From: Desulforegulaceae bacterium
Lineage (GTDB): Bacteria; Desulfobacterota; Desulfobacteria; Desulfobacterales; JACKCP01
NCBI GenBank assembly: GCA_034006035.1
Contig: JAVETN010000013.1
Coordinates: 1 to 64,000 of the forward strand
DNA length: 64,000 nucleotides
Reading direction: 5' to 3'
A program made the translations under genes and the position numbers. The notes beneath the pieces are model-generated. The model saw nothing but the letters and a program-made list of their open reading frames with translations, ran no database searches and had not been told where the DNA came from. Position 1 is the stretch's first letter; each line of letters begins with the position of its first letter. Below, in pieces: positions 1-64,000 of this stretch.

Positions 1-50
1 CAAGTCTTTCTGAAAGTATCCAGGAGATGATTCAGCAGTACAAGGTGTGA
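1..50 (+). CDS. 3' end of a methyl-accepting chemotaxis protein (partial, cut by window edge)
   Basis: The first 50 bases are the last 16 codons and the TGA stop of a chemoreceptor gene. They are identical, base for base, to the last 50 bases of the complete chemoreceptor gene at 2237-4303, so this is a second, tandem copy whose body lies left of the window. The identity continues past the stop codon through the downstream terminator, to base 127. Only the extreme C-terminus (ending IQQYKV) is visible, so nothing can be said about the sensory domain of this copy. Confidence 0.85.
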   Translation, partial: SLSESIQEMIQQYKV

Positions 51-84
51 TTATAAAAAATAATTGAAATTATTTGTGTTTTTT

Positions 85-117
85 AATACCGGACAATAAA
101 TTTTATTGTCCGGTATT
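85..117 (+). terminator. Rho-independent terminator of the upstream chemoreceptor copy
   Basis: A 13-bp perfect stem (85-97 with 105-117, arm AATACCGGACAAT) is followed by GTTTT. The same hairpin recurs, identical, at 4338-4370 behind the second chemoreceptor. Confidence 0.85.
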
Positions 118-194
118 GTTTTATAAATACCATTGATCTAATTGAGAGTTATATTTTCGTGAAAATTAATTATGGTTAAAAGCAGGGGGATATA

Positions 195-1811
195 TTGAGC
201 AAAAAAAGTTATGGGATTGGAATAGATACTGGAGGAACTTTTACAGATTCTATTTTAAAAAACCTTAAATCAGGTGAAGTAGAATCTTTTGCAAAGGTTC
301 CCACCACTCACTTTGATCTTGGAAAAGGAATAGAGGCCTGCCTTGAAGTTCTTTTGAAAGATAAAAATATACAAAAGGAAGAAATAGAGGTGATTGGGGT
401 TTCAAGCACACTTGCAACCAATGCTGTTGTTGAAAAAAAGGGGGGAGATACAGCTCTTTTTATAATAGGGATTGAAAAACATATGGAGCTTCCTGTTGCT
501 GGGTTTAAGTTTATTGAAGGAGGTCATGATGTGTTTGGCAATGAAGTTAAACCTCTAAATATGGAAGCTTTGGTTGACGGAATTCTTTTTTTTAAGGGAA
601 GAGTAGATTCCTATGCTGTTGTATCAGCAATGAGTTTTGCAAATCCTTCCCATGAGCTTGTTGCAAAAAAAGCAATAATTCTTGTTGATGATAAACCTGT
701 TTATATTTCTTCAGATGTAAGCACAGCTCCTGGTCTTGAAGAAAGGGCTGCTACAGCTGTTTTAAATGCAAGACTTATGCCTGTGATGGAAAACTTTATC
801 AAAGGCCTTAAAAAAAGTGTTGAAAAATACGCTGATATAAAAACTCTTAAAATTATTGACGGAGAAGGCGGGTTTTTAAATTTTGACGAGGTAGTTGAGC
901 GCTCAGTTAAAACCTTTGGAAGCGGGCCTGCCTCTACTGCTTACTTTGGTGGATTAAATTCTGACAATGCCATTGTCTGTGATATTGGAGGAACAACAAC
1001 TGATATTTTACTTGTTGAAAATAAAAAGCCTGTAATTGACGACACAAGTAAAATTGGTGAACTTGATACCCATGTAAGAACAATAAGAATGAAAACAATA
1101 GGACTTGGCGGTGACAGCAGAATAGGTCTTGATTTTAGGAAAAAGCTTTTTATAGGGCCTAAAAGAGTGGAGCCCCTTTGTTTTAAAGATAAAATTTTAT
1201 CTCCTGATAAATGGATGGAATCCTTTGAAAATGATCTTTTATTTTATTTAAATCTTAAGGAAGAAGCCTCTTTAGAAATAAAAAAATGTTTTGAAAAAAA
1301 AGAGTATTTAACAATAAAAGATTTTTATTTAAATATGGGAAAAAATGAAAAAACAAAGGAACAAATTCAAGACTTTGTAAATAGAGGAGTTTTAGGGGTT
1401 TGCGGTTTTACTCCAACAGATGCTTTGTGCATTCTTAAAAAAATTAAAGCTCCTTTTGAAAAAAACTCTTTAATTGCTGCTTCAATTCTTTCAAAGGAAC
1501 TTGGGATTTCTGTAAATGAATTTTGTGAAAAAGTTCTTGGAATTATTGAAGATAAACTTGTTGATTCTATAGTTGAGTTTTTGACTTCACACTCTTCAGG
1601 TAAAAAAATTAAAGAAGTTTTTCCTGACTGGAGACAGAATAAGTATTTAAAAATAGAGTTTGGTTCAAAATTTCCTATTATTGGTGCAGGAGCTGCCTCG
1701 GGACATTTGCTGGAGGGTGTGGCCAAAAAACTTAATACCAAACTTATTCTTCCAAATTTTCATGAACTAGGCAATGCTCTTGGAGCATTAAGTATTGTGA
1801 TTGAAAAATAG
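195..1811 (+). CDS. Hydantoinase/oxoprolinase-family protein (HyuA-like, ASKHA fold)
   Basis: This 538-residue protein belongs to the hydantoinase A / 5-oxoprolinase family, whose members hydrolyse cyclic imides or lactams with ATP. Here only the HyuA-type subunit is present and no HyuB partner is adjacent, so the substrate is unknown. The N-terminus carries the phosphate-1 motif DTGGTFTD (about residue 11), and a second ATPase motif DIGGTTTDI lies near residue 263. A GLGGDSRI segment and a C-terminal glycine-rich stretch (IGAGAASGHLLEG) complete the fold. The start is TTG at 195, preceded by GGGGGA five bases upstream; no better ATG exists. The gene sits between two hairpins that are adjacent, with no gene between them, in the second copy of the duplication (4338-4370 and 4443-4483). 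It therefore appears to have been lost from that copy. The enzyme class is solid; the substrate is not. Confidence 0.8.
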   Translation: MSKKSYGIGIDTGGTFTDSILKNLKSGEVESFAKVPTTHFDLGKGIEACLEVLLKDKNIQKEEIEVIGVSSTLATNAVVEKKGGDTALFIIGIEKHMELPVAGFKFIEGGHDVFGNEVKPLNMEALVDGILFFKGRVDSYAVVSAMSFANPSHELVAKKAIILVDDKPVYISSDVSTAPGLEERAATAVLNARLMPVMENFIKGLKKSVEKYADIKTLKIIDGEGGFLNFDEVVERSVKTFGSGPASTAYFGGLNSDNAIVCDIGGTTTDILLVENKKPVIDDTSKIGELDTHVRTIRMKTIGLGGDSRIGLDFRKKLFIGPKRVEPLCFKDKILSPDKWMESFENDLLFYLNLKEEASLEIKKCFEKKEYLTIKDFYLNMGKNEKTKEQIQDFVNRGVLGVCGFTPTDALCILKKIKAPFEKNSLIAASILSKELGISVNEFCEKVLGIIEDKLVDSIVEFLTSHSSGKKIKEVFPDWRQNKYLKIEFGSKFPIIGAGAASGHLLEGVAKKLNTKLILPNFHELGNALGALSIVIEK

Positions 1812-1846
1812 TTTTTATTTAAAATTAAAAATTCTTTTAAATTTTT

Positions 1847-1887
1847 AAAGCACGGACTCACCAATAAATTAAGTGGGGTCGTGCTTT
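1847..1887 (+). terminator. Terminator of the HyuA-like gene
   Basis: Arms AAAGCACG (1847-1854) and CGTGCTTT (1880-1887) enclose a partly paired inner stem, followed by a T run. A near-identical hairpin is at 4443-4483. Confidence 0.7.
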
Positions 1888-1889
1888 TT

Positions 1890-1904
1890 TTGATCTAAAT
1901 TCAA
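1890..1904 (+). promoter_or_regulatory. Decayed FNR-type box (TTGAT-CTAA-ATTCAA)
   Basis: This is the duplicated counterpart of the perfect dyad at 4485-4498. A single extra T splits the right half-site (ATTCAA instead of ATCAA). It stands in front of the dead gene fragment at 1994, consistent with loss of function. Confidence 0.55.
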
Positions 1905-1919
1905 CACAATTTAAAAAAA

Positions 1920-1969
1920 AAGAAGTTATTTTGTATAAGACTGAAAGAAGTTATTTTGTATAAGACTGA
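1920..1969 (+). repeat. 25-bp tandem duplication inside the decayed promoter region
   Basis: Two identical 25-bp units (1920-1944 and 1945-1969), each containing TTATTTTGTATAAGACTG, lie side by side. The paralogous promoter at 4513-4540 has only one copy. The duplication lengthens the spacing between the decayed box and the dead start codon. Confidence 0.8.
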
Positions 1970-1993
1970 TAAAAAAATAATGGAGATAAAAAA

Positions 1994-2040
1994 ATGCAAT
2001 AGAGTGCCTAATCTAAAAAAGAGTTACTAACTTCTTTTTA
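1994..2040 (+). pseudogene. 5' remnant of the siroheme/ferredoxin gene
   Basis: About 45 bases match the start of the gene at 4562. The ATG at 1994 and the upstream GGAGAT are retained, but the third codon is TAG (TGG in the intact gene) and the sixth is TAA (GAA in the intact gene). Homology fades after about the twelfth codon, where the upstream region of the complete chemoreceptor gene begins. This marks the right-hand junction of the tandem duplication. Confidence 0.75.
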
Positions 2041-2236
2041 ACAGAATAATTGTTTTTTTGCTAAAAAATGTTTAGAATAGTTTCACTGTATAGTTTACAA
2101 TATCGTTGTTTAATTTATCTTCAATTTATAAGAAAGGGAGCTTTAAAAAGTATTTTTGTTAGTAAGTAATTTGTTTTTATATCGAACAATTATCTTTAAT
2201 AGGCATTTGGCTATAATAAACTCAGTAGGAGGGGAA

Positions 2237-4303
2237 ATGGGTTTTTTTAATAACTTAAAAGTTGGACTGAGGATGAGCATAGGGTTTGGGGTTTTGGTTT
2301 TAATAATTTTTTATATTGGCTTGTCATGGTATTTTGCAGGAGCAAGGAATATGGAAAATGTAAATGAACTTGCCGAAGAAAGACTTCCAGGTGTTATTGC
2401 TATCCTTACAATGGAATATGAGTTTGAAAAGGTTGTCAGGGCTCAAAGAACTCTTCTTAATCCGGAAAACCCAGCTGAAGTGATAAGCCGGCAGTATCCA
2501 AACATAGAAGATGCAAGGGCAAGATATAGAAAGGCTATGGATGATTATTTAAAATCTGAACAGACTGAAGAAGAAAAAAAATACTGGGATGAATTTACAA
2601 CTCACCTGGCAAGGTGGGGTGAGTCAAATGAAAGATTTTTAGCTCTTTCCAGAAAACTGGACAATACAGGTATTTCAAATCCAAAAGATATTATGAGCCA
2701 ACTTCAAAGGTTTAAAGGTGATCATTGTGAAGTTATGAGCAAGGCTCTTCTTTTGATTGTTAAGGGACAGGATTTTGAAGGAGAAGAAGATGCTGCCACC
2801 TGTGCTTTTGGACTCTGGCGTTCAGGGTTTTTTACAAGAAATTCGGTGATTAACAGTGTAATAAGCAGTGTTAATACACCCCATATTAGATTTCATCAGG
2901 CTGTGAAACAAGTAAAAGATGCTGTAGGAAAAGGAGATATTGAGCTTGCCCATAAAATTTTTGATGAAGAAATGAGGGTGAATGCTGAAATTATATTTGC
3001 AGGTTTTGATAAAATAATTGAAGAGATTTTTGAGGCCTATCAACTCAGGGAAGAAATGGCAAGGGTTGCAATGGAAGAAGTTCGTGAAATAGAATCTCAA
3101 ACTTTAGCTGCCCTTGGAGAAATAGCAAGGATTCAGATTCAGGGTGCTGATGATCAGAAAGTTTTAGCCAACAGACAGGGAAGGGCAAATATGAGGCTTT
3201 CCCTTATCACCCTTTCCATAGGATTTGTTTTAGCAGTAATTTTTGGTTTTATTGTTACAAGAAGTATACTTGTCCCTCTAAGGCAGGGTGGGGAGCTTTT
3301 TAAGGCCATAGCAGCCGGAGATATGACACAAACAGTTCCAGAAGAGCTTTTGGAACAAAAAGATGAACTTGGTGATATGGGCCGTCAGATCAATGAAATG
3401 ACCACTGCTTTGAGAAAGATGTTTAAAGATCTTGGAGAAGGTGTTGAAACTCTTGCCTCTTCTTCAACAGAGCTTTCAGCAGTTTCAGATCAAACAGCCC
3501 AGGGAGCCAAAGAATCAAGGGATAGGGCTGAAGCAGTTGCAGCGGCAGCTGAAGAACTGACAGCCACCACTGATTCCATGGTTGTTAAAATGGAAGATTC
3601 TGCAGGAAACCTCAATTCTGTTGCATCTGCAATGGAAGAAATGACTTCTACTATTGCTGAAATAGCCTCCAACACTTCCACTGCCCATAATAGCACTGAA
3701 GAATCTGTTCACCAGGCAGAAAGTTTTGCAGTAGTGATGAGAGAGCTTGGAGATGCAGCCCTTCAAATAGGAAAGGTTACTGAAACCATAACCAGTATTT
3801 CAGATCAAACAAACCTACTTGCACTTAATGCCACAATTGAAGCTGCAAGGGCAGGGGAGGCAGGAAGAGGTTTTGCAGTTGTTGCCGGAGAAATCAAGGA
3901 TCTTGCAGCCCAGACTGCTGAAGCAACCCAGGATATAAGTGTAAGAATAAATGGTATCCAGGAAGCATCAAAAAGAGCTGAAACAGATATAGATGTTATT
4001 ATCAGGGGAATTGGCAAGGTAAATGATATTGTGTCTGCCATAGCTTCTGCCATAGAAGAACAGACTTCTGCAATAGCCGAGGTAAGTACAAATATTAACC
4101 TTGCATCAGATATGGTAAATGAAGCAAGTAATCAAAGCAGTGAAATGAAAAATGTTTCTGAAGAAATTTCAAGGGATATGGCAAGTGTAAGTGCCTCTGC
4201 AGTTCAGGTTGAAGGAGCAAGTGCTCAGCTCCAGCAAACTGTAAGGGAACTTTCAAGTCTTTCTGAAAGTATCCAGGAGATGATTCAGCAGTACAAGGTG
4301 TGA
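2237..4303 (+). CDS. Methyl-accepting chemotaxis protein
   Basis: A transmembrane chemoreceptor of 688 residues that signals to CheA/CheW. From the N-terminus it has a first membrane helix (about residues 14-34), a long mostly helical periplasmic sensor domain of about 310 residues, a second membrane helix (near residues 345-367), a HAMP domain and a cytoplasmic four-helix signalling domain. The conserved hairpin tip contains [20 protein letters not shown], the CheA/CheW contact region. No C-terminal NWETF-type pentapeptide is present. An upstream TTG at 2156 is in frame, but ATG 2237 is chosen because AGGAGGGG lies three bases before it and translation from there starts directly before the membrane helix. 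No other chemotaxis genes are nearby. Its 3' end and terminator are identical to bases 1-127. The ligand is unknown. Confidence 0.93.
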
Positions 4304-4337
4304 TTATAAAAAATAATTGAAATTATTTGTGTTTTTT

Positions 4338-4370
4338 AATACCGGACAATAAATTTTATTGTCCGGTATT
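4338..4370 (+). terminator. Terminator of the complete chemoreceptor gene
   Basis: Same 13-bp stem as at 85-117 (offset exactly 4253 bases), followed by GTTTT. Confidence 0.85.
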
Positions 4371-4442
4371 GTTTTATAAACACTATTAGATCTAATTGGA
4401 AAACAGTGTTTATTTAAAATTAAAAAATTCTTTAAATTTTAA

Positions 4443-4483
4443 AAAGCACGGACTTACAAATAAATTAAGTGGGGTCGTGCTTT
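4443..4483 (+). terminator. Orphan terminator-like hairpin, second copy
   Basis: Arms AAAGCACG (4443-4450) and CGTGCTTT (4476-4483) are followed by a T run that merges into the FNR-type box at 4485. In the other copy this hairpin terminates the HyuA-like gene. Here no gene precedes it except the already terminated chemoreceptor, so it looks like a left-over of a deleted gene. Confidence 0.65.
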
Positions 4484-4484
4484 T

Positions 4485-4526
4485 TTGATCTAAATCAAAT
4501 ACAATTTAAAAAAAAGAAGTTATTTT
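4485..4526 (+). promoter_or_regulatory. FNR/HcpR-type promoter of the siroheme protein-RND operon
   Basis: A perfect dyad TTGAT-CTAA-ATCAA lies at 4485-4498 (centre 4491.5). A -10-like TATTTT is at 4521-4526, 29.5 bp downstream of the centre. That is the spacing expected if the regulator is centred at -41.5 (class II activation) with transcription starting near 4533. Two other promoters in this window (11728, 15115) have exactly the same geometry. Confidence 0.65.
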
Positions 4527-4561
4527 TTATAAGGCTGATAAAAGATAATGGAGATAAAAAA

Positions 4562-5356
4562 ATGCAATGGAGTGCTGAATCCAAAAAAGAGTTATTAAAA
4601 GTTCCTTTTTTTGTAAGAAAAAAAGTGAAAAACAAAGTTGAAGATTATGTCAAAAAATTAAATCTTAAGCTTGTGGAGCCAATTCATCTTGAAGAAGCAA
4701 AGAATAGTTTTTTGGAAAATATGGAAAAAGAAATAAAAGGCTATAGTCTTGAAGCATGTTTTGGAGAAAAAAATTGTAAAAATGCAATCAAGGGCAGCCC
4801 TGATTTTTTAAATAAAATAGAATCCCTTCTTGTTAAAAAAGACATTTTGTCTTTTCTTAAAAAAAATTCAAAGGGCCAAATAAAGTTTCATCAGGAATTT
4901 AAAATAAGTGTGTCTTTTTGTCCAAACTCATGTTCAAGACCCCAAATTGCAGGCATTGGTCTTATTGCAGCATCAAAACCTGTTATAACAAAGGAACCTT
5001 GTATTCAATGCATGGAATGTGTGAAGGTATGTAGAGAAAGAGCTGTTTTTTTTAAACAAGGCTCTTTAATAATTGATTATGGAAAATGTCTTTATTGCTC
5101 TGATTGTATAAAAAAATGCCCAACATCAACTATTGCTGAAACAAAAAAAGGTTTTAGAGTCCTTGTGGGAGGAAAGCTTGGAAGACATCCAAGGCTTGGC
5201 AGGGATTTAGGTGAAATTTATTCAGAAAATCAAGTTCTTAAAATAATAAATTCAGCAGCAGATTTTATGGTTTCACAAAAAAAAGGTGCAAAACGATTTT
5301 CAGATATTTTTAATGAAGAAATTTATGATTCATTGAAGCAAGGGGCTGAAAAATGA
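4562..5356 (+). CDS. Siroheme/[4Fe-4S] sulfite/nitrite reductase-like half protein with N-terminal PCP_red domain and ferredoxin insert
   Basis: A 264-residue redox protein. Residues 1-45 resemble the PCP_red domain (tryptophan start, KVPFFVRKKVK, VEDYVKK). A compact siroheme-binding region follows, with both cysteine pairs that ligate the [4Fe-4S]-siroheme centre: C66-X5-C72 and C120-X3-C124 (CPNSC). A two-cluster ferredoxin (C147, C150, C153, C157 and C176, C179, C182, C186) is inserted before the C-terminal GFRVLVGGKLGRHPRLGR segment typical of sulfite reductases. It lacks the full N-terminal ferrodoxin-like half of a normal reductase. ATG 4562 is chosen over the in-frame start at 4469 because GGAGAT precedes it by six bases and the PCP_red domain begins there. 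It overlaps the next gene by four bases and is driven by an FNR-type promoter. Reduction of nitrite, sulfite or a related small molecule is plausible but unproven. Confidence 0.8.
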   Translation: MQWSAESKKELLKVPFFVRKKVKNKVEDYVKKLNLKLVEPIHLEEAKNSFLENMEKEIKGYSLEACFGEKNCKNAIKGSPDFLNKIESLLVKKDILSFLKKNSKGQIKFHQEFKISVSFCPNSCSRPQIAGIGLIAASKPVITKEPCIQCMECVKVCRERAVFFKQGSLIIDYGKCLYCSDCIKKCPTSTIAETKKGFRVLVGGKLGRHPRLGRDLGEIYSENQVLKIINSAADFMVSQKKGAKRFSDIFNEEIYDSLKQGAEK

Positions 5357-6450
5357 AAAAAATAATTTTTATTTTTATAGTTTCAGGGCTTATATTTTCA
5401 GGAGTTTTGATTGTAAAAAAAAGAAAAGAAGTTTTAAACTCTTTTACCTCGGTTTCTGAAAAAGAAGTTTTGGTTGATTTTGTAAAAATTAAAAAAGGAA
5501 GTCTTGATTTAAAATATAAAACAATAGCTGAATTAAATGCAGATGAAATAATAAAAATTATTTCCCGAACAGAAGGCCGCCTTGAGTTTATGGAAAAAGA
5601 AAAAGGAGACAGGGTTTCAAAGGGAGAACTTCTTGCAGTTTTAGATACAAAAATAATTTTACAAAGAATTGAAGCTTTAAAAGGTGAAATTGAAAAACTT
5701 AAATCTGAAGCTGATTTTTTTCAAAAACGATATTCAAGGAACAAATCCCTTTTAAAAGGCGGAGGTATTTCAATAGATGAATTTGATAAATTAAAATCAG
5801 ATTATGAAAAAAGCCTTGGTCTTTTAAAAAAAGCAGATGCCGATAAAAAAGCTTTGGAAAAAGAACTTGGCTTTTCTAAAATTTACTCTCCTTTTGATGG
5901 AATAGTAATTGAAAAAAAAGCTAATAAATCAGAATTTATTCCAAAAGCTACTACTTTATATGAAATTGAAAACACCGGAAAAGGTTTTTATCTGCTTGTA
6001 AATGTCCCAAAAACTTTTTTACCTTTTATTTCAGATAATAAAATAATTTTAAATCAAAACATCAAAGAGTTTTCAACTTCAGTTCTAAAAATTAATCCAA
6101 AAATTGAAAATAACAAAGAAACAATTCAACTAGAGTCAAAAAGATTTAATTCAAAAGATTTTTATCTGCCTATAGGTACTAAAACAAGTGTTTTTCTCAT
6201 AAAAAAATCTGTGTCAGGTTTTGTTGTGCCAATGAACACAATTCTTTCACTTAAAGATTTTGATTATGTTTTTAGAATTAAAAATAACAATAAAACAGAG
6301 AAAATTAAGATAGAAATCCTTGGAATTGAAGGAAATCAAGGGGTTATTTATTCAAATCTTCTTGATGAAGATGATTTGCTTGTATCAGGGTATCCTTCTT
6401 TTTTAATGACTCTTTCAAGAAATTTGGAAGTAAAACCTTTAGAAAGATAA
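5353..6450 (+). CDS. RND efflux periplasmic adaptor (membrane fusion protein)
   Basis: A 365-residue HlyD/AcrA-type adaptor linking an inner-membrane RND pump to an outer-membrane channel. The N-terminal hydrophobic segment (residues 4-22) is a membrane anchor without a lipobox. A lipoyl/barrel-sandwich half follows (EGRLEFMEKEKGDRVSKGE), then a coiled-coil hairpin (about residues 105-175), the second lipoyl half (IYSPFDGIVIEKKA) and a beta-barrel. ATG overlaps the stop of the siroheme gene as ATGA, indicating translational coupling. The pump follows three bases downstream. No outer-membrane TolC-type gene is in the window. Confidence 0.88.
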   Translation: MKKIIFIFIVSGLIFSGVLIVKKRKEVLNSFTSVSEKEVLVDFVKIKKGSLDLKYKTIAELNADEIIKIISRTEGRLEFMEKEKGDRVSKGELLAVLDTKIILQRIEALKGEIEKLKSEADFFQKRYSRNKSLLKGGGISIDEFDKLKSDYEKSLGLLKKADADKKALEKELGFSKIYSPFDGIVIEKKANKSEFIPKATTLYEIENTGKGFYLLVNVPKTFLPFISDNKIILNQNIKEFSTSVLKINPKIENNKETIQLESKRFNSKDFYLPIGTKTSVFLIKKSVSGFVVPMNTILSLKDFDYVFRIKNNNKTEKIKIEILGIEGNQGVIYSNLLDEDDLLVSGYPSFLMTLSRNLEVKPLER

Positions 6451-6453
6451 AAG

Positions 6454-9400
6454 ATGATGGACTTTTTTAAACAATATCAAAATTATCCTCATTTTATGAT
6501 TTCAGTTTTTTGTATTGTAATGATTCTTGGGTTTACAGGGTTTAAAAAGCTACCCTTAAATCTTTTTCCAGATGCTGATTATCCCGGAGCTTCTGTGGTT
6601 GTAATCTGGCCAAATGCTCTGGCAGACGATATTGAATCAAGGGTTGCTAAAAAAATTGAAACAGCTCTTAAATCAATTGATATGGCAAGAGATATAACAA
6701 CTATTTCAAAAGACGGGAGCTGTGTTGTAAATATTGAGTTTGAATATGGAAAAAACGCTTCCCTTGGAGCTTCTGAAGTATCAAATGAAATAAATAAAAT
6801 AAGTTCCCAATTCCCCGCTGGGGTTCTTCCAGCAAAAATTTTTAAAATAACTTCAGCATCTGCTCCTGTGGCAGTTCTTGGTGTTTCGCCTAAAAACTCT
6901 TCCTTAGGGCTGGATGGTATAAGGCAGATTTGCGATAATGACATAAAGGAATATCTTTTAAACGCAAGTCTTGTATCAGATGTAGAAGTTTTTGGAGGTC
7001 AAATACCTGAAGTTCAGATTTTAGCTGATCCCCTTAAAATGGAAGAATATAATTTAAGTCTTAATGAGGTTATCCTTGCTCTTTCACAAAACAACTTAAA
7101 TATCCCGGGTGGAATTATAAGAACTGATTCTCAGGAAATTTCAGTATCTTTGATAGGTGAAAAAACAAGAATTGATTTAATAAAAGATATTTCAGTAAAG
7201 GTTACAGACTCAGGCGAAACAATATATTTGTCTGAGATTGCAAAAGTAAAAATGGGGGAAAGTTTTAAAACTTATTTTTATCATGGCAATTTTAAAAAAG
7301 CAGTAGCCATAAATATTTTAAGAGCTGAAAATAGCAATACCTATGAAGCATACAAGCAGATAAAAGAGATTCTTCCCAAACTTCAAAAATCATATCCTGA
7401 TTTTAATATTGAAATTACAGATACTCCCGGAGAAATAATAGAGCTTTCTGTTTCAAATATGATAAATGCCTTAAAAAGTTCAATTCTTTTAACAGGAATA
7501 GTGATTTTTATTTTTCTTGCAGGAACAAGGCCTACTTTTTTGACTCTTATTTCAATTCCAATAACTTTTCTTCTTACATTTGCGGGAATGTATTTTTTTG
7601 ATATTGAGCTAAATATTGTAACTCTTACGGGAATAATTCTTGCAGTGGGGCTTCTTGTTGATGACACTGTTGTTGTTGCAGAAAATATTGACAGACATTT
7701 AAGAGAATATAAAAAGCCTGCAGTAAAAGCTTCGGTTGACGGGTTAAAAGAAGTTTTTTTAGCTGATTTTTCAGGCACAATGACAACCATTGCTGTTTTA
7801 ATTCCTGTAATGTTTGTTGGTGGATACACCCAGCAGATTTTAAGGCCTCTTGCAATTGTTCTTACCATGGCTTTATTTTCTTCATTTATTGTGTCGGTTA
7901 CCCTTATTCCCCTTTTGTTTCCCTATTTTAAAAAAGAAACAAAAATAGAAAAGCTTATTTCAAATACAATGGAAAAACTTTCTTCTTTTATTGTTTCACC
8001 CTGTATTAAATTTTTTGATTTTATTTTTAAAAAATCTGTAAATAAAAAATATTTTTTTATTATCCCCATGATTTTTGTTCTTGTTATAAGTCTTCGGCAA
8101 ATTCCTCTTGCAGGAAGAAATCTTATGCCCCCAATGGATACAGGAATAGTGATAATAGATTTTAAAACCTGGCCGGGAACTCCAATTGATAAAACAGAAG
8201 AAAAAGCATTTGAAATTCAAGAAATTTTAAAAAAAATTGAAGGTGTAAAAAGGGTTTCTGTTTTAGGTGGTTCAGAGCCAGGCAAAATAAGTTTTGGTTC
8301 CAAAAGAACCACAAATGAAGCAAAAATTACAATAGCTCTTGTGGACAGGTTCCAAAGGGACAAATCCATTTGGGATATTAAAAAAGATTTGAGAAAATCC
8401 CTTGGACAAATTCAGGGAATAAAAAACTTTGAAGTTTATGAATACGGAGCAACACCCCTATCTTCAATTTCAGCTCCAATAGATCTTATGATTACTGGAA
8501 AAGATCCTGATATTTTAGATAAATATGCTGAAATTGTAGAAAAAAAGCTTAAAAAAGTTAAAGGGATTACAGATGTTTCAAGATCATGGAATAAAGACAA
8601 ACCTGAAATAATGATAATTCCTGATTTTGAAAAACTAAAAAGACTTGGAATAACTCCCTTAGATTTGGGAAAATATTTAAATGCTTCCTCAACAGGAATT
8701 GATGCTTCTTTTTTTAATGTTAAAAATACCCAGGGCTTTTTTCTAAATTTAAGGTTTGGTCAGGCTGAGCAGGAAATAATAAATTTTTTAAAAAATTTAT
8801 CAGTAAAAACAAATAAAGGATTTCTTCCCTTAATTGAACTTGCAGAATTTAAAACAGAATTTAAAAGGGAAACAAATACAAGAAAAAATTTTGAAAATTC
8901 TGTAAATATAAAAGGTTTTAGAGATCTTGCCCCAATTTCATTTATTCAAAAAGATCTTGATAAAATAATAAATGAATTAAGTCTTTCCCATGGATATGAA
9001 ATTTTCCAGGAAGGTGAAAAAAAGGCAATGGATCAAAGCTTTGGAGGGCTTAAGTCTGCTATTTTGCTTTCCATTGTTCTTGTTTATTTTTTCCTTGTAA
9101 TTTCAAACAAATCCTTTGTTCTTCCTTTTGTTATTATGCTTTCAATTCCCTTTGCCATGATAGGTGCTGTCTGGGCAATTCTTCTTTCAGGTGAAAGCCT
9201 TTGCATGCCTGCTTTTATGGGGCTGATACTTTTGTCTGGTATTGTTGTTAATAATTCAATTTTACTTCTTGATTTTATTTCAGAACAAAGAAAAAAAGGA
9301 GCCAGTCGTTTTGGGGCTGTGACCATGTCAATTAAAAAAAGAACAAGGCCTGTTTTAATGACTGCGGCAAGTACTATTGCCGGGATGCTTCCTGTTGCAA

Positions 9401-9546
9401 TGAAGCTTGCTGTAGGGCTGGAAAGACTGGCACCTTTGGCTGTTGTTGCAGTGGGTGGGCTTGTTGTTTCCACTTTTCTTACTCTTTTTTTTATCCCTCT
9501 TTTTTATTATATAGCCGATGATTTACTGAACTTTTTTAAGAAATAA
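6454..9546 (+). CDS. RND-family efflux pump (AcrB/HAE-type)
   Basis: A 1030-residue inner-membrane proton-driven exporter of the AcrB/MexB superfamily. It has the internal duplication of the family: a membrane helix at each half start, two large periplasmic loops and the helix clusters around residues 335-480 and 865-1020. The paired proton-relay aspartates of helix TM4 are kept (GLLVDDTVVVAEN). In TM10 the position of the AcrB lysine (K940) appears to be asparagine (GIVVNNSILLLDF), which is also seen in other branches of the superfamily. Start ATG 6454 or 6457. It is co-transcribed with the siroheme protein and the adaptor under an FNR-type box, so its substrate may be linked to reactive nitrogen or redox stress; that is inference. 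Confidence 0.92.
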   Translation: MMDFFKQYQNYPHFMISVFCIVMILGFTGFKKLPLNLFPDADYPGASVVVIWPNALADDIESRVAKKIETALKSIDMARDITTISKDGSCVVNIEFEYGKNASLGASEVSNEINKISSQFPAGVLPAKIFKITSASAPVAVLGVSPKNSSLGLDGIRQICDNDIKEYLLNASLVSDVEVFGGQIPEVQILADPLKMEEYNLSLNEVILALSQNNLNIPGGIIRTDSQEISVSLIGEKTRIDLIKDISVKVTDSGETIYLSEIAKVKMGESFKTYFYHGNFKKAVAINILRAENSNTYEAYKQIKEILPKLQKSYPDFNIEITDTPGEIIELSVSNMINALKSSILLTGIVIFIFLAGTRPTFLTLISIPITFLLTFAGMYFFDIELNIVTLTGIILAVGLLVDDTVVVAENIDRHLREYKKPAVKASVDGLKEVFLADFSGTMTTIAVLIPVMFVGGYTQQILRPLAIVLTMALFSSFIVSVTLIPLLFPYFKKETKIEKLISNTMEKLSSFIVSPCIKFFDFIFKKSVNKKYFFIIPMIFVLVISLRQIPLAGRNLMPPMDTGIVIIDFKTWPGTPIDKTEEKAFEIQEILKKIEGVKRVSVLGGSEPGKISFGSKRTTNEAKITIALVDRFQRDKSIWDIKKDLRKSLGQIQGIKNFEVYEYGATPLSSISAPIDLMITGKDPDILDKYAEIVEKKLKKVKGITDVSRSWNKDKPEIMIIPDFEKLKRLGITPLDLGKYLNASSTGIDASFFNVKNTQGFFLNLRFGQAEQEIINFLKNLSVKTNKGFLPLIELAEFKTEFKRETNTRKNFENSVNIKGFRDLAPISFIQKDLDKIINELSLSHGYEIFQEGEKKAMDQSFGGLKSAILLSIVLVYFFLVISNKSFVLPFVIMLSIPFAMIGAVWAILLSGESLCMPAFMGLILLSGIVVNNSILLLDFISEQRKKGASRFGAVTMSIKKRTRPVLMTAASTIAGMLPVAMKLAVGLERLAPLAVVAVGGLVVSTFLTLFFIPLFYYIADDLLNFFKK

Positions 9547-9646
9547 GTCATTATCACAGGGATTGGAAGTGTTTTAAGTTAGGACTTTCAAACAATTATT
9601 AAGATTTCTATTTGACTGAAAGTTTTAAATAAAAGTTGAAAACTGA

Positions 9647-9685
9647 TTGAGATTGCTCAAGGATTTTGTTATTCTCATTTATACT
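9647..9685 (+). promoter_or_regulatory. CRP/FNR-like dyad upstream of the multiheme cytochrome operon
   Basis: A perfect dyad TTGAG-ATTG-CTCAA at 9647-9660 has the half-site layout of an FNR-family operator, but with G/C instead of T/A at the fifth position. A -10-like TATACT is at 9680-9685, 26.5 bp from the centre, three bases closer than in the three perfect-box promoters. It may bind the same or a related regulator. Confidence 0.45.
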
Positions 9686-9730
9686 TACTAAACTTCGTTT
9701 TTTGTGAACAAAAAATCAAAGGTGAATTTA

Positions 9731-10264
9731 TTGAAAAAGAAAAAGGTAATCACCATATCTTTTCTTCTTTTCGGGCTGGCCGTTTTTATAGGTTTTCTTT
9801 TGACAGCTTTTACCTACAAGGTAATGACCATTACATCCACACCTGGATTTTGTGCGTCTTGCCATGAAATTGAAGCTGCTGTTCAAACCTGGAGAACTTC
9901 AACCCATGCCTCCAATGACAAGGGACTTCGTGCAACCTGCATGGATTGTCATCTTCCCAAGGCTGAAAACACAATTGAATTTTTTTATTTAAAGTCAAAG
10001 CATGGTCTGAAAGACGTTTTTGCACACTTTTTTTTCAAAGAATATAATACAGAAAAAATGCAAAATAAAGTTCATCAGGAAATGGAAAACAAAACTTGCA
10101 TGAATTGTCATTCAAACCTTTTGTATATCCAAACAGACAGAGGTGCCATGAAGGCCCACAGGGAAGCAATATATTCAGAACCTCAAAGAAGCTGTATGGA
10201 ATGCCATGCTCCTCTGGTTCACATAAAAAAGGAAACTTATTCAGCAGGAATAACGCTGAATTAA
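9731..10264 (+). CDS. NapC/NirT/NrfH-family tetraheme cytochrome c (quinol dehydrogenase)
   Basis: A membrane-anchored tetraheme cytochrome of about 177 residues that should take electrons from the quinol pool and hand them to a periplasmic reductase, here the octaheme protein 36 bases downstream. One N-terminal membrane helix (ITISFLLFGLAVFIGFLLTAF) is followed by four CXXCH motifs: CASCH, CMDCH, CMNCH and CMECH. After the first motif the sequence is EIE; the residue two after the heme histidine, a methionine in NrfH, is isoleucine. An in-frame GTG at 9704 lacks any Shine-Dalgarno sequence. TTG 9731 is preferred because AAAGGTGA lies five bases upstream. NrfH was considered as the name, but the partner is not an NrfA. 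Confidence 0.85.
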   Translation: MKKKKVITISFLLFGLAVFIGFLLTAFTYKVMTITSTPGFCASCHEIEAAVQTWRTSTHASNDKGLRATCMDCHLPKAENTIEFFYLKSKHGLKDVFAHFFFKEYNTEKMQNKVHQEMENKTCMNCHSNLLYIQTDRGAMKAHREAIYSEPQRSCMECHAPLVHIKKETYSAGITLN

Positions 10265-10300
10265 ACTATACCGAGGGATAACAAGGAGAAGGAGTATTGT

Positions 10301-11683
10301 ATGAAACTAAAATCAATATCAGCGTTTATAATTTTGATTTTTATTTTTGGGCTGGCTTATGCAGGTGTTGCAAACTACTCCAAGCCCAAGGTTATGAATG
10401 TTGAAAGAGCTATGCCTGAAGAAGCAAAAGCCTGTATTGAATGTCATAGTGAGCTTAACCCCGGACTTGTAGCAGACTGGGCAATGAGCAGACATGCTCA
10501 CGCAGGAATTACTTGTTATGATTGTCACAGGGCTGAGCCCGGCGACAATGATATTAACAAAGCCCATAGAAAAGAATATAATAACAAGGATCTTCCCTAT
10601 GGTGATTCAAAATATTATGTTCCCATCTCAACCATAGTTTCTCCAAAAGACTGCTCGCGATGCCATGCCCAGGAAGCAGAAGAATATGCAAAAAGTAAAC
10701 ATGCAAATACACTTGAAATTATATGGAAAATAGATCCATGGCTCAATGACGGAATGAACTCTGAACTTGAAAGAGAGTCGGGCTGTTATTATTGTCATGG
10801 AACTGTAGTAGAAATGGAAAAAGACGGTTCGTTTAAAGAAGGTTCCTGGCCCAATGTTGGTGTAGGTCGTCTTAACCCGGACGGAAGCCTTGGAAGCTGT
10901 ACAAGCTGCCACACAAGGCATAGATTTTCAATTGGAGAAGCAAGAAAGCCTGAAGCCTGCGGTCAATGTCACCTTGGCCCGGATCATCCCCAGATTGAAA
11001 TTTTCAATGAATCAAAACACGGTGATATTTACCATACTTTTAAAGATGAGTATAATTGGGACTCAGCTCCTGGAACCTGGTCTCCAGGTGTTGATTATAG
11101 AGGACCTACCTGTGCCACATGTCATATGTCAGGGGTAAAAGGAGTGAATACCAGTCATGATGTTACAGAAAGACTTTCCTGGGAACTTCAGTCTGCTTTG
11201 ACAATCCGTCCTGAAAATTTTGAACCTTTTCCTGCTGATACAAACTGGAAAGAGGAAAGAGCTAAAATGGCTCTTGTTTGTCAGCAATGTCACTCAAAAT
11301 CATGGACAGATGAGCATTATAGAAAAACAGACAATGTAATTAAAGAATACAATGAGGTTTATTATAAGCCTGCCAAGGAAATGCTTGATAAATTATATGC
11401 AGAAGGAAAGCTTGATGATTCAAGGATGTTTGATGAGCCATTAGAAATTGAGTTTTATGAGCTTTGGCATCATGAAGGAAGAAGAGCAAGAATGGGAACA
11501 GCCATGATGGCTCCTGATTATGCCTGGTGGCATGGATTTTATGAGTGCAAGAAAAGATTTAATCATTTCATGCATGAAGCCCAGCTTCTTTTAGACGGTA
11601 AAATAGATTCCAAAAAAGCAAAGAACTATCCTAATGCAACTGGTTCAAGAACAAAACCTGAAGCTCTTAAGTATAAAAAGTAG
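10301..11683 (+). CDS. Octaheme cytochrome c of the hydroxylamine oxidoreductase (HAO) family
   Basis: A secreted 460-residue protein with a signal peptide (cleavage near residue 21) and exactly eight CXXCH motifs, starting at residues 45, 72, 118, 162, 200, 220, 271 and 327. The segment around hemes 5-6 (CHTRHRFSIGEARKPEACGQ) is typical of HAO homologues. By analogy the fourth motif (CYYCH, 162-166) is the active-site heme. The C-terminal helical part contains MMAPDYAWWHGFYE (about residues 402-415). Family members that keep the heme-crosslinking tyrosine oxidise hydroxylamine, and those lacking it reduce nitrite or hydroxylamine. Which type this is needs an alignment. The quinol-linked partner upstream and hybrid cluster protein downstream favour the reductive direction (nitrite to hydroxylamine or ammonium). 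NrfA is excluded: no CXXCK motif and eight hemes, not five. Confidence 0.85.
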   Translation: MKLKSISAFIILIFIFGLAYAGVANYSKPKVMNVERAMPEEAKACIECHSELNPGLVADWAMSRHAHAGITCYDCHRAEPGDNDINKAHRKEYNNKDLPYGDSKYYVPISTIVSPKDCSRCHAQEAEEYAKSKHANTLEIIWKIDPWLNDGMNSELERESGCYYCHGTVVEMEKDGSFKEGSWPNVGVGRLNPDGSLGSCTSCHTRHRFSIGEARKPEACGQCHLGPDHPQIEIFNESKHGDIYHTFKDEYNWDSAPGTWSPGVDYRGPTCATCHMSGVKGVNTSHDVTERLSWELQSALTIRPENFEPFPADTNWKEERAKMALVCQQCHSKSWTDEHYRKTDNVIKEYNEVYYKPAKEMLDKLYAEGKLDDSRMFDEPLEIEFYELWHHEGRRARMGTAMMAPDYAWWHGFYECKKRFNHFMHEAQLLLDGKIDSKKAKNYPNATGSRTKPEALKYKK

Positions 11684-11702
11684 AAAAATATAACAAATCA
11701 AG

Positions 11703-11726
11703 AAACCGGGCAAAAAAGTCCGGTTT
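11703..11726 (+). terminator. Terminator of the cytochrome operon
   Basis: Arms AAACCGG (11703-11709) and CCGGTTT (11720-11726) are followed by a T run whose end forms the first two bases of the FNR-type box at 11728. Confidence 0.75.
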
Positions 11727-11727
11727 T

Positions 11728-11769
11728 TTGATTTAGATCAAAGATATATATCTTAATCTCTGCAATTAT
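11728..11769 (+). promoter_or_regulatory. FNR/HcpR-type promoter of hcp
   Basis: Perfect dyad TTGAT-TTAG-ATCAA at 11728-11741 (centre 11734.5), with a -10-like AATTAT at 11764-11769, again 29.5 bp downstream. Predicted transcription start is near 11776. hcp genes are classical targets of FNR/HcpR-type regulators. Confidence 0.7.
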
Positions 11770-11884
11770 CAGTTCAAAACAATGAAATTAATAATTTATA
11801 AATAAGGAACTGATAATGATTTTTAAAAAACTTTTCAAAAGTAAAAAGAATTCAATCCCAAAATCAACAAAGGAGGTTTTGCCC

Positions 11885-13492
11885 ATGTTTTGTTTTCAAT
11901 GTCAGGAAACTGCAAAAAATCAGGGTTGTACAAAAAGAGGAGTATGTGGAAAATCAAATGACACTTCAAATCTTCAGGATCTTCTCATTCACAGCGTAAG
12001 AGGTATGTGCGTAGTTGGATCAAAAGCTGAGCTTAAAGGCGACAAACTGAATGATTGTGCAGGATTTGCTGCAAAAGCTATGTTTTCAACAATAACAAAT
12101 GCAAATTTTGATAATGATAAGATTAATGCTCTTACCAAGGAAGCTATTTCAAGAAGAGATGCTTTAATTAAAGACTTTGAAATTAAAGGTGATTTGCCTG
12201 AGTCTGCCAAATTCAGCGAAATTACAGATGAAAAAGCTGCAACTTCAGGAATTCTTTCAGAGGAAAATCCTGATATCAGATCTTTAAGAGAAACTATTAC
12301 CATAGGTTTAAAGGGGATCTGTGCCTATTATGAGCATGCCAATATTTTAGGATATTTTGATGAAGAGATTTCAAAGTTCATCATTGATTGTCTTTCTGCA
12401 ACAGAGGTTGAAAAAGACGGAGACAAACTTCTTCAATGGCTTTTGAAAACAGGAGAGTTTGCAGTAACTACAATGGCAATCCTTGATAAAGCAAATACTG
12501 AAACCTATGGAAATCCTGAGATTACCCAGGTAAATATAGGAGCTGGGAAAAATCCTGGGATTTTAATAAGTGGCCATGATCTTAAAGATATGGAAAATTT
12601 GCTTAAGCAGACCGAAGGTACAGGAGTTGATGTTTATACCCATGGTGAAATGCTTCCAGCAAACTATTATCCTGCTTTTAAAAAGTATGAGCACTTTGTT
12701 GGAAATTATGGGAATGCATGGTGGAAGCAAAACGAAGAATTTGAGTCTTTTAACGGTGCAATTCTTATGACCACAAATTGTATAATCCCTGTTAAGGATT
12801 CCTATAAAGACAGAATTTTTACCACAGGAATGACAGGTTATCCAGGACTTGTTCATATTGAAAAATCTGAGGGCAAAGAAAAAGATTTTTCAGCGGTAAT
12901 TGAATGTGCAAAAAAATGCAAGCCTCCTGTTGAAATTGAAACAGGAACTATTACAGGCGGTTTTGGCCATCACCAGACTCTTGCACTGGCAGACAAAATT
13001 GTTGAAGCTGTAAAATCAGGTGCAATTAAAAAGTTTGTTATCATGGCAGGATGTGACGGAAGAATGAAGTCCAGGGAATATTTTACTGATATGGCAAAAG
13101 CTCTTCCCAAAGACACTGTAATTCTTACAGCAGGATGTGCTAAGTACAGATATAACAAGCTTAATCTCGGCGATATAGGCGGAATTCCAAGGGTTCTTGA
13201 TGCAGGACAGTGTAATGACTCATATTCCCTTGCTGTGATAGCTCTTAAACTAAAAGAAGTATTTGGAGCAGAAGACATAAATGATCTTCCAATTGATTAT
13301 GCAATTGGATGGTATGAGCAAAAAGCTGTAACAGTTCTTCTTGCACTTCTTCATCTTGGATTCAAGGGTGTAAGAATAGGGCCCACACTTCCCGGATTTT
13401 TGTCTGAAAATGTTGCAAAAACTCTTATTGATACTTTTGGCCTTAAAAAAACTACAGATGTTGAAACAGACCTTAAAGATATCATGGGATAA
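11885..13492 (+). CDS. hcp: Hybrid cluster protein (hydroxylamine / NO reductase)
   Basis: A cytoplasmic Fe-S enzyme of 535 residues carrying a cubane and the hybrid [4Fe-2O-2S] cluster. Family members reduce hydroxylamine to ammonium in vitro and act on NO in vivo. The N-terminus [15 protein letters not shown] carries the class I pattern C3-X2-C6-X8-C15-X5-C21. Hybrid-cluster ligands are expected in the GGVFG/H and CAGCDGR-like segments (here [19 protein letters not shown] and TAGCAKY). An in-frame ATG at 11816 with AAGGAA upstream would add 23 residues. ATG 11885 is preferred because AGGAGG precedes it by eight bases and the family starts at this methionine. Both lie downstream of the predicted transcription start, so a short upstream leader is possible. 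No hcr (NADH oxidoreductase) gene is adjacent. Confidence 0.95.
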
Positions 13493-13519
13493 ATAAAGTT
13501 TTATAAATATAGCAGTAAA

Positions 13520-13551
13520 AAAATCACACCGGATTTTTCCGGTGTGATTTT
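13520..13551 (+). terminator. Terminator of hcp
   Basis: 14-bp perfect stem (13520-13533 with 13538-13551, core ATCACACCGGA), 4-base loop, followed by TGTTTTTTCT. Confidence 0.9.
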
Positions 13552-13805
13552 GTTTTTTCTAAACTATAGAGTTGGGTTGTTTGTTTAGTCAGAATAAGAT
13601 TTAAGTGTTTGCTGCTTTTCCAGGCTTGGTTCAGCCTTAGTGTTTATTTTAAAGCCCTGTTGCAGATTGTATTTTTTGATAAGATTATGGTATGATTAAA
13701 GACTTGGCAACAGGGAGTTGCAGTAATTCTTTCTAGTGATTAGATTGGAAAAGACTAAAGAGTTGAAAAATTTAAAATCTGCAAACTATAACTAAAGGAG
13801 ATAAA
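13552..13805 (+). other. Intergenic region with nested inverted repeats upstream of the DHOD-like gene
   Basis: About 250 bases without a gene. Arms AGGCT/AGCCT (13622-13626, 13633-13637) form a small hairpin. A 9-bp inverted repeat CCCTGTTGC (13655-13663) / GCAACAGGG (13707-13715) spans a 43-base loop. This could be a structured leader, but no known riboswitch is recognisable. AAAGGAGAT at 13795-13803 is the ribosome binding site of the next gene. Confidence 0.4.
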
Positions 13806-14831
13806 ATGGATCTTTCAACCAATTATATGGGGCTTAACTTAAAAAGTCCTGTAATAGCAGGAAGCTCAGGGCTTACAGGTTCTGTTGAAAATGTTAAAAA
13901 ATTTGCTTCAAACGGTGCAGGTGCTGTTGTATTAAAATCAATTTTTGAAGAAGAAGTAAGGTATGAATATGCTGATTTTTTAGAAACTGCCAAAAAAAAA
14001 TGGGGTGATCCTAAATATTTTGATTATGAAGGTCAAAGAAACCCCATTGAATATTATGATTATCTTATCCGCGAAGAAAATCTAAAAAAATACACTGAAT
14101 TGATAGAAAATTGTAAATCAGAAACAGATATTCCCATAATAGCAAGTATAAACTGTTTTTTTTATTCAGTTGAATGGCTTGCTTATGCCTCAAACCTTGA
14201 GCAGGCAGGTGCTGACGCACTTGAGCTTAATATGTTTTTCCCTCCTACAGATTTTAAACATACAAAGCAGGAAAAAGAAGATCTTTATTTTAAAATTATT
14301 GATGAGGTTACCAAGGTAATATCAATTCCTGTTGCATTGAAAATCAGTCCTTATTTTACAGATCTAGGGCCTATGATTCAGAAATTGTCTCAAACAAAGA
14401 TTAAAGGACTTGTTTTATTTAACAGATTTTTCAGTCCTGATTTTGATATTGAAAAGCTTGAAGTAAAACCTTCTTTTATGATGAGTACCCCTGCTGAGCT
14501 TGCTTTATCCCTTCGCTGGGTGGCATTTATGGCAAACAAAGTTGATTGTGATCTTTCGGCTTCTACAGGTGTTCATGATTCCGATGCTCTTATTAAGCAG
14601 CTTCTTGCCGGAGCAAGCAGTGTTCAGACTGTTTCAGCTCTTTATAAAAACGGAGCAGGCTATATAAAAGAAATGATTGACGGACTTGAAAAATGGATGA
14701 CTTCCAAAAAGTTTACAAGTATTTCTGATTTTAAAGGAAAGTTAAGCCAGGAAAAAAGTTCTGATCCCGCTGTTTATGAACGTGCTCAGTTTATGCGCTA
14801 TTTTGGGGGAAAGAAAAATATCATTCTTTAA
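13806..14831 (+). CDS. Dihydroorotate dehydrogenase-like flavoprotein
   Basis: A 341-residue TIM-barrel flavoprotein of the DHOD class I-like family. The N-terminus (MDLSTNYMGLNLKSPVIAGS) is the canonical start of the family, and an FMN-binding barrel follows (SINCFFYSVEWLAYAS, ALELNMFFPP, VALKISPYFTD, LSASTGVHDS, AGASSVQTVSALY). No other pyrimidine gene is nearby, and such DHOD-like proteins often act on other substrates, so the reaction is unassigned. ATG 13806 has a strong Shine-Dalgarno sequence. It stands alone between the hcp terminator and its own hairpin, and carries no FNR-type box. Confidence 0.8.
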   Translation: MDLSTNYMGLNLKSPVIAGSSGLTGSVENVKKFASNGAGAVVLKSIFEEEVRYEYADFLETAKKKWGDPKYFDYEGQRNPIEYYDYLIREENLKKYTELIENCKSETDIPIIASINCFFYSVEWLAYASNLEQAGADALELNMFFPPTDFKHTKQEKEDLYFKIIDEVTKVISIPVALKISPYFTDLGPMIQKLSQTKIKGLVLFNRFFSPDFDIEKLEVKPSFMMSTPAELALSLRWVAFMANKVDCDLSASTGVHDSDALIKQLLAGASSVQTVSALYKNGAGYIKEMIDGLEKWMTSKKFTSISDFKGKLSQEKSSDPAVYERAQFMRYFGGKKNIIL

Positions 14832-14860
14832 ATTTTTATCTGAATATTTAAAATAAAAAA

Positions 14861-14911
14861 ATGCCTGAGTGATCTTGGAATCACAAATAAAACCAGGATT
14901 TACTCAGGCAT
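14861..14911 (+). terminator. Branched hairpin downstream of the DHOD-like gene
   Basis: Arms ATGCCTGAGT (14861-14870) and ACTCAGGCAT (14902-14911), with a smaller inner GTGAT/ATCAC pair. No strong T run follows, so termination is likely but not certain. Confidence 0.55.
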
Positions 14912-15187
14912 AAAAGTTGTTCTTATCCTGTTTCTTTTGTTTTTCTAAATACAAACCATTAAAGATAAAGCTTCAGGCTGTTTTCCTCCATTTGCATATA
15001 AAAAAGATTTAATCGTAAACCATGGTTTAATTCTTAGATTGTTGTTTTATTTATCAATCATTCTAAATTCGGGACTATTAAATTTGTACAAATTTAGAAA
15101 AAAGATTGATATATTTGATCTGGATCAAAGAAAAAATAAATTAAGAGCTGTATTATGAGATAAAACACTAATAAGGAGGTAGTAAAG
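14912..15187 (+). promoter_or_regulatory. Cupin promoter region with two long palindromes and an FNR-type box
   Basis: This gene-free stretch holds a 14-bp palindrome TAAACCATGGTTTA (15016-15029), an 18-bp perfect palindrome TAAATTTGTACAAATTTA (15079-15096) and then the perfect FNR-type dyad TTGAT-CTGG-ATCAA (15115-15128, centre 15121.5). A -10 TATTAT lies at 15151-15156, 29.5 bp from that centre. The 18-bp palindrome lies 25 bp upstream of the FNR-type centre-left half and could bind a second regulator. AAGGAGGT (15173-15180) is the ribosome binding site. Confidence 0.65.
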
Positions 15188-15502
15188 ATGGCAATAAAAA
15201 ATATTTTAAACAATGGTTTTTCAGAGAAGAGTTTGAAGATGACTCTTGTTCATGAATCAGAAAGTTTTAAAATTGTAAATTTTAATTTTAAAGAAGGTCA
15301 GTCTCTTCCTGTTCATTCCCATGATATTGATGGGGAAGCTTCGATTACAATTCTTGAAGGAGAGGGGAAGTTTCTTGGAGCCGACGGGGTGGAAATTCCT
15401 GGGAAAAAAGGTGATATGCTTATTACCCAAATAAGAGAACCCCATGGAATCAGGGCTGATACTGAAATGAAGGTTCTTGTAGTAATAGCTCCTCCAATTT
15501 GA
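15188..15502 (+). CDS. Small cupin-domain protein
   Basis: A 104-residue single-domain cupin (beta-barrel) with metal-binding motif 1 (HSHDIDGEASITILEGEG, histidines about residues 43 and 45 and a glutamate at 49) and motif 2 (PHGIRADTEMKVLVV). Small cupins of this size bind a transition metal or small ligand; the reaction is unknown. It is monocistronic between its own promoter and terminator, and its FNR-type box matches that of hcp and the siroheme operon, which points to a role in the same stress response. The ribosome binding site is close to consensus, suggesting high expression. Confidence 0.8.
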   Translation: MAIKNILNNGFSEKSLKMTLVHESESFKIVNFNFKEGQSLPVHSHDIDGEASITILEGEGKFLGADGVEIPGKKGDMLITQIREPHGIRADTEMKVLVVIAPPI

Positions 15503-15513
15503 TGAAATTAACC

Positions 15514-15540
15514 TGCCGGGTATTTTTATTTAGCCCGGCA
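15514..15540 (+). terminator. Terminator of the cupin gene
   Basis: Arms TGCCGGG (15514-15520) and CCCGGCA (15534-15540), followed by a T-rich stretch. Confidence 0.8.
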
Positions 15541-15602
15541 TTAAGTTTTATTTTTCTTTTCCAAGGATCAGCTCTACCCATTGCCCACATCTTTTTTGCT
15601 AA

Positions 15603-15624
15603 TTCCCAAGTTCTGGCTTGGGAA
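15603..15624. repeat. Small palindromic element (TTCCCAAG/CTTGGGAA)
   Basis: An 8-bp perfect stem with a 6-base loop between the convergent cupin and DsbA-like genes. It resembles the CCAAG...CTTGG-centred hairpins at 52198 and 53788 and may belong to a REP-like family. Confidence 0.4.
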
Positions 15625-15652
15625 CCTAAGACTCTGAAATGATAAATAAAAT

Positions 15653-16309
15653 TTAAAGTACAGGAAGAATATCACCTGCACTGAGTTTTCCCTGAAGCCA
15701 GGATTCAATCTGAACCTTTAAAAGAGAGTATTTTCTAAATCCCTGATTTAAAACTTTAGTACCAGACTCATCTTGAAGAACAAGAGAGGGAAAAGCTCTT
15801 ACACCAAGCTCTTTTGCTTTTTCAATGTCTTTTACTGCAAGTTCTTTGGTAACAGGATCATTAAATTTTGATGAAAAATAATTTTTGTCAATCCCAATTT
15901 CTACAGCAAGTTTTAAAAGAGTTTCAAATTCAAAGATATTTTCAAGTTTTTCATAAAAAGCTATGTGCATATTTTTGTAAAATTTATATGCAAGCTCTTC
16001 GTCTTGTAATTTTATAGCCTGAAATCCTATACATCCAGGGTCTGAAATATAAGGTGTTTCTCTTGCTTCTTCAATATTTACAGAAGCTTTGATATGCTTA
16101 CCTGTTTTTGTTTCAACTTCTTTCCAGTTTTTCTTAAGAAGTCTTTTTAAGGCACGATCTAAAACTATTTCCCTTTCAAAAACAAGGCCTCCCATTAAAT
16201 ATGAAAAGCTCAAATCTTTTGAAAACTCTTTTTTTATTTCTTCAAAAATATCTGTAAATGCATAGCACCAGGAACACACAGGATCTCCAACGTAAAAAAT
16301 CTTTTTCAT
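15653..16309 (-). CDS. DsbA-family thioredoxin-fold protein (FrnE-like)
   Basis: A 218-residue protein with an N-terminal CSWC redox motif (residues 12-15) in a thioredoxin fold, a helical insertion and a C-terminal cis-proline segment (GVRAFPSLVLQ). There is no signal peptide, so it is cytoplasmic, like the FrnE/DsbA-like group, rather than a periplasmic disulfide oxidase. GGGAGAT precedes the ATG. It is the only gene between the cupin and the pst operon, on the minus strand. Confidence 0.8.
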   Translation of the reverse strand: MKKIFYVGDPVCSWCYAFTDIFEEIKKEFSKDLSFSYLMGGLVFEREIVLDRALKRLLKKNWKEVETKTGKHIKASVNIEEARETPYISDPGCIGFQAIKLQDEELAYKFYKNMHIAFYEKLENIFEFETLLKLAVEIGIDKNYFSSKFNDPVTKELAVKDIEKAKELGVRAFPSLVLQDESGTKVLNQGFRKYSLLKVQIESWLQGKLSAGDILPVL

Positions 16310-16452
16310 TTTATCTCCCTGATAAATGACAAGGTTTTGTTTAATTTAAATTGCACACTTTAAATTGAAAATTTCATAAATTAATTTAAATATATAGAAA
16401 AAATATATTTAATTCAGGTTGAATATCTAATTGTCATAAAATTTACTTTTTA

Positions 16453-17151
16453 TCAATACAACTGATAAGCAGTTTTATTTTCAATTTTTATATGGTGGTC
16501 AGAAATTCTTTTAATTTGTTCCATTGAATGTGAAACCATTATAATTGTGCATTCCTTTTTAAGTTCTTTTAAAAGGGTTTCAATTTTTTTTTCAGACTCA
16601 GGATCAAGAGATGATGTTGGTTCATCAAGCATAATAATTTCAGGTTTTGCAATAAGAGCCCTTGCAATGGAAAGCCTTTGCTGCTGTCCTCCGGAAAGGG
16701 ATGAAGCAGGCATTTTAAGTCTTGATTTTACTTCTTCATAAAGATGAACTTTTTTTAATGTGGTTATTATTTCTGTTTTAAGATTTTTAGATTTAATTTT
16801 TGGAGCAGTTAAAAGCCTGAAAGGGAAGTAAAGGTTTTTTTCTATACTCATTGGAAAAGGATTGGGATTTTGAAAAACAAGTCCTGTTTTTTGTCTGAGC
16901 CAGGGAAGTGAAACAGATTTGTCAAAGATATCAATCCATTTATTATCAAGAAAAGAATGAATGCTTCCCTTTACTTTTGTATTTTCAAACTCTTCATAAA
17001 GCCTGTTTAGGCAAAATAAAAGTGTTGATTTTCCCGCTCCTGAAACTCCTGAAATAGCAGTTATTTTATTTTTTTTGATTTCAAGACTTATGTCTTTTAA
17101 AATATTGATATTTTTATATTTAAAAAAAAGATTATTAATTTTTATTTTCAT
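16453..17151 (-). CDS. pstB: Phosphate-type ABC transporter ATP-binding protein (PstB-like)
   Basis: A 232-residue ABC ATPase with Walker A GVSGAGKST (about residues 36-44), a Q-loop (GLVFQNPNPFP), the signature LSGGQQQR, Walker B IIMLDEP and an H-loop (VSHS). It is the last gene of a pstSCAB operon, with its ATG overlapping the pstA stop as ATGA. The operon contains no phoU regulator gene. The QNPNPFPMSI segment is typical of PstB. It is slightly shorter than the usual 250 residues. Confidence 0.85.
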   Translation of the reverse strand: MKIKINNLFFKYKNINILKDISLEIKKNKITAISGVSGAGKSTLLFCLNRLYEEFENTKVKGSIHSFLDNKWIDIFDKSVSLPWLRQKTGLVFQNPNPFPMSIEKNLYFPFRLLTAPKIKSKNLKTEIITTLKKVHLYEEVKSRLKMPASSLSGGQQQRLSIARALIAKPEIIMLDEPTSSLDPESEKKIETLLKELKKECTIIMVSHSMEQIKRISDHHIKIENKTAYQLY

Positions 17152-18020
17152 TTTTTATTATGCCTGTAAAAAACAGCCTTTCTGATTAAAAAAGATAAAA
17201 TAAAAAGAAAACAGCAAATAGAAACAAGTAAAACAGAAGCATTGTAAGCCATTAAAAGTTCGCTTTCAGATGAGTATTCTGAGGATGTATAGTAAATAAA
17301 AAATGGAAGAGCTTCGTATTTTTCAAAAATATTTCCTGGAATCCCTGAATTTGCAACCGCACCTGTAAGCATTATAACAGAAGTATCTTCAGCACACCTT
17401 GCAACAGCAAGAAGGATTTTACTTAAAATCTGGTTAAAGTTTTTTGGAAGAAGAACAAGTCTTATATTTTCAATTTTTGAGGCACCAAGCAAAACTGCTG
17501 TCAGTCTCAGGGCTTTATCCGTTGATTTTAATGCTTCTTCAGTGCTTTTTGCAATATAGGGAAGAACAAGAAATGAAAGTGAAAAACCAGAAGCTGCAAT
17601 GGAAAAGCCAGGTCCTTTTCCATCAAATATTTTGTGAATTAAAAGAATAATTGAAAATCCAAAAAGTCCTGTAACAATTGAAGGCAGTCCTGCCAAAATA
17701 TCAATTGATGTACTTAGAAATTTATATGTTTTTTTACCCGCATATTCACTTAAAAAAATACCTGTGCCAGTTCCTGCAGGAATGGCAATGAGCATTGATG
17801 TGATTATTATGAGAAAAGTTCCTGCAATTGCCGGAAAAAGCCCTTCAAATACAGGTTCATTAAGAAGTATTGCTTGTATTGGGTTGGCATTTCCAAATAT
17901 TGATGATTTTGAAAAAGGATTTTCAGCTTTGATTAAAAGCCAGGAAATAAAATAAACAAGAACAGATGAATAAAGACAAAAACTTAAATAAGAAAAATAT
18001 TTAAATAATCTTATTTTCAT
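17148..18020 (-). CDS. pstA: Phosphate-type ABC transporter permease (PstA-like)
   Basis: A 290-residue inner-membrane permease with six predicted membrane helices and the binding-protein-dependent transport signature (EEALKSTDKALRLTAVLLGASK). It pairs with the PstC-like permease immediately upstream (start and stop overlap by one base) and is translationally coupled to pstB. A conserved PstA-like segment, GLPSIVTGLFGF, is present. Confidence 0.85.
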   Translation of the reverse strand: MKIRLFKYFSYLSFCLYSSVLVYFISWLLIKAENPFSKSSIFGNANPIQAILLNEPVFEGLFPAIAGTFLIIITSMLIAIPAGTGTGIFLSEYAGKKTYKFLSTSIDILAGLPSIVTGLFGFSIILLIHKIFDGKGPGFSIAASGFSLSFLVLPYIAKSTEEALKSTDKALRLTAVLLGASKIENIRLVLLPKNFNQILSKILLAVARCAEDTSVIMLTGAVANSGIPGNIFEKYEALPFFIYYTSSEYSSESELLMAYNASVLLVSICCFLFILSFLIRKAVFYRHNKK

Positions 18021-18889
18021 TAATAATCTCCTGTTTTTTTGTAAATAAGTTTTGATAAAATACTTAAAACAGCAGTTATTAAATAAAGAAGAATGCCACA
18101 GGCAAAAATTGACCCAAACTCAGGACTGTCATAATCAGCAGCCATTACAAGCCCTATATGAGCAGTAAGTGTTCTTCCGCTTTCAAAGGGAGATAAGGGA
18201 AATGAAATTGAATTTCCGGCAAGCATAAGACTTATCATTGTGTCTCCGATTGCTCTTCCCATTCCAAGAAAAATTCCTGAATAAATTCCGTTTTTTGCAT
18301 TGGGAATAACCAAATATAAAAGGGTTTCGGTTTTTGTTGCCCCAAGAACAAGTCCTCCGGTTTTTAAAGATTTTAAAGATTTAATTATACTGTCATAAAA
18401 AAAGAAAATCATTGTTGGAGAAATAAGCAGTGCAAGCATTAAAGAGGCACTTAAAATACTGTATCCTGAACCTGTTGCCCCAATATTTCTTATAAAAGGA
18501 ACAATAAGAAAAACTCCAATAAAAGCATAAACAATAGTTGGAATGGCAGAGGCTGTTCTAATTAGTGCAATTGAAGGTTTTTTTAAAAAGCGGTGTCCTG
18601 TTGAAGCTGCAAAGCAGGCAAAACCAAGGCTTAAAAAAAATCCTGCAAAAACAGCAGGAACAGCTATTATAAATGTAGTATAAATCATGGGTAAAATTCC
18701 GTATTTACCCTTACCTGGATTCCATGTGTCAAAAAAAATGGAAAGTCCCGATTCTTTAAAAAAAGGAATTCCAAGAAAAATAAGCAAAATCAAAATGGAA
18801 AAAATAACAGCAGCACCACAAATGGTTCCAAAATAAATTGTAAATTTAAGTAAAAGATCTGATTTGGCTTTGCTCTTTAAATTGAACAA
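18020..18889 (-). CDS. pstC: Phosphate-type ABC transporter permease (PstC-like)
   Basis: A 289-residue permease with six predicted membrane helices. The EAA-like loop (SIIKSLKSLKTGGLVLGATK) and the GMGRAIGDTMISLMLAGN segment, close to the PstC consensus GLGRAIGETMAV, support the assignment. Second gene of the operon, seven bases after pstS. Confidence 0.85.
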   Translation of the reverse strand: MFNLKSKAKSDLLLKFTIYFGTICGAAVIFSILILLIFLGIPFFKESGLSIFFDTWNPGKGKYGILPMIYTTFIIAVPAVFAGFFLSLGFACFAASTGHRFLKKPSIALIRTASAIPTIVYAFIGVFLIVPFIRNIGATGSGYSILSASLMLALLISPTMIFFFYDSIIKSLKSLKTGGLVLGATKTETLLYLVIPNAKNGIYSGIFLGMGRAIGDTMISLMLAGNSISFPLSPFESGRTLTAHIGLVMAADYDSPEFGSIFACGILLYLITAVLSILSKLIYKKTGDY

Positions 18890-18896
18890 TTATAAT

Positions 18897-19724
18897 TTAT
18901 CTTTCAACAGGAATAAATCCTTTGGATTTTATAATTTTTTGACCGTCCTCAGAATAAAGATAATCTATGAACTTTTTGTTAAGTCCTTTTGCTTCACCTT
19001 TTGTATTGCTGAAAAGTCCCCTTGAAACATTGTATTTTCCTGATTTTACATTTTCAAGATCAGGGTATGCTTTGTTTAGAGAAACACCTTTAACATTATT
19101 GTCAAGATGGCCAATAGATATATATCCAATTGCATTTTCATCTTTTGAAACAGCAGTTTTCATGGCTCCGTTTGAAGAAATAAAAATGGCTTTTTGACTT
19201 ATATTTTCTTTTAAAAGGGCTTTTTTCCAAAAAACTTCCCTTGTGCCGCTTGCTTCATCTCTGGTGTAAATGTTTATTGATCCGTTTTCACCACCCAGTG
19301 TTTTCCAGTTTGTAATTTCTCCGGAAAATATTTTTTGAAGTGTCTGGGTATTAATATTTGATATAGAATTTTTTTTGTTTACAATAATAGCAACCCCGTC
19401 AATTGCCCACCTGTACATGGAAAGGTTGTATTTTTCAATTTCATTTTTACTTGGTTTTCTACCTGAATTTCCAATATCAATAAGCCCTTCACCAAGTTTT
19501 TTTATTCCTGTACCTGAACCGCCCCCTCCAATTGTTATTCTAATATCCGGGTTAAATTTCATTATATTTTGGGAAGCTTCTTTTAAAACAGGAATATGGG
19601 CTGTTCCTCCGGCAATATCAATTTTTCCCTTTTCATTTTTAAAAGGTGAAAGACAATTTTGTGCAAAGCAGTTTGTGGAAATAAGAAGAAATACAGAAAA
19701 ACTTATAAAAATTAATTTTTTCAT
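18897..19724 (-). CDS. pstS: Phosphate-type periplasmic binding protein (PstS-like)
   Basis: A 275-residue secreted binding protein with a signal peptide (hydrophobic residues 4-21, cleavage after CFA). Ligand-binding segments of the PstS family are visible: GGGGSGTGIKKL, IDIGNSGR, DEASGTREVFWK. It is the first gene of pstSCAB. Ligand specificity (phosphate versus another oxyanion) cannot be proven from sequence alone. Upstream (19743-19769) are inverted GATAGTT/AACTATC arms around a TTGAATTCAA centre, a possible operator; no clear Pho box was found. Confidence 0.82.
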   Translation of the reverse strand: MKKLIFISFSVFLLISTNCFAQNCLSPFKNEKGKIDIAGGTAHIPVLKEASQNIMKFNPDIRITIGGGGSGTGIKKLGEGLIDIGNSGRKPSKNEIEKYNLSMYRWAIDGVAIIVNKKNSISNINTQTLQKIFSGEITNWKTLGGENGSINIYTRDEASGTREVFWKKALLKENISQKAIFISSNGAMKTAVSKDENAIGYISIGHLDNNVKGVSLNKAYPDLENVKSGKYNVSRGLFSNTKGEAKGLNKKFIDYLYSEDGQKIIKSKGFIPVER

Positions 19725-19742
19725 TTTTATCCTTTATTTGAT

Positions 19743-19769
19743 GATAGTTAATATTTGAATTCAACTATC
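19743..19769 (-). promoter_or_regulatory. Inverted repeat upstream of pstS, possible operator
   Basis: Arms GATAGTT (19743-19749) and AACTATC (19763-19769) flank the 10-bp palindrome TTGAATTCAA (19755-19764), about 20-45 bases before the pstS start. The regulator is unknown. Confidence 0.35.
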
Positions 19770-19858
19770 TATCATTTGATAAAAATGAAATGCAAATTCA
19801 TAATCTTAATTGAGATTTAAAAGAGAATAGAAAAATTCTATTGCTTTAAAAAATAAAA

Positions 19859-19894
19859 AAAGGTGTAAAAAGCTTTTATACTTTTTACACCTTT
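19859..19894 (-). terminator. Terminator of the rhodanese-MauE-NSS operon
   Basis: 14-bp perfect stem (AAAGGTGTAAAAAG at 19859-19872 and its complement at 19881-19894), flanked by A/T runs. The rest of the 305-base gap between pstS and the transporter gene shows no gene. Confidence 0.8.
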
Positions 19895-20029
19895 AAAAAT
19901 CATTAAAAGGATTGTTTGACCTAAATTGAAAAGCCCCCAGGGTTTGATATTTTTAAATATAATAAGCTTGATTTATTAAAAACTTTTTAATTTAAAAATA
20001 TGAAACGCTCAACTTAGGTTTGACTTAAA

Positions 20030-21349
20030 TCAGCCAATACCGCCAAGGGCAATATTTAATATAAGAACAAGAGCTGCAACCGGTACAAAAACATATTTGG
20101 AATAAAATTCAAACCATTTGCCGAATTTGAAACCGTCTCCTTTGTTTATTTCTCTTCTTGCATTGGCAGTTCCGTAAATCCAGAAAAATACAAAAGCTGA
20201 AACAAGAGCACCAAAAGGAAGAACAAATACTGTTGTAATATCAGCCCATTTTCCAAAAAGATTCATATCAATATCAAGGGGGATTCCTATTACAAAGGCA
20301 AGAACAGAAAGAAGAACAACAGCTTTGGTACGAGACATTTTTGTTTTGTACATAAATCCTTCAACAGCAGGCTCAAGCATACTTATTGAGGAAGAAAGAG
20401 CTGCAAATACAACTGAAAGAAAAAAAACTATTCCAAAAAGCATTCCACCGGGCATTTGATTTACGATATTTGGAATTGTTATAAAAAGAAGAGCAGGCCC
20501 TGCTTTTGGGTCAAAATTAAAGGCAAAAACAGCTGGAATAATGACAAAGGCAGAAAGAAGAGAAGCCAAAAAATTAAAGGTTACAGTCTGAAATGCAGCC
20601 GAAGGAATTGAGGTTTCATCCTTTGCATAACTTCCGTAAACAAGCATGGTAGCTCCTCCAAGACTTAAGGTGAAAAAAGCCTGTCCAAGGGCCATTACCC
20701 AGGTTTCAGACATTGCTATTTTTGACCAGTCTGGCATTAAAATATATTTTATTCCTTCAAAAGCACCGTCAAGGGTAAGGGAACGGAATAAAAGAAGGAT
20801 AAGCATTCCAAAAAATAAAGGCATGATAATTTTATTGGTTTTTTCAATACCTTTTGAAACTCCAAAAAATACAATTACAAGATTTATTAAAATGGCAATT
20901 CCATGCCAGGGAATTGATGTTGAACTTCCGGCAAAGCTTGAAAAATAATTTGCAATATCCATTGTGGCAAAATTACCTGAAACAGCTAGAAAAAAATATT
21001 TGATAAGCCAGCCTGTAACTATTGTATAAAAAATAAAAATTGAATAAATAGCTATCACAGGAATCAGTCCAAGTGCTGTGCCGTATTTTTTGTATTTTTC
21101 ATTTTTGCTTTTAAACACATTTTCAAAGGCCCCTATAGCACCTTGCTTCTGACACCTTCCAAAAGCCCATTCTCCCATAAGTCCTATAGCAGCTATGCCA
21201 AAAACAAATAAAATATATGGTATAAGAAATGAAGCTCCTCCGTAAGCTCCAACCCTCCATGAAAAAAGCCAGATATTGCCAAGTCCTATAGCAGAACCAA
21301 CACTTGCAAGTATAAATGCAAACTTATTGGTCCATGTTTCCCTTTCCAT
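20030..21349 (-). CDS. Sodium-dependent transporter of the neurotransmitter:sodium symporter (NSS) family
   Basis: A 439-residue LeuT-fold secondary transporter, likely importing an amino acid or amine with Na+. The N-terminal signature is recognisable (FILASVGSAIGLGNIWLFSWRVGAYGG), but the usual NIWRFPY reads NIWLFSW, so the extracellular-gate arginine region is altered. About eleven hydrophobic segments follow. The start is preceded by GGGGGA (complement of 21353-21360). It is the last gene of an operon with the MauE-like and rhodanese-like genes (12- and 19-base gaps). The substrate cannot be deduced. Confidence 0.85.
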   Translation of the reverse strand: MERETWTNKFAFILASVGSAIGLGNIWLFSWRVGAYGGASFLIPYILFVFGIAAIGLMGEWAFGRCQKQGAIGAFENVFKSKNEKYKKYGTALGLIPVIAIYSIFIFYTIVTGWLIKYFFLAVSGNFATMDIANYFSSFAGSSTSIPWHGIAILINLVIVFFGVSKGIEKTNKIIMPLFFGMLILLLFRSLTLDGAFEGIKYILMPDWSKIAMSETWVMALGQAFFTLSLGGATMLVYGSYAKDETSIPSAAFQTVTFNFLASLLSAFVIIPAVFAFNFDPKAGPALLFITIPNIVNQMPGGMLFGIVFFLSVVFAALSSSISMLEPAVEGFMYKTKMSRTKAVVLLSVLAFVIGIPLDIDMNLFGKWADITTVFVLPFGALVSAFVFFWIYGTANARREINKGDGFKFGKWFEFYSKYVFVPVAALVLILNIALGGIG

Positions 21350-21361
21350 AAATCCCCCTGG

Positions 21362-21808
21362 TTAACTTTTGCTTATTTTGGTGAAAAAAACTTCTCTTGC
21401 TAGATATGATGCAATAAAAATAAACACTATATCTCTGGCTATATAATAAATATAATCAAGGTTTGTAGCCTCTTCAGCTACTGAAGTAAAACATCCGCAT
21501 GAAATGTTAAGGCCCCTTGCTAAGTTGAAAATAAGACTACCTCCAAATGAAATAAGCAAAATAAGGGAGATAATCACAGCTCCTTCAAGGAAAAGCCCTG
21601 AGATAAGCATTATTGCAATTGTTATTTCAAGGTAAGGAAGGAAAAATGCTGTTAGATTAACAAGATAATCTGGAACTATTTGATAGTTCATTATTATTTC
21701 AGCAAACAATAGGGGGTTGATAACTTTTGAAGCTCCTGCAGCAAAAAAAATTATTCCCAAAAGAATTCTAGCAGTAAAAACCGAATGTTTTTTAAATTCT
21801 GTTTCCAT
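21362..21808 (-). CDS. MauE/DoxX-family membrane protein
   Basis: A 148-residue integral membrane protein with four hydrophobic segments and the start ARILLGIIFFAAGASKVINP typical of the MauE/DoxX family. An SCGCF cysteine pair lies after the third segment (about residues 103-107), as in MauE-like proteins implicated in periplasmic thiol/disulfide chemistry. It lies between a rhodanese-like gene (19 bases upstream) and the NSS transporter (12 bases downstream), so the three are probably one operon. Confidence 0.75.
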   Translation of the reverse strand: METEFKKHSVFTARILLGIIFFAAGASKVINPLLFAEIIMNYQIVPDYLVNLTAFFLPYLEITIAIMLISGLFLEGAVIISLILLISFGGSLIFNLARGLNISCGCFTSVAEEATNLDYIYYIARDIVFIFIASYLAREVFFTKISKS

Positions 21809-21827
21809 TTTATCTCTCCGATAATAT

Positions 21828-22310
21828 TCAGTTCCCTGTGAAAAAACCAGGAAGATTATCTTCTTTCCAAAGGCTCCAGCCGTTTATTAAAATATTTACA
21901 TCTTCATAACCTAAATCGTTTAAAAATTCTGTTATTATATGACTTGAGTCACAGTTTCTTCCATCACAATATACTATTATTTTAATTGACTTATCAGGGT
22001 AGGCCGATAAAAAATCAAAAGAATATTCAAGGTAATTGTCAGCTGGGATATTTATAGCACCATCTATATGGGCTTTTTCATAAAACCTTTTACTTCTTGA
22101 GTCTATAAAAAGTCCATTTTTATTTTCAAAGACTGACTTGGCCTCTTCAAAGGAAATTTCTTTTTTGTTTATTTCAGATAACCTGGTTTCTTTAAAGGAA
22201 AATTCTATACCTGAAAAATAATACATCAAAAACCCTGATGACAAAGTTATTAAAATGATGCAGACTGTATCCTTTATGAAGTTTGGAGTTTTTTTAAGCA
22301 AGTTAAACAT
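21828..22310 (-). CDS. Membrane-anchored rhodanese-like protein
   Basis: A 160-residue protein with one N-terminal membrane helix (VCIILITLSSGFLMYYF) and a rhodanese domain facing the periplasm (SFEEAKSVFEN, FIDSRSKRFYEKAHIDGAINIP). The active-site loop is YCDGRNCDSS: the catalytic cysteine follows Tyr and a second cysteine sits five residues later. An in-frame TTG at 22343 would extend it. ATG 22310 is preferred because AGGA lies eight bases upstream and the extra segment is not membrane-like. First gene of the operon with MauE and NSS genes. Confidence 0.78.
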   Translation of the reverse strand: MFNLLKKTPNFIKDTVCIILITLSSGFLMYYFSGIEFSFKETRLSEINKKEISFEEAKSVFENKNGLFIDSRSKRFYEKAHIDGAINIPADNYLEYSFDFLSAYPDKSIKIIVYCDGRNCDSSHIITEFLNDLGYEDVNILINGWSLWKEDNLPGFFTGN

Positions 22311-22500
22311 ATTGAATATCCTGTAGTTTAAAAGATTAAACAATAAAAGTGAAATTGAGATATCATATTTTAGCTGTATTTTATACTTTTAAGTACTAAA
22401 AAGTTTTTAATGATTAAAGTTTAGGTGTTTCTATAGAAAGAAAATTACCATTGAGGTTTTTTAAAGTCTAGAGTTATAAGGTCTAAAAAAGGAGATAAAA

Positions 22501-22878
22501 ATGACAGTTTTTGAAAATAGTGAGTCTTTTTCTAGGGAAGAAATAGATAAAAGAAAAAAAGCAATTTTTGATTCAATGGGAAAAAGAACTCAGTCAGCTA
22601 TTTTAAGAAAAGGTTTTGATTCATGGGATCCTTTTGAGGAACCAAAACATCCGGTAGAAATAAGAAAAGATAAGACAGGTAATACGGTTTCAGGAATAGT
22701 AGAAAAGTTTTTTAATGATTTCCCTGAAAAAAAAGGGGATAGTGCCTATAGAAAAATTGTTGAAGAAATGTCTCTTGGAGTTATAACAGGAGATGATAAA
22801 ATAAAGGCACGTTATGTTTTTTCAATGTGGTATAAAAAAGTTCTTGAAGAATCAGGAATTGAAGAAGATTGGACATAA
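22501..22878 (+). CDS. Conserved-looking small protein of unknown function
   Basis: A 125-residue soluble, charged protein that I do not recognise. It has no signal peptide, membrane segment, cysteines or nucleotide motif. The N-terminal half is lysine/glutamate-rich and helical (SREEIDKRKKAIFDSMGKRT) and the C-terminal half (YRKIVEEMSLGVITG...VFSMWYKKVLEE) looks helical with aromatic residues. AAAGGAGAT precedes the ATG, supporting expression. It is alone, divergent from the rhodanese operon and convergent with rsmA. Confidence 0.65.
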   Translation: MTVFENSESFSREEIDKRKKAIFDSMGKRTQSAILRKGFDSWDPFEEPKHPVEIRKDKTGNTVSGIVEKFFNDFPEKKGDSAYRKIVEEMSLGVITGDDKIKARYVFSMWYKKVLEESGIEEDWT

Positions 22879-22968
22879 AAAAGGCAGTTAAGTTTGGCTC
22901 AAATAAATTAGAAGCCAGACCTTTAACATAATGGAGAGTTTAATTTTATTTGGGAAAAAACATAAGCA

Positions 22969-23814
22969 TTAAAGTTTAATGTCAAACTCATAAAACTTGT
23001 TTGTCAGCCTTATATAATCTTCAAGTTCAAGGTCTTCACCTCTCGATGAAGTAGAAAGGTGAAGGCTTTTAAAAATTTCTTCAAGAAGAGCCTTATCTTT
23101 AAAACCTTTTCCAAGTGAATTTCTCAAAGTTTTTCTTCTCATTCCAAATGAAAGCTTTACTATTTCATGTAAAAGTTCGGGATCCTTTGCCTTGATTTTA
23201 TTTTTTTTGTTAAAATCTATTAAAATTACACTGGAGTCAACTTTAGGCCTTGGGTAGAAAAGTGTTGGCTTTAATCCTGCAATTATTTTGATATCAGAAT
23301 GATATTTGAGAACAATGGAAATTCGCCCATAATCTTTTGTGCCTTTTGGTGAAACTATTCTTGTTGCAAGTTCCTTTTGGAGCATAAAAACACATTTATC
23401 AATTTTTTCTTTGTGATTAATTGCCAGAAAAAGTATTTGAGAAGAAATATTATAGGGCAGATTTCCGATAAGATAATTTTTTTTGTCTTTACTCAAAAAC
23501 TTGGTCAAATCAGTTTTTAAAATATCTTGATTAATTACTTCAACATTTGTGCAATTGTTTTTGTTTAATTCTTTTTCAAGTATTGGAATAAGTCTTTTAT
23601 CTTTTTCAATTCCAAATACAAAGTCTCCCCAGTTTGATGCAGCTTTTGTCAATGCCCCAAGTCCAGGGCCGATTTCAATAATGTTTGAACCTTTTTCTAT
23701 CCCTGATTTTCGGATTATCATTTCAGGAGTTGAAGGATCCACTAGAAAATTTTGACCATACTCTTTTTTAGGAAAATATCCGTATTCTTTAAGTATTTTC
23801 GATGGGTTTGTCAT
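22969..23814 (-). CDS. rsmA: 16S rRNA (adenine1518/1519-N6)-dimethyltransferase
   Basis: A 281-residue SAM-dependent methyltransferase that dimethylates two adenosines in the 3' hairpin of 16S rRNA. Motif I (NIIEIGPGLGALTKA, residues 44-58), the start GQNFLVD and the catalytic NLPYN motif (about residues 118-122) are present. The usual length of the family is about 270. Its ATG overlaps the stop of the DUF2062 gene as ATGA. Confidence 0.95.
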   Translation of the reverse strand: MTNPSKILKEYGYFPKKEYGQNFLVDPSTPEMIIRKSGIEKGSNIIEIGPGLGALTKAASNWGDFVFGIEKDKRLIPILEKELNKNNCTNVEVINQDILKTDLTKFLSKDKKNYLIGNLPYNISSQILFLAINHKEKIDKCVFMLQKELATRIVSPKGTKDYGRISIVLKYHSDIKIIAGLKPTLFYPRPKVDSSVILIDFNKKNKIKAKDPELLHEIVKLSFGMRRKTLRNSLGKGFKDKALLEEIFKSLHLSTSSRGEDLELEDYIRLTNKFYEFDIKL

Positions 23815-24305
23815 TCTATGGTAATATCCTCTTCATTTCTCAGTCTTTTTACCCAGTACTTTGAAATAAAATATGAGGCTATTGCAGATGGAAGACCAAG
23901 AACAACCCCTCCAAAAAGCATTGAATAAAAAATATACATTTCTGATTCTAAAAGAATTTGTATCTGCTCGATTTTTATTCCAAGTTTAATTTTACTGCCA
24001 ATTATATCTATAAGTTCGTAAAGAATACCTATGTCTGCATGCTCAAAACCAAGAAGACTGATACCTGTATAATATGAGGCTGCATAGAAAAGAGGAATGG
24101 TGATGGGATTGCTGAGCCAAACAGCTATCATTGCTGCTCTTTTGCTTCCTTTTACAAAGAAGGCTAAAGTAATTCCAAGAATTGTGTGAAAAGGAACAAG
24201 AGGGGAAAAGGATATAAAAGTTCCTGCTGCAACACCTCGGGCAATGTTTTCTGCACTTCCATCAAGGGTTGCAAGTTTCCATAAAAATTTTTGAAATCTT
24301 TTCAT
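23811..24305 (-). CDS. DUF2062 membrane protein
   Basis: A 164-residue membrane protein of the DUF2062 family with three to four hydrophobic segments. The conserved region (ENIARGVAAGTFISFSPLVPFHTILG, then WLSNPITIPLFY) is characteristic. Function is unknown; the family is often found beside cell-envelope or RNA-modification genes. Translationally coupled to rsmA. Confidence 0.8.
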   Translation of the reverse strand: MKRFQKFLWKLATLDGSAENIARGVAAGTFISFSPLVPFHTILGITLAFFVKGSKRAAMIAVWLSNPITIPLFYAASYYTGISLLGFEHADIGILYELIDIIGSKIKLGIKIEQIQILLESEMYIFYSMLFGGVVLGLPSAIASYFISKYWVKRLRNEEDITIE

Positions 24306-24667
24306 TTATCTGCAAATCCTCAAAAGTAAATTTTAAGGTAAAATGTTTTGGTTTGTTTCATACCTTTAGAGATAAATTTTTGCAATTGAAAAGGCAACTA
24401 TTTTTAATCATTTTAAATAATGGCCTTGTACCCTTGTTTAAAATTTAATATATTAAGGAAATAAAAGATGATTTTTTTCCATTGTTTTATTTTAAATAAG
24501 TTTTGTGTGTGAAAACAATATTAATTGCAGGGATTGTTTTTTGTAAAGAATATGGAGAGAAAATGAAGTTTCAAGACATTGGAGTAAACTATAGGTATAA
24601 TTTAAAGATTGTTGGAAAAGTCGGTTTTTATTCCGCAATTGTTTTAATAATTTAAAAGGAGCTGTTA
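24306..24667. other. Divergent intergenic region
   Basis: 362 bases between the DUF2062 gene (minus) and the winged-helix gene (plus). It contains a possible -10 (TATAAT near 24596) and a 30-codon reading frame at 24563-24655. No hairpin or repeat stands out. Confidence 0.4.
24563..24655 (+). CDS. Possible 30-residue small protein
   Basis: ATG at 24563 follows GGAGAG by three bases, and the frame reads MKFQDIGVNYRYNLKIVGKV and a hydrophobic end (SAIVLII). It stops 12 bases before the ATG of the winged-helix gene, overlapping that gene's ribosome binding site region. It could be a leader peptide or chance. Confidence 0.2.
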   Translation: MKFQDIGVNYRYNLKIVGKVGFYSAIVLII

Positions 24668-25054
24668 ATGGCTGGGAAAAAAAATAAAAGTATCGGGTTT
24701 TTGATTTCTGAACTTATGGAAGAGTACAATATTCCCACTAAAAAAGATTTTGAAAGACTTAGTCAAAGAATTGATGAACTTGAAAACCTTTTAAAACAGG
24801 TAACTCTAACATCTTCATATCGAGTTGGAAAGGTCTCTTCTTTACCTCGCAAGGGTAAAAAAATAACAGCAGCTGAAATGGTTTTTGATATTGTCAGAAA
24901 TCAAAAAAAGCCTGTTAATTTTAAATTTCTCAAAGAAAAAACAGGTTTTGAAGATAAAAAACTGAGAAATATAATTTTTAGATTGAATTCTACAGGTCAA
25001 ATAAGACGAGTTGAAAGGGGAGCTTATCTTCCTGTTGAATCAAAAGAAGAATGA
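24668..25054 (+). CDS. Small coiled-coil / winged-helix-like protein
   Basis: 128 residues that I cannot assign to a named family. Residues 20-45 form a heptad-like helix (FERLSQRIDELENLLKQV). Residues 65-125 look like a winged helix (AAEMVFDIVRNQKKPVNFKFLKEKTGFEDKKLRNIIFRLNS, then a turn and RRVERGAYLPV strand), the layout of a DNA-binding regulator or structural oligomer. AAAAGGAGC lies before the ATG. It is not obviously linked to its neighbours. Confidence 0.65.
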   Translation: MAGKKNKSIGFLISELMEEYNIPTKKDFERLSQRIDELENLLKQVTLTSSYRVGKVSSLPRKGKKITAAEMVFDIVRNQKKPVNFKFLKEKTGFEDKKLRNIIFRLNSTGQIRRVERGAYLPVESKEE

Positions 25055-25431
25055 ACTTAAATTTGTTTTTTTAAACATTGCTGCGATTATAAGCTGAATA
25101 AAAACCGGTTTTGTCTTGTTTTTAGCATCAAGTTAAAAACTGATCCCTTAAATGTTCTGCTATTATATTAAGGATGAATTTATATCTTTCCTGGCTGAAA
25201 CAACTTTTTAGTTTTCTATTTTCCTCTATTTTTTTCAAATTCTTCAGGCTAAAAGTTTATTTGTCGATACTGGAATTTTCAGTATAAGCTTAAAAGACTG
25301 TTGTCTTGCTTCCTTATGTTTTGCAACCCTTGTAAATTAAAATACTCAGGTTATATTCAAAGATGAATTTATTTTATTGAAACTATAGTTGTTACCAATT
25401 TTTTTATACATTTTTGAAAGGTTTTTATTCT
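25055..25431. other. Intergenic region upstream of the M16C peptidase gene
   Basis: 377 AT-rich bases. A short AAAACCGGTTTT palindrome (near 25103-25116) may end the preceding transcript. No gene or known RNA is recognisable. Confidence 0.35.
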
Positions 25432-28401
25432 ATGTCAGATAAGAAAAAGAAATTTAATGAAGGTGATTTGATTTTTGGGCATAAGCTTTTACGAAAAAAA
25501 AGGCTTGAACTTATCAATGCTGATTATTTTGAGTTTATTCATGAAAATACCAAGGCAAAGCATATCCATATAAAAAGTAGCGACAGGGAAAATGTCTTTG
25601 GAGTTGCTTTTAGAACAGTTCCAAAAGATTCAACAGGGGTTGCCCATATACTTGAACATACAGCCTTGTGTGGTTCACAAAAATACAAGGTCAGAGACCC
25701 TTTTTTTTCAATGATTAAAAGGAGTCTCAATACTTTTATGAATGCATTTACAGCCTCAGACTGGACAATGTATCCTTATGCTGCTCAAAATGAAAAAGAT
25801 TTTTATAATTTAATGGGTGTTTATCTTGATGCTGCTTTTTTCCCAAATCTTGATAAATTAAGCTTTATGCAGGAAGGGCATAGGCTTTCTGTTGATGAAA
25901 AAGGCGAGCTTTCCTACCAGGGAGTAGTTTTTAATGAAATGAAAGGTGCAATGTCATCCCAAAACCAGGTTATGGGACGTTCCCTTTTAAATGCTCTTTA
26001 CCCTGACACAACCTATGGGTTTAACTCAGGAGGAGAACCCCTTGAAATTCCAAATTTGACTCACAAAGATTTAAAAGACTTCCATAAGATTCATTATCAT
26101 CCTTCAAATTCCTGGTTTTTCACCTATGGAGATCTGGATATTGAAAAGCATTTAAAATTTATTGATGAAAATGTTTTAAGTCGTTTTGATTCAATAGATC
26201 CTGGAACTGAAGTTTCTAATCAACCCAGGTGGGATAAGCCAAAAGAACTTGTTTATACCTATCCTGCAGACGGTGAAAAAAACATTGAAAAAAAATCCCA
26301 GGCAGCTGTTGCCTGGCTGACTTCTGATGTTACAGACAGCTTTGAAACTTTAGTTCTTTCACTGCTTGACCAGATTCTTCTGGGTAATTCAGCTGCTCCT
26401 CTTTATAAGGCTTTGATAGATTCAAATCTTGGTTCATCTCTTACAGATGTTTCAGGCTTTGACGGGGATAATAAAGATACTTTTTTTGCCTCGGGACTTA
26501 AAGGAATAAATCCTGAAGACGCAAAAAAAGTGGAAAAAATAATTTTTGATGTATTTAATGACCTTTATGAAAATGGAATTGATAAAGAGCTCATTGAAAC
26601 TGCTGTTCACCAATTTGAATTTCACAGAAGAGAAATAACAAACACGCCCATGCCCTATGGAATTAAAATGTTTCTTGGGATTGGAAGCACCTGGTTTCAT
26701 GGCGGGGATCCCCTTAGTGTTCTTTTGTTTGATGAAAATCTTGAAAAAATAAGAAAAAAAGCCTTAAATGAAAATTTTTTTGAAGGATATATTAAGAAAT
26801 ATTTTATTGATAATCCCCACAGAGTTTTAATGATATTAAATCCTGATCCTGAAAAAGGTAAAAAAGAAGCCCAAAAAGAACAAAAACAGCTTGAAGAAAA
26901 AAGAAAGAGTTTAAGCGATTCAGATATTGAAAAAATAAAAGAAAGAGAAAAACAGCTTAATTTTCTCCAGGAAACAAAAGAAGATCTTTCATGTCTTCCC
27001 AGTCTTGAAATTTCAGATATTTCAAAGGAAGTAAAAAAAGAATCTCCTGATAAAATTTCTCATGATAAAAAAATTTATTATTATGAAAAACCCACTTCAG
27101 AAATTTTTTATTTTAATTCTGTGTTTGGAACCGGCCATTTGCCTCCCGAACTTATTGAATATGTTCCTCTATTTACCTTTCTTGTTTCAAAAACAGGAAC
27201 AAAAAAGAGAAACTATATGGACTTTACAAGAAAAATTGATGCTGTTACAGGCGGATTTGGATTTTCTCCCATGGTAAGAACTTCTGTTTTTGAAAATAGC
27301 TCAACTTTTTCATCCATAGGGTTTGGGGCAAAATGCCTTGAAAGATATCAAAAAGATATGTTTGAGCTTAGTGCAGAACTTATAAGTGATTTTTCCTTTG
27401 AAGATACACAAAGAATAAAAAGCCTTTTGCTTCAATTTAGATCAGGGCTTGAGTCTTCTGTTGTTCAAAACGGACATAAGCTTGCTATTTTGCTTGCATC
27501 AAGAAATCTTTCCCTGACCTCGTCTTTGGCTGAGTCATGGAGCGGAATTTCACAGCTAAGGCTTGTAAGAAAAATCACAGACTCCTTTGAATCAAAAATT
27601 GAAGAAGATAAAGTTTTATCATCCTTAAAAGAAAAAATGGAGCTTATAGGAAGGCTGTGTTTCAATGAAAATAACTATAAAGTCTGCATGGTTGGGGGAG
27701 AAGGGAACTTGAAAACCGGAGATGAAATTTTTTCAATTTTTTCAGATTCCTTGTCAACTAAAGGGTCAAATGGGTTTATTTCTCCTGCTTTTAAAAAATT
27801 TAACAAGCCAATAAGGGAAGCCTGGACAACTCAAAGTTCTGTGTCTTTTGTGGGTGCTGCATCCAAGGTAGCTTCTTTTGAAAAAGAAGATGCTCCTTAT
27901 TTTTCAGTACTATCAAGGCTTTTAAAGTCAAATTATCTCCATAAGGAAATAAGAGAAAAGGGTGGGGCTTACGGAGGCTTTGCTCTTTATAATTCAGAAG
28001 AGGGAATTTTTTCCTGCGGTTCCTATAGAGATCCAAATATAAAACGAACCATAGATACTTTTAAAAATGGAATAGAATTTCTTAAAAAAGGAAATTTTGA
28101 TTCTGATGAAATAAAAGAAGCTATTCTTCAAACAGCTTCAGAACTTGACAAACCTGATTCTCCGGCAGCTTCGGCTTCAAAAGATTTTTTCAGAAGAATT
28201 TTGGGTATTCCTGACAGCAAAAGGCAGGAGTTTAAGGAAAGACTTTTAACTGCTGACAGTGAAAAACTTGCAAATGCTGCAGGTAAATATTTTGGCTCAG
28301 ATGCATTTAAAGATAATATCGCTGTTATCACAGGCAAAATTCCTTTGGAAAAGGAAGAATCTCTTTTAAGAGAACTTCACCTGGACGAAAAAGAAATCTA
28401 G
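25432..28401 (+). CDS. Insulinase-family metallopeptidase, M16C (PreP-like)
   Basis: A 989-residue Zn peptidase of the presequence protease / Cym1 group, which degrades small unstructured peptides inside a closed chamber. The inverted zinc motif HILEH (about residues 67-71, HILEHTALCGS) and the downstream glutamate region (VFNEMKGAMSS) are present. The C-terminal half contains the degenerate second M16 pair (GGAYGG near residue 846) with the charged linker (EKGKKEAQKEQKQLEEKRK) between halves. An in-frame TTG at 25414 is possible, but ATG 25432 has GAAAGG ten bases upstream. No signal peptide, so cytoplasmic. Confidence 0.9.
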   Translation: MSDKKKKFNEGDLIFGHKLLRKKRLELINADYFEFIHENTKAKHIHIKSSDRENVFGVAFRTVPKDSTGVAHILEHTALCGSQKYKVRDPFFSMIKRSLNTFMNAFTASDWTMYPYAAQNEKDFYNLMGVYLDAAFFPNLDKLSFMQEGHRLSVDEKGELSYQGVVFNEMKGAMSSQNQVMGRSLLNALYPDTTYGFNSGGEPLEIPNLTHKDLKDFHKIHYHPSNSWFFTYGDLDIEKHLKFIDENVLSRFDSIDPGTEVSNQPRWDKPKELVYTYPADGEKNIEKKSQAAVAWLTSDVTDSFETLVLSLLDQILLGNSAAPLYKALIDSNLGSSLTDVSGFDGDNKDTFFASGLKGINPEDAKKVEKIIFDVFNDLYENGIDKELIETAVHQFEFHRREITNTPMPYGIKMFLGIGSTWFHGGDPLSVLLFDENLEKIRKKALNENFFEGYIKKYFIDNPHRVLMILNPDPEKGKKEAQKEQKQLEEKRKSLSDSDIEKIKEREKQLNFLQETKEDLSCLPSLEISDISKEVKKESPDKISHDKKIYYYEKPTSEIFYFNSVFGTGHLPPELIEYVPLFTFLVSKTGTKKRNYMDFTRKIDAVTGGFGFSPMVRTSVFENSSTFSSIGFGAKCLERYQKDMFELSAELISDFSFEDTQRIKSLLLQFRSGLESSVVQNGHKLAILLASRNLSLTSSLAESWSGISQLRLVRKITDSFESKIEEDKVLSSLKEKMELIGRLCFNENNYKVCMVGGEGNLKTGDEIFSIFSDSLSTKGSNGFISPAFKKFNKPIREAWTTQSSVSFVGAASKVASFEKEDAPYFSVLSRLLKSNYLHKEIREKGGAYGGFALYNSEEGIFSCGSYRDPNIKRTIDTFKNGIEFLKKGNFDSDEIKEAILQTASELDKPDSPAASASKDFFRRILGIPDSKRQEFKERLLTADSEKLANAAGKYFGSDAFKDNIAVITGKIPLEKEESLLRELHLDEKEI

Positions 28402-28414
28402 CTGTTTGTTTAAA

Positions 28415-28465
28415 AAGTGATTGACTTAAGTTTGAGTTTTTTAAACTAAACAGGGTCAATCACTT
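28415..28465. repeat. 11-bp inverted repeat downstream of the peptidase gene
   Basis: Arms AAGTGATTGAC (28415-28425) and GTCAATCACTT (28455-28465) around a 29-base loop with an inner AGTTT/AAACT pairing. No T run follows. It may end the peptidase transcript or bind a protein. Confidence 0.5.
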
Positions 28466-28471
28466 ATCAGT

Positions 28472-28534
28472 CTGAATTGAGCGATTTTTTAAGTTTGCTA
28501 TTAGAACCGCCAAAACATGAAGTTCTCAATTCAG
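28472..28534. repeat. 10-bp inverted repeat CTGAATTGAG/CTCAATTCAG
   Basis: Arms at 28472-28481 and 28525-28534. The right arm and following bases (TCTCAATTCAGGTT) recur exactly near 46768, in the gap downstream of nagB. The rest of this 365-base gap up to 28766 has no gene; a small ATCCT/AGGAT hairpin lies near 28606. Confidence 0.45.
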
Positions 28535-28766
28535 GTTAGCCAGTAATTCTTGGTCTGGCAATTGCTTGTTTTTATTATAAAAAGTGAGATTTTTCCCATA
28601 ATCCAAGATCCTAGCCCCAGGATACTAAAGTAATCCGAAGATTTTAACTATAGCCCTGCCTTCCTTTAATCAATAAATTTTCAAATATCCTTTTTTGTAA
28701 ATTGAAACTTCTGTTAATGTATTATATTGATGAAAAATCAAGATAATTAAGTTTAAGGATACTCTG

Positions 28767-31331
28767 ATGTTTTATACAAAAAATATTGAAGATTGTTTAA
28801 AAGCTTTGGATACCAGCCCTAATGGATTAACCAGTGAAGAGGTTAAAACCCGTACAAAGCTCTATGGAAAAAACTCTTTACCCGAAACAAAAAAACAAAC
28901 TTTAATAAATGTATTTTTTGCACAATTTAAAAGTCCTATAATTTATATCTTATTAATTGCTACTCTTGTTTCTTTTTTTATTAAAGAATTTACTGACGGT
29001 TTTTTTATACTGGCAGTGCTTTTTATAAATGCAATAATTGGGACATATCAGGAATATACAGCAGGAGAAAGAGCTGGTGCTTTAAAAAAAGTGATAAAAA
29101 CTTTTGTAATTGTTTTAAGAGACGGGATTGAACTTGAGATTCAAAGTGAAGATCTTACCCTTGGAGATATTGTTTTTTTTGAATCTGGGGTTAAAGTTCC
29201 AGCTGATATACGTCTTATTGATGCTTATGAATTATATGTTAATGAGTCTCTTTTGACAGGTGAATCTATTGATATAAATAAAGACTCTTCATATATTTCA
29301 ACAAAACCAGATGAACCTGTTGGAGATAGAAAAAATATGCTTTATGCCGGTTCAATGGTTACAAGAGGTAGGGCTATTGGTGCGGTAACTGCAATTGGCG
29401 GTGAAACAGAAATTGGTAAAATTGCTGATCTTCTGTCCCGTTCAAAACTTGCCAAAGCACCTCTGATAGAGCGTATGGAACGTTTTTCATTAAGAATTGC
29501 TTCAATTATAGCTATTGTAGTTGGTATTGTATTTATAATTGGAATCTACCAGGAAGCCCCATTAAAAGATGTGTTTTTCTTTGCAGTGGCTTTAGCTGTT
29601 TCTGCAATCCCAGAAGGACTTCCTGTGGCAATTACGGTTGCTCTTAGTATTGCAAGTGCTTCAATGAGCAAACGTAATGTGATAGTAAGAAAACTATCAG
29701 CTATTGAAGGACTTGGTTCAAGTACTCTTATAGCAAGTGATAAAACAGGCACCCTGACCCAAAATCTTCTTAGTGTAGAACATTTTGTCACACCTAAAAA
29801 AACATACACTTCAAAAGAAAATATTGATAAAAACGTACTTCTTTGCTCAATTTTATGTAATGAATCAGCCTATCATAAAGAAGATGGTGAATTTAAATTT
29901 CTAGGAGATCAGGTGGATGTTGCTTTAGCAAGATATGCACTTTCTTTGGATAATTCACTGGTTGATAAGCACAAAAATTTAACAGCTATAAACAAATTGC
30001 CCTATGAACCAGAAAATAAATACTCAGGAATGACTTATGAAATTGATAATAAAAAAATGCATTTTATTAAAGGTTCTCCTGAGGTTATTTTAAGTAAATC
30101 TTTATTAAGTAAAGCTGAAATTAATCTGATAAATGAGCAAGTTGATTTATGGGCGGCAAAAGGATTTAGAAATATTGCCTTAGCTTATAAAATAAGTAAT
30201 GAAGAGGAGATAGCCTCCTATGATTACACTTACCTTGGTTTTGCTGCTATTGCAGACCCTTTAAGAGAAGGGGTTGCAATGGCTGTGAAAACAGCCGAAA
30301 AAGCTGGGGTAAAAGTTTGTATGGTAACAGGAGATCATCCAAATACTGCATTTTTTATCTCAGAACAACTTGGGATTGCAACAAATAGGGATGAAGTAAT
30401 AGATGGGGTGGAAATTTCCAGATGGCAAGAGGGTGGAGCAAAAAAGGAAGAACTTGCAAATAAACGTGTTTTTGCACGGGTCTCCCCTGAACAGAAACAA
30501 TTGATTGTTCAAGCATTTCAAGCTCTTGGCCATTATGTAGCAGTAACAGGGGATGGAGTAAATGACGCTCCGGCACTTAGACATGCAAATATTGGAATTT
30601 CCATGGGTAAAAGCGGGACAGATGTGGCACGTGAGGCCAGCGATATTATTTTAACAGACGACTCTTTTGGTTCTATTGTAAATGGAATTGAAGAAGGACG
30701 TGTTGCTTATGATAATATTCGTAAAGTTATCCACCTGCTTATATCTACAGGGTTTGCAGAAGTTATAATGGTTTTATTATCCTTACTTTTTTTTCTTCCC
30801 CTACCTTTATTACCTGTGCAGCTTTTATGGTTAAATCTTGTTACAAATGGTTTTCAAGATGTTGCTCTTGGTTTGGAAAAAGCAGAACCTGGAGTGTTAG
30901 AACGTAAACCTCGTAAGCCAAAAGAAGCTATTTTTAATAAGGTTATGATTTCAAGGGTTGTTGTAGGTGGTTTATACATGGGTATTACAGCCTTTGCTCT
31001 TTTTTATACACTTCTTAATTTAGGTTACCAAGAAGATTCAGCACGGAATCTAACACTTCTTTTAATGGTTTTATTTGAAAATATTCACGTGTTTAATTCT
31101 CGTACAGAACATATTTCTGTATTTAAAATAAACCATTTAAAAAATAAGTTTTTATGGATTTCTGTTTTAGCTGCCCAAAGTGTGCATATTGCATCTATGT
31201 ATATTCCATTTATTGAATCTGTACTAAAAACCCAGCCAGTGAGTTTAAAAGAATGGACTATGCTGCTTGTCCTTGCATTAACACTTTTAATAGTTATGGA
31301 AGTTGAAAAAATTATAAGAAAAAATATATAA
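28767..31331 (+). CDS. P-type cation-transporting ATPase (P2-like)
   Basis: An 854-residue ion pump. It has the N-terminal cation ATPase domain, the A-domain TGES (about residue 162), the PEGLP motif in M4, the phosphorylation site DKTGTLT (about 325-331), KGSPE in the nucleotide domain and the hinge TGDGVNDAPALRHANIG. The glutamate in M5 (GFAEV) matches the SERCA position E771, and the PEGLP glutamate matches E309. The M6 motif reads NLVTNGFQDVAL instead of NLVTDGLPATAL, so the calcium-ligand aspartate is asparagine. The transported ion is therefore uncertain; Ca2+ is only the default guess. TAAGGAT precedes the ATG. Confidence 0.88.
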   Translation: MFYTKNIEDCLKALDTSPNGLTSEEVKTRTKLYGKNSLPETKKQTLINVFFAQFKSPIIYILLIATLVSFFIKEFTDGFFILAVLFINAIIGTYQEYTAGERAGALKKVIKTFVIVLRDGIELEIQSEDLTLGDIVFFESGVKVPADIRLIDAYELYVNESLLTGESIDINKDSSYISTKPDEPVGDRKNMLYAGSMVTRGRAIGAVTAIGGETEIGKIADLLSRSKLAKAPLIERMERFSLRIASIIAIVVGIVFIIGIYQEAPLKDVFFFAVALAVSAIPEGLPVAITVALSIASASMSKRNVIVRKLSAIEGLGSSTLIASDKTGTLTQNLLSVEHFVTPKKTYTSKENIDKNVLLCSILCNESAYHKEDGEFKFLGDQVDVALARYALSLDNSLVDKHKNLTAINKLPYEPENKYSGMTYEIDNKKMHFIKGSPEVILSKSLLSKAEINLINEQVDLWAAKGFRNIALAYKISNEEEIASYDYTYLGFAAIADPLREGVAMAVKTAEKAGVKVCMVTGDHPNTAFFISEQLGIATNRDEVIDGVEISRWQEGGAKKEELANKRVFARVSPEQKQLIVQAFQALGHYVAVTGDGVNDAPALRHANIGISMGKSGTDVAREASDIILTDDSFGSIVNGIEEGRVAYDNIRKVIHLLISTGFAEVIMVLLSLLFFLPLPLLPVQLLWLNLVTNGFQDVALGLEKAEPGVLERKPRKPKEAIFNKVMISRVVVGGLYMGITAFALFYTLLNLGYQEDSARNLTLLLMVLFENIHVFNSRTEHISVFKINHLKNKFLWISVLAAQSVHIASMYIPFIESVLKTQPVSLKEWTMLLVLALTLLIVMEVEKIIRKNI

Positions 31332-31353
31332 AAAATACAAAAAGTTTTTGTGC

Positions 31354-32220
31354 TTAATCAAGAGCTCTTAAAATAGTTTCTGCTTCTTTTTCTCCAAGAT
31401 GACCTGATTCTTTTGCAATTTTAACAGTATGTTCGCACATAATCTTATAGAAACTGCCCATTTCTGGGATTGATTGTAAAATACTTTTTCTATGGGATTT
31501 AATTGTTTGGCTGTCACCCCTTGCAACAGGCCCGGTAAGTGCTTTTCCTGTGCCTTTGGCCATTATGTTTTCAAGGGTTCCTCTTATCAGGGGAGCTATT
31601 ATTTGAAGGCCGTTTTCCTTTTCTATTCCTGCTGCTTCAAGAAAAGAAAGTGAAATATCAGTTAGTGTAACAAGATAGTTTGAAGCAATAACAGCCGCAG
31701 CATGGTAAAGGGTTTTACCCTCTGTTTTAAGAGTAAAAGGAACACTTCCCAAAAGAATTGCAAGGTTTTTTCCAATATCAACAGCTTCATTTTCTCCTTC
31801 AATTCCCATAACAATCCCTTTGAATGGATTTTTTGAGACCAAAAGACCTGCAAAACTTTGAAGAGGGTGAAAAGATGCGGTAAAGCTTCCTTTGTTTTTA
31901 AGAGATAAAAGTATGGTTGAAGGAAGGGAACCGCTGCAATGGAAGAAAAATTTGTCTTTAATTTTAATATCTGATTTTGAAATTTCAAGGGCTGTTTTTT
32001 CAATAATATCATCTGGGGTTGTTATGAAAATAATTTCAGAGGCTTCAACAAGTTCATTTGGGTTTGAAAAAACTTTTGAACCTGTGATTTCCCTGGTTTC
32101 TTCTGAGGTTTGAGTTCGAGAATTGAAAACTCCAGATATTTCAATTTTTTTTTCTATAAGGTAGTATAAAAGATTTTTTCCAAGCCTTCCTGTTCCTATG
32201 ATTCCGATTTTTTTGTTCAC
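31354..32220 (-). CDS. Rossmann-fold oxidoreductase with DUF2520 C-terminal domain
   Basis: A 288-residue NAD(P)-binding protein. The N-terminal dinucleotide motif is GIIGTGRLGKNL, followed by a Rossmann domain (SEIIFITTPDDIIEK) and a helical C-terminal DUF2520 domain (YHAAAVIASNYLVTL). It is related to ketopantoate and F420-dependent reductases, but the substrate is unknown. The frame opens at TTG 32232; GTG 32220 is preferred because GGGGGGA lies just upstream. Convergent with the P-type ATPase gene. Confidence 0.8.
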   Translation of the reverse strand: MNKKIGIIGTGRLGKNLLYYLIEKKIEISGVFNSRTQTSEETREITGSKVFSNPNELVEASEIIFITTPDDIIEKTALEISKSDIKIKDKFFFHCSGSLPSTILLSLKNKGSFTASFHPLQSFAGLLVSKNPFKGIVMGIEGENEAVDIGKNLAILLGSVPFTLKTEGKTLYHAAAVIASNYLVTLTDISLSFLEAAGIEKENGLQIIAPLIRGTLENIMAKGTGKALTGPVARGDSQTIKSHRKSILQSIPEMGSFYKIMCEHTVKIAKESGHLGEKEAETILRALD

Positions 32221-32291
32221 CAGTCCCCCCAAGTTAATTTGTTTTTAATCTTCAGCAGATATGAAAGTTAATTAATCCAGGTAAAATAAAA

Positions 32292-32315
32292 AAAGGCAGG
32301 GAAAACCCTGCCTTT
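32292..32315 (-). terminator. Terminator of the acyl-CoA dehydrogenase gene
   Basis: 10-bp perfect stem AAAGGCAGGG (32292-32301) with its complement at 32306-32315, 4-base loop, A/T runs on both sides. Confidence 0.9.
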
Positions 32316-32339
32316 AAAAAAATCAAACTAAATTATTTT

Positions 32340-34166
32340 TTACTTACTTGCAAATCCTGCTTCAGGCATTGCCATAACAGAAGCAGTTGTGTTTTTTACT
32401 GCGTCCATACGTCCCATTGCTGCAGGAAGAAGCATGTCATAGAAAAATTTTGCTGTTTCAATCTGACCTTGGTAGAAAGGAATATCTCTTTTCTTTGCAG
32501 ACTCAAGTTTTTGTGTTGCAACAGCTGCTCTGTCAGCATGAGCCCATGCCATACACATGTCGCCGCAGATTTCAAGGAAGATGGTAGCTGTACCAAAAGC
32601 ATCCATGATTTTATCGCTCATGGCTGTTTTACCCATATGCATTGCACAGTCGCCAACTTTGTTAAGAGCTTCCTGAAGTTTGTCAGCCATCTCTGGAAGA
32701 CCGGCATTTTTAGCTTTTTCAATTGTAGCCATAACTTCGCCCATAAGATCCATCAAAGGCTTACCTTTTTTCATACCAAGTTTACGACCAAGAAGGTCCA
32801 TAGCTTGAATACCGTTTGTACCTTCATAGATACAGGTAATTTTTGCATCTCTATAGTGCTGTGCCTGAGGATATTCTTCAATAAATCCGTAACCACCGTA
32901 AATCTGAACTCCGCTTGAAGCAACTTCAACAGCCTTGTCAGTTGCGTAGGCTTTTGCAATAGGAGTAAGAAGTTCTATGATTCCGTCCCACTTTTCTTTT
33001 TCTTCAGGAGTTTCAGCAAGTGTGCCAAGGTCGAAACATCTTGAAAGGTAATAGATAAGATAACGGCATCCGTCAACATAGGACTTCATAAGAAGAAGCT
33101 GTCTTCTAACGTCAGGATGATGGATGATTGAAACTTTTACAGGATCAGGGTTGAAAGCGTCAAGAAGGTTTGGTCCCTGAATTCTTTCTTTTGCATAATC
33201 AACTGCATTTGCATAAGAAGCGGACTGGAAGCCTAGTCCCTGAAGAGCAACGCCCTGACGAGCTTCATTCATCATGAGGAACATATACTTCATACCTCTA
33301 TTCTTCTCGCCTATAAGTTCACCTATACAGTTCCCTTTTGAGCCGAAAGCAAGAGTACATGTTGCGTTTCCGTGGATACCCATTTTTTCTTCGATACCAA
33401 CAGTTTCAACGTCGTTTGCTTCACCAAGAGAACCATCTTCGTTAACTCTGATTTTTGGAACCAGGAATAGAGAAACACCCTTTGTACCTGCAGGCTCGCC
33501 TTCAATTCTTGCAAGAACTGGATGTACAATGTTTTCTACAAGGTCAGAGTCACCGCCTGAGATGAAAATTTTAGTCCCTGAAATTGTGTAGGTACCGTCA
33601 TCATTTAGTTTTGCAGTGGTTTCAAGAGCACCAACGTCAGAACCAGCGTTAGCTTCTGTAAGGCACATGGTTCCGCCCCATTTACCTGACCAAAGATTTC
33701 TAAGGTAGGTCTCTTTTTGCTTATCTGTACCAAATGCGTAAATAATGTTTCCAGCACCATGGGTAAGACCTGGGTACATAAGAAAAGCACAGTTAGCACC
33801 TGTGAAAAGCTCACCACATGCCATTGCAAGAAGGTGAGGCATTCCCTGTCCGCCCCATTCTTCTTCATCCATCATTGCAATCCATCCGCCTTCGCAATAG
33901 TTTTTGTAAGGCTCATGAAATGAGGGAGGAACAAATACTTTTCCATTTTCAAGCTTAAGCCCGTCTGGATGACCGTTTTCCACGTCAGCTAGCTTGTTTG
34001 TTGGAAGAATTTCTTTTACAGCAAGATTTCTTGCTTCTTTAAGAAGCATCTTTGATGTTCTTTCATTGTAAGCTGCAAATTTTTCAGTTTCAGAAACTGA
34101 TGCACCATCAAAAACTTCAAAAAGCAAAAATTCTTGATCTCTTGGATCTGCTAGTTCTAAAGCCAT
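32340..34166 (-). CDS. Acyl-CoA dehydrogenase (about 600-residue class)
   Basis: A 608-residue FAD enzyme oxidising acyl-CoA to enoyl-CoA. The N-terminal (EEWGGQGMP), middle (MCLTEANAGSDVGALET...ISGTKIFISGGD) and C-terminal (YGGYGFIEEYPQAQHYRDAKITCIYEGTNGIQAMDLLGRKL) domains are clear. A C-terminal extension is typical of the AcdA3/FadE5-like branch. The catalytic-base glutamate is likely in the CIYEGTNGIQ segment. AAGGAGAG precedes the ATG. It follows a TetR regulator gene by 81 bases on the same strand. Confidence 0.92.
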   Translation of the reverse strand: MALELADPRDQEFLLFEVFDGASVSETEKFAAYNERTSKMLLKEARNLAVKEILPTNKLADVENGHPDGLKLENGKVFVPPSFHEPYKNYCEGGWIAMMDEEEWGGQGMPHLLAMACGELFTGANCAFLMYPGLTHGAGNIIYAFGTDKQKETYLRNLWSGKWGGTMCLTEANAGSDVGALETTAKLNDDGTYTISGTKIFISGGDSDLVENIVHPVLARIEGEPAGTKGVSLFLVPKIRVNEDGSLGEANDVETVGIEEKMGIHGNATCTLAFGSKGNCIGELIGEKNRGMKYMFLMMNEARQGVALQGLGFQSASYANAVDYAKERIQGPNLLDAFNPDPVKVSIIHHPDVRRQLLLMKSYVDGCRYLIYYLSRCFDLGTLAETPEEKEKWDGIIELLTPIAKAYATDKAVEVASSGVQIYGGYGFIEEYPQAQHYRDAKITCIYEGTNGIQAMDLLGRKLGMKKGKPLMDLMGEVMATIEKAKNAGLPEMADKLQEALNKVGDCAMHMGKTAMSDKIMDAFGTATIFLEICGDMCMAWAHADRAAVATQKLESAKKRDIPFYQGQIETAKFFYDMLLPAAMGRMDAVKNTTASVMAMPEAGFASK

Positions 34167-34175
34167 TAATCTCTC

Positions 34176-34187
34176 CTTAATATTAAG
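34176..34187 (-). promoter_or_regulatory. 12-bp palindrome before the acyl-CoA dehydrogenase gene
   Basis: CTTAATATTAAG overlaps the ribosome binding site region, in the gap between the TetR gene and its likely target. It could be part of the TetR operator. Confidence 0.3.
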
Positions 34188-34247
34188 TTAGTTAACCAAA
34201 TTTACTTAAAATCAGTTTAAAAGGGACCCTTGTGCCATAAAGGTAAC

Positions 34248-34880
34248 TTAAAAACTTTTTTTATTTTTTAAAAGACCTGAGGTGAAAATCTGAAATCCAT
34301 TGTCAAGTCTTTGTTTAAACTTTTGATTGTCTTCCCTGTTTATTATCCACGAAGAAGCCGATGAAGTTATAATTGAAATAAAAAGTTCGCTAAGCTCTTT
34401 TGTCGAATAGGATTTAAAATAACCTTTGTCAATCCCGTCATTAAAAACATCAGTAAAGAGGCTAAGTAGTTTTTCAACCAAAATTTTTATTTCATATTTT
34501 AAATTTTCTTCAAAGAGTTCCCAGAAGCCCTGTCTTTCCTGAAGGTATATTTTTGTAAAATCTTTGTTCTCAAGGCAAAAAAAATAATGCTCATTCATTC
34601 CTTTTCTAAGTCTTTCAAGAGGGTGGGTCTCTTTATTTTCAATTGCTTCTTTAATAGTTTTAGTTAGTTCTTTCCCTTTTATTTTTAAAAGCTCAAAGTA
34701 AATGTTTTCCTTGCTTTTAAAAAGACTGTAAATCGTTGCAAGAGGAAGTTCTGACTGAGTGCTTATTTCTGACATTGTTGCACCATGAAAACTTTTTTTG
34801 GCAAAACAAATTAAAGCAGCTTCAATAATATCGAGCTTTCTTCTTTTAATTTCTTTTTGTTTTCTGGTGAGTTTTTCCAT
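34248..34880 (-). CDS. TetR/AcrR-family transcriptional regulator
   Basis: A 210-residue repressor-type protein with the N-terminal helix-turn-helix (IIEAALICFAKKSFHGATMSEI...LPLATIYSLFKSKENIYFELL, residues 18-67) and a helical ligand-binding domain. Its position directly upstream of an acyl-CoA dehydrogenase gene suggests an acyl-CoA-responsive regulator of fatty-acid oxidation, like FadR-type TetR proteins. That role is inference. Confidence 0.85.
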   Translation of the reverse strand: MEKLTRKQKEIKRRKLDIIEAALICFAKKSFHGATMSEISTQSELPLATIYSLFKSKENIYFELLKIKGKELTKTIKEAIENKETHPLERLRKGMNEHYFFCLENKDFTKIYLQERQGFWELFEENLKYEIKILVEKLLSLFTDVFNDGIDKGYFKSYSTKELSELFISIITSSASSWIINREDNQKFKQRLDNGFQIFTSGLLKNKKSF

Positions 34881-34960
34881 AATCTTAATATATTATAAAG
34901 AACTTTTTAGGACTACTAAAAAAAAAGCATCCTTGTCAAAATAAAATGAGTCGGTTGCTT

Positions 34961-35155
34961 TTATTTCTTTTCATTATCATTCTTTTCATCGTCTATTTCT
35001 TTTAGAGCTTCTTCATTGCCGGTTGAAGCTTTTTTAAAGTTTTTGATTGCTTTTCCAAGTCCGCTTCCTATTTCAGGAAGTTTGCCTGCTCCAAATACAA
35101 GAAGAACTATAACAAGAACTATTATAAGTTCAGTAACTCCTATTCCTCCGAACAT
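34961..35155 (-). CDS. tatA: Twin-arginine translocase subunit TatA/TatE
   Basis: 64 residues: a short N-terminal membrane helix ([22 protein letters not shown]), the FGxxKLPE hinge, an amphipathic helix ([11 protein letters not shown]) and an acidic tail. This is the pore-forming subunit for folded-protein export. No tatB or tatC is next to it, so it is a detached copy. GAGGTGTG lies before the ATG. Confidence 0.92.
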
Positions 35156-35204
35156 CTCACACCTCTAATTTCCGGATAAATTTATAAGTTTATCTGGAAC
35201 AGTA

Positions 35205-35330
35205 TTTGTCTATTATTAGTTAAATGTTATTAACACTACAAAGTTTGAGTGTCAATCATTTAAAAGAAGAGGTTTACTTTAGATTGAAAAGTCCAAAAGG
35301 GCCTGTTTTACTAAGATATCAGGCTCTTTT
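35205..35330 (+). ncRNA. Possible small RNA between divergent tatA and moxR genes
   Basis: An intrinsic-terminator-like hairpin (AAAAGGGCCTG at 35295-35305 with CAGGCTCTTTT at 35320-35330, one G-U pair, followed by TTTGGG) sits in a divergent intergenic region where no coding transcript should end. A plausible promoter lies upstream (TTTGTC 35205-35210, 17-bp spacer, TATTAA 35228-35233), predicting a transcript of about 95 bases from near 35240. It could instead be an attenuator in the moxR leader. Confidence 0.25.
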
Positions 35331-35523
35331 TTGGGTAGACTAAATCTTTTTTTAAAACCTTGGTCAATACTCTGTAAATTGCATAGGTTTGATTTTTTTA
35401 CAAAGCTGGGCTCCTGATTCAGAATAAAGAATACTTGACCTTGACTTTATCCTGATAATATTGTCAGAGGTAGCTTGAATTTTAAATACAAATAATTTTT
35501 TAATAAATTGCCGGAGAATAAAA

Positions 35524-36375
35524 ATGTCAGATAAGTTGTTAAATAAGTTTGAGGGTTCTCAAAAATATGTTCTTGACGAAGAGCTTGCAAGAATTGTTAA
35601 CATTTCCATTGGCCTTGAAATGCCGCTTTTACTTAAAGGTGAACCAGGAACCGGAAAAACAATGCTTGCCCATGCAATAGCCCAGAGCCTAAGGATGCCT
35701 CTTTTAGTCTTAAACGTCAAATCAAGCATGAAGCTTGTTGAGGCTCTTTATCAATATGACACTCTTACAAGATTGAATGACAGCCGTTTTGGTGATTCTT
35801 CAAGGGATGTGAGTAATATTGAAGATTATATTAAAATGGGAACCATAGGTAGATCTTTTACAACAGATGAAAGAACTGTTTTATTAATTGATGAAATAGA
35901 CAAGGCTGATACAGATTTTCAAGATGACATGCTTGATGTTCTTGATCAAATGGAATTTGATATAATTGAAATTGATAAAAGGGTAAGTGCAAAGAACAGG
36001 CCGGTAATAATAATTACCTCAAATGCAAAAAAAGATCTTTCAGATCCTTTTCTTGGCAGGTGCAACTTTCATCATATTGCATTTCCTGATCCAAAAATGA
36101 TGCGTAAAATTATTAATGTTCATTTTCCGACTATTGATTCTGATCTTGCTGAAAATGCAATTTCAACATTTTTTAAGTTAAGGGAGCTTGACGGAATAGA
36201 AAAACGACCGGCAACAAGAGAGCTTATAAACTGGATAAGAGCACTAGATCTGGATCCTGACTTTCGTGCAAAGGATCTTATCAAAGGCAAAGTTCCTTTC
36301 CTTGGAATTTTATTCAAAAAAAGCCCTGATTATGAAAGAGTCGGAAACGCGTTGGGCAGAAGACGATTGATTTAG
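35524..36375 (+). CDS. MoxR-family AAA+ ATPase
   Basis: A 283-residue AAA+ ATPase of the MoxR class, which activates metal-dependent or VWA-partnered complexes. Walker A GEPGTGKTMLAHA (about residues 38-50), Walker B LLIDEIDKAD, sensor 1 IITSNAKKDLSDPFLGRC and an arginine-containing C-terminal helical domain (EKRPATRELI) are visible. CCGGAGA precedes the ATG. A VWA-domain gene follows after 13 bases, the usual pairing. Confidence 0.9.
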   Translation: MSDKLLNKFEGSQKYVLDEELARIVNISIGLEMPLLLKGEPGTGKTMLAHAIAQSLRMPLLVLNVKSSMKLVEALYQYDTLTRLNDSRFGDSSRDVSNIEDYIKMGTIGRSFTTDERTVLLIDEIDKADTDFQDDMLDVLDQMEFDIIEIDKRVSAKNRPVIIITSNAKKDLSDPFLGRCNFHHIAFPDPKMMRKIINVHFPTIDSDLAENAISTFFKLRELDGIEKRPATRELINWIRALDLDPDFRAKDLIKGKVPFLGILFKKSPDYERVGNALGRRRLI

Positions 36376-36388
36376 GCGGGATAAAATT

Positions 36389-37582
36389 ATGTTTATAGGT
36401 TTTTTTTATACACTGAAAAATGTTGGGGTTCCAGTTAATCCCACAGCTTTTCTAAGACTTCAGGAAGCCTTATCAAAGGGCTTTATTACAAATCTGGATG
36501 ATTTTTATTTTTCAGCAAGAACCATCCTTGTAAAAAGTGAAAGATATTTTGACATTTATGATCAGGTCTTTGCCTATTATTTCGAAGGTGCTGAGCTTCC
36601 TGAAGAGGAAGGTCTTGAACTTGATGAAATTGTAAAGGGGCTTCTTGATGAATGGCTTAAAAATCCAAAGGAAATTTCAGATCTTCTTGGAATTGATGAA
36701 AATAAAATAAGTCAGCTTTCCCCAGAAGAATTAATAGACTATTTCAAGGAAAGACTCAAAGAGCAGACCGAACGCCACGAAGGCGGAAACAAGTGGATAG
36801 GAACAGGAGGAACCTCTCCTGTAGGGCACTCAGGATATCATCCCGGCGGAATGAGAGTGGGAGGGGTTTCAAGGAATAAATCCGCTTTAAAAGTTGCCAA
36901 TGAAAGAAGATATAAAGATTACTCAGGAAGAGGCCCTTTAAATCAGTCCATGATAGGCGAAGCACTTAAAAGACTTAGGAATTTGATTCCTGCAGGGCCA
37001 AAAGATCAGGTAAATATTGACAAGTCTATTTATCAGACCATGAAAAATGCAGGTGAAATTGAAATAATTTTTGACAGATCCCTTAAAGACAAGCTCAAGG
37101 TTGTTCTTGCAATAGATAATGGCGGCTGGTCAATGGATCCCTATGTTGATTTGGTTCAGACTCTTTTTGATTATGCCAGGGCTCAGTTCAAGGAAGTAAA
37201 AACGTATTTTTTTCACAATACAATCTATGATTATGTTTGGGAAGATTCCACAAGATATAAAAAACCTGTGAAGGTTTCGGACTTTTCAAAGTTTGATCCT
37301 GAAACAAGGTTTATTATTATTGGCGATGCAAGTATGGCTCCCTATGAACTTCTTGCAAGAAACGGGGCAATAAGTATAAGCCAGATGTCTGGGAAACCAA
37401 GCGTTGAACAGCTCCAGTTTATCACTGAAACTTTTCCCCATCATGTATGGCTAAATCCGGTTCCAGGCTCTGTCTGGGGATATACACATACAATTACTGT
37501 TATTTCACGTCTTTTTCCCATGTTTGAGTTTACCCTGGATGGTCTTGAGGGTGCAGTTACCCAGCTGATGAAAAAAGATTGA
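36389..37582 (+). CDS. VWA-domain (CoxE-like) protein
   Basis: A 397-residue protein of the CoxE/VWA family that partners MoxR ATPases. The N-terminal helical region (VPVNPTAFLRLQEAL) and glycine-rich linker (about residues 130-165, GTGGTSPVGHSGYHPGGMRVGG) lead to a VWA domain at about residues 225-390. The metal-ion (MIDAS) motif DxSxS is degenerate here: IDNGGWSMDP. A later aspartate (IIIGDASM) is kept. GGCGGGAT precedes the ATG. Client protein unknown. Confidence 0.82.
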   Translation: MFIGFFYTLKNVGVPVNPTAFLRLQEALSKGFITNLDDFYFSARTILVKSERYFDIYDQVFAYYFEGAELPEEEGLELDEIVKGLLDEWLKNPKEISDLLGIDENKISQLSPEELIDYFKERLKEQTERHEGGNKWIGTGGTSPVGHSGYHPGGMRVGGVSRNKSALKVANERRYKDYSGRGPLNQSMIGEALKRLRNLIPAGPKDQVNIDKSIYQTMKNAGEIEIIFDRSLKDKLKVVLAIDNGGWSMDPYVDLVQTLFDYARAQFKEVKTYFFHNTIYDYVWEDSTRYKKPVKVSDFSKFDPETRFIIIGDASMAPYELLARNGAISISQMSGKPSVEQLQFITETFPHHVWLNPVPGSVWGYTHTITVISRLFPMFEFTLDGLEGAVTQLMKKD

Positions 37583-37776
37583 TAGTTGTTTAATCTTAAT
37601 TTTAGAATACAAAATTATTTTAGGCTGGGTTACTTTTTTATGTTTTTTGGGATTTAAATTTTTATACTTTGGTGCAACTTTGTAAAAATTTAATTTTTTA
37701 AATCGGAATTGTTTTGAATTTAGCCTTATCATTTAAATAAAATTAGTTTTGAGTAAAGGCCTATAATGGAGAGCAA

Positions 37777-38811
37777 ATGAAGAGCTGGTTTATATTAATT
37801 TTAATTTCAGTCTTTTTTTTAACTGGTTTAAACGGCTGTGATTCAAAAGAAAAAGAAAAAACCTGGCGTTTAACTTATAGTGTTTTTTTTCCTGCATCCC
37901 ATGAACAATTCAAAGCTGCAGAAAACTGGGCCCGGGAAATTGAAGCAAAAACAAACAATAAAGTCAGAATTGTAATATTTCCAGGGGGAACCTTAACCAG
38001 TGCAAAAAACTGCTATGATGGTGTTGTTTCAGGTATTTCAGATATAGGAATGTCTTGTTTTGGATATACAAGAGGAAAATTCCCTGTAATGGAAAGTCTT
38101 GATTTGCCCCTTGGATACCCCGATGGAATAACTGCTTCAAAAGCGGTTAATGAATTTTATAAAAATTTGAGGCCAAAAGAGCTTGATGAGGTAAAAGTTT
38201 TATATGTTCATGCCCATGGGCCGGGGCTTCTTCACAGTGTAAAAAAAGTTGAAACCCTTGAAGATTTTTCAAAACTTAAAATAAGATCCACAGGGCTTAG
38301 TTCAAAGGTTGTTGAATCCCTTGGGGGTATTCCTGTTGCCATGGCTCAGGGAGAGACCTATGAAGCAGTCAAAAGAGGAGTGGTGGAAGGAACATTTGGA
38401 CCCATTGAAGTTTTAAAAGGCTGGAGACAGGCTGAAGTTGTAAAGTCAACAACAGACACTTCCAACATAGGATATACCACAACAATGTATGTTGTGATGA
38501 ATAAGAAAAAATGGGAAAGTCTTCCTGAAGAAATAAGAAAAGCCATTGAAAAAATAAATGAAAAAGCTGTTTTAGCCCATGGAGCAGCCTGGGATAAAAG
38601 CGATGCTGAGGGAAAAAAATTGAGCCTTGAACTTGGTAATAGCTATCTTACTCTTTCCCAGGAAGAAAAAGCTTTGTGGAAGGAAAAAGTTAGCCCTGTT
38701 ATTCAGGAATATATTGATTCTGCAAATTCAAACGGATTTGACGGTAAAAAAATAGTTGGTGAAATTTTAAGGCTTATCAAAATCCATTCAAAAGATGCTG
38801 GTACTGAATAA
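37777..38811 (+). CDS. dctP: TRAP transporter substrate-binding protein (DctP-type)
   Basis: A 344-residue periplasmic solute receptor, here lipid-anchored: the signal segment ends in the lipobox LNGC (about residues 18-21). Family segments WAREIEAKTNNKVRIVIFPG, LKIRSTGLSSKVVESLGG and GVVEGTFGP are present, the second containing the arginine that binds the ligand carboxylate. It likely binds an organic acid. TGGAGAG precedes the ATG. It is separated from dctQM by a terminator. Confidence 0.9.
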   Translation: MKSWFILILISVFFLTGLNGCDSKEKEKTWRLTYSVFFPASHEQFKAAENWAREIEAKTNNKVRIVIFPGGTLTSAKNCYDGVVSGISDIGMSCFGYTRGKFPVMESLDLPLGYPDGITASKAVNEFYKNLRPKELDEVKVLYVHAHGPGLLHSVKKVETLEDFSKLKIRSTGLSSKVVESLGGIPVAMAQGETYEAVKRGVVEGTFGPIEVLKGWRQAEVVKSTTDTSNIGYTTTMYVVMNKKKWESLPEEIRKAIEKINEKAVLAHGAAWDKSDAEGKKLSLELGNSYLTLSQEEKALWKEKVSPVIQEYIDSANSNGFDGKKIVGEILRLIKIHSKDAGTE

Positions 38812-38845
38812 AATCTGATTTTAAAAACTTTTAATTTCAATCAGG

Positions 38846-38883
38846 CTTGATAAAATTAAAAAAGTCCTAATAACTTTATCAAG
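38846..38883 (+). terminator. Terminator between dctP and dctQM
   Basis: Arms CTTGATAAA (38846-38854) and TTTATCAAG (38875-38883), followed immediately by TTTTTTG. It could let the binding protein be made in excess over the membrane subunits. Confidence 0.7.
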
Positions 38884-39037
38884 TTTTTTGATTTTAAGAT
38901 AAAAGTTTATATAAAAGACTTTACTTTTGTAAAAAGTTCTAATTTTCAGGTATAGGCAAAACTATGATGGACATAAAAACTTAAAAATAATATAACAACC
39001 GGGTTTTAGGCTTATAAATTTTGCAAAAGGTTGAACT

Positions 39038-39538
39038 TTGGTTTCAAGAATTAATAAAAAAACAGATAAAATTATTACACATCTTGCTCTCAAGCTTAAT
39101 TACGGAGCGTGTATTACCCTTTTTCTTATGATGCTCATAACCTGTGTTGATATCATAATGAGATTTTTTAGACATCCTCTTCCCGGAGCATATGAACTTG
39201 TGGGTTTTTTTGGTTCCCTTACTGTTGCTTTTGCATTGGCTGCAACCTCCCTTGGAAAAGGGCATATAGCTGTTGAGTATCTTGTAAGTAAATTCCCAGA
39301 AAAGCTTCATAACTTTATAGAAAGAATCAACTGCTTTGTTTGTTCAATAATTTTTGGAGTTATTACATATCAGACGTTTTTATATTCTTTCAGCTTAAAG
39401 GCAAGCAATGAAGTCTCAATGACACTTCAGGTGCCGCTTTATCCTTTTTCAATGGGAATAGCTGTTGGTTGTGCCATGGTTTCAATAGTTATGCTTTTTC
39501 AGTCTTTAAATCTTGCCCGTTATGGCTTAGGGGAGTGA
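39038..39538 (+). CDS. dctQ: TRAP transporter small permease (DctQ-type)
   Basis: A 166-residue membrane protein with four helices and the family pattern (YGACITLFLMMLITCVDIIMRFF, GAYELVGFFGSLTVAFALA). The start is TTG 39038 with AAAAGG seven bases upstream. It is coupled to dctM one base downstream. Confidence 0.85.
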   Translation: MVSRINKKTDKIITHLALKLNYGACITLFLMMLITCVDIIMRFFRHPLPGAYELVGFFGSLTVAFALAATSLGKGHIAVEYLVSKFPEKLHNFIERINCFVCSIIFGVITYQTFLYSFSLKASNEVSMTLQVPLYPFSMGIAVGCAMVSIVMLFQSLNLARYGLGE

Positions 39539-39539
39539 A

Positions 39540-40844
39540 ATGTCTTTTACTCTTATAGGAATAATTGGAGTTTTAGCGCTTTTTGTGCTTATTTTTTTAA
39601 GAATGCCTGTTGGTTTTGCCATGCTTTTAACAGGAGTTGTTGGATTTGCAGTGATTGTATCGCCTTCAGCCGCCCTGGCAATGATGGTAAATGATTTAGT
39701 AGATGTTTTTGGTTCATACAGCCTCACTGTTATTCCTTTGTTTATTCTAATGGGCCAGGTTGCTTTTCATGCTGGAATAAGCACCAGACTGTTTTCTGTT
39801 GCACATAAATGGATAGGTCATCTTCCAGGAGGAATGGCAATAGCAGCAATTGGTGCCTGTGCTGGATTTTCTGCAATTTGTGGTTCTACCAATGCAACTG
39901 CTGCAACAATGGCGGCTGTAACCCTTCCTGAAATGAAAAAATATAAATACTCAGATGCCCTTGCAACCGGAGTTATTGCTGCAGGCGGAAGTCTTGGTAT
40001 TTTAATTCCTCCAAGTGTTATTTTCATTGTTTACGGGATTATAACAGAGCAATCAATTGGTGATCTTTTTATGGCAGGAATTATTCCCGGAGTTGTTCTT
40101 ACTCTTTTATTTTCAATTGTTGTTGTTGTTTGGAGTATTTTGAGGCCAATGGATGCCCCAAGAGGTGAAAAGCACGATTTTAAAACAAAAATAAAATCCC
40201 TTACAGGAGTTTTAGAAACAATTTTGCTTTTTATCCTGGTTATGGGAGGTCTTTTTGGAGGTTTATTCACTCCAACAGAAGCTGCAGGTGTAGGATCTTT
40301 TGGAACAATAATTTTAGCTGTTTTAAGAAGAAATATTAATTTCAAAGGGCTTTTGGACGCTTTTACAGAAACAACAAGAATTTCATGTATGATTTTAATG
40401 ATTGTTGCAGGAGCTACAGTTTTGGGACATTTCCTTGCAATAACCCAGATTCCCTTTCAAATAGCAGGCTGGGTAGGGGGGCTTGATTTTCCCTCATGGG
40501 CTGTAATTTCAATTATAATTTTAATTTACGTTATAGGCGGCTGTTTTATTGATGCACTTGCACTTATAATGCTAACAGTTCCAATTTTTTATCCGGTTGT
40601 AATAGGACTTGGGTACAATCCTGTGTGGTTTGGGGTTGTAATAGTGCTTGTCACCCAAATTGGAGTTATCACCCCTCCGGTTGGTATCAATGTTTATGTT
40701 GTTAGAAGTGTGGCAACAAATGTAAGAATTGAAACAATATTCAGGGGGGTAGTTCCTCTTTTATTTGCAATAATAGCGGCCACTGCTCTTTTGTTGATTT
40801 TTCCTTCCCTTGCTTTGTTTCTTCCTGAATTCATGGCAAAATAA
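39540..40844 (+). CDS. dctM: TRAP transporter large permease (DctM-type)
   Basis: A 434-residue membrane protein with about twelve helices that couples solute import to Na+ or H+. Conserved parts include RMPVGFAMLLTG, the GFSAICGSTNATAATMAAVTLPEM loop and GSLGILIPPS. It completes the DctPQM system. The solute is unknown. Confidence 0.92.
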   Translation: MSFTLIGIIGVLALFVLIFLRMPVGFAMLLTGVVGFAVIVSPSAALAMMVNDLVDVFGSYSLTVIPLFILMGQVAFHAGISTRLFSVAHKWIGHLPGGMAIAAIGACAGFSAICGSTNATAATMAAVTLPEMKKYKYSDALATGVIAAGGSLGILIPPSVIFIVYGIITEQSIGDLFMAGIIPGVVLTLLFSIVVVVWSILRPMDAPRGEKHDFKTKIKSLTGVLETILLFILVMGGLFGGLFTPTEAAGVGSFGTIILAVLRRNINFKGLLDAFTETTRISCMILMIVAGATVLGHFLAITQIPFQIAGWVGGLDFPSWAVISIIILIYVIGGCFIDALALIMLTVPIFYPVVIGLGYNPVWFGVVIVLVTQIGVITPPVGINVYVVRSVATNVRIETIFRGVVPLLFAIIAATALLLIFPSLALFLPEFMAK

Positions 40845-40845
40845 A

Positions 40846-41307
40846 ATGAAAATATTTGTAGATGCAGATGCCTGTCCCAAGGAAATAAAACAATTTATTT
40901 TTGATGTCTCAAGAAGAACAAAAATAAAATCAGCCTTTGTTTCAAACAAGCCAATAAAAGTGCCTTTATCTCCTCATATAGAAACAATAGTTGTAACTGC
41001 AGATAATGATGCTGCAGACAATGAAATAGTAAAACTTGCAAAAGAAAAAGATCTTTGTGTTACTTCAGATATTCCCCTTGCCTCATTTTTAATTGAAAAA
41101 GAATGTTTTGTCTTAAGTCCTTTTGGTGAGCTTTTTACAAAAGAAAATATAAAAGCAAAATTAAATACAAGAGATTTTATGGATTCTTTAAGGGGAAGCG
41201 GGATTAATCCAAAAGGAAGTCCTCCTTTTTCTGTGAAAAACAAACATCTTTTTTCAAACAATTTTGATAAGATTATTGTAAGATATTTAAACAGTTTAAA
41301 AAAATAA
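40846..41307 (+). CDS. UPF0178 / DUF188 (YaiI-like) protein
   Basis: A 153-residue PIN-like-fold protein of the YaiI/YqxD family. It starts MKIFVDADACPKEIKQF, keeping the acidic cluster (D5, D7), TADNDAADNEIVKLA and DIPLASFLI. The C-terminal LRGSGINPKGSPPF is typical. The longer frame from 40810 overlaps dctM; ATG 40846, one base after the dctM stop, matches the family start. Function unproven. Confidence 0.88.
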   Translation: MKIFVDADACPKEIKQFIFDVSRRTKIKSAFVSNKPIKVPLSPHIETIVVTADNDAADNEIVKLAKEKDLCVTSDIPLASFLIEKECFVLSPFGELFTKENIKAKLNTRDFMDSLRGSGINPKGSPPFSVKNKHLFSNNFDKIIVRYLNSLKK

Positions 41308-41317
41308 ATTTCAGGGT

Positions 41318-42223
41318 TTAAATTTCCTTTTTACCAAACAAATCTTCTTTTTTTTCCCACCTGTCATGAAACCAGAACCAATGTTCAGGGGTTTGATAAA
41401 TTTTTTCACCCAAAACTTTATTGTAGATTTCTGTATATGTTTTTAAATCTTTTTTAAAGTCCGATCTTAAAGGTCTTTTTAAAGGAGGAAAAAACTTTAA
41501 TTTATATTTGCCATTTTCAAGCCTATAGCAAAAAATTGGAACTATTTCAGGTTTGTATCTTAAATCAAAAAGAGCAATCCCCTTGTTTGTTTTTGAAGGA
41601 TGTCCCATGAAAGAAGCATCAACAGCAGAGTTTCCAAGGGCCCTTTGATCTGTTAAAACTCCTACCACTCCTTTTTTTCTTAAAATCTGGCTTATCATTG
41701 TTGCACTTTGCTTTTTGTCTATAACAAGATTACCTGTTTTTCTTCTTATGGTTTTTATGAGCTGATCAAGGGGTTCAAAGTCAAGTTTTCTTGCTATGAG
41801 GTGAATGGGTTGATGAAGAATAAGAGGGGCAGACAAGGCCATTAGTTCCCAGTTTCCAAAATGAGCACTTAAAAGAAAAATCGGCCTGTTTGATTTTTTT
41901 GCCTTTAAATAATTTTCAAAACCTTCAACTTTTTCAATTTCATTGATAATTTGAGATTTAGAAAGCCTTTTTAGCCTTAAAATTTCAAATGTTGTTATTG
42001 AATGGAAAATAAAGTTTTTTCTTGCCAGTTTTTTTATCTCCACAGGACTCATTTTGTCTGAATATATTTTTTTAAGGTTATGGATGGCAATAAACCTTCT
42101 TTTTTTGCCAAAGGCAAACCAGATTTTTCCAAAAAAAATTCCAAGATATCTTCCAGTTGATTTTGGGATAAATGAAAGAAAATTTGCAATCATATTTATT
42201 ATAATAGTTTGAAGTTTTTGCAT
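41318..42223 (-). CDS. Lipid A biosynthesis acyltransferase (LpxL/HtrB family)
   Basis: A 301-residue inner-membrane acyltransferase that adds secondary acyl chains to lipid A. The N-terminal segment (IIINMIANFLSFIPKSTG) is followed by FAFGKKRRFIAIHNLKKIY and the catalytic H-X4-E motif HFGNWE (about residues 129-134), then a basic C-terminal half ending PEHWFWFHDRWE. ATG 42223 starts one base after the tatD-like stop and matches the family length; the longer frame to 42322 overlaps that gene. It shows the cell is Gram-negative. Confidence 0.88.
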   Translation of the reverse strand: MQKLQTIIINMIANFLSFIPKSTGRYLGIFFGKIWFAFGKKRRFIAIHNLKKIYSDKMSPVEIKKLARKNFIFHSITTFEILRLKRLSKSQIINEIEKVEGFENYLKAKKSNRPIFLLSAHFGNWELMALSAPLILHQPIHLIARKLDFEPLDQLIKTIRRKTGNLVIDKKQSATMISQILRKKGVVGVLTDQRALGNSAVDASFMGHPSKTNKGIALFDLRYKPEIVPIFCYRLENGKYKLKFFPPLKRPLRSDFKKDLKTYTEIYNKVLGEKIYQTPEHWFWFHDRWEKKEDLFGKKEI

Positions 42224-42224
42224 T

Positions 42225-43001
42225 TTAGTTTCCAATTCTAAAAAGGGAACAAGTGTTTTGAAAAATAGTTTCTGAAGTTTTTGAAACATCAATATTTTTG
42301 ATCTCGGCAATTTTTTTAACAATTACAGGAAGAAAAGAAGGCTCATTTCTTCTTGTTTTGTTTTTATGGGGTGCAGGGGTAAGATAGGGAGAATCAGTTT
42401 CAACAAGAATTCTGTCAAGGGGAATATCTTTTAAAAGTTCTCTTAGTTTTTCTCCTCGTTTTTTTATTGTAAGAATTCCTGTAATCCCTATGTAAAAACC
42501 CAGATCAAGATATGAGAAAAGCTCATCTCTATCACCGCTAAAGCAATGAACAACCCCGTTTTTTATATTTTGACTTTGAATTATTTCAAGAAATCTTTTG
42601 TTAGTGTCCCTTTCGTGAAAAATAAGGGGAAGATCAAGAGCAGATGCTTCTTCAATTTGTCTTAAAAACCATTTTTCCTGGTCTTTTTGGGGAGAATGCA
42701 TTCTATTGAAATCAAGTCCTGTTTCTCCCCAGGCTTTTACTTTTTCATCTTTTGCCATTTCTTTAAGTTTAGATATTATTTCTTCCGAGCAATTTGATGA
42801 ATCATGGGGGTGAACTCCCACTGAAATAAATACATTTTTATATTTTCTTGCAATTTCAAGGGCTTTTTTACAGGTGTTTAAACTGACTCCTGCAATCATT
42901 AAATGGGAAACTCCATTTTTTGCTGCCCTTTCAATTACCTGGGGCAGATCTTTGTTAAAGCTTTTGTCGTTTATGTGGCAATGACTTTCAAAAATTTTCA
43001 T
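42225..43001 (-). CDS. TatD-family metal-dependent hydrolase / DNase
   Basis: A 258-residue TIM-barrel nuclease with the metal-ligand motifs SHCHIN (residues 6-11), GETGLDF, HERD, VVHCFSGD and ETDSPYL. It acts on DNA 3' ends or related substrates in the cytoplasm. The N-terminal SHCH differs slightly from the usual D-x-H-C-H. It is translationally tied to the LpxL-like gene downstream. Confidence 0.92.
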   Translation of the reverse strand: MKIFESHCHINDKSFNKDLPQVIERAAKNGVSHLMIAGVSLNTCKKALEIARKYKNVFISVGVHPHDSSNCSEEIISKLKEMAKDEKVKAWGETGLDFNRMHSPQKDQEKWFLRQIEEASALDLPLIFHERDTNKRFLEIIQSQNIKNGVVHCFSGDRDELFSYLDLGFYIGITGILTIKKRGEKLRELLKDIPLDRILVETDSPYLTPAPHKNKTRRNEPSFLPVIVKKIAEIKNIDVSKTSETIFQNTCSLFRIGN

Positions 43002-43248
43002 TTAAATCCTGCTTTTTTTGTCACGTTAATAGTTTTTGTATCTCAATAGCACTGGAATAATAAAAATTCAACCTGTGCAGGAGGCTGTTTAAGTTTTATA
43101 AGCCTTTCAGGTTCAAGTTTCAAATAGCCAACCCGGGTTTTAGTTAGAATAATTTCTGATTTTATTGCTTGATAAGGAAGTCTATTGTGAATAAAGTATT
43201 TTTAGAAATAATCTGACACTTGGAAAAAAAATTCCTGAGGAGATATTT
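43002..43248. other. Divergent intergenic region between tatD-like and nfnA genes
   Basis: About 250 bases with a small AGGCT/AGCCT hairpin (43091-43115). GAGGAGAT before 43249 is the ribosome binding site of nfnA. No other feature recognised. Confidence 0.4.
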
Positions 43249-44094
43249 ATGTATGAGATAGTCAAAAGAAAAGAAATAGCAAAAGATATAATTTTAAATG
43301 AGATTAAGGCTGCAGATATTGCCATGAAGGCAAATCCAGGTCAGTTTGTTCTTGTTAAGGCCAATGAACATGGAGAAAGAGTTCCTTTTACAATTGCCAT
43401 CTCAGATAAAAAAAAGGGCACAATCACAATAATTTATATGGTTATTGGAAAATCAACCATGATTTTTTCTTCCCTTAAAGAAGGAGATTATTTTGAAGAT
43501 GTGATTGGTCCCCTTGGAATGGCTACTCATTTGGAAAAGCTTGAAAGAGTTGTTTGTGTTGGAGGAGGAACAGGAATAGCTGTTTTATATCCCCTGGCAA
43601 AAGGTTTTGTTGAAAAAGGCAGCAATGTTGATGTGATTTTAGGTGCGAGAAATAAAGAGCTTTTGATTTTAAAAGATGAAATGGATGAGATTGCAAAAAA
43701 TCTTATTATTTGTACTGATGACGGGAGCCTGGGAAGAAAAGGTTTTGTTACAGAGGCTTTAAAAGATGAGCTTGAAAAAGGAAAAGTTGATCTTGTAATT
43801 GCTGTTGGTCCTGTGATGATGATGAAGGCTGTTTCAGAGCTTACTAAAAAATATAAGACCAAAACTTTGGTGAGCCTAAATCCTATTATGATTGACGGAA
43901 CAGGAATGTGCGGTTGCTGTCGTGTAAGTGTTGGCGGTAAAACAAAGTTTGCCTGTGTTGACGGGCCTGAATTTGACGGCCATGAAGTGGATTTTAATGA
44001 GCTTCAAATGAGACTTACAGCATATAAGGACAAGGAGAAAAAAGCCTGTGAAGATTATAAATGTAAAGTAAGAGAGCAGGGGGACAATAAATAA
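43249..44094 (+). CDS. nfnA: Ferredoxin-NADP+ reductase subunit alpha (NfnA / SudB-like)
   Basis: A 281-residue FAD- and NAD-binding subunit with a [2Fe-2S] site. The N-terminal FAD barrel contains RVPFTIAIS, the NAD domain GGGTGIAVLYPLAKG, and the C-terminus a cysteine cluster MCGCCRVSVGGKTKFAC. With the next gene it forms the NADH-dependent reduced ferredoxin:NADP+ transhydrogenase, an electron-bifurcating enzyme of anaerobes. The alternative name sulfide dehydrogenase subunit is used for the same family. Overlaps the next gene by one base. Confidence 0.9.
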   Translation: MYEIVKRKEIAKDIILNEIKAADIAMKANPGQFVLVKANEHGERVPFTIAISDKKKGTITIIYMVIGKSTMIFSSLKEGDYFEDVIGPLGMATHLEKLERVVCVGGGTGIAVLYPLAKGFVEKGSNVDVILGARNKELLILKDEMDEIAKNLIICTDDGSLGRKGFVTEALKDELEKGKVDLVIAVGPVMMMKAVSELTKKYKTKTLVSLNPIMIDGTGMCGCCRVSVGGKTKFACVDGPEFDGHEVDFNELQMRLTAYKDKEKKACEDYKCKVREQGDNK

Positions 44095-45491
44095 TGGCTG
44101 AAAAACAAAAAAAAATTCCAAGACAAAAAATGCCCGAGCAAAAACCTGAAATAAGAAGATCTAATTTCAAGGAAGTTCCCTTTGGTTTTGACAAGGAAAC
44201 AGCACTTCTTGAGGCTTCAAGATGTCTTAAATGCAAAAAACCTTTTTGTGTTGAAGGTTGTCCTGTGTCAGTTCCCATCCCTGAGTTTATTTCTTTAATT
44301 CTTGAAGAAAAATTTGAAGATGCAATCACTGAAATAAGAAAGAAAAACTTTCTTCCTGCGGTTTGCGGAAGGGTTTGTCCCCAGGAAAATCAATGCGAAG
44401 GAAGCTGTATTTTAGGAAAAAAAGGAACTCCTGTTGCTATTGGTGCTTTGGAGCGTTTTGTAGCAGACAGGGAAATAAATTCAGGTAAAAAAGAAGTTTG
44501 TTTTAATATAAAAAAGACAGGTAAAAAAGTTGCAGTTGTAGGATCAGGACCTTCAGGGCTTACAGTGGCAGGAGATTTGGCTTTAAAAGGACACGAGGTA
44601 ACAGTTTTTGAAGCCTTTCATAAGGCAGGCGGTGTTTTAGTTTATGGAATTCCAGAATTTCGACTTCCCAAAAAAATTGTTGAATATGAAATTGAAAAAT
44701 TAAAATCCTGCGGAGTAAAATTTGTTTTAAATTATGTGATAGGAAAAATAAAAACAATTGATGACCTTTTTGAAGAAGGTTTTGATGCTGTATATATAGG
44801 AGTAGGAGCAGGGCTTCCCAGATTTTTAAATATTGAAGGTGAAAATTTCAATGGAGTTTATTCAGCTAATGAATACCTTACAAGGGCAAATCTTATGAAG
44901 GCCTATGACTCTGATTATGATACTCCTATTGCAATAGGTAAAAATGTTGTGGTTGTGGGAGCAGGAAACGTTGCAATGGATTCTGCAAGAACAGCTTTAA
45001 GACTTGGCGGAGAAAATGTTTCCATTGTGTATAGAAGATCCAGGGATGAAATGCCGGCAAGAGCTGAAGAACTTCACCATGCAGAAGAAGAGGGAATTGA
45101 TTTTAAGCTTCTTAGAAATCCTGTAAAAGTTCTTGGAGATGAAAAAGGCTGGATCAAAGGAGTGGAGTGCATAAAAATGGAACTTGGCGAACCAGATGAT
45201 TCAGGAAGAAGAAGTCCTGTTGAAATCAAGGGGAGTGAGTTTGTTCTGGATTGTGATCTTATGATAATTGCGGTTGGAAGCGGAGCAAATCCTGTACTTA
45301 CAAGTTCTGAAAAAGAATTGAATCTTTCAAAAAGAGGCTATATTGAAACTGATTCTGAAACTGGAAAAACTTCAATTAAAGCTGTGTGGGCAGGAGGAGA
45401 TATTGTCACAGGTCAGGCAACTGTAATTATGGCAATGGGAGCTGGAAGAAAAGCTGCCAATGATATAGATAAATATTTAAGTGAACTTTGA
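44094..45491 (+). CDS. nfnB: NADPH-dependent transhydrogenase subunit beta (NfnB / SudA, GltA-like)
   Basis: A 465-residue flavo-iron-sulfur protein of the glutamate-synthase small-subunit family. The N-terminal cysteine clusters (CLKCKKPFCVEGCPV and CGRVCPQENQCEGSC) bind two [4Fe-4S]; FAD motif GSGPSGLTVAG and NADPH motif GAGNVAMDSARTAL follow. Tight coupling with nfnA supports the bifurcating NfnAB complex rather than a glutamate synthase. A terminator follows at 45521. Confidence 0.9.
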   Translation: MAEKQKKIPRQKMPEQKPEIRRSNFKEVPFGFDKETALLEASRCLKCKKPFCVEGCPVSVPIPEFISLILEEKFEDAITEIRKKNFLPAVCGRVCPQENQCEGSCILGKKGTPVAIGALERFVADREINSGKKEVCFNIKKTGKKVAVVGSGPSGLTVAGDLALKGHEVTVFEAFHKAGGVLVYGIPEFRLPKKIVEYEIEKLKSCGVKFVLNYVIGKIKTIDDLFEEGFDAVYIGVGAGLPRFLNIEGENFNGVYSANEYLTRANLMKAYDSDYDTPIAIGKNVVVVGAGNVAMDSARTALRLGGENVSIVYRRSRDEMPARAEELHHAEEEGIDFKLLRNPVKVLGDEKGWIKGVECIKMELGEPDDSGRRSPVEIKGSEFVLDCDLMIIAVGSGANPVLTSSEKELNLSKRGYIETDSETGKTSIKAVWAGGDIVTGQATVIMAMGAGRKAANDIDKYLSEL

Positions 45492-45520
45492 TTGGAATTC
45501 TTTTATTTTATCTTTTAAAC

Positions 45521-45542
45521 CCAGGCGGATTTTTCCGCCTGG
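45521..45542 (+). terminator. Terminator of nfnAB
   Basis: 9-bp stem CCAGGCGGA (45521-45529) and TCCGCCTGG (45534-45542), tetraloop, then ATTTTTTG. Confidence 0.9.
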
Positions 45543-45727
45543 ATTTTTTGTAAATATGGGTAATTATGAAGTCGGGGATTTTTTTAAACACCTGCCGGGT
45601 TTGGAAATAAAGAATTTTAATTCTCAAGTTTTTTAGTAATCTTGAAAATTTGGTTGTTTTTAAGGCATCGCATCAATTCTTAAGAAACTGAGCGAAGCCT
45701 GATCTTTCTTTTTATTTAAGTTCAATC

Positions 45728-46282
45728 TTAAATGGCACAGCTCTTTAAATTTTCTTTAATTCTTTTGTAAACATCCGAAAACAAAATAAGACCTACAATT
45801 TCGTTCCCTTCTTTAACAAAAAGAGAGCCATGGCGGTTGACAATGAAAAGGTGAAAAGCAACGTCTATACTATCGTTGATATCTACCATCTGGGCAGCTT
45901 TTGGCATTTTAATAAAATCACGTATTTTGATGGAATTTGCTCTTTTGCAAAGTTCTGCAAAAGGCTTGTTCCACAATTGCAGCTGATCCTTCATTGCCAT
46001 AATTGAACTTTTAATCAATTCGGAATATTGATTGGTTTTGAATCTATCCATATAGTCATATTTAGGCTCTAAGCCCTCGACAATATCCATGGGAGATATT
46101 TTCCCAATGATTTTTCCATTGTTGTCATGGACGAGTAAAATTCTTTCAGGAGTTTTCCCTGCCTTAAACTCCTCGTCAACATTTTCAAGGGTCGCCACTC
46201 CTTCCATAAAGGTGGCGCTGCTTGGAATAACTGGGAATCCGCCTATGGGACGCATTACTTCATTTACTTTGATATTATCCAT
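45728..46282 (-). CDS. CBS-domain pair protein
   Basis: A 184-residue stand-alone CBS protein: the first CBS repeat spans about residues 5-72 (VNEVMRPIGGFPVIPSSATFMEGVATLE...GKISPMDIVEGL) and the second about 120-175 (IKIRDFIKMPKAAQMVDINDSIDVAFHLF). Such modules sense adenosine nucleotides or similar ligands. AAGGAG lies eight bases before the ATG. No target is fused or adjacent. Confidence 0.8.
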   Translation of the reverse strand: MDNIKVNEVMRPIGGFPVIPSSATFMEGVATLENVDEEFKAGKTPERILLVHDNNGKIIGKISPMDIVEGLEPKYDYMDRFKTNQYSELIKSSIMAMKDQLQLWNKPFAELCKRANSIKIRDFIKMPKAAQMVDINDSIDVAFHLFIVNRHGSLFVKEGNEIVGLILFSDVYKRIKENLKSCAI

Positions 46283-46790
46283 TAATTTTTCTCCTTGAGG
46301 TTTAAGCTATCCTAATTCCAATCCACAACGTGAAAAAAGAAAACTGAATTTAATCTTTGATTGTTTTTAGATAGAGGGTTGTGAAAATAATAAAGTACTA
46401 GTTTAAGGAATAAAAAAAATTATAACACAAGCTGTGTGTGTGTTCAAGAAGATTAATAGCAGTTGTAACTGATTAAGGGCGGGTGGCTTGCTATTATTTT
46501 AAGATTCTCCTGGAGCAGGGCTAGTTCAGTTTAGATCCAGGATATTTAATTTTAAATTTATCAATTTTTTTCATTAATCTGTGGGTTTTGAACAATGTCA
46601 TAATTGTTTTCTAAAAATTCAGGATTTAGTCAAATTTTAAAACTTCACCAATATTTTTAAAATTATTTTTTGAAATAACCAGCCTTAGTTTTTCCTAAAT
46701 TGCATCAGGCATCGACTGAAGTATAGCCTGATGCAAATTGGTTTTATCTTTGAAAAACCTAAAGTTTCTCAATTCAGGTTTAAATCAAAT
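46283..46790. other. Long intergenic region between the CBS gene and nagB
   Basis: 508 AT-rich bases without a convincing gene. It contains a TG-repeat stretch near 46432, the hairpin at 46700-46736 and the TCTCAATTCAGGTT motif near 46768 that also occurs at 28524. Confidence 0.4.
46700..46736 (-). terminator. Hairpin downstream of nagB
   Basis: 11-bp perfect arms TTGCATCAGGC (46700-46710) and GCCTGATGCAA (46726-46736), 15-base loop. On the minus strand only a short T run (TTTAGG) follows, so termination may be weak. Confidence 0.55.
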
Positions 46791-47525
46791 TTATATATTT
46801 TCAGGATATAAAGCCGCTGCTTTAGAATCCAGGACAATGGTAAGGTTTTTATGCTGTTTCAAGGCGGAAGCAGGCAGGGCTTCATCTATGGGGCTGTGAA
46901 AAAGTTTGGCCATAATCTCTGCCTTGTTGCTTCCTGTTGCCACTAAAATTATTTCTTTTGCTTCTAAAATATCCAAAATACCCAGGGTGATTGCATGGGT
47001 GGGAACTTCTTTTTTGTTTTTAAAAAATCTGCCATTATCAATTCGGGTTTGCCTGGTAAGTTCAATTACATGGGTACGGCTGGAAAAGCTGGTGTGGGGC
47101 TCGTTAAAGCCAATATGCCCGTTTGAGCCGATACCAAGCAGCTGCAAATCCAGTCCACCTATGTCCTGAATTGCTTTGGAATATTTTTTGCATTCTTCTT
47201 CAACATTTTCAGCCATCCCATCGGGCAGGTTTACTCTTTGCTTTGGTATATTCAGGTTGTTAAATAAATGCTCATACATATAGTAGTTATAGCTTTGCGG
47301 ATGATTTGCACTTAAACCTATATACTCATCTAGATTAAAAGTAGTCAGTTTAGATAGATCCAGAGAGGTTTGAGAAATAAGTTCTAACAATTTTGCATAT
47401 ACCGGCTCCATTGTACCTCCGGTTGCCAACCCTAAAATAGTATTTGGTTTTGCCTGAATTTTTTTCATTATCCTTTGAGCGGTGTATTTTGAGACTTCAT
47501 CCACAGTATCGAAGATTTTGTACAT
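46791..47525 (-). CDS. nagB: Glucosamine-6-phosphate deaminase
   Basis: A 244-residue isomerase/deaminase converting glucosamine-6-P to fructose-6-P and ammonium. Active-site motifs are present: GLATGGTMEPVY, FNLDEYIGL (catalytic Asp) and GSNGHIGFNEP (Asp/His/Glu relay). Length is slightly below E. coli NagB (266), and the allosteric C-terminal part is shorter, as in the non-allosteric B. subtilis-like type. No nagA or amino-sugar transporter is adjacent. Confidence 0.93.
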   Translation of the reverse strand: MYKIFDTVDEVSKYTAQRIMKKIQAKPNTILGLATGGTMEPVYAKLLELISQTSLDLSKLTTFNLDEYIGLSANHPQSYNYYMYEHLFNNLNIPKQRVNLPDGMAENVEEECKKYSKAIQDIGGLDLQLLGIGSNGHIGFNEPHTSFSSRTHVIELTRQTRIDNGRFFKNKKEVPTHAITLGILDILEAKEIILVATGSNKAEIMAKLFHSPIDEALPASALKQHKNLTIVLDSKAAALYPENI

Positions 47526-47882
47526 AAAGAAAGACCTTTATTTTATATTTTGTTGTAGTTAATTTAGTTTTGAGCTGTTTTTATTTTGTTGATTTTTCAA
47601 TTTCCAGAATTTAGCCTTTAATTAATTTTTTTGAATTAAATCTTATTTTATATTAATTATGAACAAATATACTTATTAAGTTTTTTTAAATGAAACAACA
47701 AAAAAATATCTATTTTTATCAACCAAGACTAAATTTTTTAATTTTAATCAAGGTTAAGAAAACTCCGCTTTACTCGATGGTTACCAAGATAGGACTAAAT
47801 GAACAAAGGAATTAATTATTGCATCTTCTGAAAATGAGTAATAAGACTAGTTTAATTAAATAATGAGCCGAGAGAAAGTCAG
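47526..47882. other. Divergent intergenic region between nagB and the giant activase gene
   Basis: 357 very AT-rich bases. Nothing firm is recognisable; GAGAGAAAG before 47883 is a plausible ribosome binding site. Confidence 0.35.
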
Positions 47883-50800
47883 ATGAAACAAAATATCATA
47901 TATCATGCTGGTCTGGATATCGGTTCCACCACTGCAAAGCTCGTTTTGGTGGATGATGCCAGACAATTGGTTTTTTCAAGGTATCAGCGGCACTATGCCA
48001 AGATCACTGATACTGTTTCTGTTTTTTTTAACGAGGTTTTGAAAAAGTTGGGTAATTGTCAGTTTCAGCTTGCAGTAACTGGATCTGCAGGTATGGGAAT
48101 GGCCCATGAAATGGACTTGCCCTTTGTTCAGGAGGTAATTGCCACCCATGAAGTGGTTATGGATTTATATCCTGAAGTTAGTACGGTTGTAGATATTGGA
48201 GGTGAAGACTCCAAAATGATTTTCCTTTCTTCTAACAGACCTCCAGATATTCGTATGAATGGTAATTGTGCCGGTGGTACAGGTGCTTTTATTGATCAAC
48301 TGGCAGTCTTGCTAAATTGTTCTCCTTCGGATTTAAATAAATTTGCCAACCAGCATAAAAGAGTTTATCCCATTGCATCCAGGTGCGGAGTATTTGCCAA
48401 AACCGATGTTCAGAATTTGTTGAGCCGCAATGTGCCTGTCCCTGATATAGCGGCATCAGTGTTTCATGCAGTGGCCATTCAATGCTTAAATACTCTGGCC
48501 AGAGGGTATGAGGTTAAACCTAAGCTTTTGCTCTGCGGTGGAGTATTTGCTTTTTTGCCTGAACTTGTAAAAGCCTTTTTAAAAGTTCTTGATATTCCAG
48601 TTTCTGATACTGTGATACCTGAGACTCCGGCTCTTTTGCCGGCCATTGGTTCAGCTATTTTAAGCTGTGAGCATCCCCATGTTTTTTCTGCTTCTGAGTT
48701 GATAAATAAAATGGCTCAGGCCGAGGATCGTTCCTATACACAAAAAAATCGTCTTGATCCGCTTTTTTCAACTGAAAATGAAAGAATTAATTGGGAAGAA
48801 AATCGTCATCAAATAAAAATTTCCAGGGTCAAACTTGCTGATTATTCCTCTTCTGAGTGTTTTTTGGGAATAGATTCTGGTTCCACTACCACAAAGATTA
48901 TTGCCATAGGCATAAATAATGAGGTTTTGTTTTCTTGGTATAGGAACAATGAGGGTAATCCCATTGAGGCAGTTGCCTCGGGACTTGCTGTTTTACGAGA
49001 TGAAATTAAACAAAAGAATCCAAAACTTCTTATCACTGGAACTGCTGTCACCGGTTATGGAGAAGATCTTATTCGTACAGCTTTTGGAATGGATATGGGT
49101 CTGGTGGAAACTATTGCCCATTTTGAAGCTGCCAAATATATGGATCCTGAGGTTTCATTTATCCTGGACATAGGAGGTCAGGATATGAAGGCTATTTTTA
49201 TCCAGAATGGAGCCATTTCACGTATTGAACTCAATGAAGCCTGTTCATCTGGCTGTGGATCTTTTATTGAAACATTTGCCAGTTCTTTGGGATATAAAGT
49301 TGATGAATTTGCCAGCCTTGCCATGGAAGCAAAAGCTCCCTGTGATTTAGGTTCCAGGTGTACTGTTTTCATGAATTCCCGTGTCAAGCAGTCATTAAGG
49401 GAAAATGCGGCTGTGTCTGATATCAGTGCAGGACTTTCTTTTTCTGTAATAAAAAATTGTCTTTTTAAAGTACTTAATCTTTTAGATATAGAGCAAATGG
49501 GAGGCCATCTGGTTCTTCAAGGCGGGGCAGGTAAAAATCCTTCCCTTGTTCGTGCCCTTGAAACTCTTGCAAAGGTGAAAGTTACCCATTCTGATATCCC
49601 TGAAATGATGGGATCCTTTGGGGCTGCCCTGGCTGCCAAAAAATTTGCTGAAGAAAAGAAAGACCGATTTTCCAATCCGTTTACAGCTATTTATAATCTT
49701 GAAGCCATTTCAGACTTTAAAACCCGTCAGATTGTGTGCAATGGTTGTGAAAATACTTGTGCAATTACCCAATTTGTTTTTTCCAATGGCAGATCCTTTT
49801 ATTCAGGCAATAGATGCGAGAAAATATTTGGATCCAAAGGAGAAGAGGTTATTGAAAAAGGATTTGATTTTGTTGATTTTAAATACAGGCTTTTGTTTGA
49901 CAGGGAGCTAAGTCCCCATGCCAATCCAAAATGGACCATTGGAATTCCAAGATGCTTAAATTTTTATGAAAATTTTCCTTTTTGGCATGGGCTGTTTAGT
50001 CATTGTGGAATAAATATTGTTTTGTCTGGGCCTTCCACCATGGCAATGAGTGACACTGCCAAAGGAAGTATAATGTCAGATAATATTTGTTTTCCAGCCA
50101 AGCTTGCCAACGGTCATGTTCTGGATTTGGTAGACCAGGGTGTGGATCGAATTTTTTATCCCATGGTTATTTATGAATATGATGAGTTTCAGCAGGCGGT
50201 TAATGCTTTTAATTGCCCTATTGTGAGCAGTTATGCAGATGTGATTGACAGCAGTTTGGATTTGGATACCAGAAAAGGGATTCCTTTGGACAAGCCTGCT
50301 ATTACTTTTAATGATGAAGCTTTGCTTACTAAGGCATGTTTGGCTTATCTTCAGCCTCTTGGAGTTTCAAAATCCAGTATCAGGGACGGAGTTAAAAAAG
50401 GACTTAAAGCTCAGGAGTATTATAAAAAAACCATCCGGGAAAAAGGAAAAGAGATGGTAGTCCGGGCAAATAAGAGCAATCGACTTTTAGTGGTGTTGAG
50501 TGGCCGGCCGTATCATATAGATTCTTTAATCAATCAAAAAACTTCTCAAATTCTCAGTGATTTTGGTGTGGATTTTATTACTGAAGATGCAGTGCCTGAT
50601 GTTGAGAGTACTGAGTTTGAATCTCTCCAGGTTTTAACCCAGTGGGCTTATACGAATAGATTGTTTCATGCCGGGACCTGGGTGGCAAACCAGCCTGATA
50701 ATATTCAGATGATTCAGCTTAATTCATTTGGGTGCGGGCCTGATGCGGTTTCCATTGAAGAAACCCGTCAAATTCTTGATACAGGCGGTAAAAATCATAC

Positions 50801-52190
50801 AGTGATAAAAGTTGATGATATTTCAAGTACAGGTTCTGTAAGACTGAGAATCCGTTCCATGGTGGAATCTTTAAAACGTCAGACCAGTCATTCTCAGCCT
50901 GGGCATGTTTTGAGAAAAACTACTCCAAATTTTGAAAAAAAAGACAGGAAACGGAAAATACTTGCTCCTTTTTTTGCAGAAAGCTATTCAGATTATCTGC
51001 CTCCGGCCTTTGAGATATCAGGATATGAAGTGGAGGTTTTGCCTCCCCCGAACCAGGATTCAGTAGAAATCGGACTAAAATATGTGGGCAATGATATTTG
51101 TTATCCTGCAGTGCTTGTAACTGGAGATATAATCAAGGCATTGAAAACCGGACGCTATGATCCTGAAGAAATTGCAGTGGGAATTACTCAGACCGGAGGT
51201 CAATGCCGGGCATCCAGTTATTTGTTTTTGATTCGTAAAGCCATGGTAAAGGCGGGATTTGAGGATGTTCCGGTTATTTCGGTGACCAGTGCCAAGGGGC
51301 TGAATCATCAGCCTGGATTTGATATTAATTGGCTCAAGATGCTCAAAATTATGTATGTGGCCGCCATGTATTCCGATTGTATAGCTAAAATGTATTACTC
51401 AACCGCAGTAAGAGAAGTAAAGCCCGGAACCAGCCAGGAATTGAGGAAAAAATATATTTCAAAAGCTCAATCCTGTATTTTATCCAAAAATTATGAACAG
51501 TTTTTTAATTTGCTGGATAAGGCTGTGGCTGATTTTAACAGGGTGGCAATTCATGATAAGCCAGTTGGTAAAATAGGAATCGTAGGAGAGATTTATATAA
51601 AATACAATTCCTTTGGCAATCAGTTTATGACTGATTTTTTCATAGAAAATCAAGTTGAACCTGTTGTTCCTCCAATTTTAGATTTTTTTATTCAGGACTT
51701 TGTCAATTACAGGGAAAATATTCGGGCCCATATAAGACATAGAAAAATTACTGATATTTTGGGTCAGTTCATTGAAATTTATTTAAACAGGTTTCATAAA
51801 AAAATGGCTCAACAATTTGAAGCTTTTAGATTTCATACCCCTTTTCATGATATCCACGAGGTGGCAAAAAAAGCCGGAAGGATTTTATCTCCTGTAAATC
51901 AGTTTGGTGAAGGCTGGCTTATTCCAGGTGAGATAGCCTGTATGGCAGAAGAAGGAGTAAATCATATTGTCAGTGTCCAGCCTTTTGGCTGTATAGCCAA
52001 CCACATTGTTTCCAAAGGAGTGGAAAAGAGAATCAAGAGTCTTTATCCAAATATGAATTTGCTGTTTTTGGATTTTGATGCAGGAACTTCTGAGGTCAAT
52101 GTTAGAAACCGGCTGCATTTTATGGTGGAATCTGTGTTGAAAGCTGAAGGGATAAAAAAGACTCAGCCTTCCCTGGTAACTTCTGTTTGA
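47883..52190 (+). CDS. Giant acyl-CoA dehydratase activase-like protein (BcrA/BadF/BzdG x2 + DUF2229 + HgdB-like)
   Basis: A 1435-residue multidomain protein. Two tandem ASKHA activase domains open it: the first has GLDIGSTTAKLVL, DIGGEDSKMIF and NGNCAGGTGAF; the second (from about residue 327) has GIDSGSTTTKII, DIGGQDMKAIF and EACSSGCGSF. A DUF2229 region follows (about 680-900; IPRCLNFYENFPFWHGLF, NICFPAKLANGHVLDLVDQG). The C-terminal 430 residues resemble HgdB-like dehydratase components (NDICYPAVLVTGDI). Homologous activases use ATP to push one electron to a [4Fe-4S] dehydratase or reductase. Fused proteins of this length are widespread in anaerobes but their reaction is unknown. Base use looks less AT-skewed than in flanking genes. 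Confidence 0.85.
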   Translation: MKQNIIYHAGLDIGSTTAKLVLVDDARQLVFSRYQRHYAKITDTVSVFFNEVLKKLGNCQFQLAVTGSAGMGMAHEMDLPFVQEVIATHEVVMDLYPEVSTVVDIGGEDSKMIFLSSNRPPDIRMNGNCAGGTGAFIDQLAVLLNCSPSDLNKFANQHKRVYPIASRCGVFAKTDVQNLLSRNVPVPDIAASVFHAVAIQCLNTLARGYEVKPKLLLCGGVFAFLPELVKAFLKVLDIPVSDTVIPETPALLPAIGSAILSCEHPHVFSASELINKMAQAEDRSYTQKNRLDPLFSTENERINWEENRHQIKISRVKLADYSSSECFLGIDSGSTTTKIIAIGINNEVLFSWYRNNEGNPIEAVASGLAVLRDEIKQKNPKLLITGTAVTGYGEDLIRTAFGMDMGLVETIAHFEAAKYMDPEVSFILDIGGQDMKAIFIQNGAISRIELNEACSSGCGSFIETFASSLGYKVDEFASLAMEAKAPCDLGSRCTVFMNSRVKQSLRENAAVSDISAGLSFSVIKNCLFKVLNLLDIEQMGGHLVLQGGAGKNPSLVRALETLAKVKVTHSDIPEMMGSFGAALAAKKFAEEKKDRFSNPFTAIYNLEAISDFKTRQIVCNGCENTCAITQFVFSNGRSFYSGNRCEKIFGSKGEEVIEKGFDFVDFKYRLLFDRELSPHANPKWTIGIPRCLNFYENFPFWHGLFSHCGINIVLSGPSTMAMSDTAKGSIMSDNICFPAKLANGHVLDLVDQGVDRIFYPMVIYEYDEFQQAVNAFNCPIVSSYADVIDSSLDLDTRKGIPLDKPAITFNDEALLTKACLAYLQPLGVSKSSIRDGVKKGLKAQEYYKKTIREKGKEMVVRANKSNRLLVVLSGRPYHIDSLINQKTSQILSDFGVDFITEDAVPDVESTEFESLQVLTQWAYTNRLFHAGTWVANQPDNIQMIQLNSFGCGPDAVSIEETRQILDTGGKNHTVIKVDDISSTGSVRLRIRSMVESLKRQTSHSQPGHVLRKTTPNFEKKDRKRKILAPFFAESYSDYLPPAFEISGYEVEVLPPPNQDSVEIGLKYVGNDICYPAVLVTGDIIKALKTGRYDPEEIAVGITQTGGQCRASSYLFLIRKAMVKAGFEDVPVISVTSAKGLNHQPGFDINWLKMLKIMYVAAMYSDCIAKMYYSTAVREVKPGTSQELRKKYISKAQSCILSKNYEQFFNLLDKAVADFNRVAIHDKPVGKIGIVGEIYIKYNSFGNQFMTDFFIENQVEPVVPPILDFFIQDFVNYRENIRAHIRHRKITDILGQFIEIYLNRFHKKMAQQFEAFRFHTPFHDIHEVAKKAGRILSPVNQFGEGWLIPGEIACMAEEGVNHIVSVQPFGCIANHIVSKGVEKRIKSLYPNMNLLFLDFDAGTSEVNVRNRLHFMVESVLKAEGIKKTQPSLVTSV

Positions 52191-52197
52191 GATTGAT

Positions 52198-52236
52198 TTA
52201 GATTCGCTCCCAATAAAATCTTGGGAGCGAATCTAA
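52198..52236. repeat. Long REP-like hairpin between convergent genes
   Basis: 16-bp perfect stem (TTAGATTCGCTCCCAA at 52198-52213, complement at 52221-52236) with a 7-base loop, between the stop codons of the activase-like and WD40 genes. It may act as a two-way terminator. The core CGCTYCCAAKAAAATCTTGG recurs at 53788. Confidence 0.65.
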
Positions 52237-52238
52237 AA

Positions 52239-53681
52239 CTATTCATCTTTTCCAAGAACTTTCTTTTTAAAATCTTCAAAAGTTTCTTTTCTTACATTTA
52301 TTGTTATCTCTTTTGTAACAACAGCATTTTGGTCATCTTTAACCGAGGCGATTACATTAAACTTTCCTGGTTTATCAAAAGTAAAATTAAAAACTTTAAG
52401 GGGATTTCCTTTTCCACTAAATTCTTTTCCGTCTATATTTAGATAATATTCTGTTATTTGCCCGTCTTCATCATTGGCAATAATTTTAAAATTCACATCA
52501 AGGGGAGCATAACCAGACTTTTTGGAGGCATAGATACTTAGTTCAGGTTTGATGTTTTTCTTTGGCTCTTCCTTTATAGCTTCTTGTTTTTCTTTTAAAA
52601 CTATTGGCTCTTCTTTTGTAGCTTCCTGTTCTTTTTTTATAATTATTGTTTTTTCAATTTTCTCATCCTTGGTCACAGGTAAAGGCTCTATTGTGAAAAA
52701 CTTTTCTGTTGAATATAATTTTATATTTCCTTTTTTATGGCCAACAGCAATTAGAGTTTTGTCTTTTGAAAGATCTGCAGCAGTGAATTTATCATCAATA
52801 TTTTCTCCTTTGGCAGCAAACTCTTTGGTAATTTTATTTTGGTTGAAATCAAAAAGCATTGCCTTGCTTTTAGCCAAAACAATGAATTTATGATCCTCGC
52901 CTGTATATAAAACTTTTTCAATTCCATAAGATTTAAAGTTTTTACTTTTAAGTAAAGGCTCAGCTGTTCTTATATTAAAGAGGTAGCCATGTGAGTTTTT
53001 AGGCCCTGAAGTGAAAGCATAGAGAATGTTATTATCAATAATACCTAAAGATACTATGGGATTTAGCAGTTTTGGGAGAGAGAGCATCAAGGTTTTGTTT
53101 TTTATGTCCATGATATAGATGGTATTGTAAGTATTAGAAAGAATCAGGTATTTGTTATCCAGTGAAAAAGAATTGATTGCTGCACGTTTTTTAAATGTAT
53201 GGATCAATTCTCCTGAAGAAATATCATAGACATTGTGCTTGTTGCCATAGTCATAAGTTAGATTAAGAAGAAAAGTATCTTTTGATATATTGCAGCTTTT
53301 TATTTCGGGTATCTTTTTTTTTGATAATTGTTTGAATGTAGAGGTTGAGTAAATATAAAAGGATGAGTTGGTTATAATTATTAGTTTTTTATCATTGTCA
53401 GCAAATTTTGCCTGGATCAGGTTGTTGAATTTAAGTGTTTTGATGAGCTTTTTAGCTTTTATATCCCAAATTTTAACATTTCCGTCTTTTGAAGCAGAAA
53501 CAAGCAAATCACCCGATTTCCCAATGTTTACAGAAAAAACCTCTTGGCTATTGCTTCCCTGAAAAACAGGCTTGAGCACACCTTTTTCTTTTTTTCCCTG
53601 ATTGTAAAGGCTGGTGGCGATTAATGGTGTGGATGAAAATAAAAACACAAACAAGCAAAACAAAAACAGATGCTTTTTCAT
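52239..53681 (-). CDS. Secreted WD40-repeat protein with C-terminal PKD-like domain
   Basis: A 480-residue exported protein. Signal peptide at residues 1-23 (HLFLFCLFVFLFSSTPLIA). A WD40-type beta-propeller follows (SVNIGKSGDLLVSASKDGNVKIWDIKAKK is the clearest blade), then a charged linker with two KE(K)QEA(T/I)KEEP repeats (about residues 353-380). A PKD-like domain (GYAPLDVNFKIIANDEDGQITEYYLNIDG, about residues 392-465) ends it. Likely a periplasmic or surface binding protein; partner unknown. The frame opens at a TTG eight codons earlier, but ATG 53681 has AAGGGAT seven bases upstream. Confidence 0.8.
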   Translation of the reverse strand: MKKHLFLFCLFVFLFSSTPLIATSLYNQGKKEKGVLKPVFQGSNSQEVFSVNIGKSGDLLVSASKDGNVKIWDIKAKKLIKTLKFNNLIQAKFADNDKKLIIITNSSFYIYSTSTFKQLSKKKIPEIKSCNISKDTFLLNLTYDYGNKHNVYDISSGELIHTFKKRAAINSFSLDNKYLILSNTYNTIYIMDIKNKTLMLSLPKLLNPIVSLGIIDNNILYAFTSGPKNSHGYLFNIRTAEPLLKSKNFKSYGIEKVLYTGEDHKFIVLAKSKAMLFDFNQNKITKEFAAKGENIDDKFTAADLSKDKTLIAVGHKKGNIKLYSTEKFFTIEPLPVTKDEKIEKTIIIKKEQEATKEEPIVLKEKQEAIKEEPKKNIKPELSIYASKKSGYAPLDVNFKIIANDEDGQITEYYLNIDGKEFSGKGNPLKVFNFTFDKPGKFNVIASVKDDQNAVVTKEITINVRKETFEDFKKKVLGKDE

Positions 53682-53705
53682 ATTGGGATCCCTTCTTTTT
53701 TTCAA

Positions 53706-54015
53706 TATAAATTTAAATCATCATAATGTTACAGGATTTTTATGTCAATTATAAGCAAGCTTTGAAATTAATCAGGGGAGGCAAATCCGCTTCCAAGAAA
53801 ATCTTGGAAGCGAGAATAAGCTCTTTGGAATAAGGGAGTCTTTTTTTAAGCACAGAGTTTGGGAACCAGCAGGAATTATACTTTGTGCTTTTGTGTCAGC
53901 TATTTATCATGGAGGTAAAGGAAATATCTGTTATTTCATTTTTCATTAACTTTTTTACAATTAAATTTACTATACTTGTTACAGGAATTTTAAATCTATA
54001 GTAAATTCTGTGTTT
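53706..54015. other. Intergenic region with REP-like hairpin
   Basis: 310 bases upstream of the WD40 gene and downstream of the EamA gene, containing the palindrome at 53788-53812. A fragment TTTGGGAACCAGC near 53851 may be a decayed relative. No gene seen. Confidence 0.4.
53788..53812. repeat. REP-like palindrome
   Basis: 11-bp perfect stem CGCTTCCAAGA (53788-53798) and TCTTGGAAGCG (53802-53812), 3-base loop. The core matches the hairpin at 52198-52236 (loop AAAATC and CGCT/AGCG ends) with compensatory C/T and G/A changes in both arms. Confidence 0.6.
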
Positions 54016-54930
54016 TTAATTTTCAAAAACAGGAGCTGCTGAATTTTTTTCTATTTTATCCTGGCTTACCCAGACCCCAATAAGAATAAGAGCACCTGCA
54101 AAGCATTGAGTAAGGGTAAATCTGTCGTCTAAAAGAGCCCATCCCCAGATTACTGAAAAAATAGGAATAAGATTTACAAAGATAGAAGCTTTGCTTGCAG
54201 GGATTTTGCTTACTCCGAAATTAAAAAGTCCATAAGCTCCCATGGTGATAAAGGTTCCAAGGTAAATAAGGATAAATACAGGAAAAACAGGCCATTCTGT
54301 AGGAAAGGCAATTGTTCCTGTAAGGCTTCCTGTAAAAAGAATAAGTGCAAAAAATATGGAACCGCAGAAAGTTTGAATAGCTGTAAGGAAAAAAGGGTTG
54401 TAGGTACTGCTCAGTCGTTTTAAAAGAAGGGTGTATCCTGCTGCACATATCATTGCAAGGAATTCAAAAAAGTTGCCCAGGATGGGATTTGGAGATTCCG
54501 CATCTCCTCCTCCTGAAAAGCTTAGTGCAATAGCCCCTATAATTGCCATTATAAAACCTGCGTATGTTTTTTTTGAGCTTGTTTCTCCAAGAAATAAAGC
54601 TGCTCCTATGGCAACTATAAGAGGAAGAAGGGCAGTGATCATCCCTGCCTGGGATGAAGTTGTATTTTTAAGAGCAAGAGCTTCAAAAACAAAGTAAATA
54701 CATGGCTCTAAAACAGCCATAGCTAAAATAAGATAAATATCTTTTCTTTTTATTTTTATGGGTTTTATAAAAGGAAGGAGAGGAAGAAAACATAGGCTGG
54801 CAATAATCATCCTTGAAAAAATTACAAACATGGGCGGAAAATATCTGAATGAATATTTTAGGGCAACAAAAGTGCTTGACCATAAAATCATTGCAACAAC
54901 TAATGCTATAAAAGGTATAGATTTTCTCAT
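54016..54930 (-). CDS. EamA-family (drug/metabolite transporter) permease
   Basis: A 304-residue inner-membrane protein with ten predicted helices in two EamA repeats (PFIALVVAMILWSSTFVALKYS; FLAMICAAGYTLLLKRLSS). Family members export amino acids, sugars or metabolites; the substrate is unknown. GGAGAT precedes the ATG. Monocistronic as far as seen. Confidence 0.88.
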   Translation of the reverse strand: MRKSIPFIALVVAMILWSSTFVALKYSFRYFPPMFVIFSRMIIASLCFLPLLPFIKPIKIKRKDIYLILAMAVLEPCIYFVFEALALKNTTSSQAGMITALLPLIVAIGAALFLGETSSKKTYAGFIMAIIGAIALSFSGGGDAESPNPILGNFFEFLAMICAAGYTLLLKRLSSTYNPFFLTAIQTFCGSIFFALILFTGSLTGTIAFPTEWPVFPVFILIYLGTFITMGAYGLFNFGVSKIPASKASIFVNLIPIFSVIWGWALLDDRFTLTQCFAGALILIGVWVSQDKIEKNSAAPVFEN

Positions 54931-55049
54931 TTAAAATCTCCGATTCTTTGTTAATGCCCAAATTTAGGCAAAAGATCTTTTTATACCTTTTTTAATTGTT
55001 TGTGAAGGGATTTTTAAGATAAGCCTGGATATACTTTAAAACAAGGGAC

Positions 55050-55688
55050 TTAGCTTTTTCCTTCAAGAAGATTTTTTATCTCCATCATCTTGGATACATG
55101 AAAATCCGCCTCAAGCTTTTCATTGCAAAAGGCAATAAATTTAACTTCGGCTTTAAATGCTGCAATTTGGTCAAGTGGTGAGTCACCTATATAAAGCATG
55201 TTTTTAAACTTTATTTTAAGCTCATTTTTTATTTTAATAAGCTGTTCAGGGTGGGGCTTTGGATTTTCAACATCAGAGGCTGTTACAAGAATATCAAAGT
55301 AGGGATTTAGATTGAAAACTTCCATTACCCTGTCCATTGTATTTGATCTGTTTGTAGCAATCCCTGTTTTAAAATTATTGTTTTTTAAAAAATTAAGAAG
55401 CTCCATAAAGTTTTCGGTCATTTCCATATAAGGAACAAAATCTATATAAGGAACTCTTTTTCTTTCTTTTTGGATAAGTTTAGGATCAATGTTGTGGTTT
55501 TCAAAAAGATGTTTAATTGAATCTTCTCCTGTGTGCATTTTTACAAATTCAGACTGGGAGTCTGTCATTGGAGGAAGGTTCAGTCTTTTAAGAATGGCAT
55601 TATAATATTGTCTGTTTAGTTCTTCTGTCTGAAACATTACTCCGTCGCAGTCAAAAACTATGGTAGTTATATTTTGAAGTGAATTCAT
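55050..55688 (-). CDS. HAD-superfamily hydrolase (Gph/PGMB-like)
   Basis: A 212-residue phosphatase-like protein with HAD motif I FDCDGVMF (residues 12-19), motif II (GIATNRS), the motif III lysine (NPKPHPE) and motif IV (YIGDSPLDQ). A helical cap lies between motifs I and II, as in phosphoglycolate phosphatase relatives. The substrate is unknown. Last gene of a minus-strand operon with the DUF1573 and phosphoesterase genes (one-base gap). Confidence 0.88.
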   Translation of the reverse strand: MNSLQNITTIVFDCDGVMFQTEELNRQYYNAILKRLNLPPMTDSQSEFVKMHTGEDSIKHLFENHNIDPKLIQKERKRVPYIDFVPYMEMTENFMELLNFLKNNNFKTGIATNRSNTMDRVMEVFNLNPYFDILVTASDVENPKPHPEQLIKIKNELKIKFKNMLYIGDSPLDQIAAFKAEVKFIAFCNEKLEADFHVSKMMEIKNLLEGKS

Positions 55689-55689
55689 T

Positions 55690-56364
55690 TTATTTAATAT
55701 TCCCGAAAATGTTGATTCTTAGTGCTGGTTTAAGTTTGCTATCTGTTTTTAAAAATAAAATATCTGAATAAGTTCCTTTTTCTTTCTTTTTATTGGAGAT
55801 AACAAGACTAAAGGAATTATTTTCAAGCTTTTCAAGTTTGTAGTCAATTGATTTCCCATTTGCCGCAATCATATCAAGGATTTTAAATTCGTAGTTTTGT
55901 CTGGGAGTTATGATAATTGTTTCTTTTACTTCTTCTCCTACTTTTCCCCATAAATGTGCTTTTTCAGGCTCAATTGAAACAATGGAATTTATTTTAGCTG
56001 TTATTTTTAAAACAACCTTTTTGTTTTCATTATCATTGGTGTAAGCATAAACTTCCTCAACAATAGTTCTTCCCCCTTTTCCTGAAGTTGGGATTATGAT
56101 TTGAATTTCTCCTGTCATACCTGGCAGGACTTCCTCTGAGTAAGAGGGAATATCGCAGCCTCAGCCCCTTGCCTTTAGATTTTTAATTTCAAGTTTTTCA
56201 TTGCCCGAATTTTTGAACTTAAAAGTATGAACAAGTTTTTTTCCTTCAATTAGATCCTCATAAATAACCTCAGGCTCTTTTATTTCGAACTTAGGACTTT
56301 GGGCATAAATAAGGCTGGTCATTAAAATAAAGAGGGTAATTGTAAAAAAACAAATTTTTTTCAT
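55690..56364 (-). CDS. DUF1573 protein, candidate selenoprotein read through an in-frame UGA
   Basis: Two frames, 56161-56364 and 55690-56118, are the same frame interrupted only by TGA at 56163-56161 (minus). Joined, they give a 224-residue secreted protein: signal peptide (residues 1-21, ending IYAQ), the DUF1573 strand pattern (GKKLVHTFKFKNSGNEKLEIKNL), and after the TGA a PGMTGEIQIII segment, YAYTND and a second domain (VSIEPEKAHLWGKVGEEVKET). In DUF1573 proteins the KNL-like strand is followed by a conserved CGC motif. Here the codons read GGC TGA GGC TGC, so the UGA replaces the first Cys exactly (UGC). That, and the intact reading frame afterwards, argue for selenocysteine over a nonsense mutation. 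A hairpin can be drawn just after the UGA, but it lacks the usual loop G. A pseudogene or sequencing error remains possible. Confidence 0.65.
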
Positions 56365-56365
56365 T

Positions 56366-56857
56366 TTAAATTTTTACCTTTATTATTTCACTGGTTTTGG
56401 TGTTGTAAAGAGCAAATCCCGGGCTTCCTTCTTTTCCCATTATTTCTCCAGGGTTCAATAATAGTGTTGAGTTTATTTTTTTGCAATACCAGGTATGGGA
56501 ATGCCCAAAACACACAAGATCGTATTGTTCTGATTTTGCAAGGGGTTTGGCTAGATCAAAATAATGGGTGAATGCTATTTTTTTAAAGTTTAAGTTTATT
56601 TCTCCAAATCTTTCATAGAGTTTTACATTTTTAAGAATTGTTTTTGTATACTCAATCATTTTTATTTTGTCACCGTCATTGTTTCCAAAAACTCCGTAAA
56701 AAGGTATGTTAATTGATGCCAAAAGCTTTAAGGAAAAAGGAGCAATAAAATCTCCGCAATGGATAATTGCTTCAACTTTTTTTTGCCTGCATATCAAAAG
56801 AGCTTTTTGAATCATATCAAGGTGGTCGTGGCTGTCACTCATTATTGCTATAAGCAT
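56366..56857 (-). CDS. YfcE/MJ0936-type metallophosphoesterase
   Basis: A 163-residue calcineurin-like phosphoesterase with the ligand motifs SDSHDH (residues 7-12), HCGDF, GNNDGD, FTHYF and GHSHTWY. It acts in the cytoplasm on a phosphodiester, substrate unknown. It lies one base before the DUF1573 gene and is the first gene of that operon. Confidence 0.9.
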   Translation of the reverse strand: MLIAIMSDSHDHLDMIQKALLICRQKKVEAIIHCGDFIAPFSLKLLASINIPFYGVFGNNDGDKIKMIEYTKTILKNVKLYERFGEINLNFKKIAFTHYFDLAKPLAKSEQYDLVCFGHSHTWYCKKINSTLLLNPGEIMGKEGSPGFALYNTKTSEIIKVKI

Positions 56858-57064
56858 TTGTTTTCACTCAAAAGGAAAGAAATTAAAATAAATATAAAAA
56901 CACCTAAAAAAGCCTGAACCATCTTTTTTCCCCTCAAGATTTAAATATTTGAGATATCCCAGGATAAGCTTTTTATCATCAACCAAACAACTTTAACTAG
57001 AGCAGAGCTGATTTTAGGCTTGTCAAATGAATCTGTCAAAATATTAAGGGCTGATTTTGTTTTT

Positions 57065-59473
57065 TTACATCATTGAGTATGGGTCGATATCAAAAGTAAC
57101 TCTTAAATCAGAAGGCAGGGATGAAAAAGTTGATTTAAATTGTTTTAAAATAAGATTTAATTCTCCTGCGGTTTTTGATTTTAAAAGAATTTGAAAACGA
57201 AACCTTGTCGCAGCAATATAAACTGGAGATTTTGCTGGTCCCATTATAATTATTTCCGATTTTAATTCAGACTTTAAATTCTCAAGACAATTTCTGCATT
57301 TTTTTGAAAATTGATCCGCAAGCTCTTCTTTGGTACCGGAAATTTTAACAAGGGCTATTTTTGCAAAAGGAGGATAAAAAAGCGACTTTCTAAAATTTAT
57401 CTCTTCTTTGTAAAAATTTATAAAATTCTGGGTTTTTGCGGTTTGAATGGAAAAATGGTCGGGATTATAGGTCTGCATAATGACTTTACCTTTTTTTTCA
57501 CCCCTTCCAGTTCTTCCTGCAACCTGAGACAAAACCTGGAATGTTTTTTCGGCTGCTCTGAAATCTGGGAAATTAAATCCATGGTCGGCATTTATTATTC
57601 CAACAAGGGTGATGTTTGGAAAGTCATGGCCTTTGGCAATCATCTGGGTTCCAATAATAATATCTGCTTTTTTTTGTCTGATTGCCTTGAGTTTTTTTAC
57701 AAGTTCTCCTTTTTTTCTTGTTGTGTCCTGATCCAGCCTTATTATTGTTGAATCCCTGAATAAAAATTCGCAAGCTTTTTCTATTTTTTCAGTTCCTGTC
57801 CCAAGGTGAACAAGTTCTGGGTTTGCACAGTTTGGACATTCTTTTGGAATTTTTTGTCTATATCCGCAAAGATGGCAAACAAGACTTTCGTTTGATTTAT
57901 GATATGTCATTGTAACTGAGCAAAATCTGCATTTCAAAGCTTCAGAGCAAAGGTTGCACAAAAGAAAGCTTGAATAGCCTCTTTTGTTTAAAAAAAGAAG
58001 AACCTGTTCCTTTTGCTTAAGTCTTTTATTTATTTCCATTGCAAGATAATATGAAATAAACCTGTAAGCTCCTTTGTCTTTGGCTGATTTTTTTAAATCA
58101 TAAACAGAAACTTCAGGAAGACAGGATTTATTTACTCTTTTTTTTAAATAAAGGATTTCAAACTTATTGGTTTGGGTATTTGTATAGGTTTCAATAGAAG
58201 GAGTGGCAGAACCAAGCACCACAGGGCAATTTTCGGTTTTTGCCCTTACAATTGCCATATCTCTTGCATTGTAGTTGGGAGCTGAATCTTGTTTGTATGA
58301 TTGGTCATGCTCTTCATCAACAACTATAACTCCTATGTTTTCAAGGGGGGCAAAAATTGCAGATCTTGCTCCTATTACAACTGTTTTTTTCTTTTCAGCA
58401 ATCAAAGTCCATTGATCAAGCTTTTCTCCTGGAGATAGATTGGAATGAATTACAGCTGTCTGGTCTCCAAACCTTGCCTTAAATCTTCTTTCTGTTTGGG
58501 AAATAAGAGAAATTTCAGGGACAAGCACAAGGGCAGTTTTTTTTAATTCCAGGGCTTGTTTTACAAGATTTAAATAAACTTCGGTTTTTCCGCTTCCTGT
58601 AATTCCGTAAAGAAGATACCTTTTAAATTTTTTTCCAACAAAAGGTTTTATCTTTTCAAAGGCCTGAAGCTGTTCCTCATTTAAAACAGGAGGAATGTCT
58701 TTTTCCACAGCCTCGCCAAGGGGATCTCTTAAAACTCTTTTTTCACTTTCTTTTACAAGCCCTTTTTTAATCAAAGCATTAATTACTTGTGATGAGCCTT
58801 TTTCTTTTGCACTTATTTCTTTTTTTAAAACTTCTTTATCAAAGGGAATTCTTTCTAGAACTCTTATTTGTTTATCAGTAAGTTTGGTTATTGATTCAGA
58901 TTTTTGTCTTTTAAGAAAGTTTTCAAGTTTTTCTTTGGTTTTAGGTTTTGGGATAAAAAATTCAAACTCAATTAAATCTTTATTTCTAAGGCTGTTCAGT
59001 TCGTTTTTTTTAACACCTGAGCCAAGAAGTTCTTTTTCTGTTTTTTCCCCGTCTCTTAAAAGGTTTAAGACTTTAAAAGTTGTGTAATTTTTTGGGTCAT
59101 TTAATAATTCCAGTCCCTTGGGAGTTGTTTTAAATATTTTTGAAATATCAGGGTTAATTCCAGAAGGAAGGGCTGATTTAATTACAAGGCCTGGAGGGTA
59201 AATATAATAATTTGAAATCCATTCAAAAAGACTTAAGAGTTTTTCTGAAAAAAACGAATTTTTATCAGGAACTTCTATAATCTCTTTAATTTGGAAGTCT
59301 GTTTCAGGTTTTTTATTTAATACTTTTTTTATATATCCTGTTATTTTTCTGTTTCCAACAGGAGCTATCACTCTTTTTCCTGGTTCAACTTCTTTTTCAA
59401 GGTATTTTGGCACTCCATAAATAAAGAAATCATTCACAGGAAGGCAAAGATAAACTTCAATGTATAAATTCAT
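57065..59473 (-). CDS. priA: Primosomal protein N' (PriA helicase)
   Basis: An 802-residue 3'-5' DNA helicase that restarts stalled replication forks. The N-terminal 3'-DNA-binding domain (VNDFFIYGVPKYLE) leads to Walker A LYGITGSGKTEVYL (about residue 290), the DEEHD box, and a zinc-binding block with four CXXC pairs (CNLC, CRFC, CHLC, CPNC). The C-terminal helicase motifs (QMIAKGHDFPNITLVGI, QVAGRTGRG) follow. No clear Shine-Dalgarno precedes the ATG. It is followed upstream on this strand by nadE (39-base gap). Confidence 0.95.
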   Translation of the reverse strand: MNLYIEVYLCLPVNDFFIYGVPKYLEKEVEPGKRVIAPVGNRKITGYIKKVLNKKPETDFQIKEIIEVPDKNSFFSEKLLSLFEWISNYYIYPPGLVIKSALPSGINPDISKIFKTTPKGLELLNDPKNYTTFKVLNLLRDGEKTEKELLGSGVKKNELNSLRNKDLIEFEFFIPKPKTKEKLENFLKRQKSESITKLTDKQIRVLERIPFDKEVLKKEISAKEKGSSQVINALIKKGLVKESEKRVLRDPLGEAVEKDIPPVLNEEQLQAFEKIKPFVGKKFKRYLLYGITGSGKTEVYLNLVKQALELKKTALVLVPEISLISQTERRFKARFGDQTAVIHSNLSPGEKLDQWTLIAEKKKTVVIGARSAIFAPLENIGVIVVDEEHDQSYKQDSAPNYNARDMAIVRAKTENCPVVLGSATPSIETYTNTQTNKFEILYLKKRVNKSCLPEVSVYDLKKSAKDKGAYRFISYYLAMEINKRLKQKEQVLLFLNKRGYSSFLLCNLCSEALKCRFCSVTMTYHKSNESLVCHLCGYRQKIPKECPNCANPELVHLGTGTEKIEKACEFLFRDSTIIRLDQDTTRKKGELVKKLKAIRQKKADIIIGTQMIAKGHDFPNITLVGIINADHGFNFPDFRAAEKTFQVLSQVAGRTGRGEKKGKVIMQTYNPDHFSIQTAKTQNFINFYKEEINFRKSLFYPPFAKIALVKISGTKEELADQFSKKCRNCLENLKSELKSEIIIMGPAKSPVYIAATRFRFQILLKSKTAGELNLILKQFKSTFSSLPSDLRVTFDIDPYSMM

Positions 59474-59512
59474 AATATTTTACTGGTGATCTATCACCTG
59501 AGTCCTTAAGAT

Positions 59513-61078
59513 TTATCCCCTGAAAAAAGAGCATAAGGGATTGTTTTTTGGTAGAGACCAAACTTGTGGGCTTATCATTATAACCGGAGCAAGCTGAAAT
59601 CTTTTATATTCGCTTATATAAAACTTGGTTAGAATTTTTTCCAGGTCTTCTTTTTTAAACCCTGATTTTATAATTTCCTCTGGAGATTTTTTTTCATCAA
59701 AATAAGCTGAGATTATTTTGTCAGCTGTTTTATATTCAGGAAGATCGTCTTCATCTTTTTGCCCGGGTTTAAGTTCTGCTGAAGGAGCTTTATTTATTAT
59801 ATTTACAGGAATCATTTCTTTTCCTTCAATTTTATTAATATACTCTGAAATCTCCCAGACTTCTGTTTTTGTAAGATCTCCAATGGGAGCAACCGCTCCA
59901 CAGGAATCTCCGTAAAGGGTGCAATAGCCTACAATTGCTTCTGTTTTGTTTCCTGTATCAATTAAAAGGGCATTTTCTTTGTTTGAAATACCCATTAAAA
60001 GAGTTCCTCTTATTCTTGCCTGAATATTTTGCTCTGTTATTGAGTGGGCACTTTTATCAAATCCTTTATACATTTTTAGAAATGCTTCAAAACTTTCTTT
60101 AATGGGAATCACATCTCTTTTAAAATTAAAGTTTTTTGCAAGAAGGGCAGTGTCTGTTTCATTTTCAGGATCAGTATAATCTGAAGGCATGAAAACCGTA
60201 TGAATATTTTCACTTCCAAGGGCTCTGGCTGAAATTGCCGCAGCCAGTGCCGAATCTATTCCACCGCTTGATCCAATTACAGCCTTTTTAAATCCTGATT
60301 TATAAAAATAGTCTTTTAGTCCTGTTTCAAGGGCTTTTAAAATAAGTGCATTTTTAGAAGGGAGCTTTAATTCCTTTTTTGTACTTTTGTTAAAATCTGT
60401 AATTAAAAGCTCTTCTTCAAATGGTTTTCCATAATTTAAAAGTTCGCCTTTGTTATTAAAAAATGAGGAAAAACCATCAAACACAATTGAATCAGCTCCT
60501 CCTGCTAAATTAACAAAAACTATTTTTGTGTTTTGATTTAAAGCTTGATTTTTAAAGGTTTCAAATCTTTTATCAATGGTGTTTTTTATAAAAGGAAGAG
60601 GTGTTAAATCAATAAAAAAGTCACAGGATTCATTGTTATTATTATGAAAAGAGAGTTTGATTTTTTTGCCTTTAAAATCAATTAATTTGTTTTTGCCGTC
60701 AAAAGGAAGAAAATAATTTTTTTCATTATAAACTTCCCAGGAAGAAAGCTCTGACTTATAAATTTCTGATTTAATTTTTTTGTTTTTAATAAAAGCTGCA
60801 GTATTTAAAAGCCCTTTTTTGCTTATTTTGGGATAGGTTAAAATAATTGCAATATCTTTTGTAAACAAACTTATTTCTTCAACAGCTTTTTGACATTTAT
60901 TTAAAAACTCATTTCTTTTTAAAAAAGATTTTGGCGGGTATCCGCAAATACTCATTTCAGGAAATATAATAAGGTCGCAGTTAATTTTTTTGGCTTTTTT
61001 TATATATTCAATGATTTTATTTTTGTTTCCTTCAAAATCACCTATAATAGGATTTATTTGTCCGGCTGCTATTTTCAT
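59513..61078 (-). CDS. nadE: Two-domain NAD+ synthetase with a degenerate glutaminase domain
   Basis: A 521-residue enzyme that amidates nicotinic acid adenine dinucleotide. The C-terminal synthetase domain is intact: P-loop GSSGGIDSALAA (about residue 269), the DTGNKTE and YGDSCGAVAPIGDL segments and the C-terminal RFQLAPVI. The N-terminal nitrilase-type glutaminase keeps the glutamate (FPE, E41) and lysine (YKSEL, K108). The region that normally reads GV-x-I-C-E-D-x-W reads IKLSFHNNNNESCDFF here, so the catalytic cysteine is absent and the segment is shortened. It is probably ammonia-dependent. Start ATG 61078. Confidence 0.88.
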   Translation of the reverse strand: MKIAAGQINPIIGDFEGNKNKIIEYIKKAKKINCDLIIFPEMSICGYPPKSFLKRNEFLNKCQKAVEEISLFTKDIAIILTYPKISKKGLLNTAAFIKNKKIKSEIYKSELSSWEVYNEKNYFLPFDGKNKLIDFKGKKIKLSFHNNNNESCDFFIDLTPLPFIKNTIDKRFETFKNQALNQNTKIVFVNLAGGADSIVFDGFSSFFNNKGELLNYGKPFEEELLITDFNKSTKKELKLPSKNALILKALETGLKDYFYKSGFKKAVIGSSGGIDSALAAAISARALGSENIHTVFMPSDYTDPENETDTALLAKNFNFKRDVIPIKESFEAFLKMYKGFDKSAHSITEQNIQARIRGTLLMGISNKENALLIDTGNKTEAIVGYCTLYGDSCGAVAPIGDLTKTEVWEISEYINKIEGKEMIPVNIINKAPSAELKPGQKDEDDLPEYKTADKIISAYFDEKKSPEEIIKSGFKKEDLEKILTKFYISEYKRFQLAPVIMISPQVWSLPKNNPLCSFFRG

Positions 61079-61365
61079 GGCTTACCTTTTTATTTAAATT
61101 TTTATAAAACATATCCATTATTTTAAAGAGGTACAAGAAAAAAAGAACAGGAAAATATCTGCAGTATTGGTTTGTAAGGCAGTAGAAAAATATTAAAGAA
61201 AACAGAAATGAAAATCTTAAAAATTGAGATCCAACAAAATCAGGATTTTATAGGTAGATGAGTTTATGGTTAACTTGTTTTCTAACAACCTGTCGGGCTG
61301 GGTAAAAATGATTCTTTGTTCAGTTGCTAATTAAGTTTTGTGAATTTTAAATATAAGGATAAAAT

Positions 61366-62784
61366 ATGAAAATTCTTGTTACAGGTGCAGCCGGATATGT
61401 GGGGCGCAGGCTTGTTTACAGACTTTTAAAAGAAACTTCCCACAAGCTTAATCTCTTTGTTATGAATAAAAATGAAGTTCAGTTTTCAGAGTCTTCAAGA
61501 ATTAAAGTTTTTGAAGGTTCAACTTTTGATGAAAAATCCCTTGATTCAGCAATGGAAAGTGTAGACTGTGCATATTATCTTATACATTCAATGGGAGTAA
61601 AAGGAGATTTTGAAGAACTTGACAAAATCAGTGCTAAAAATTTCAGGGAAAGCTGTATAAAAAATAATGTCAAAAAAGTTATTTATCTTGGAGGCCTTGG
61701 TCTTAGTTCAAACTCAAGTCCTCATTTAAAAAGCAGAATAGAAACCGGAGAAATTTTATCGGATAATAGTAAAAAATACCTTACAATTTGGTTTAGAGCC
61801 GGAATTATAATAGGATCAGGATCTGCAAGCTTTGAAATACTTAAAAATCTTTCGCAAAAACTTCCGGTTCTTATAACTCCGAAATGGGTTGAAACAAAAA
61901 CAGAACCGATTTTTATAAATGATGTTGTTTCATATCTTATAAAAGCAGTTGATCTTGATTCTTATGATAATTGTATTGTGGATATAGGCTCTGAAATTAT
62001 GAGTTTTAGGGAAATGATTGAAAAAGCTTCGCAAATAATGGGGCTTAAAAGAATAATTGTTCCTGTTCCTTTTTTTACTCCAAAACTTTCTTCTTACTGG
62101 CTGGTTTTTATTACTCCTGTGCCCTTAAGAATTGCAGCTCCCCTTGTGGAAGGACTTAAGCATGAAACAATCAAACAGAATTCAAATGCTATAAGCTATT
62201 TCCCTGATATTTCCCCTGTAAAATTTGATGATGCAATAAAAAAAGCCATTCATGAAGCTGAAATTAATCAGGTTATAAGCAGATGGTCCGATGGAAGCTG
62301 TACCCCCGGAGTTTTTTGTGAGCCTTCCTCTTTTGCAGGAGCATCTGTATTTAAAATAAGGGAAAAAGCTGATTTTAAAAACATTTCTCCTGAAAAAATA
62401 TTTAAATCAATGAAGAAGGCCGGTGGGAAAAGGGGATGGTATAGATATCATTTTTTATGGTCTGTAAGAGGTGCCATAGACAAAATTTCAGGAGGATACG
62501 GTCTTGGCAGGGGAAGAAGAGATAGTAAAAATTTAAGGATAGGTGATTCCATAGATTTTTGGAAAGTTGTAGATCTTGTTGAAAATAAAAGGATTTTGCT
62601 TTTTGCTGAAATGAAGCTTCCAGGTAAAGGCTGGCTTGAATTTTTAATTGATGGAAATCATGCTGTTGTAACAGCATATTTTATACCAGACGGCCTTTTT
62701 GGCAGGTTGTATTGGGTGTCCATGAGTTTTTTTCATAAGCTTATTTTCAAGGATATGGTCAGGTCAATAGTTAAGCATTCCTGA
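61366..62784 (+). CDS. SDR-family NAD(P)-binding protein with DUF2867 domain
   Basis: A 472-residue protein. The N-terminal atypical SDR domain has GAAGYVGRRLVYRL (residues 7-20), YLIHSMG and WFRAGIIIGSG; the C-terminal half (about residues 300-470, RGAIDKISGGYGLGRGRRDSK, LPGKGWLEFLI) is a DUF2867/polyketide-cyclase-like domain. It resembles YbjT-type proteins. Substrate unknown. AAGGAT precedes the ATG. Divergent from nadE. Confidence 0.85.
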   Translation: MKILVTGAAGYVGRRLVYRLLKETSHKLNLFVMNKNEVQFSESSRIKVFEGSTFDEKSLDSAMESVDCAYYLIHSMGVKGDFEELDKISAKNFRESCIKNNVKKVIYLGGLGLSSNSSPHLKSRIETGEILSDNSKKYLTIWFRAGIIIGSGSASFEILKNLSQKLPVLITPKWVETKTEPIFINDVVSYLIKAVDLDSYDNCIVDIGSEIMSFREMIEKASQIMGLKRIIVPVPFFTPKLSSYWLVFITPVPLRIAAPLVEGLKHETIKQNSNAISYFPDISPVKFDDAIKKAIHEAEINQVISRWSDGSCTPGVFCEPSSFAGASVFKIREKADFKNISPEKIFKSMKKAGGKRGWYRYHFLWSVRGAIDKISGGYGLGRGRRDSKNLRIGDSIDFWKVVDLVENKRILLFAEMKLPGKGWLEFLIDGNHAVVTAYFIPDGLFGRLYWVSMSFFHKLIFKDMVRSIVKHS

Positions 62785-62902
62785 AAAGGACATATTTTAA
62801 AGCTTGATGAGAAAAAAATATCTGTTTTTCAAGAGGTCTGTTTTTTTAATTTTTCTTACCAAAAAGAAAGAAAAAAGTTTTCCAAATCATTAATATCTAC
62901 TT

Positions 62903-62931
62903 CATTGCCGGCTAGAAAAAAACCGGCAATG
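62903..62931. terminator. Hairpin between convergent SDR and 3-hydroxyacyl-CoA dehydrogenase genes
   Basis: 9-bp perfect arms CATTGCCGG (62903-62911) and CCGGCAATG (62923-62931), A-rich loop. Likely a two-way terminator. Confidence 0.6.
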
Positions 62932-62940
62932 GATCAATCT

Positions 62941-63846
62941 TTATTTTATTCCTTTAAGAAATTCAGGTTTAAAATAATCAGCATCTGGATATTCATAAAA
63001 CCCTTTTCTTGATTTAATTCCAAGAAGTCCTTTATCAACAAATTCTTTTAAAAATTCAGCATTTTTCTTGGATTGTTTATCATTTGTTGTTGTTGCCCAA
63101 AAATCTGTTATTTTCCAAACAGTTTCAAGCCCAACAGAATCCATCATTCCAAAAGGGCCTATGGGTGCTTTTAAAACTCCCATCCAGGCTTTGTCTACAT
63201 CTTCATAAGATGCAACTCCTTTGCTTGCAAGGGTAAGTGCTGTTGCAAAAAGAGTGGAAAGCATATTGTTGAAAACATAACCATTATATTCTTTTTTTAG
63301 TTCTATGGCATAGTGGTCAATATCTTTTGTAAATTGTCTTACTATTTCAAGGGTTTCTTCTGATGTTTTTGGGTGAGGCATTATATCAACAAGATTTGTA
63401 AGCTGAAGATCATGAAAGTGAAGAGCTGCAAGTTTTTCAGGTCTTCCTGATGCGTCTGCAAACATTGATGGAACAAGGGTTGATGAATTGGTTGTAAATA
63501 CAGTGTGTTCAGGGCAGATTGTGTTAAATTGAGCAAATACTTTGCCTTTGAGTTTTGGATCTTCAGGCACAGATTCACTTATAATATCAGTATTTTTTCC
63601 TGCTTCATCTGGATCTGTTGTAAACTTAATCCTTTTGATTCCTTCCTCTGCTGCTTCCCTGGAAAATCTTCCTGAGGCTGCAATTTTTTTGGCAAGCTTT
63701 GGAAGTCTTTCTTCTGCTTTTTTAATAAAATCTTCATTAATATCGTAAATTGTCACATTAAAACCTGAAACAGCTGACTGAAGTCCAATTTGTTGTCCCA
63801 TGGTGCCTGCACCAAGAATAAGAACATTGTTGATTTTAAAGCTCAT
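62941..63846 (-). CDS. 3-hydroxyacyl-CoA dehydrogenase
   Basis: A 301-residue NAD-dependent dehydrogenase of beta-oxidation or butyrate-type pathways. The Rossmann motif is LGAGTMGQQIGLQSA (residues 11-25). The catalytic histidine lies in AALHFHDLQLTNLVDI, where the usual HFFNP reads HFHDL, so the substrate pocket may differ. The C-terminal domain keeps KEYNGYVFNNM and GPFGMMD. AGGAG precedes the ATG by six bases. The 150 bases beyond it, to the window end, hold only its AT-rich promoter region. Confidence 0.85.
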   Translation of the reverse strand: MSFKINNVLILGAGTMGQQIGLQSAVSGFNVTIYDINEDFIKKAEERLPKLAKKIAASGRFSREAAEEGIKRIKFTTDPDEAGKNTDIISESVPEDPKLKGKVFAQFNTICPEHTVFTTNSSTLVPSMFADASGRPEKLAALHFHDLQLTNLVDIMPHPKTSEETLEIVRQFTKDIDHYAIELKKEYNGYVFNNMLSTLFATALTLASKGVASYEDVDKAWMGVLKAPIGPFGMMDSVGLETVWKITDFWATTTNDKQSKKNAEFLKEFVDKGLLGIKSRKGFYEYPDADYFKPEFLKGIK

Positions 63847-64000
63847 TATAGCTCCTGAGTATGGTTTAATTAAAAAAATTTAAATTTTATTTTAAGCTTT
63901 TATTTTTTTATTTAAAAGTAAAAAAACTTGAAACTTTGTTTTTTCTTTTTTTAAGCAGACCTTTAATTTGCAAAATTTTTTTTGGAGTTTATCAAAGCTT

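Follow-up and report, generated by a model that had tools for sequence, protein, structure and literature searches.

An in-frame UGA in a DUF1573 gene on the minus strand of the window (the whole 64,000-nucleotide stretch of DNA analysed here) is assigned with high confidence as a selenocysteine codon in a gene of the OS_HP2/DUF1573 selenoprotein family; this confidence applies to the decoding and the family membership jointly, while the biochemistry of the protein is graded on its own below. On sequence grounds the gene is a divergent new member of that known family and not a new family, because full-length homology, gene order and motif argue for membership. Codon identity, codon conservation, the decoding machinery and the RNA structure of the family were computed, and from these we infer the insertion of selenocysteine itself.

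Reading frame and decoding machinery

The gene occupies positions 55690-56364 (minus strand), where a single DUF1573 reading frame is interrupted by a TGA at 56163-56161, the strand reading ...GCA AGG GGC TGA GGC TGC GAT.... When TGA was translated as U, one unbroken protein of 224 residues was obtained (56364-55693, ending at a TAA stop), which matched PF07610 (DUF1573) with 50.2 bits (cut-off 26.1). The preliminary description had placed the UGA exactly on the first cysteine of the DUF1573 CGC motif, in one otherwise uninterrupted protein and with GGC TGA GGC TGC giving G-U-G-C at the family CGC; the alignment of relatives, the full-length translation and the window sequence bear out these three points. 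The predicted selenocysteine is residue 68 (56161-56163), and its partner in the U-G-C motif, Cys 70 (56155-56157), is invariant among the aligned relatives. As judged from the sequence itself, the codons at 56302-56364 probably encode a signal peptide (MKKICFFTITLFILMTSLIYA), and residues 7-17 form an N-terminal helix in the structural model. Apart from the TGA, the frame carries no further disabling change, and over 100 relatives keep it both before and after the TGA, so that the observation in the window is not due to chance. Two more TGA-bearing open stretches flagged in the scan of the window had no sign of being genes.

The source genome (2.64 Mb, completeness 97.7%) was searched for the selenocysteine machinery, as the preliminary description had proposed, and all four components were found: selA (613 bits), selB (365 bits), selD (352 bits) and the tRNA-Sec gene selC (81 bits), the last of which was also called by ARAGORN with a UCA anticodon. 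The selD gene has an in-frame TGA of its own in the motif SGUAAKIG, which we take to be the known selenocysteine site of SelD, and this suggests that UGA is decoded as selenocysteine elsewhere in the source genome. The selD codon (L047:1531-1533, G000:C11) is followed by a hairpin with a GGU loop at 20 nt, which makes selD a second selenoprotein gene of the source genome. Across the phylum sample, selB scored over the cut-off in 270 of 296 genomes and was therefore too common for a correlation with the Sec/Cys state to be obtained. Five genomes with a TGA-bearing DUF1573 gene gave no full-length selB match (G108, G154, G175, G266 and G356); each is in at least 170 contigs, and the absence of selB is probably due to incomplete assembly.

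Relatives and family membership

A DUF1573 homologue was identified in 131 of the 146 genomes of the same order. About 130 of the approximately 150 order-level matches listed contained exactly one TGA and 20 were without any stop, while neither TAA nor TAG was found among these matches. In the phylum sample, 113 of 296 genomes gave a match, many with one TGA, and one fragmentary match contained both TAG and TAA. Among the fetched loci, some rows of which represent the same gene fetched twice, the aligned codon was TGA in 112 and a cysteine codon in 11 (8 TGC, 3 TGT); a further 12 rows had a gap at this position. No stop other than TGA occurred at this codon in the 123 fetched relatives that have it. 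The comparison of homologues suggested in the preliminary description thus returned TGA or a cysteine codon at the site, and random disabling mutations almost never. Named carriers include Desulfocicer vacuolatum DSM 3385, Desulfamplus magnetovallimortis and the Olavius-associated Delta 1 symbiont, from a scan that used closer query sequences and is biased toward close relatives.

In a tree of 104 proteins (nine with cysteine), the Sec/Cys state required approximately six changes, at least four of them being forced by supported branches, with the bootstrap not fully settled. The cysteine-containing DUF1573 proteins (C-G-C) share the fold and the position of the motif with the window protein, but have TGC or TGT in place of TGA, and their hairpins are largely missing. 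Some stand in tandem with a Sec copy: at L059 (G066:C37:14664-16235) the two copies adjoin and the hairpins are kept by the Sec copy only, and Sec and Cys copies are likewise side by side at L028/L107. The L126 locus (6112-6120) reads U-Q-C and not U-G-C; no other Sec member was seen to differ in this way.

The preliminary description had called the gene a candidate new selenoprotein. The machinery, the TGA and cysteine homologues and the RNA structure uphold the selenoprotein part of that claim; its novelty is not supported, given OS_HP2 (2007) and NF041425. OS_HP2 was reportedly described by Zhang and Gladyshev in 2007 as a selenoprotein of O. algarvensis Delta 1. DUF1573 (PF07610), with the motif UGC, appears in tables of selenoprotein families as originating from Zhang & Gladyshev 2007 (PMC9312934, 2022; PMC13188914, 2026), and an earlier table has OS_HP2 under pfam07610 with the motif UxC (PMC2398784, 2008). 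The NCBIfam model NF041425 is named 'OS_HP2 family (seleno)protein' and was matched by all 39 of 39 aligned members. It was also the sole NCBIfam match of the window protein, at 83.6 bits (E 9e-24) against a curated cut-off of 100, so that annotation pipelines would probably miss this gene.

The window protein has the same Pfam domain as the OS_HP2/DUF1573 selenoproteins, with selenocysteine at the same first position of C-G-C, and its full-length identity to family members is approximately 30-38%, a range that includes the homologue of the Olavius-associated Delta 1 symbiont (L086), to which it is homologous over its full length. It differs from OS_HP2 in falling below the NF041425 cut-off, in having PGM and not PGG after the motif, in a first hairpin that is shifted by one base and in its long tree branch (1.22).

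Orthology is supported, despite this level of identity, by recurring HAD and priA neighbours. The gene row priA-yfcE-DUF1573-HAD extends over 55050-59473 (minus strand), with DUF1573 fitting nearly gaplessly between yfcE and HAD. Upstream lie a YfcE-type metallophosphoesterase gene (56366-56857; TIGR00040, 93 bits; present in 6 of 62 loci) and then priA (57065-59473; NF004066, 828 bits), while the start codon of a HAD-family phosphatase gene (55050-55688; PF13419) is found just after the DUF1573 stop. The row partly recurs in Desulfobacterales relatives: of 62 loci, 39 have HAD after the gene and 25 have priA before it, in every case on the same strand. In 14 loci, a DNA polymerase I-like gene is located further downstream. 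There was no plasmid match, and gene rows containing priA say little about function.

Other accounts of the TGA were weighed against selenocysteine. Were it a nonsense mutation or sequencing error in a cysteine-containing DUF1573 gene, the long branch of the window protein and the unremarkable fold energy of the window taken alone (see below) would be as expected, but 112 of the 123 aligned relatives, drawn from many independent assemblies, have TGA at this codon too, the frame has no other disabling change and codon choice around the UGA in the family preserves the hairpins. A pseudogene or artefact is already refuted as a general account, and we consider it extremely improbable for the window gene. 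The TGA could also be a real stop, giving a short protein of 67 residues and a downstream product from the ATG at 56118, where an ATG-started ORF of 142 residues (55690-56118) does exist. This ORF, however, would split the first Ig-like domain, within which it begins at the loop of the second hairpin; Gly takes the place of Met there in most aligned relatives, and the whole fold is conserved through the codon, leaving this account with a very small probability. The same holds for UGA being read in another way, either through near-cognate suppression that inserts, for instance, Trp or Cys, or through a genome-wide change of code; no support for this was found. Nine of the 37 long ORFs of the window end in TGA, which indicates a standard genetic code; homologues without TGA have Cys and not Trp at the site, and the complete selenocysteine machinery is present. 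Selenocysteine at residue 68 is accordingly retained as the reading of the codon, and the RNA downstream of it is considered next.

RNA hairpins downstream of the UGA

Two hairpins follow the UGA in most Sec members of the family: H1, at +13 to +28 and typically GUCUC-loop-GAGAC, and H2, at +32 to +51 and typically UCCCUC..CC-GGC-GG..GAGGGA. Across 75 distinct sequences (window excluded), this two-hairpin structure was 85.5% paired, with changes on both sides at 10 of 13 pairs, including all five of H1. For the structure as a whole none of 500 shuffles reached the observed value on any measure, and slid controls paired far less. Because the region encodes a conserved protein, the most important RNA test was a shuffle in which synonymous codons were swapped between sequences within each column and every protein was kept; with phylogeny ignored, pairing was 90.3% against 82.1% expected for H1 (0/500) and 81.8% against 80.5% for H2 (6/500). 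Pairing still held in four loci with an extra codon between the arms (L104, L111, L118 and L121). RNAalifold alone, applied to the 75 sequences, gave just three consensus pairs, in another register. The H1 pairs were each formed in 27-55% of the Cys members, in which both stems are mostly missing. A downstream stem-loop is therefore conserved in Sec members and largely missing in Cys members, and the RNA signal that the preliminary description had advised looking for was found as a conserved structure of the family.

In the window, H1 is CCUCU-UACUC-AGAGG at +14 to +28 (56133-56147, minus strand), one base out of step with the family H1, whose five pairs all show compensatory changes within the family. 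H2 is UCCUG-C-CA-GGUA-UG-A-CAGGA at +32 to +51 (56110-56129, minus strand), in the family register; it is the likely SECIS apex, and its apical loop GGUA (56118-56121) lies 39 nt after the UGA. Relative to the family, H2 has changed on both sides of two pairs (U-A for C-G and G-C for U-A) with the register kept. Pair probabilities were 0.7-0.97 for H1 and approximately 0.5-0.6 for H2. Folding of this stretch was energetically no more favourable than that of its synonymous shuffles (z about 0 to 0.8), which means that the window by itself would be no proof of a structure. When the window was excluded from its construction, a covariance model nonetheless placed its best site in the window at this element (24.9 bits, E 6e-5), which was also its best site in the genome (E 0.003), the score deriving mostly from sequence and not from pairing. 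An Rfam scan of the window gave no matches; the Rfam SECIS_1 model found nothing in the window and nothing in the controls either, and is uninformative here.

The bSECIS model specifies an apical loop of 3-9 nt with a G in its first two positions, a stem of 4-16 bp, a distance from UGA to apical loop of 16-37 nt for most elements and a minimum free energy at or below -7.5 kcal/mol (PMC13188914). The window resembles this model in having hairpins right after the UGA and an H2 loop that begins with GGU, and H2 agrees with the loop and stem rule (loop GGUA, 5+2 bp, one mismatch). It differs in having two hairpins and in the distance of the G-bearing loop, 39 nt and not 16-37, so that H2 breaks the spacing rule, while H1, with no G in the first two loop places, breaks the loop rule. 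The two hairpins together fold at -13.2 kcal/mol and H2 alone at -6.6 (model threshold -7.5). The stem named in the preliminary description exists and is H1, with the loop UACUC, but its paired part starts at +14 and UUCC at +11, not 9 bases after the UGA, and the GGC/GCC lower stem that had been suggested is absent from the predicted minimum-energy fold. The remark that its loop has no consensus G holds for H1, while the second hairpin, which had been overlooked, has GGUA; the stem named at that time is probably not the SelB-binding loop.

It is proposed that SelB with Sec-tRNA would bind the RNA just downstream of the UGA and thereby direct selenocysteine to residue 68, the first of U-G-C, the GGU-type loop of H2 being the most likely binding site. 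H1 would fold away approximately 15 nt and so bring the H2 loop to an effective distance normal for a bacterial SECIS. That the OS_HP2 family as a whole uses such a two-hairpin SECIS, in which a conserved hairpin folds out between the UGA and a GGU-type loop that lies farther away than normal, is advanced tentatively and given clearly less than an even chance. No description of such an arrangement was found in the literature searched, an absence that is no proof of novelty. Selenocysteine may instead be inserted through recognition of H1 by SelB, with H2 reflecting only conserved protein sequence, and this is judged somewhat less likely than not. In its favour, compensatory changes are clearer in H1, its departure from codon shuffles is stronger and its loop is at a standard distance of about 17-18 nt. 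Against it, neither of the first two positions of the H1 loop is a G in the window or in most relatives, contrary to the consensus. The H2 loop, by contrast, is GGUA in the window and GG[C/U] in most members, and the selD hairpin of the source genome carries a GGU loop.

Protein structure and significance

The AlphaFold2 model of the window protein (mean pLDDT 91.7) has two beta-sandwich (Ig-like) domains; the U-G-C motif sits in the first of them, on the loop between strands 58-66 and 84-92. No relative with a solved structure was found by sequence. The first domain resembled HYDIN/PapD-like (ASH) Ig folds, including the C-terminal domain of HYDIN (2e6j, Z 10.3), VesC (6bqm, Z 11.7) and a P. 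gingivalis protein (2qsv); the first two superposed over about 100 residues with an rmsd of 2.1-2.5, but identity to these structures was 8-17%, and the shared fold says nothing of function. Judging from the signal peptide read by eye, the protein is probably exported. The adjacent selenol and thiol on an exported domain point to redox exchange or the binding of a soft metal, and the two groups would most likely work as a pair. Periplasmic thiol/selenol redox chemistry or metal binding is the most likely putative function. A roughly even chance is given to thiol/disulfide or peroxide chemistry in which the pair would cycle via a selenenyl-sulfide, and a clearly lower one to the binding of a soft metal.

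The annotation is corrected here for a gene that automated pipelines would either break in two or cut short at the UGA. The family is a little-known selenoprotein, probably exported, that is present in most of the genomes sampled from its order and elsewhere in the phylum too. The neighbouring Sec and Cys copies at L059 are a natural test pair for selenocysteine versus cysteine, and the double hairpin, kept across 75 distinct sequences, is a natural data set for SelB recognition under a broken spacing rule.
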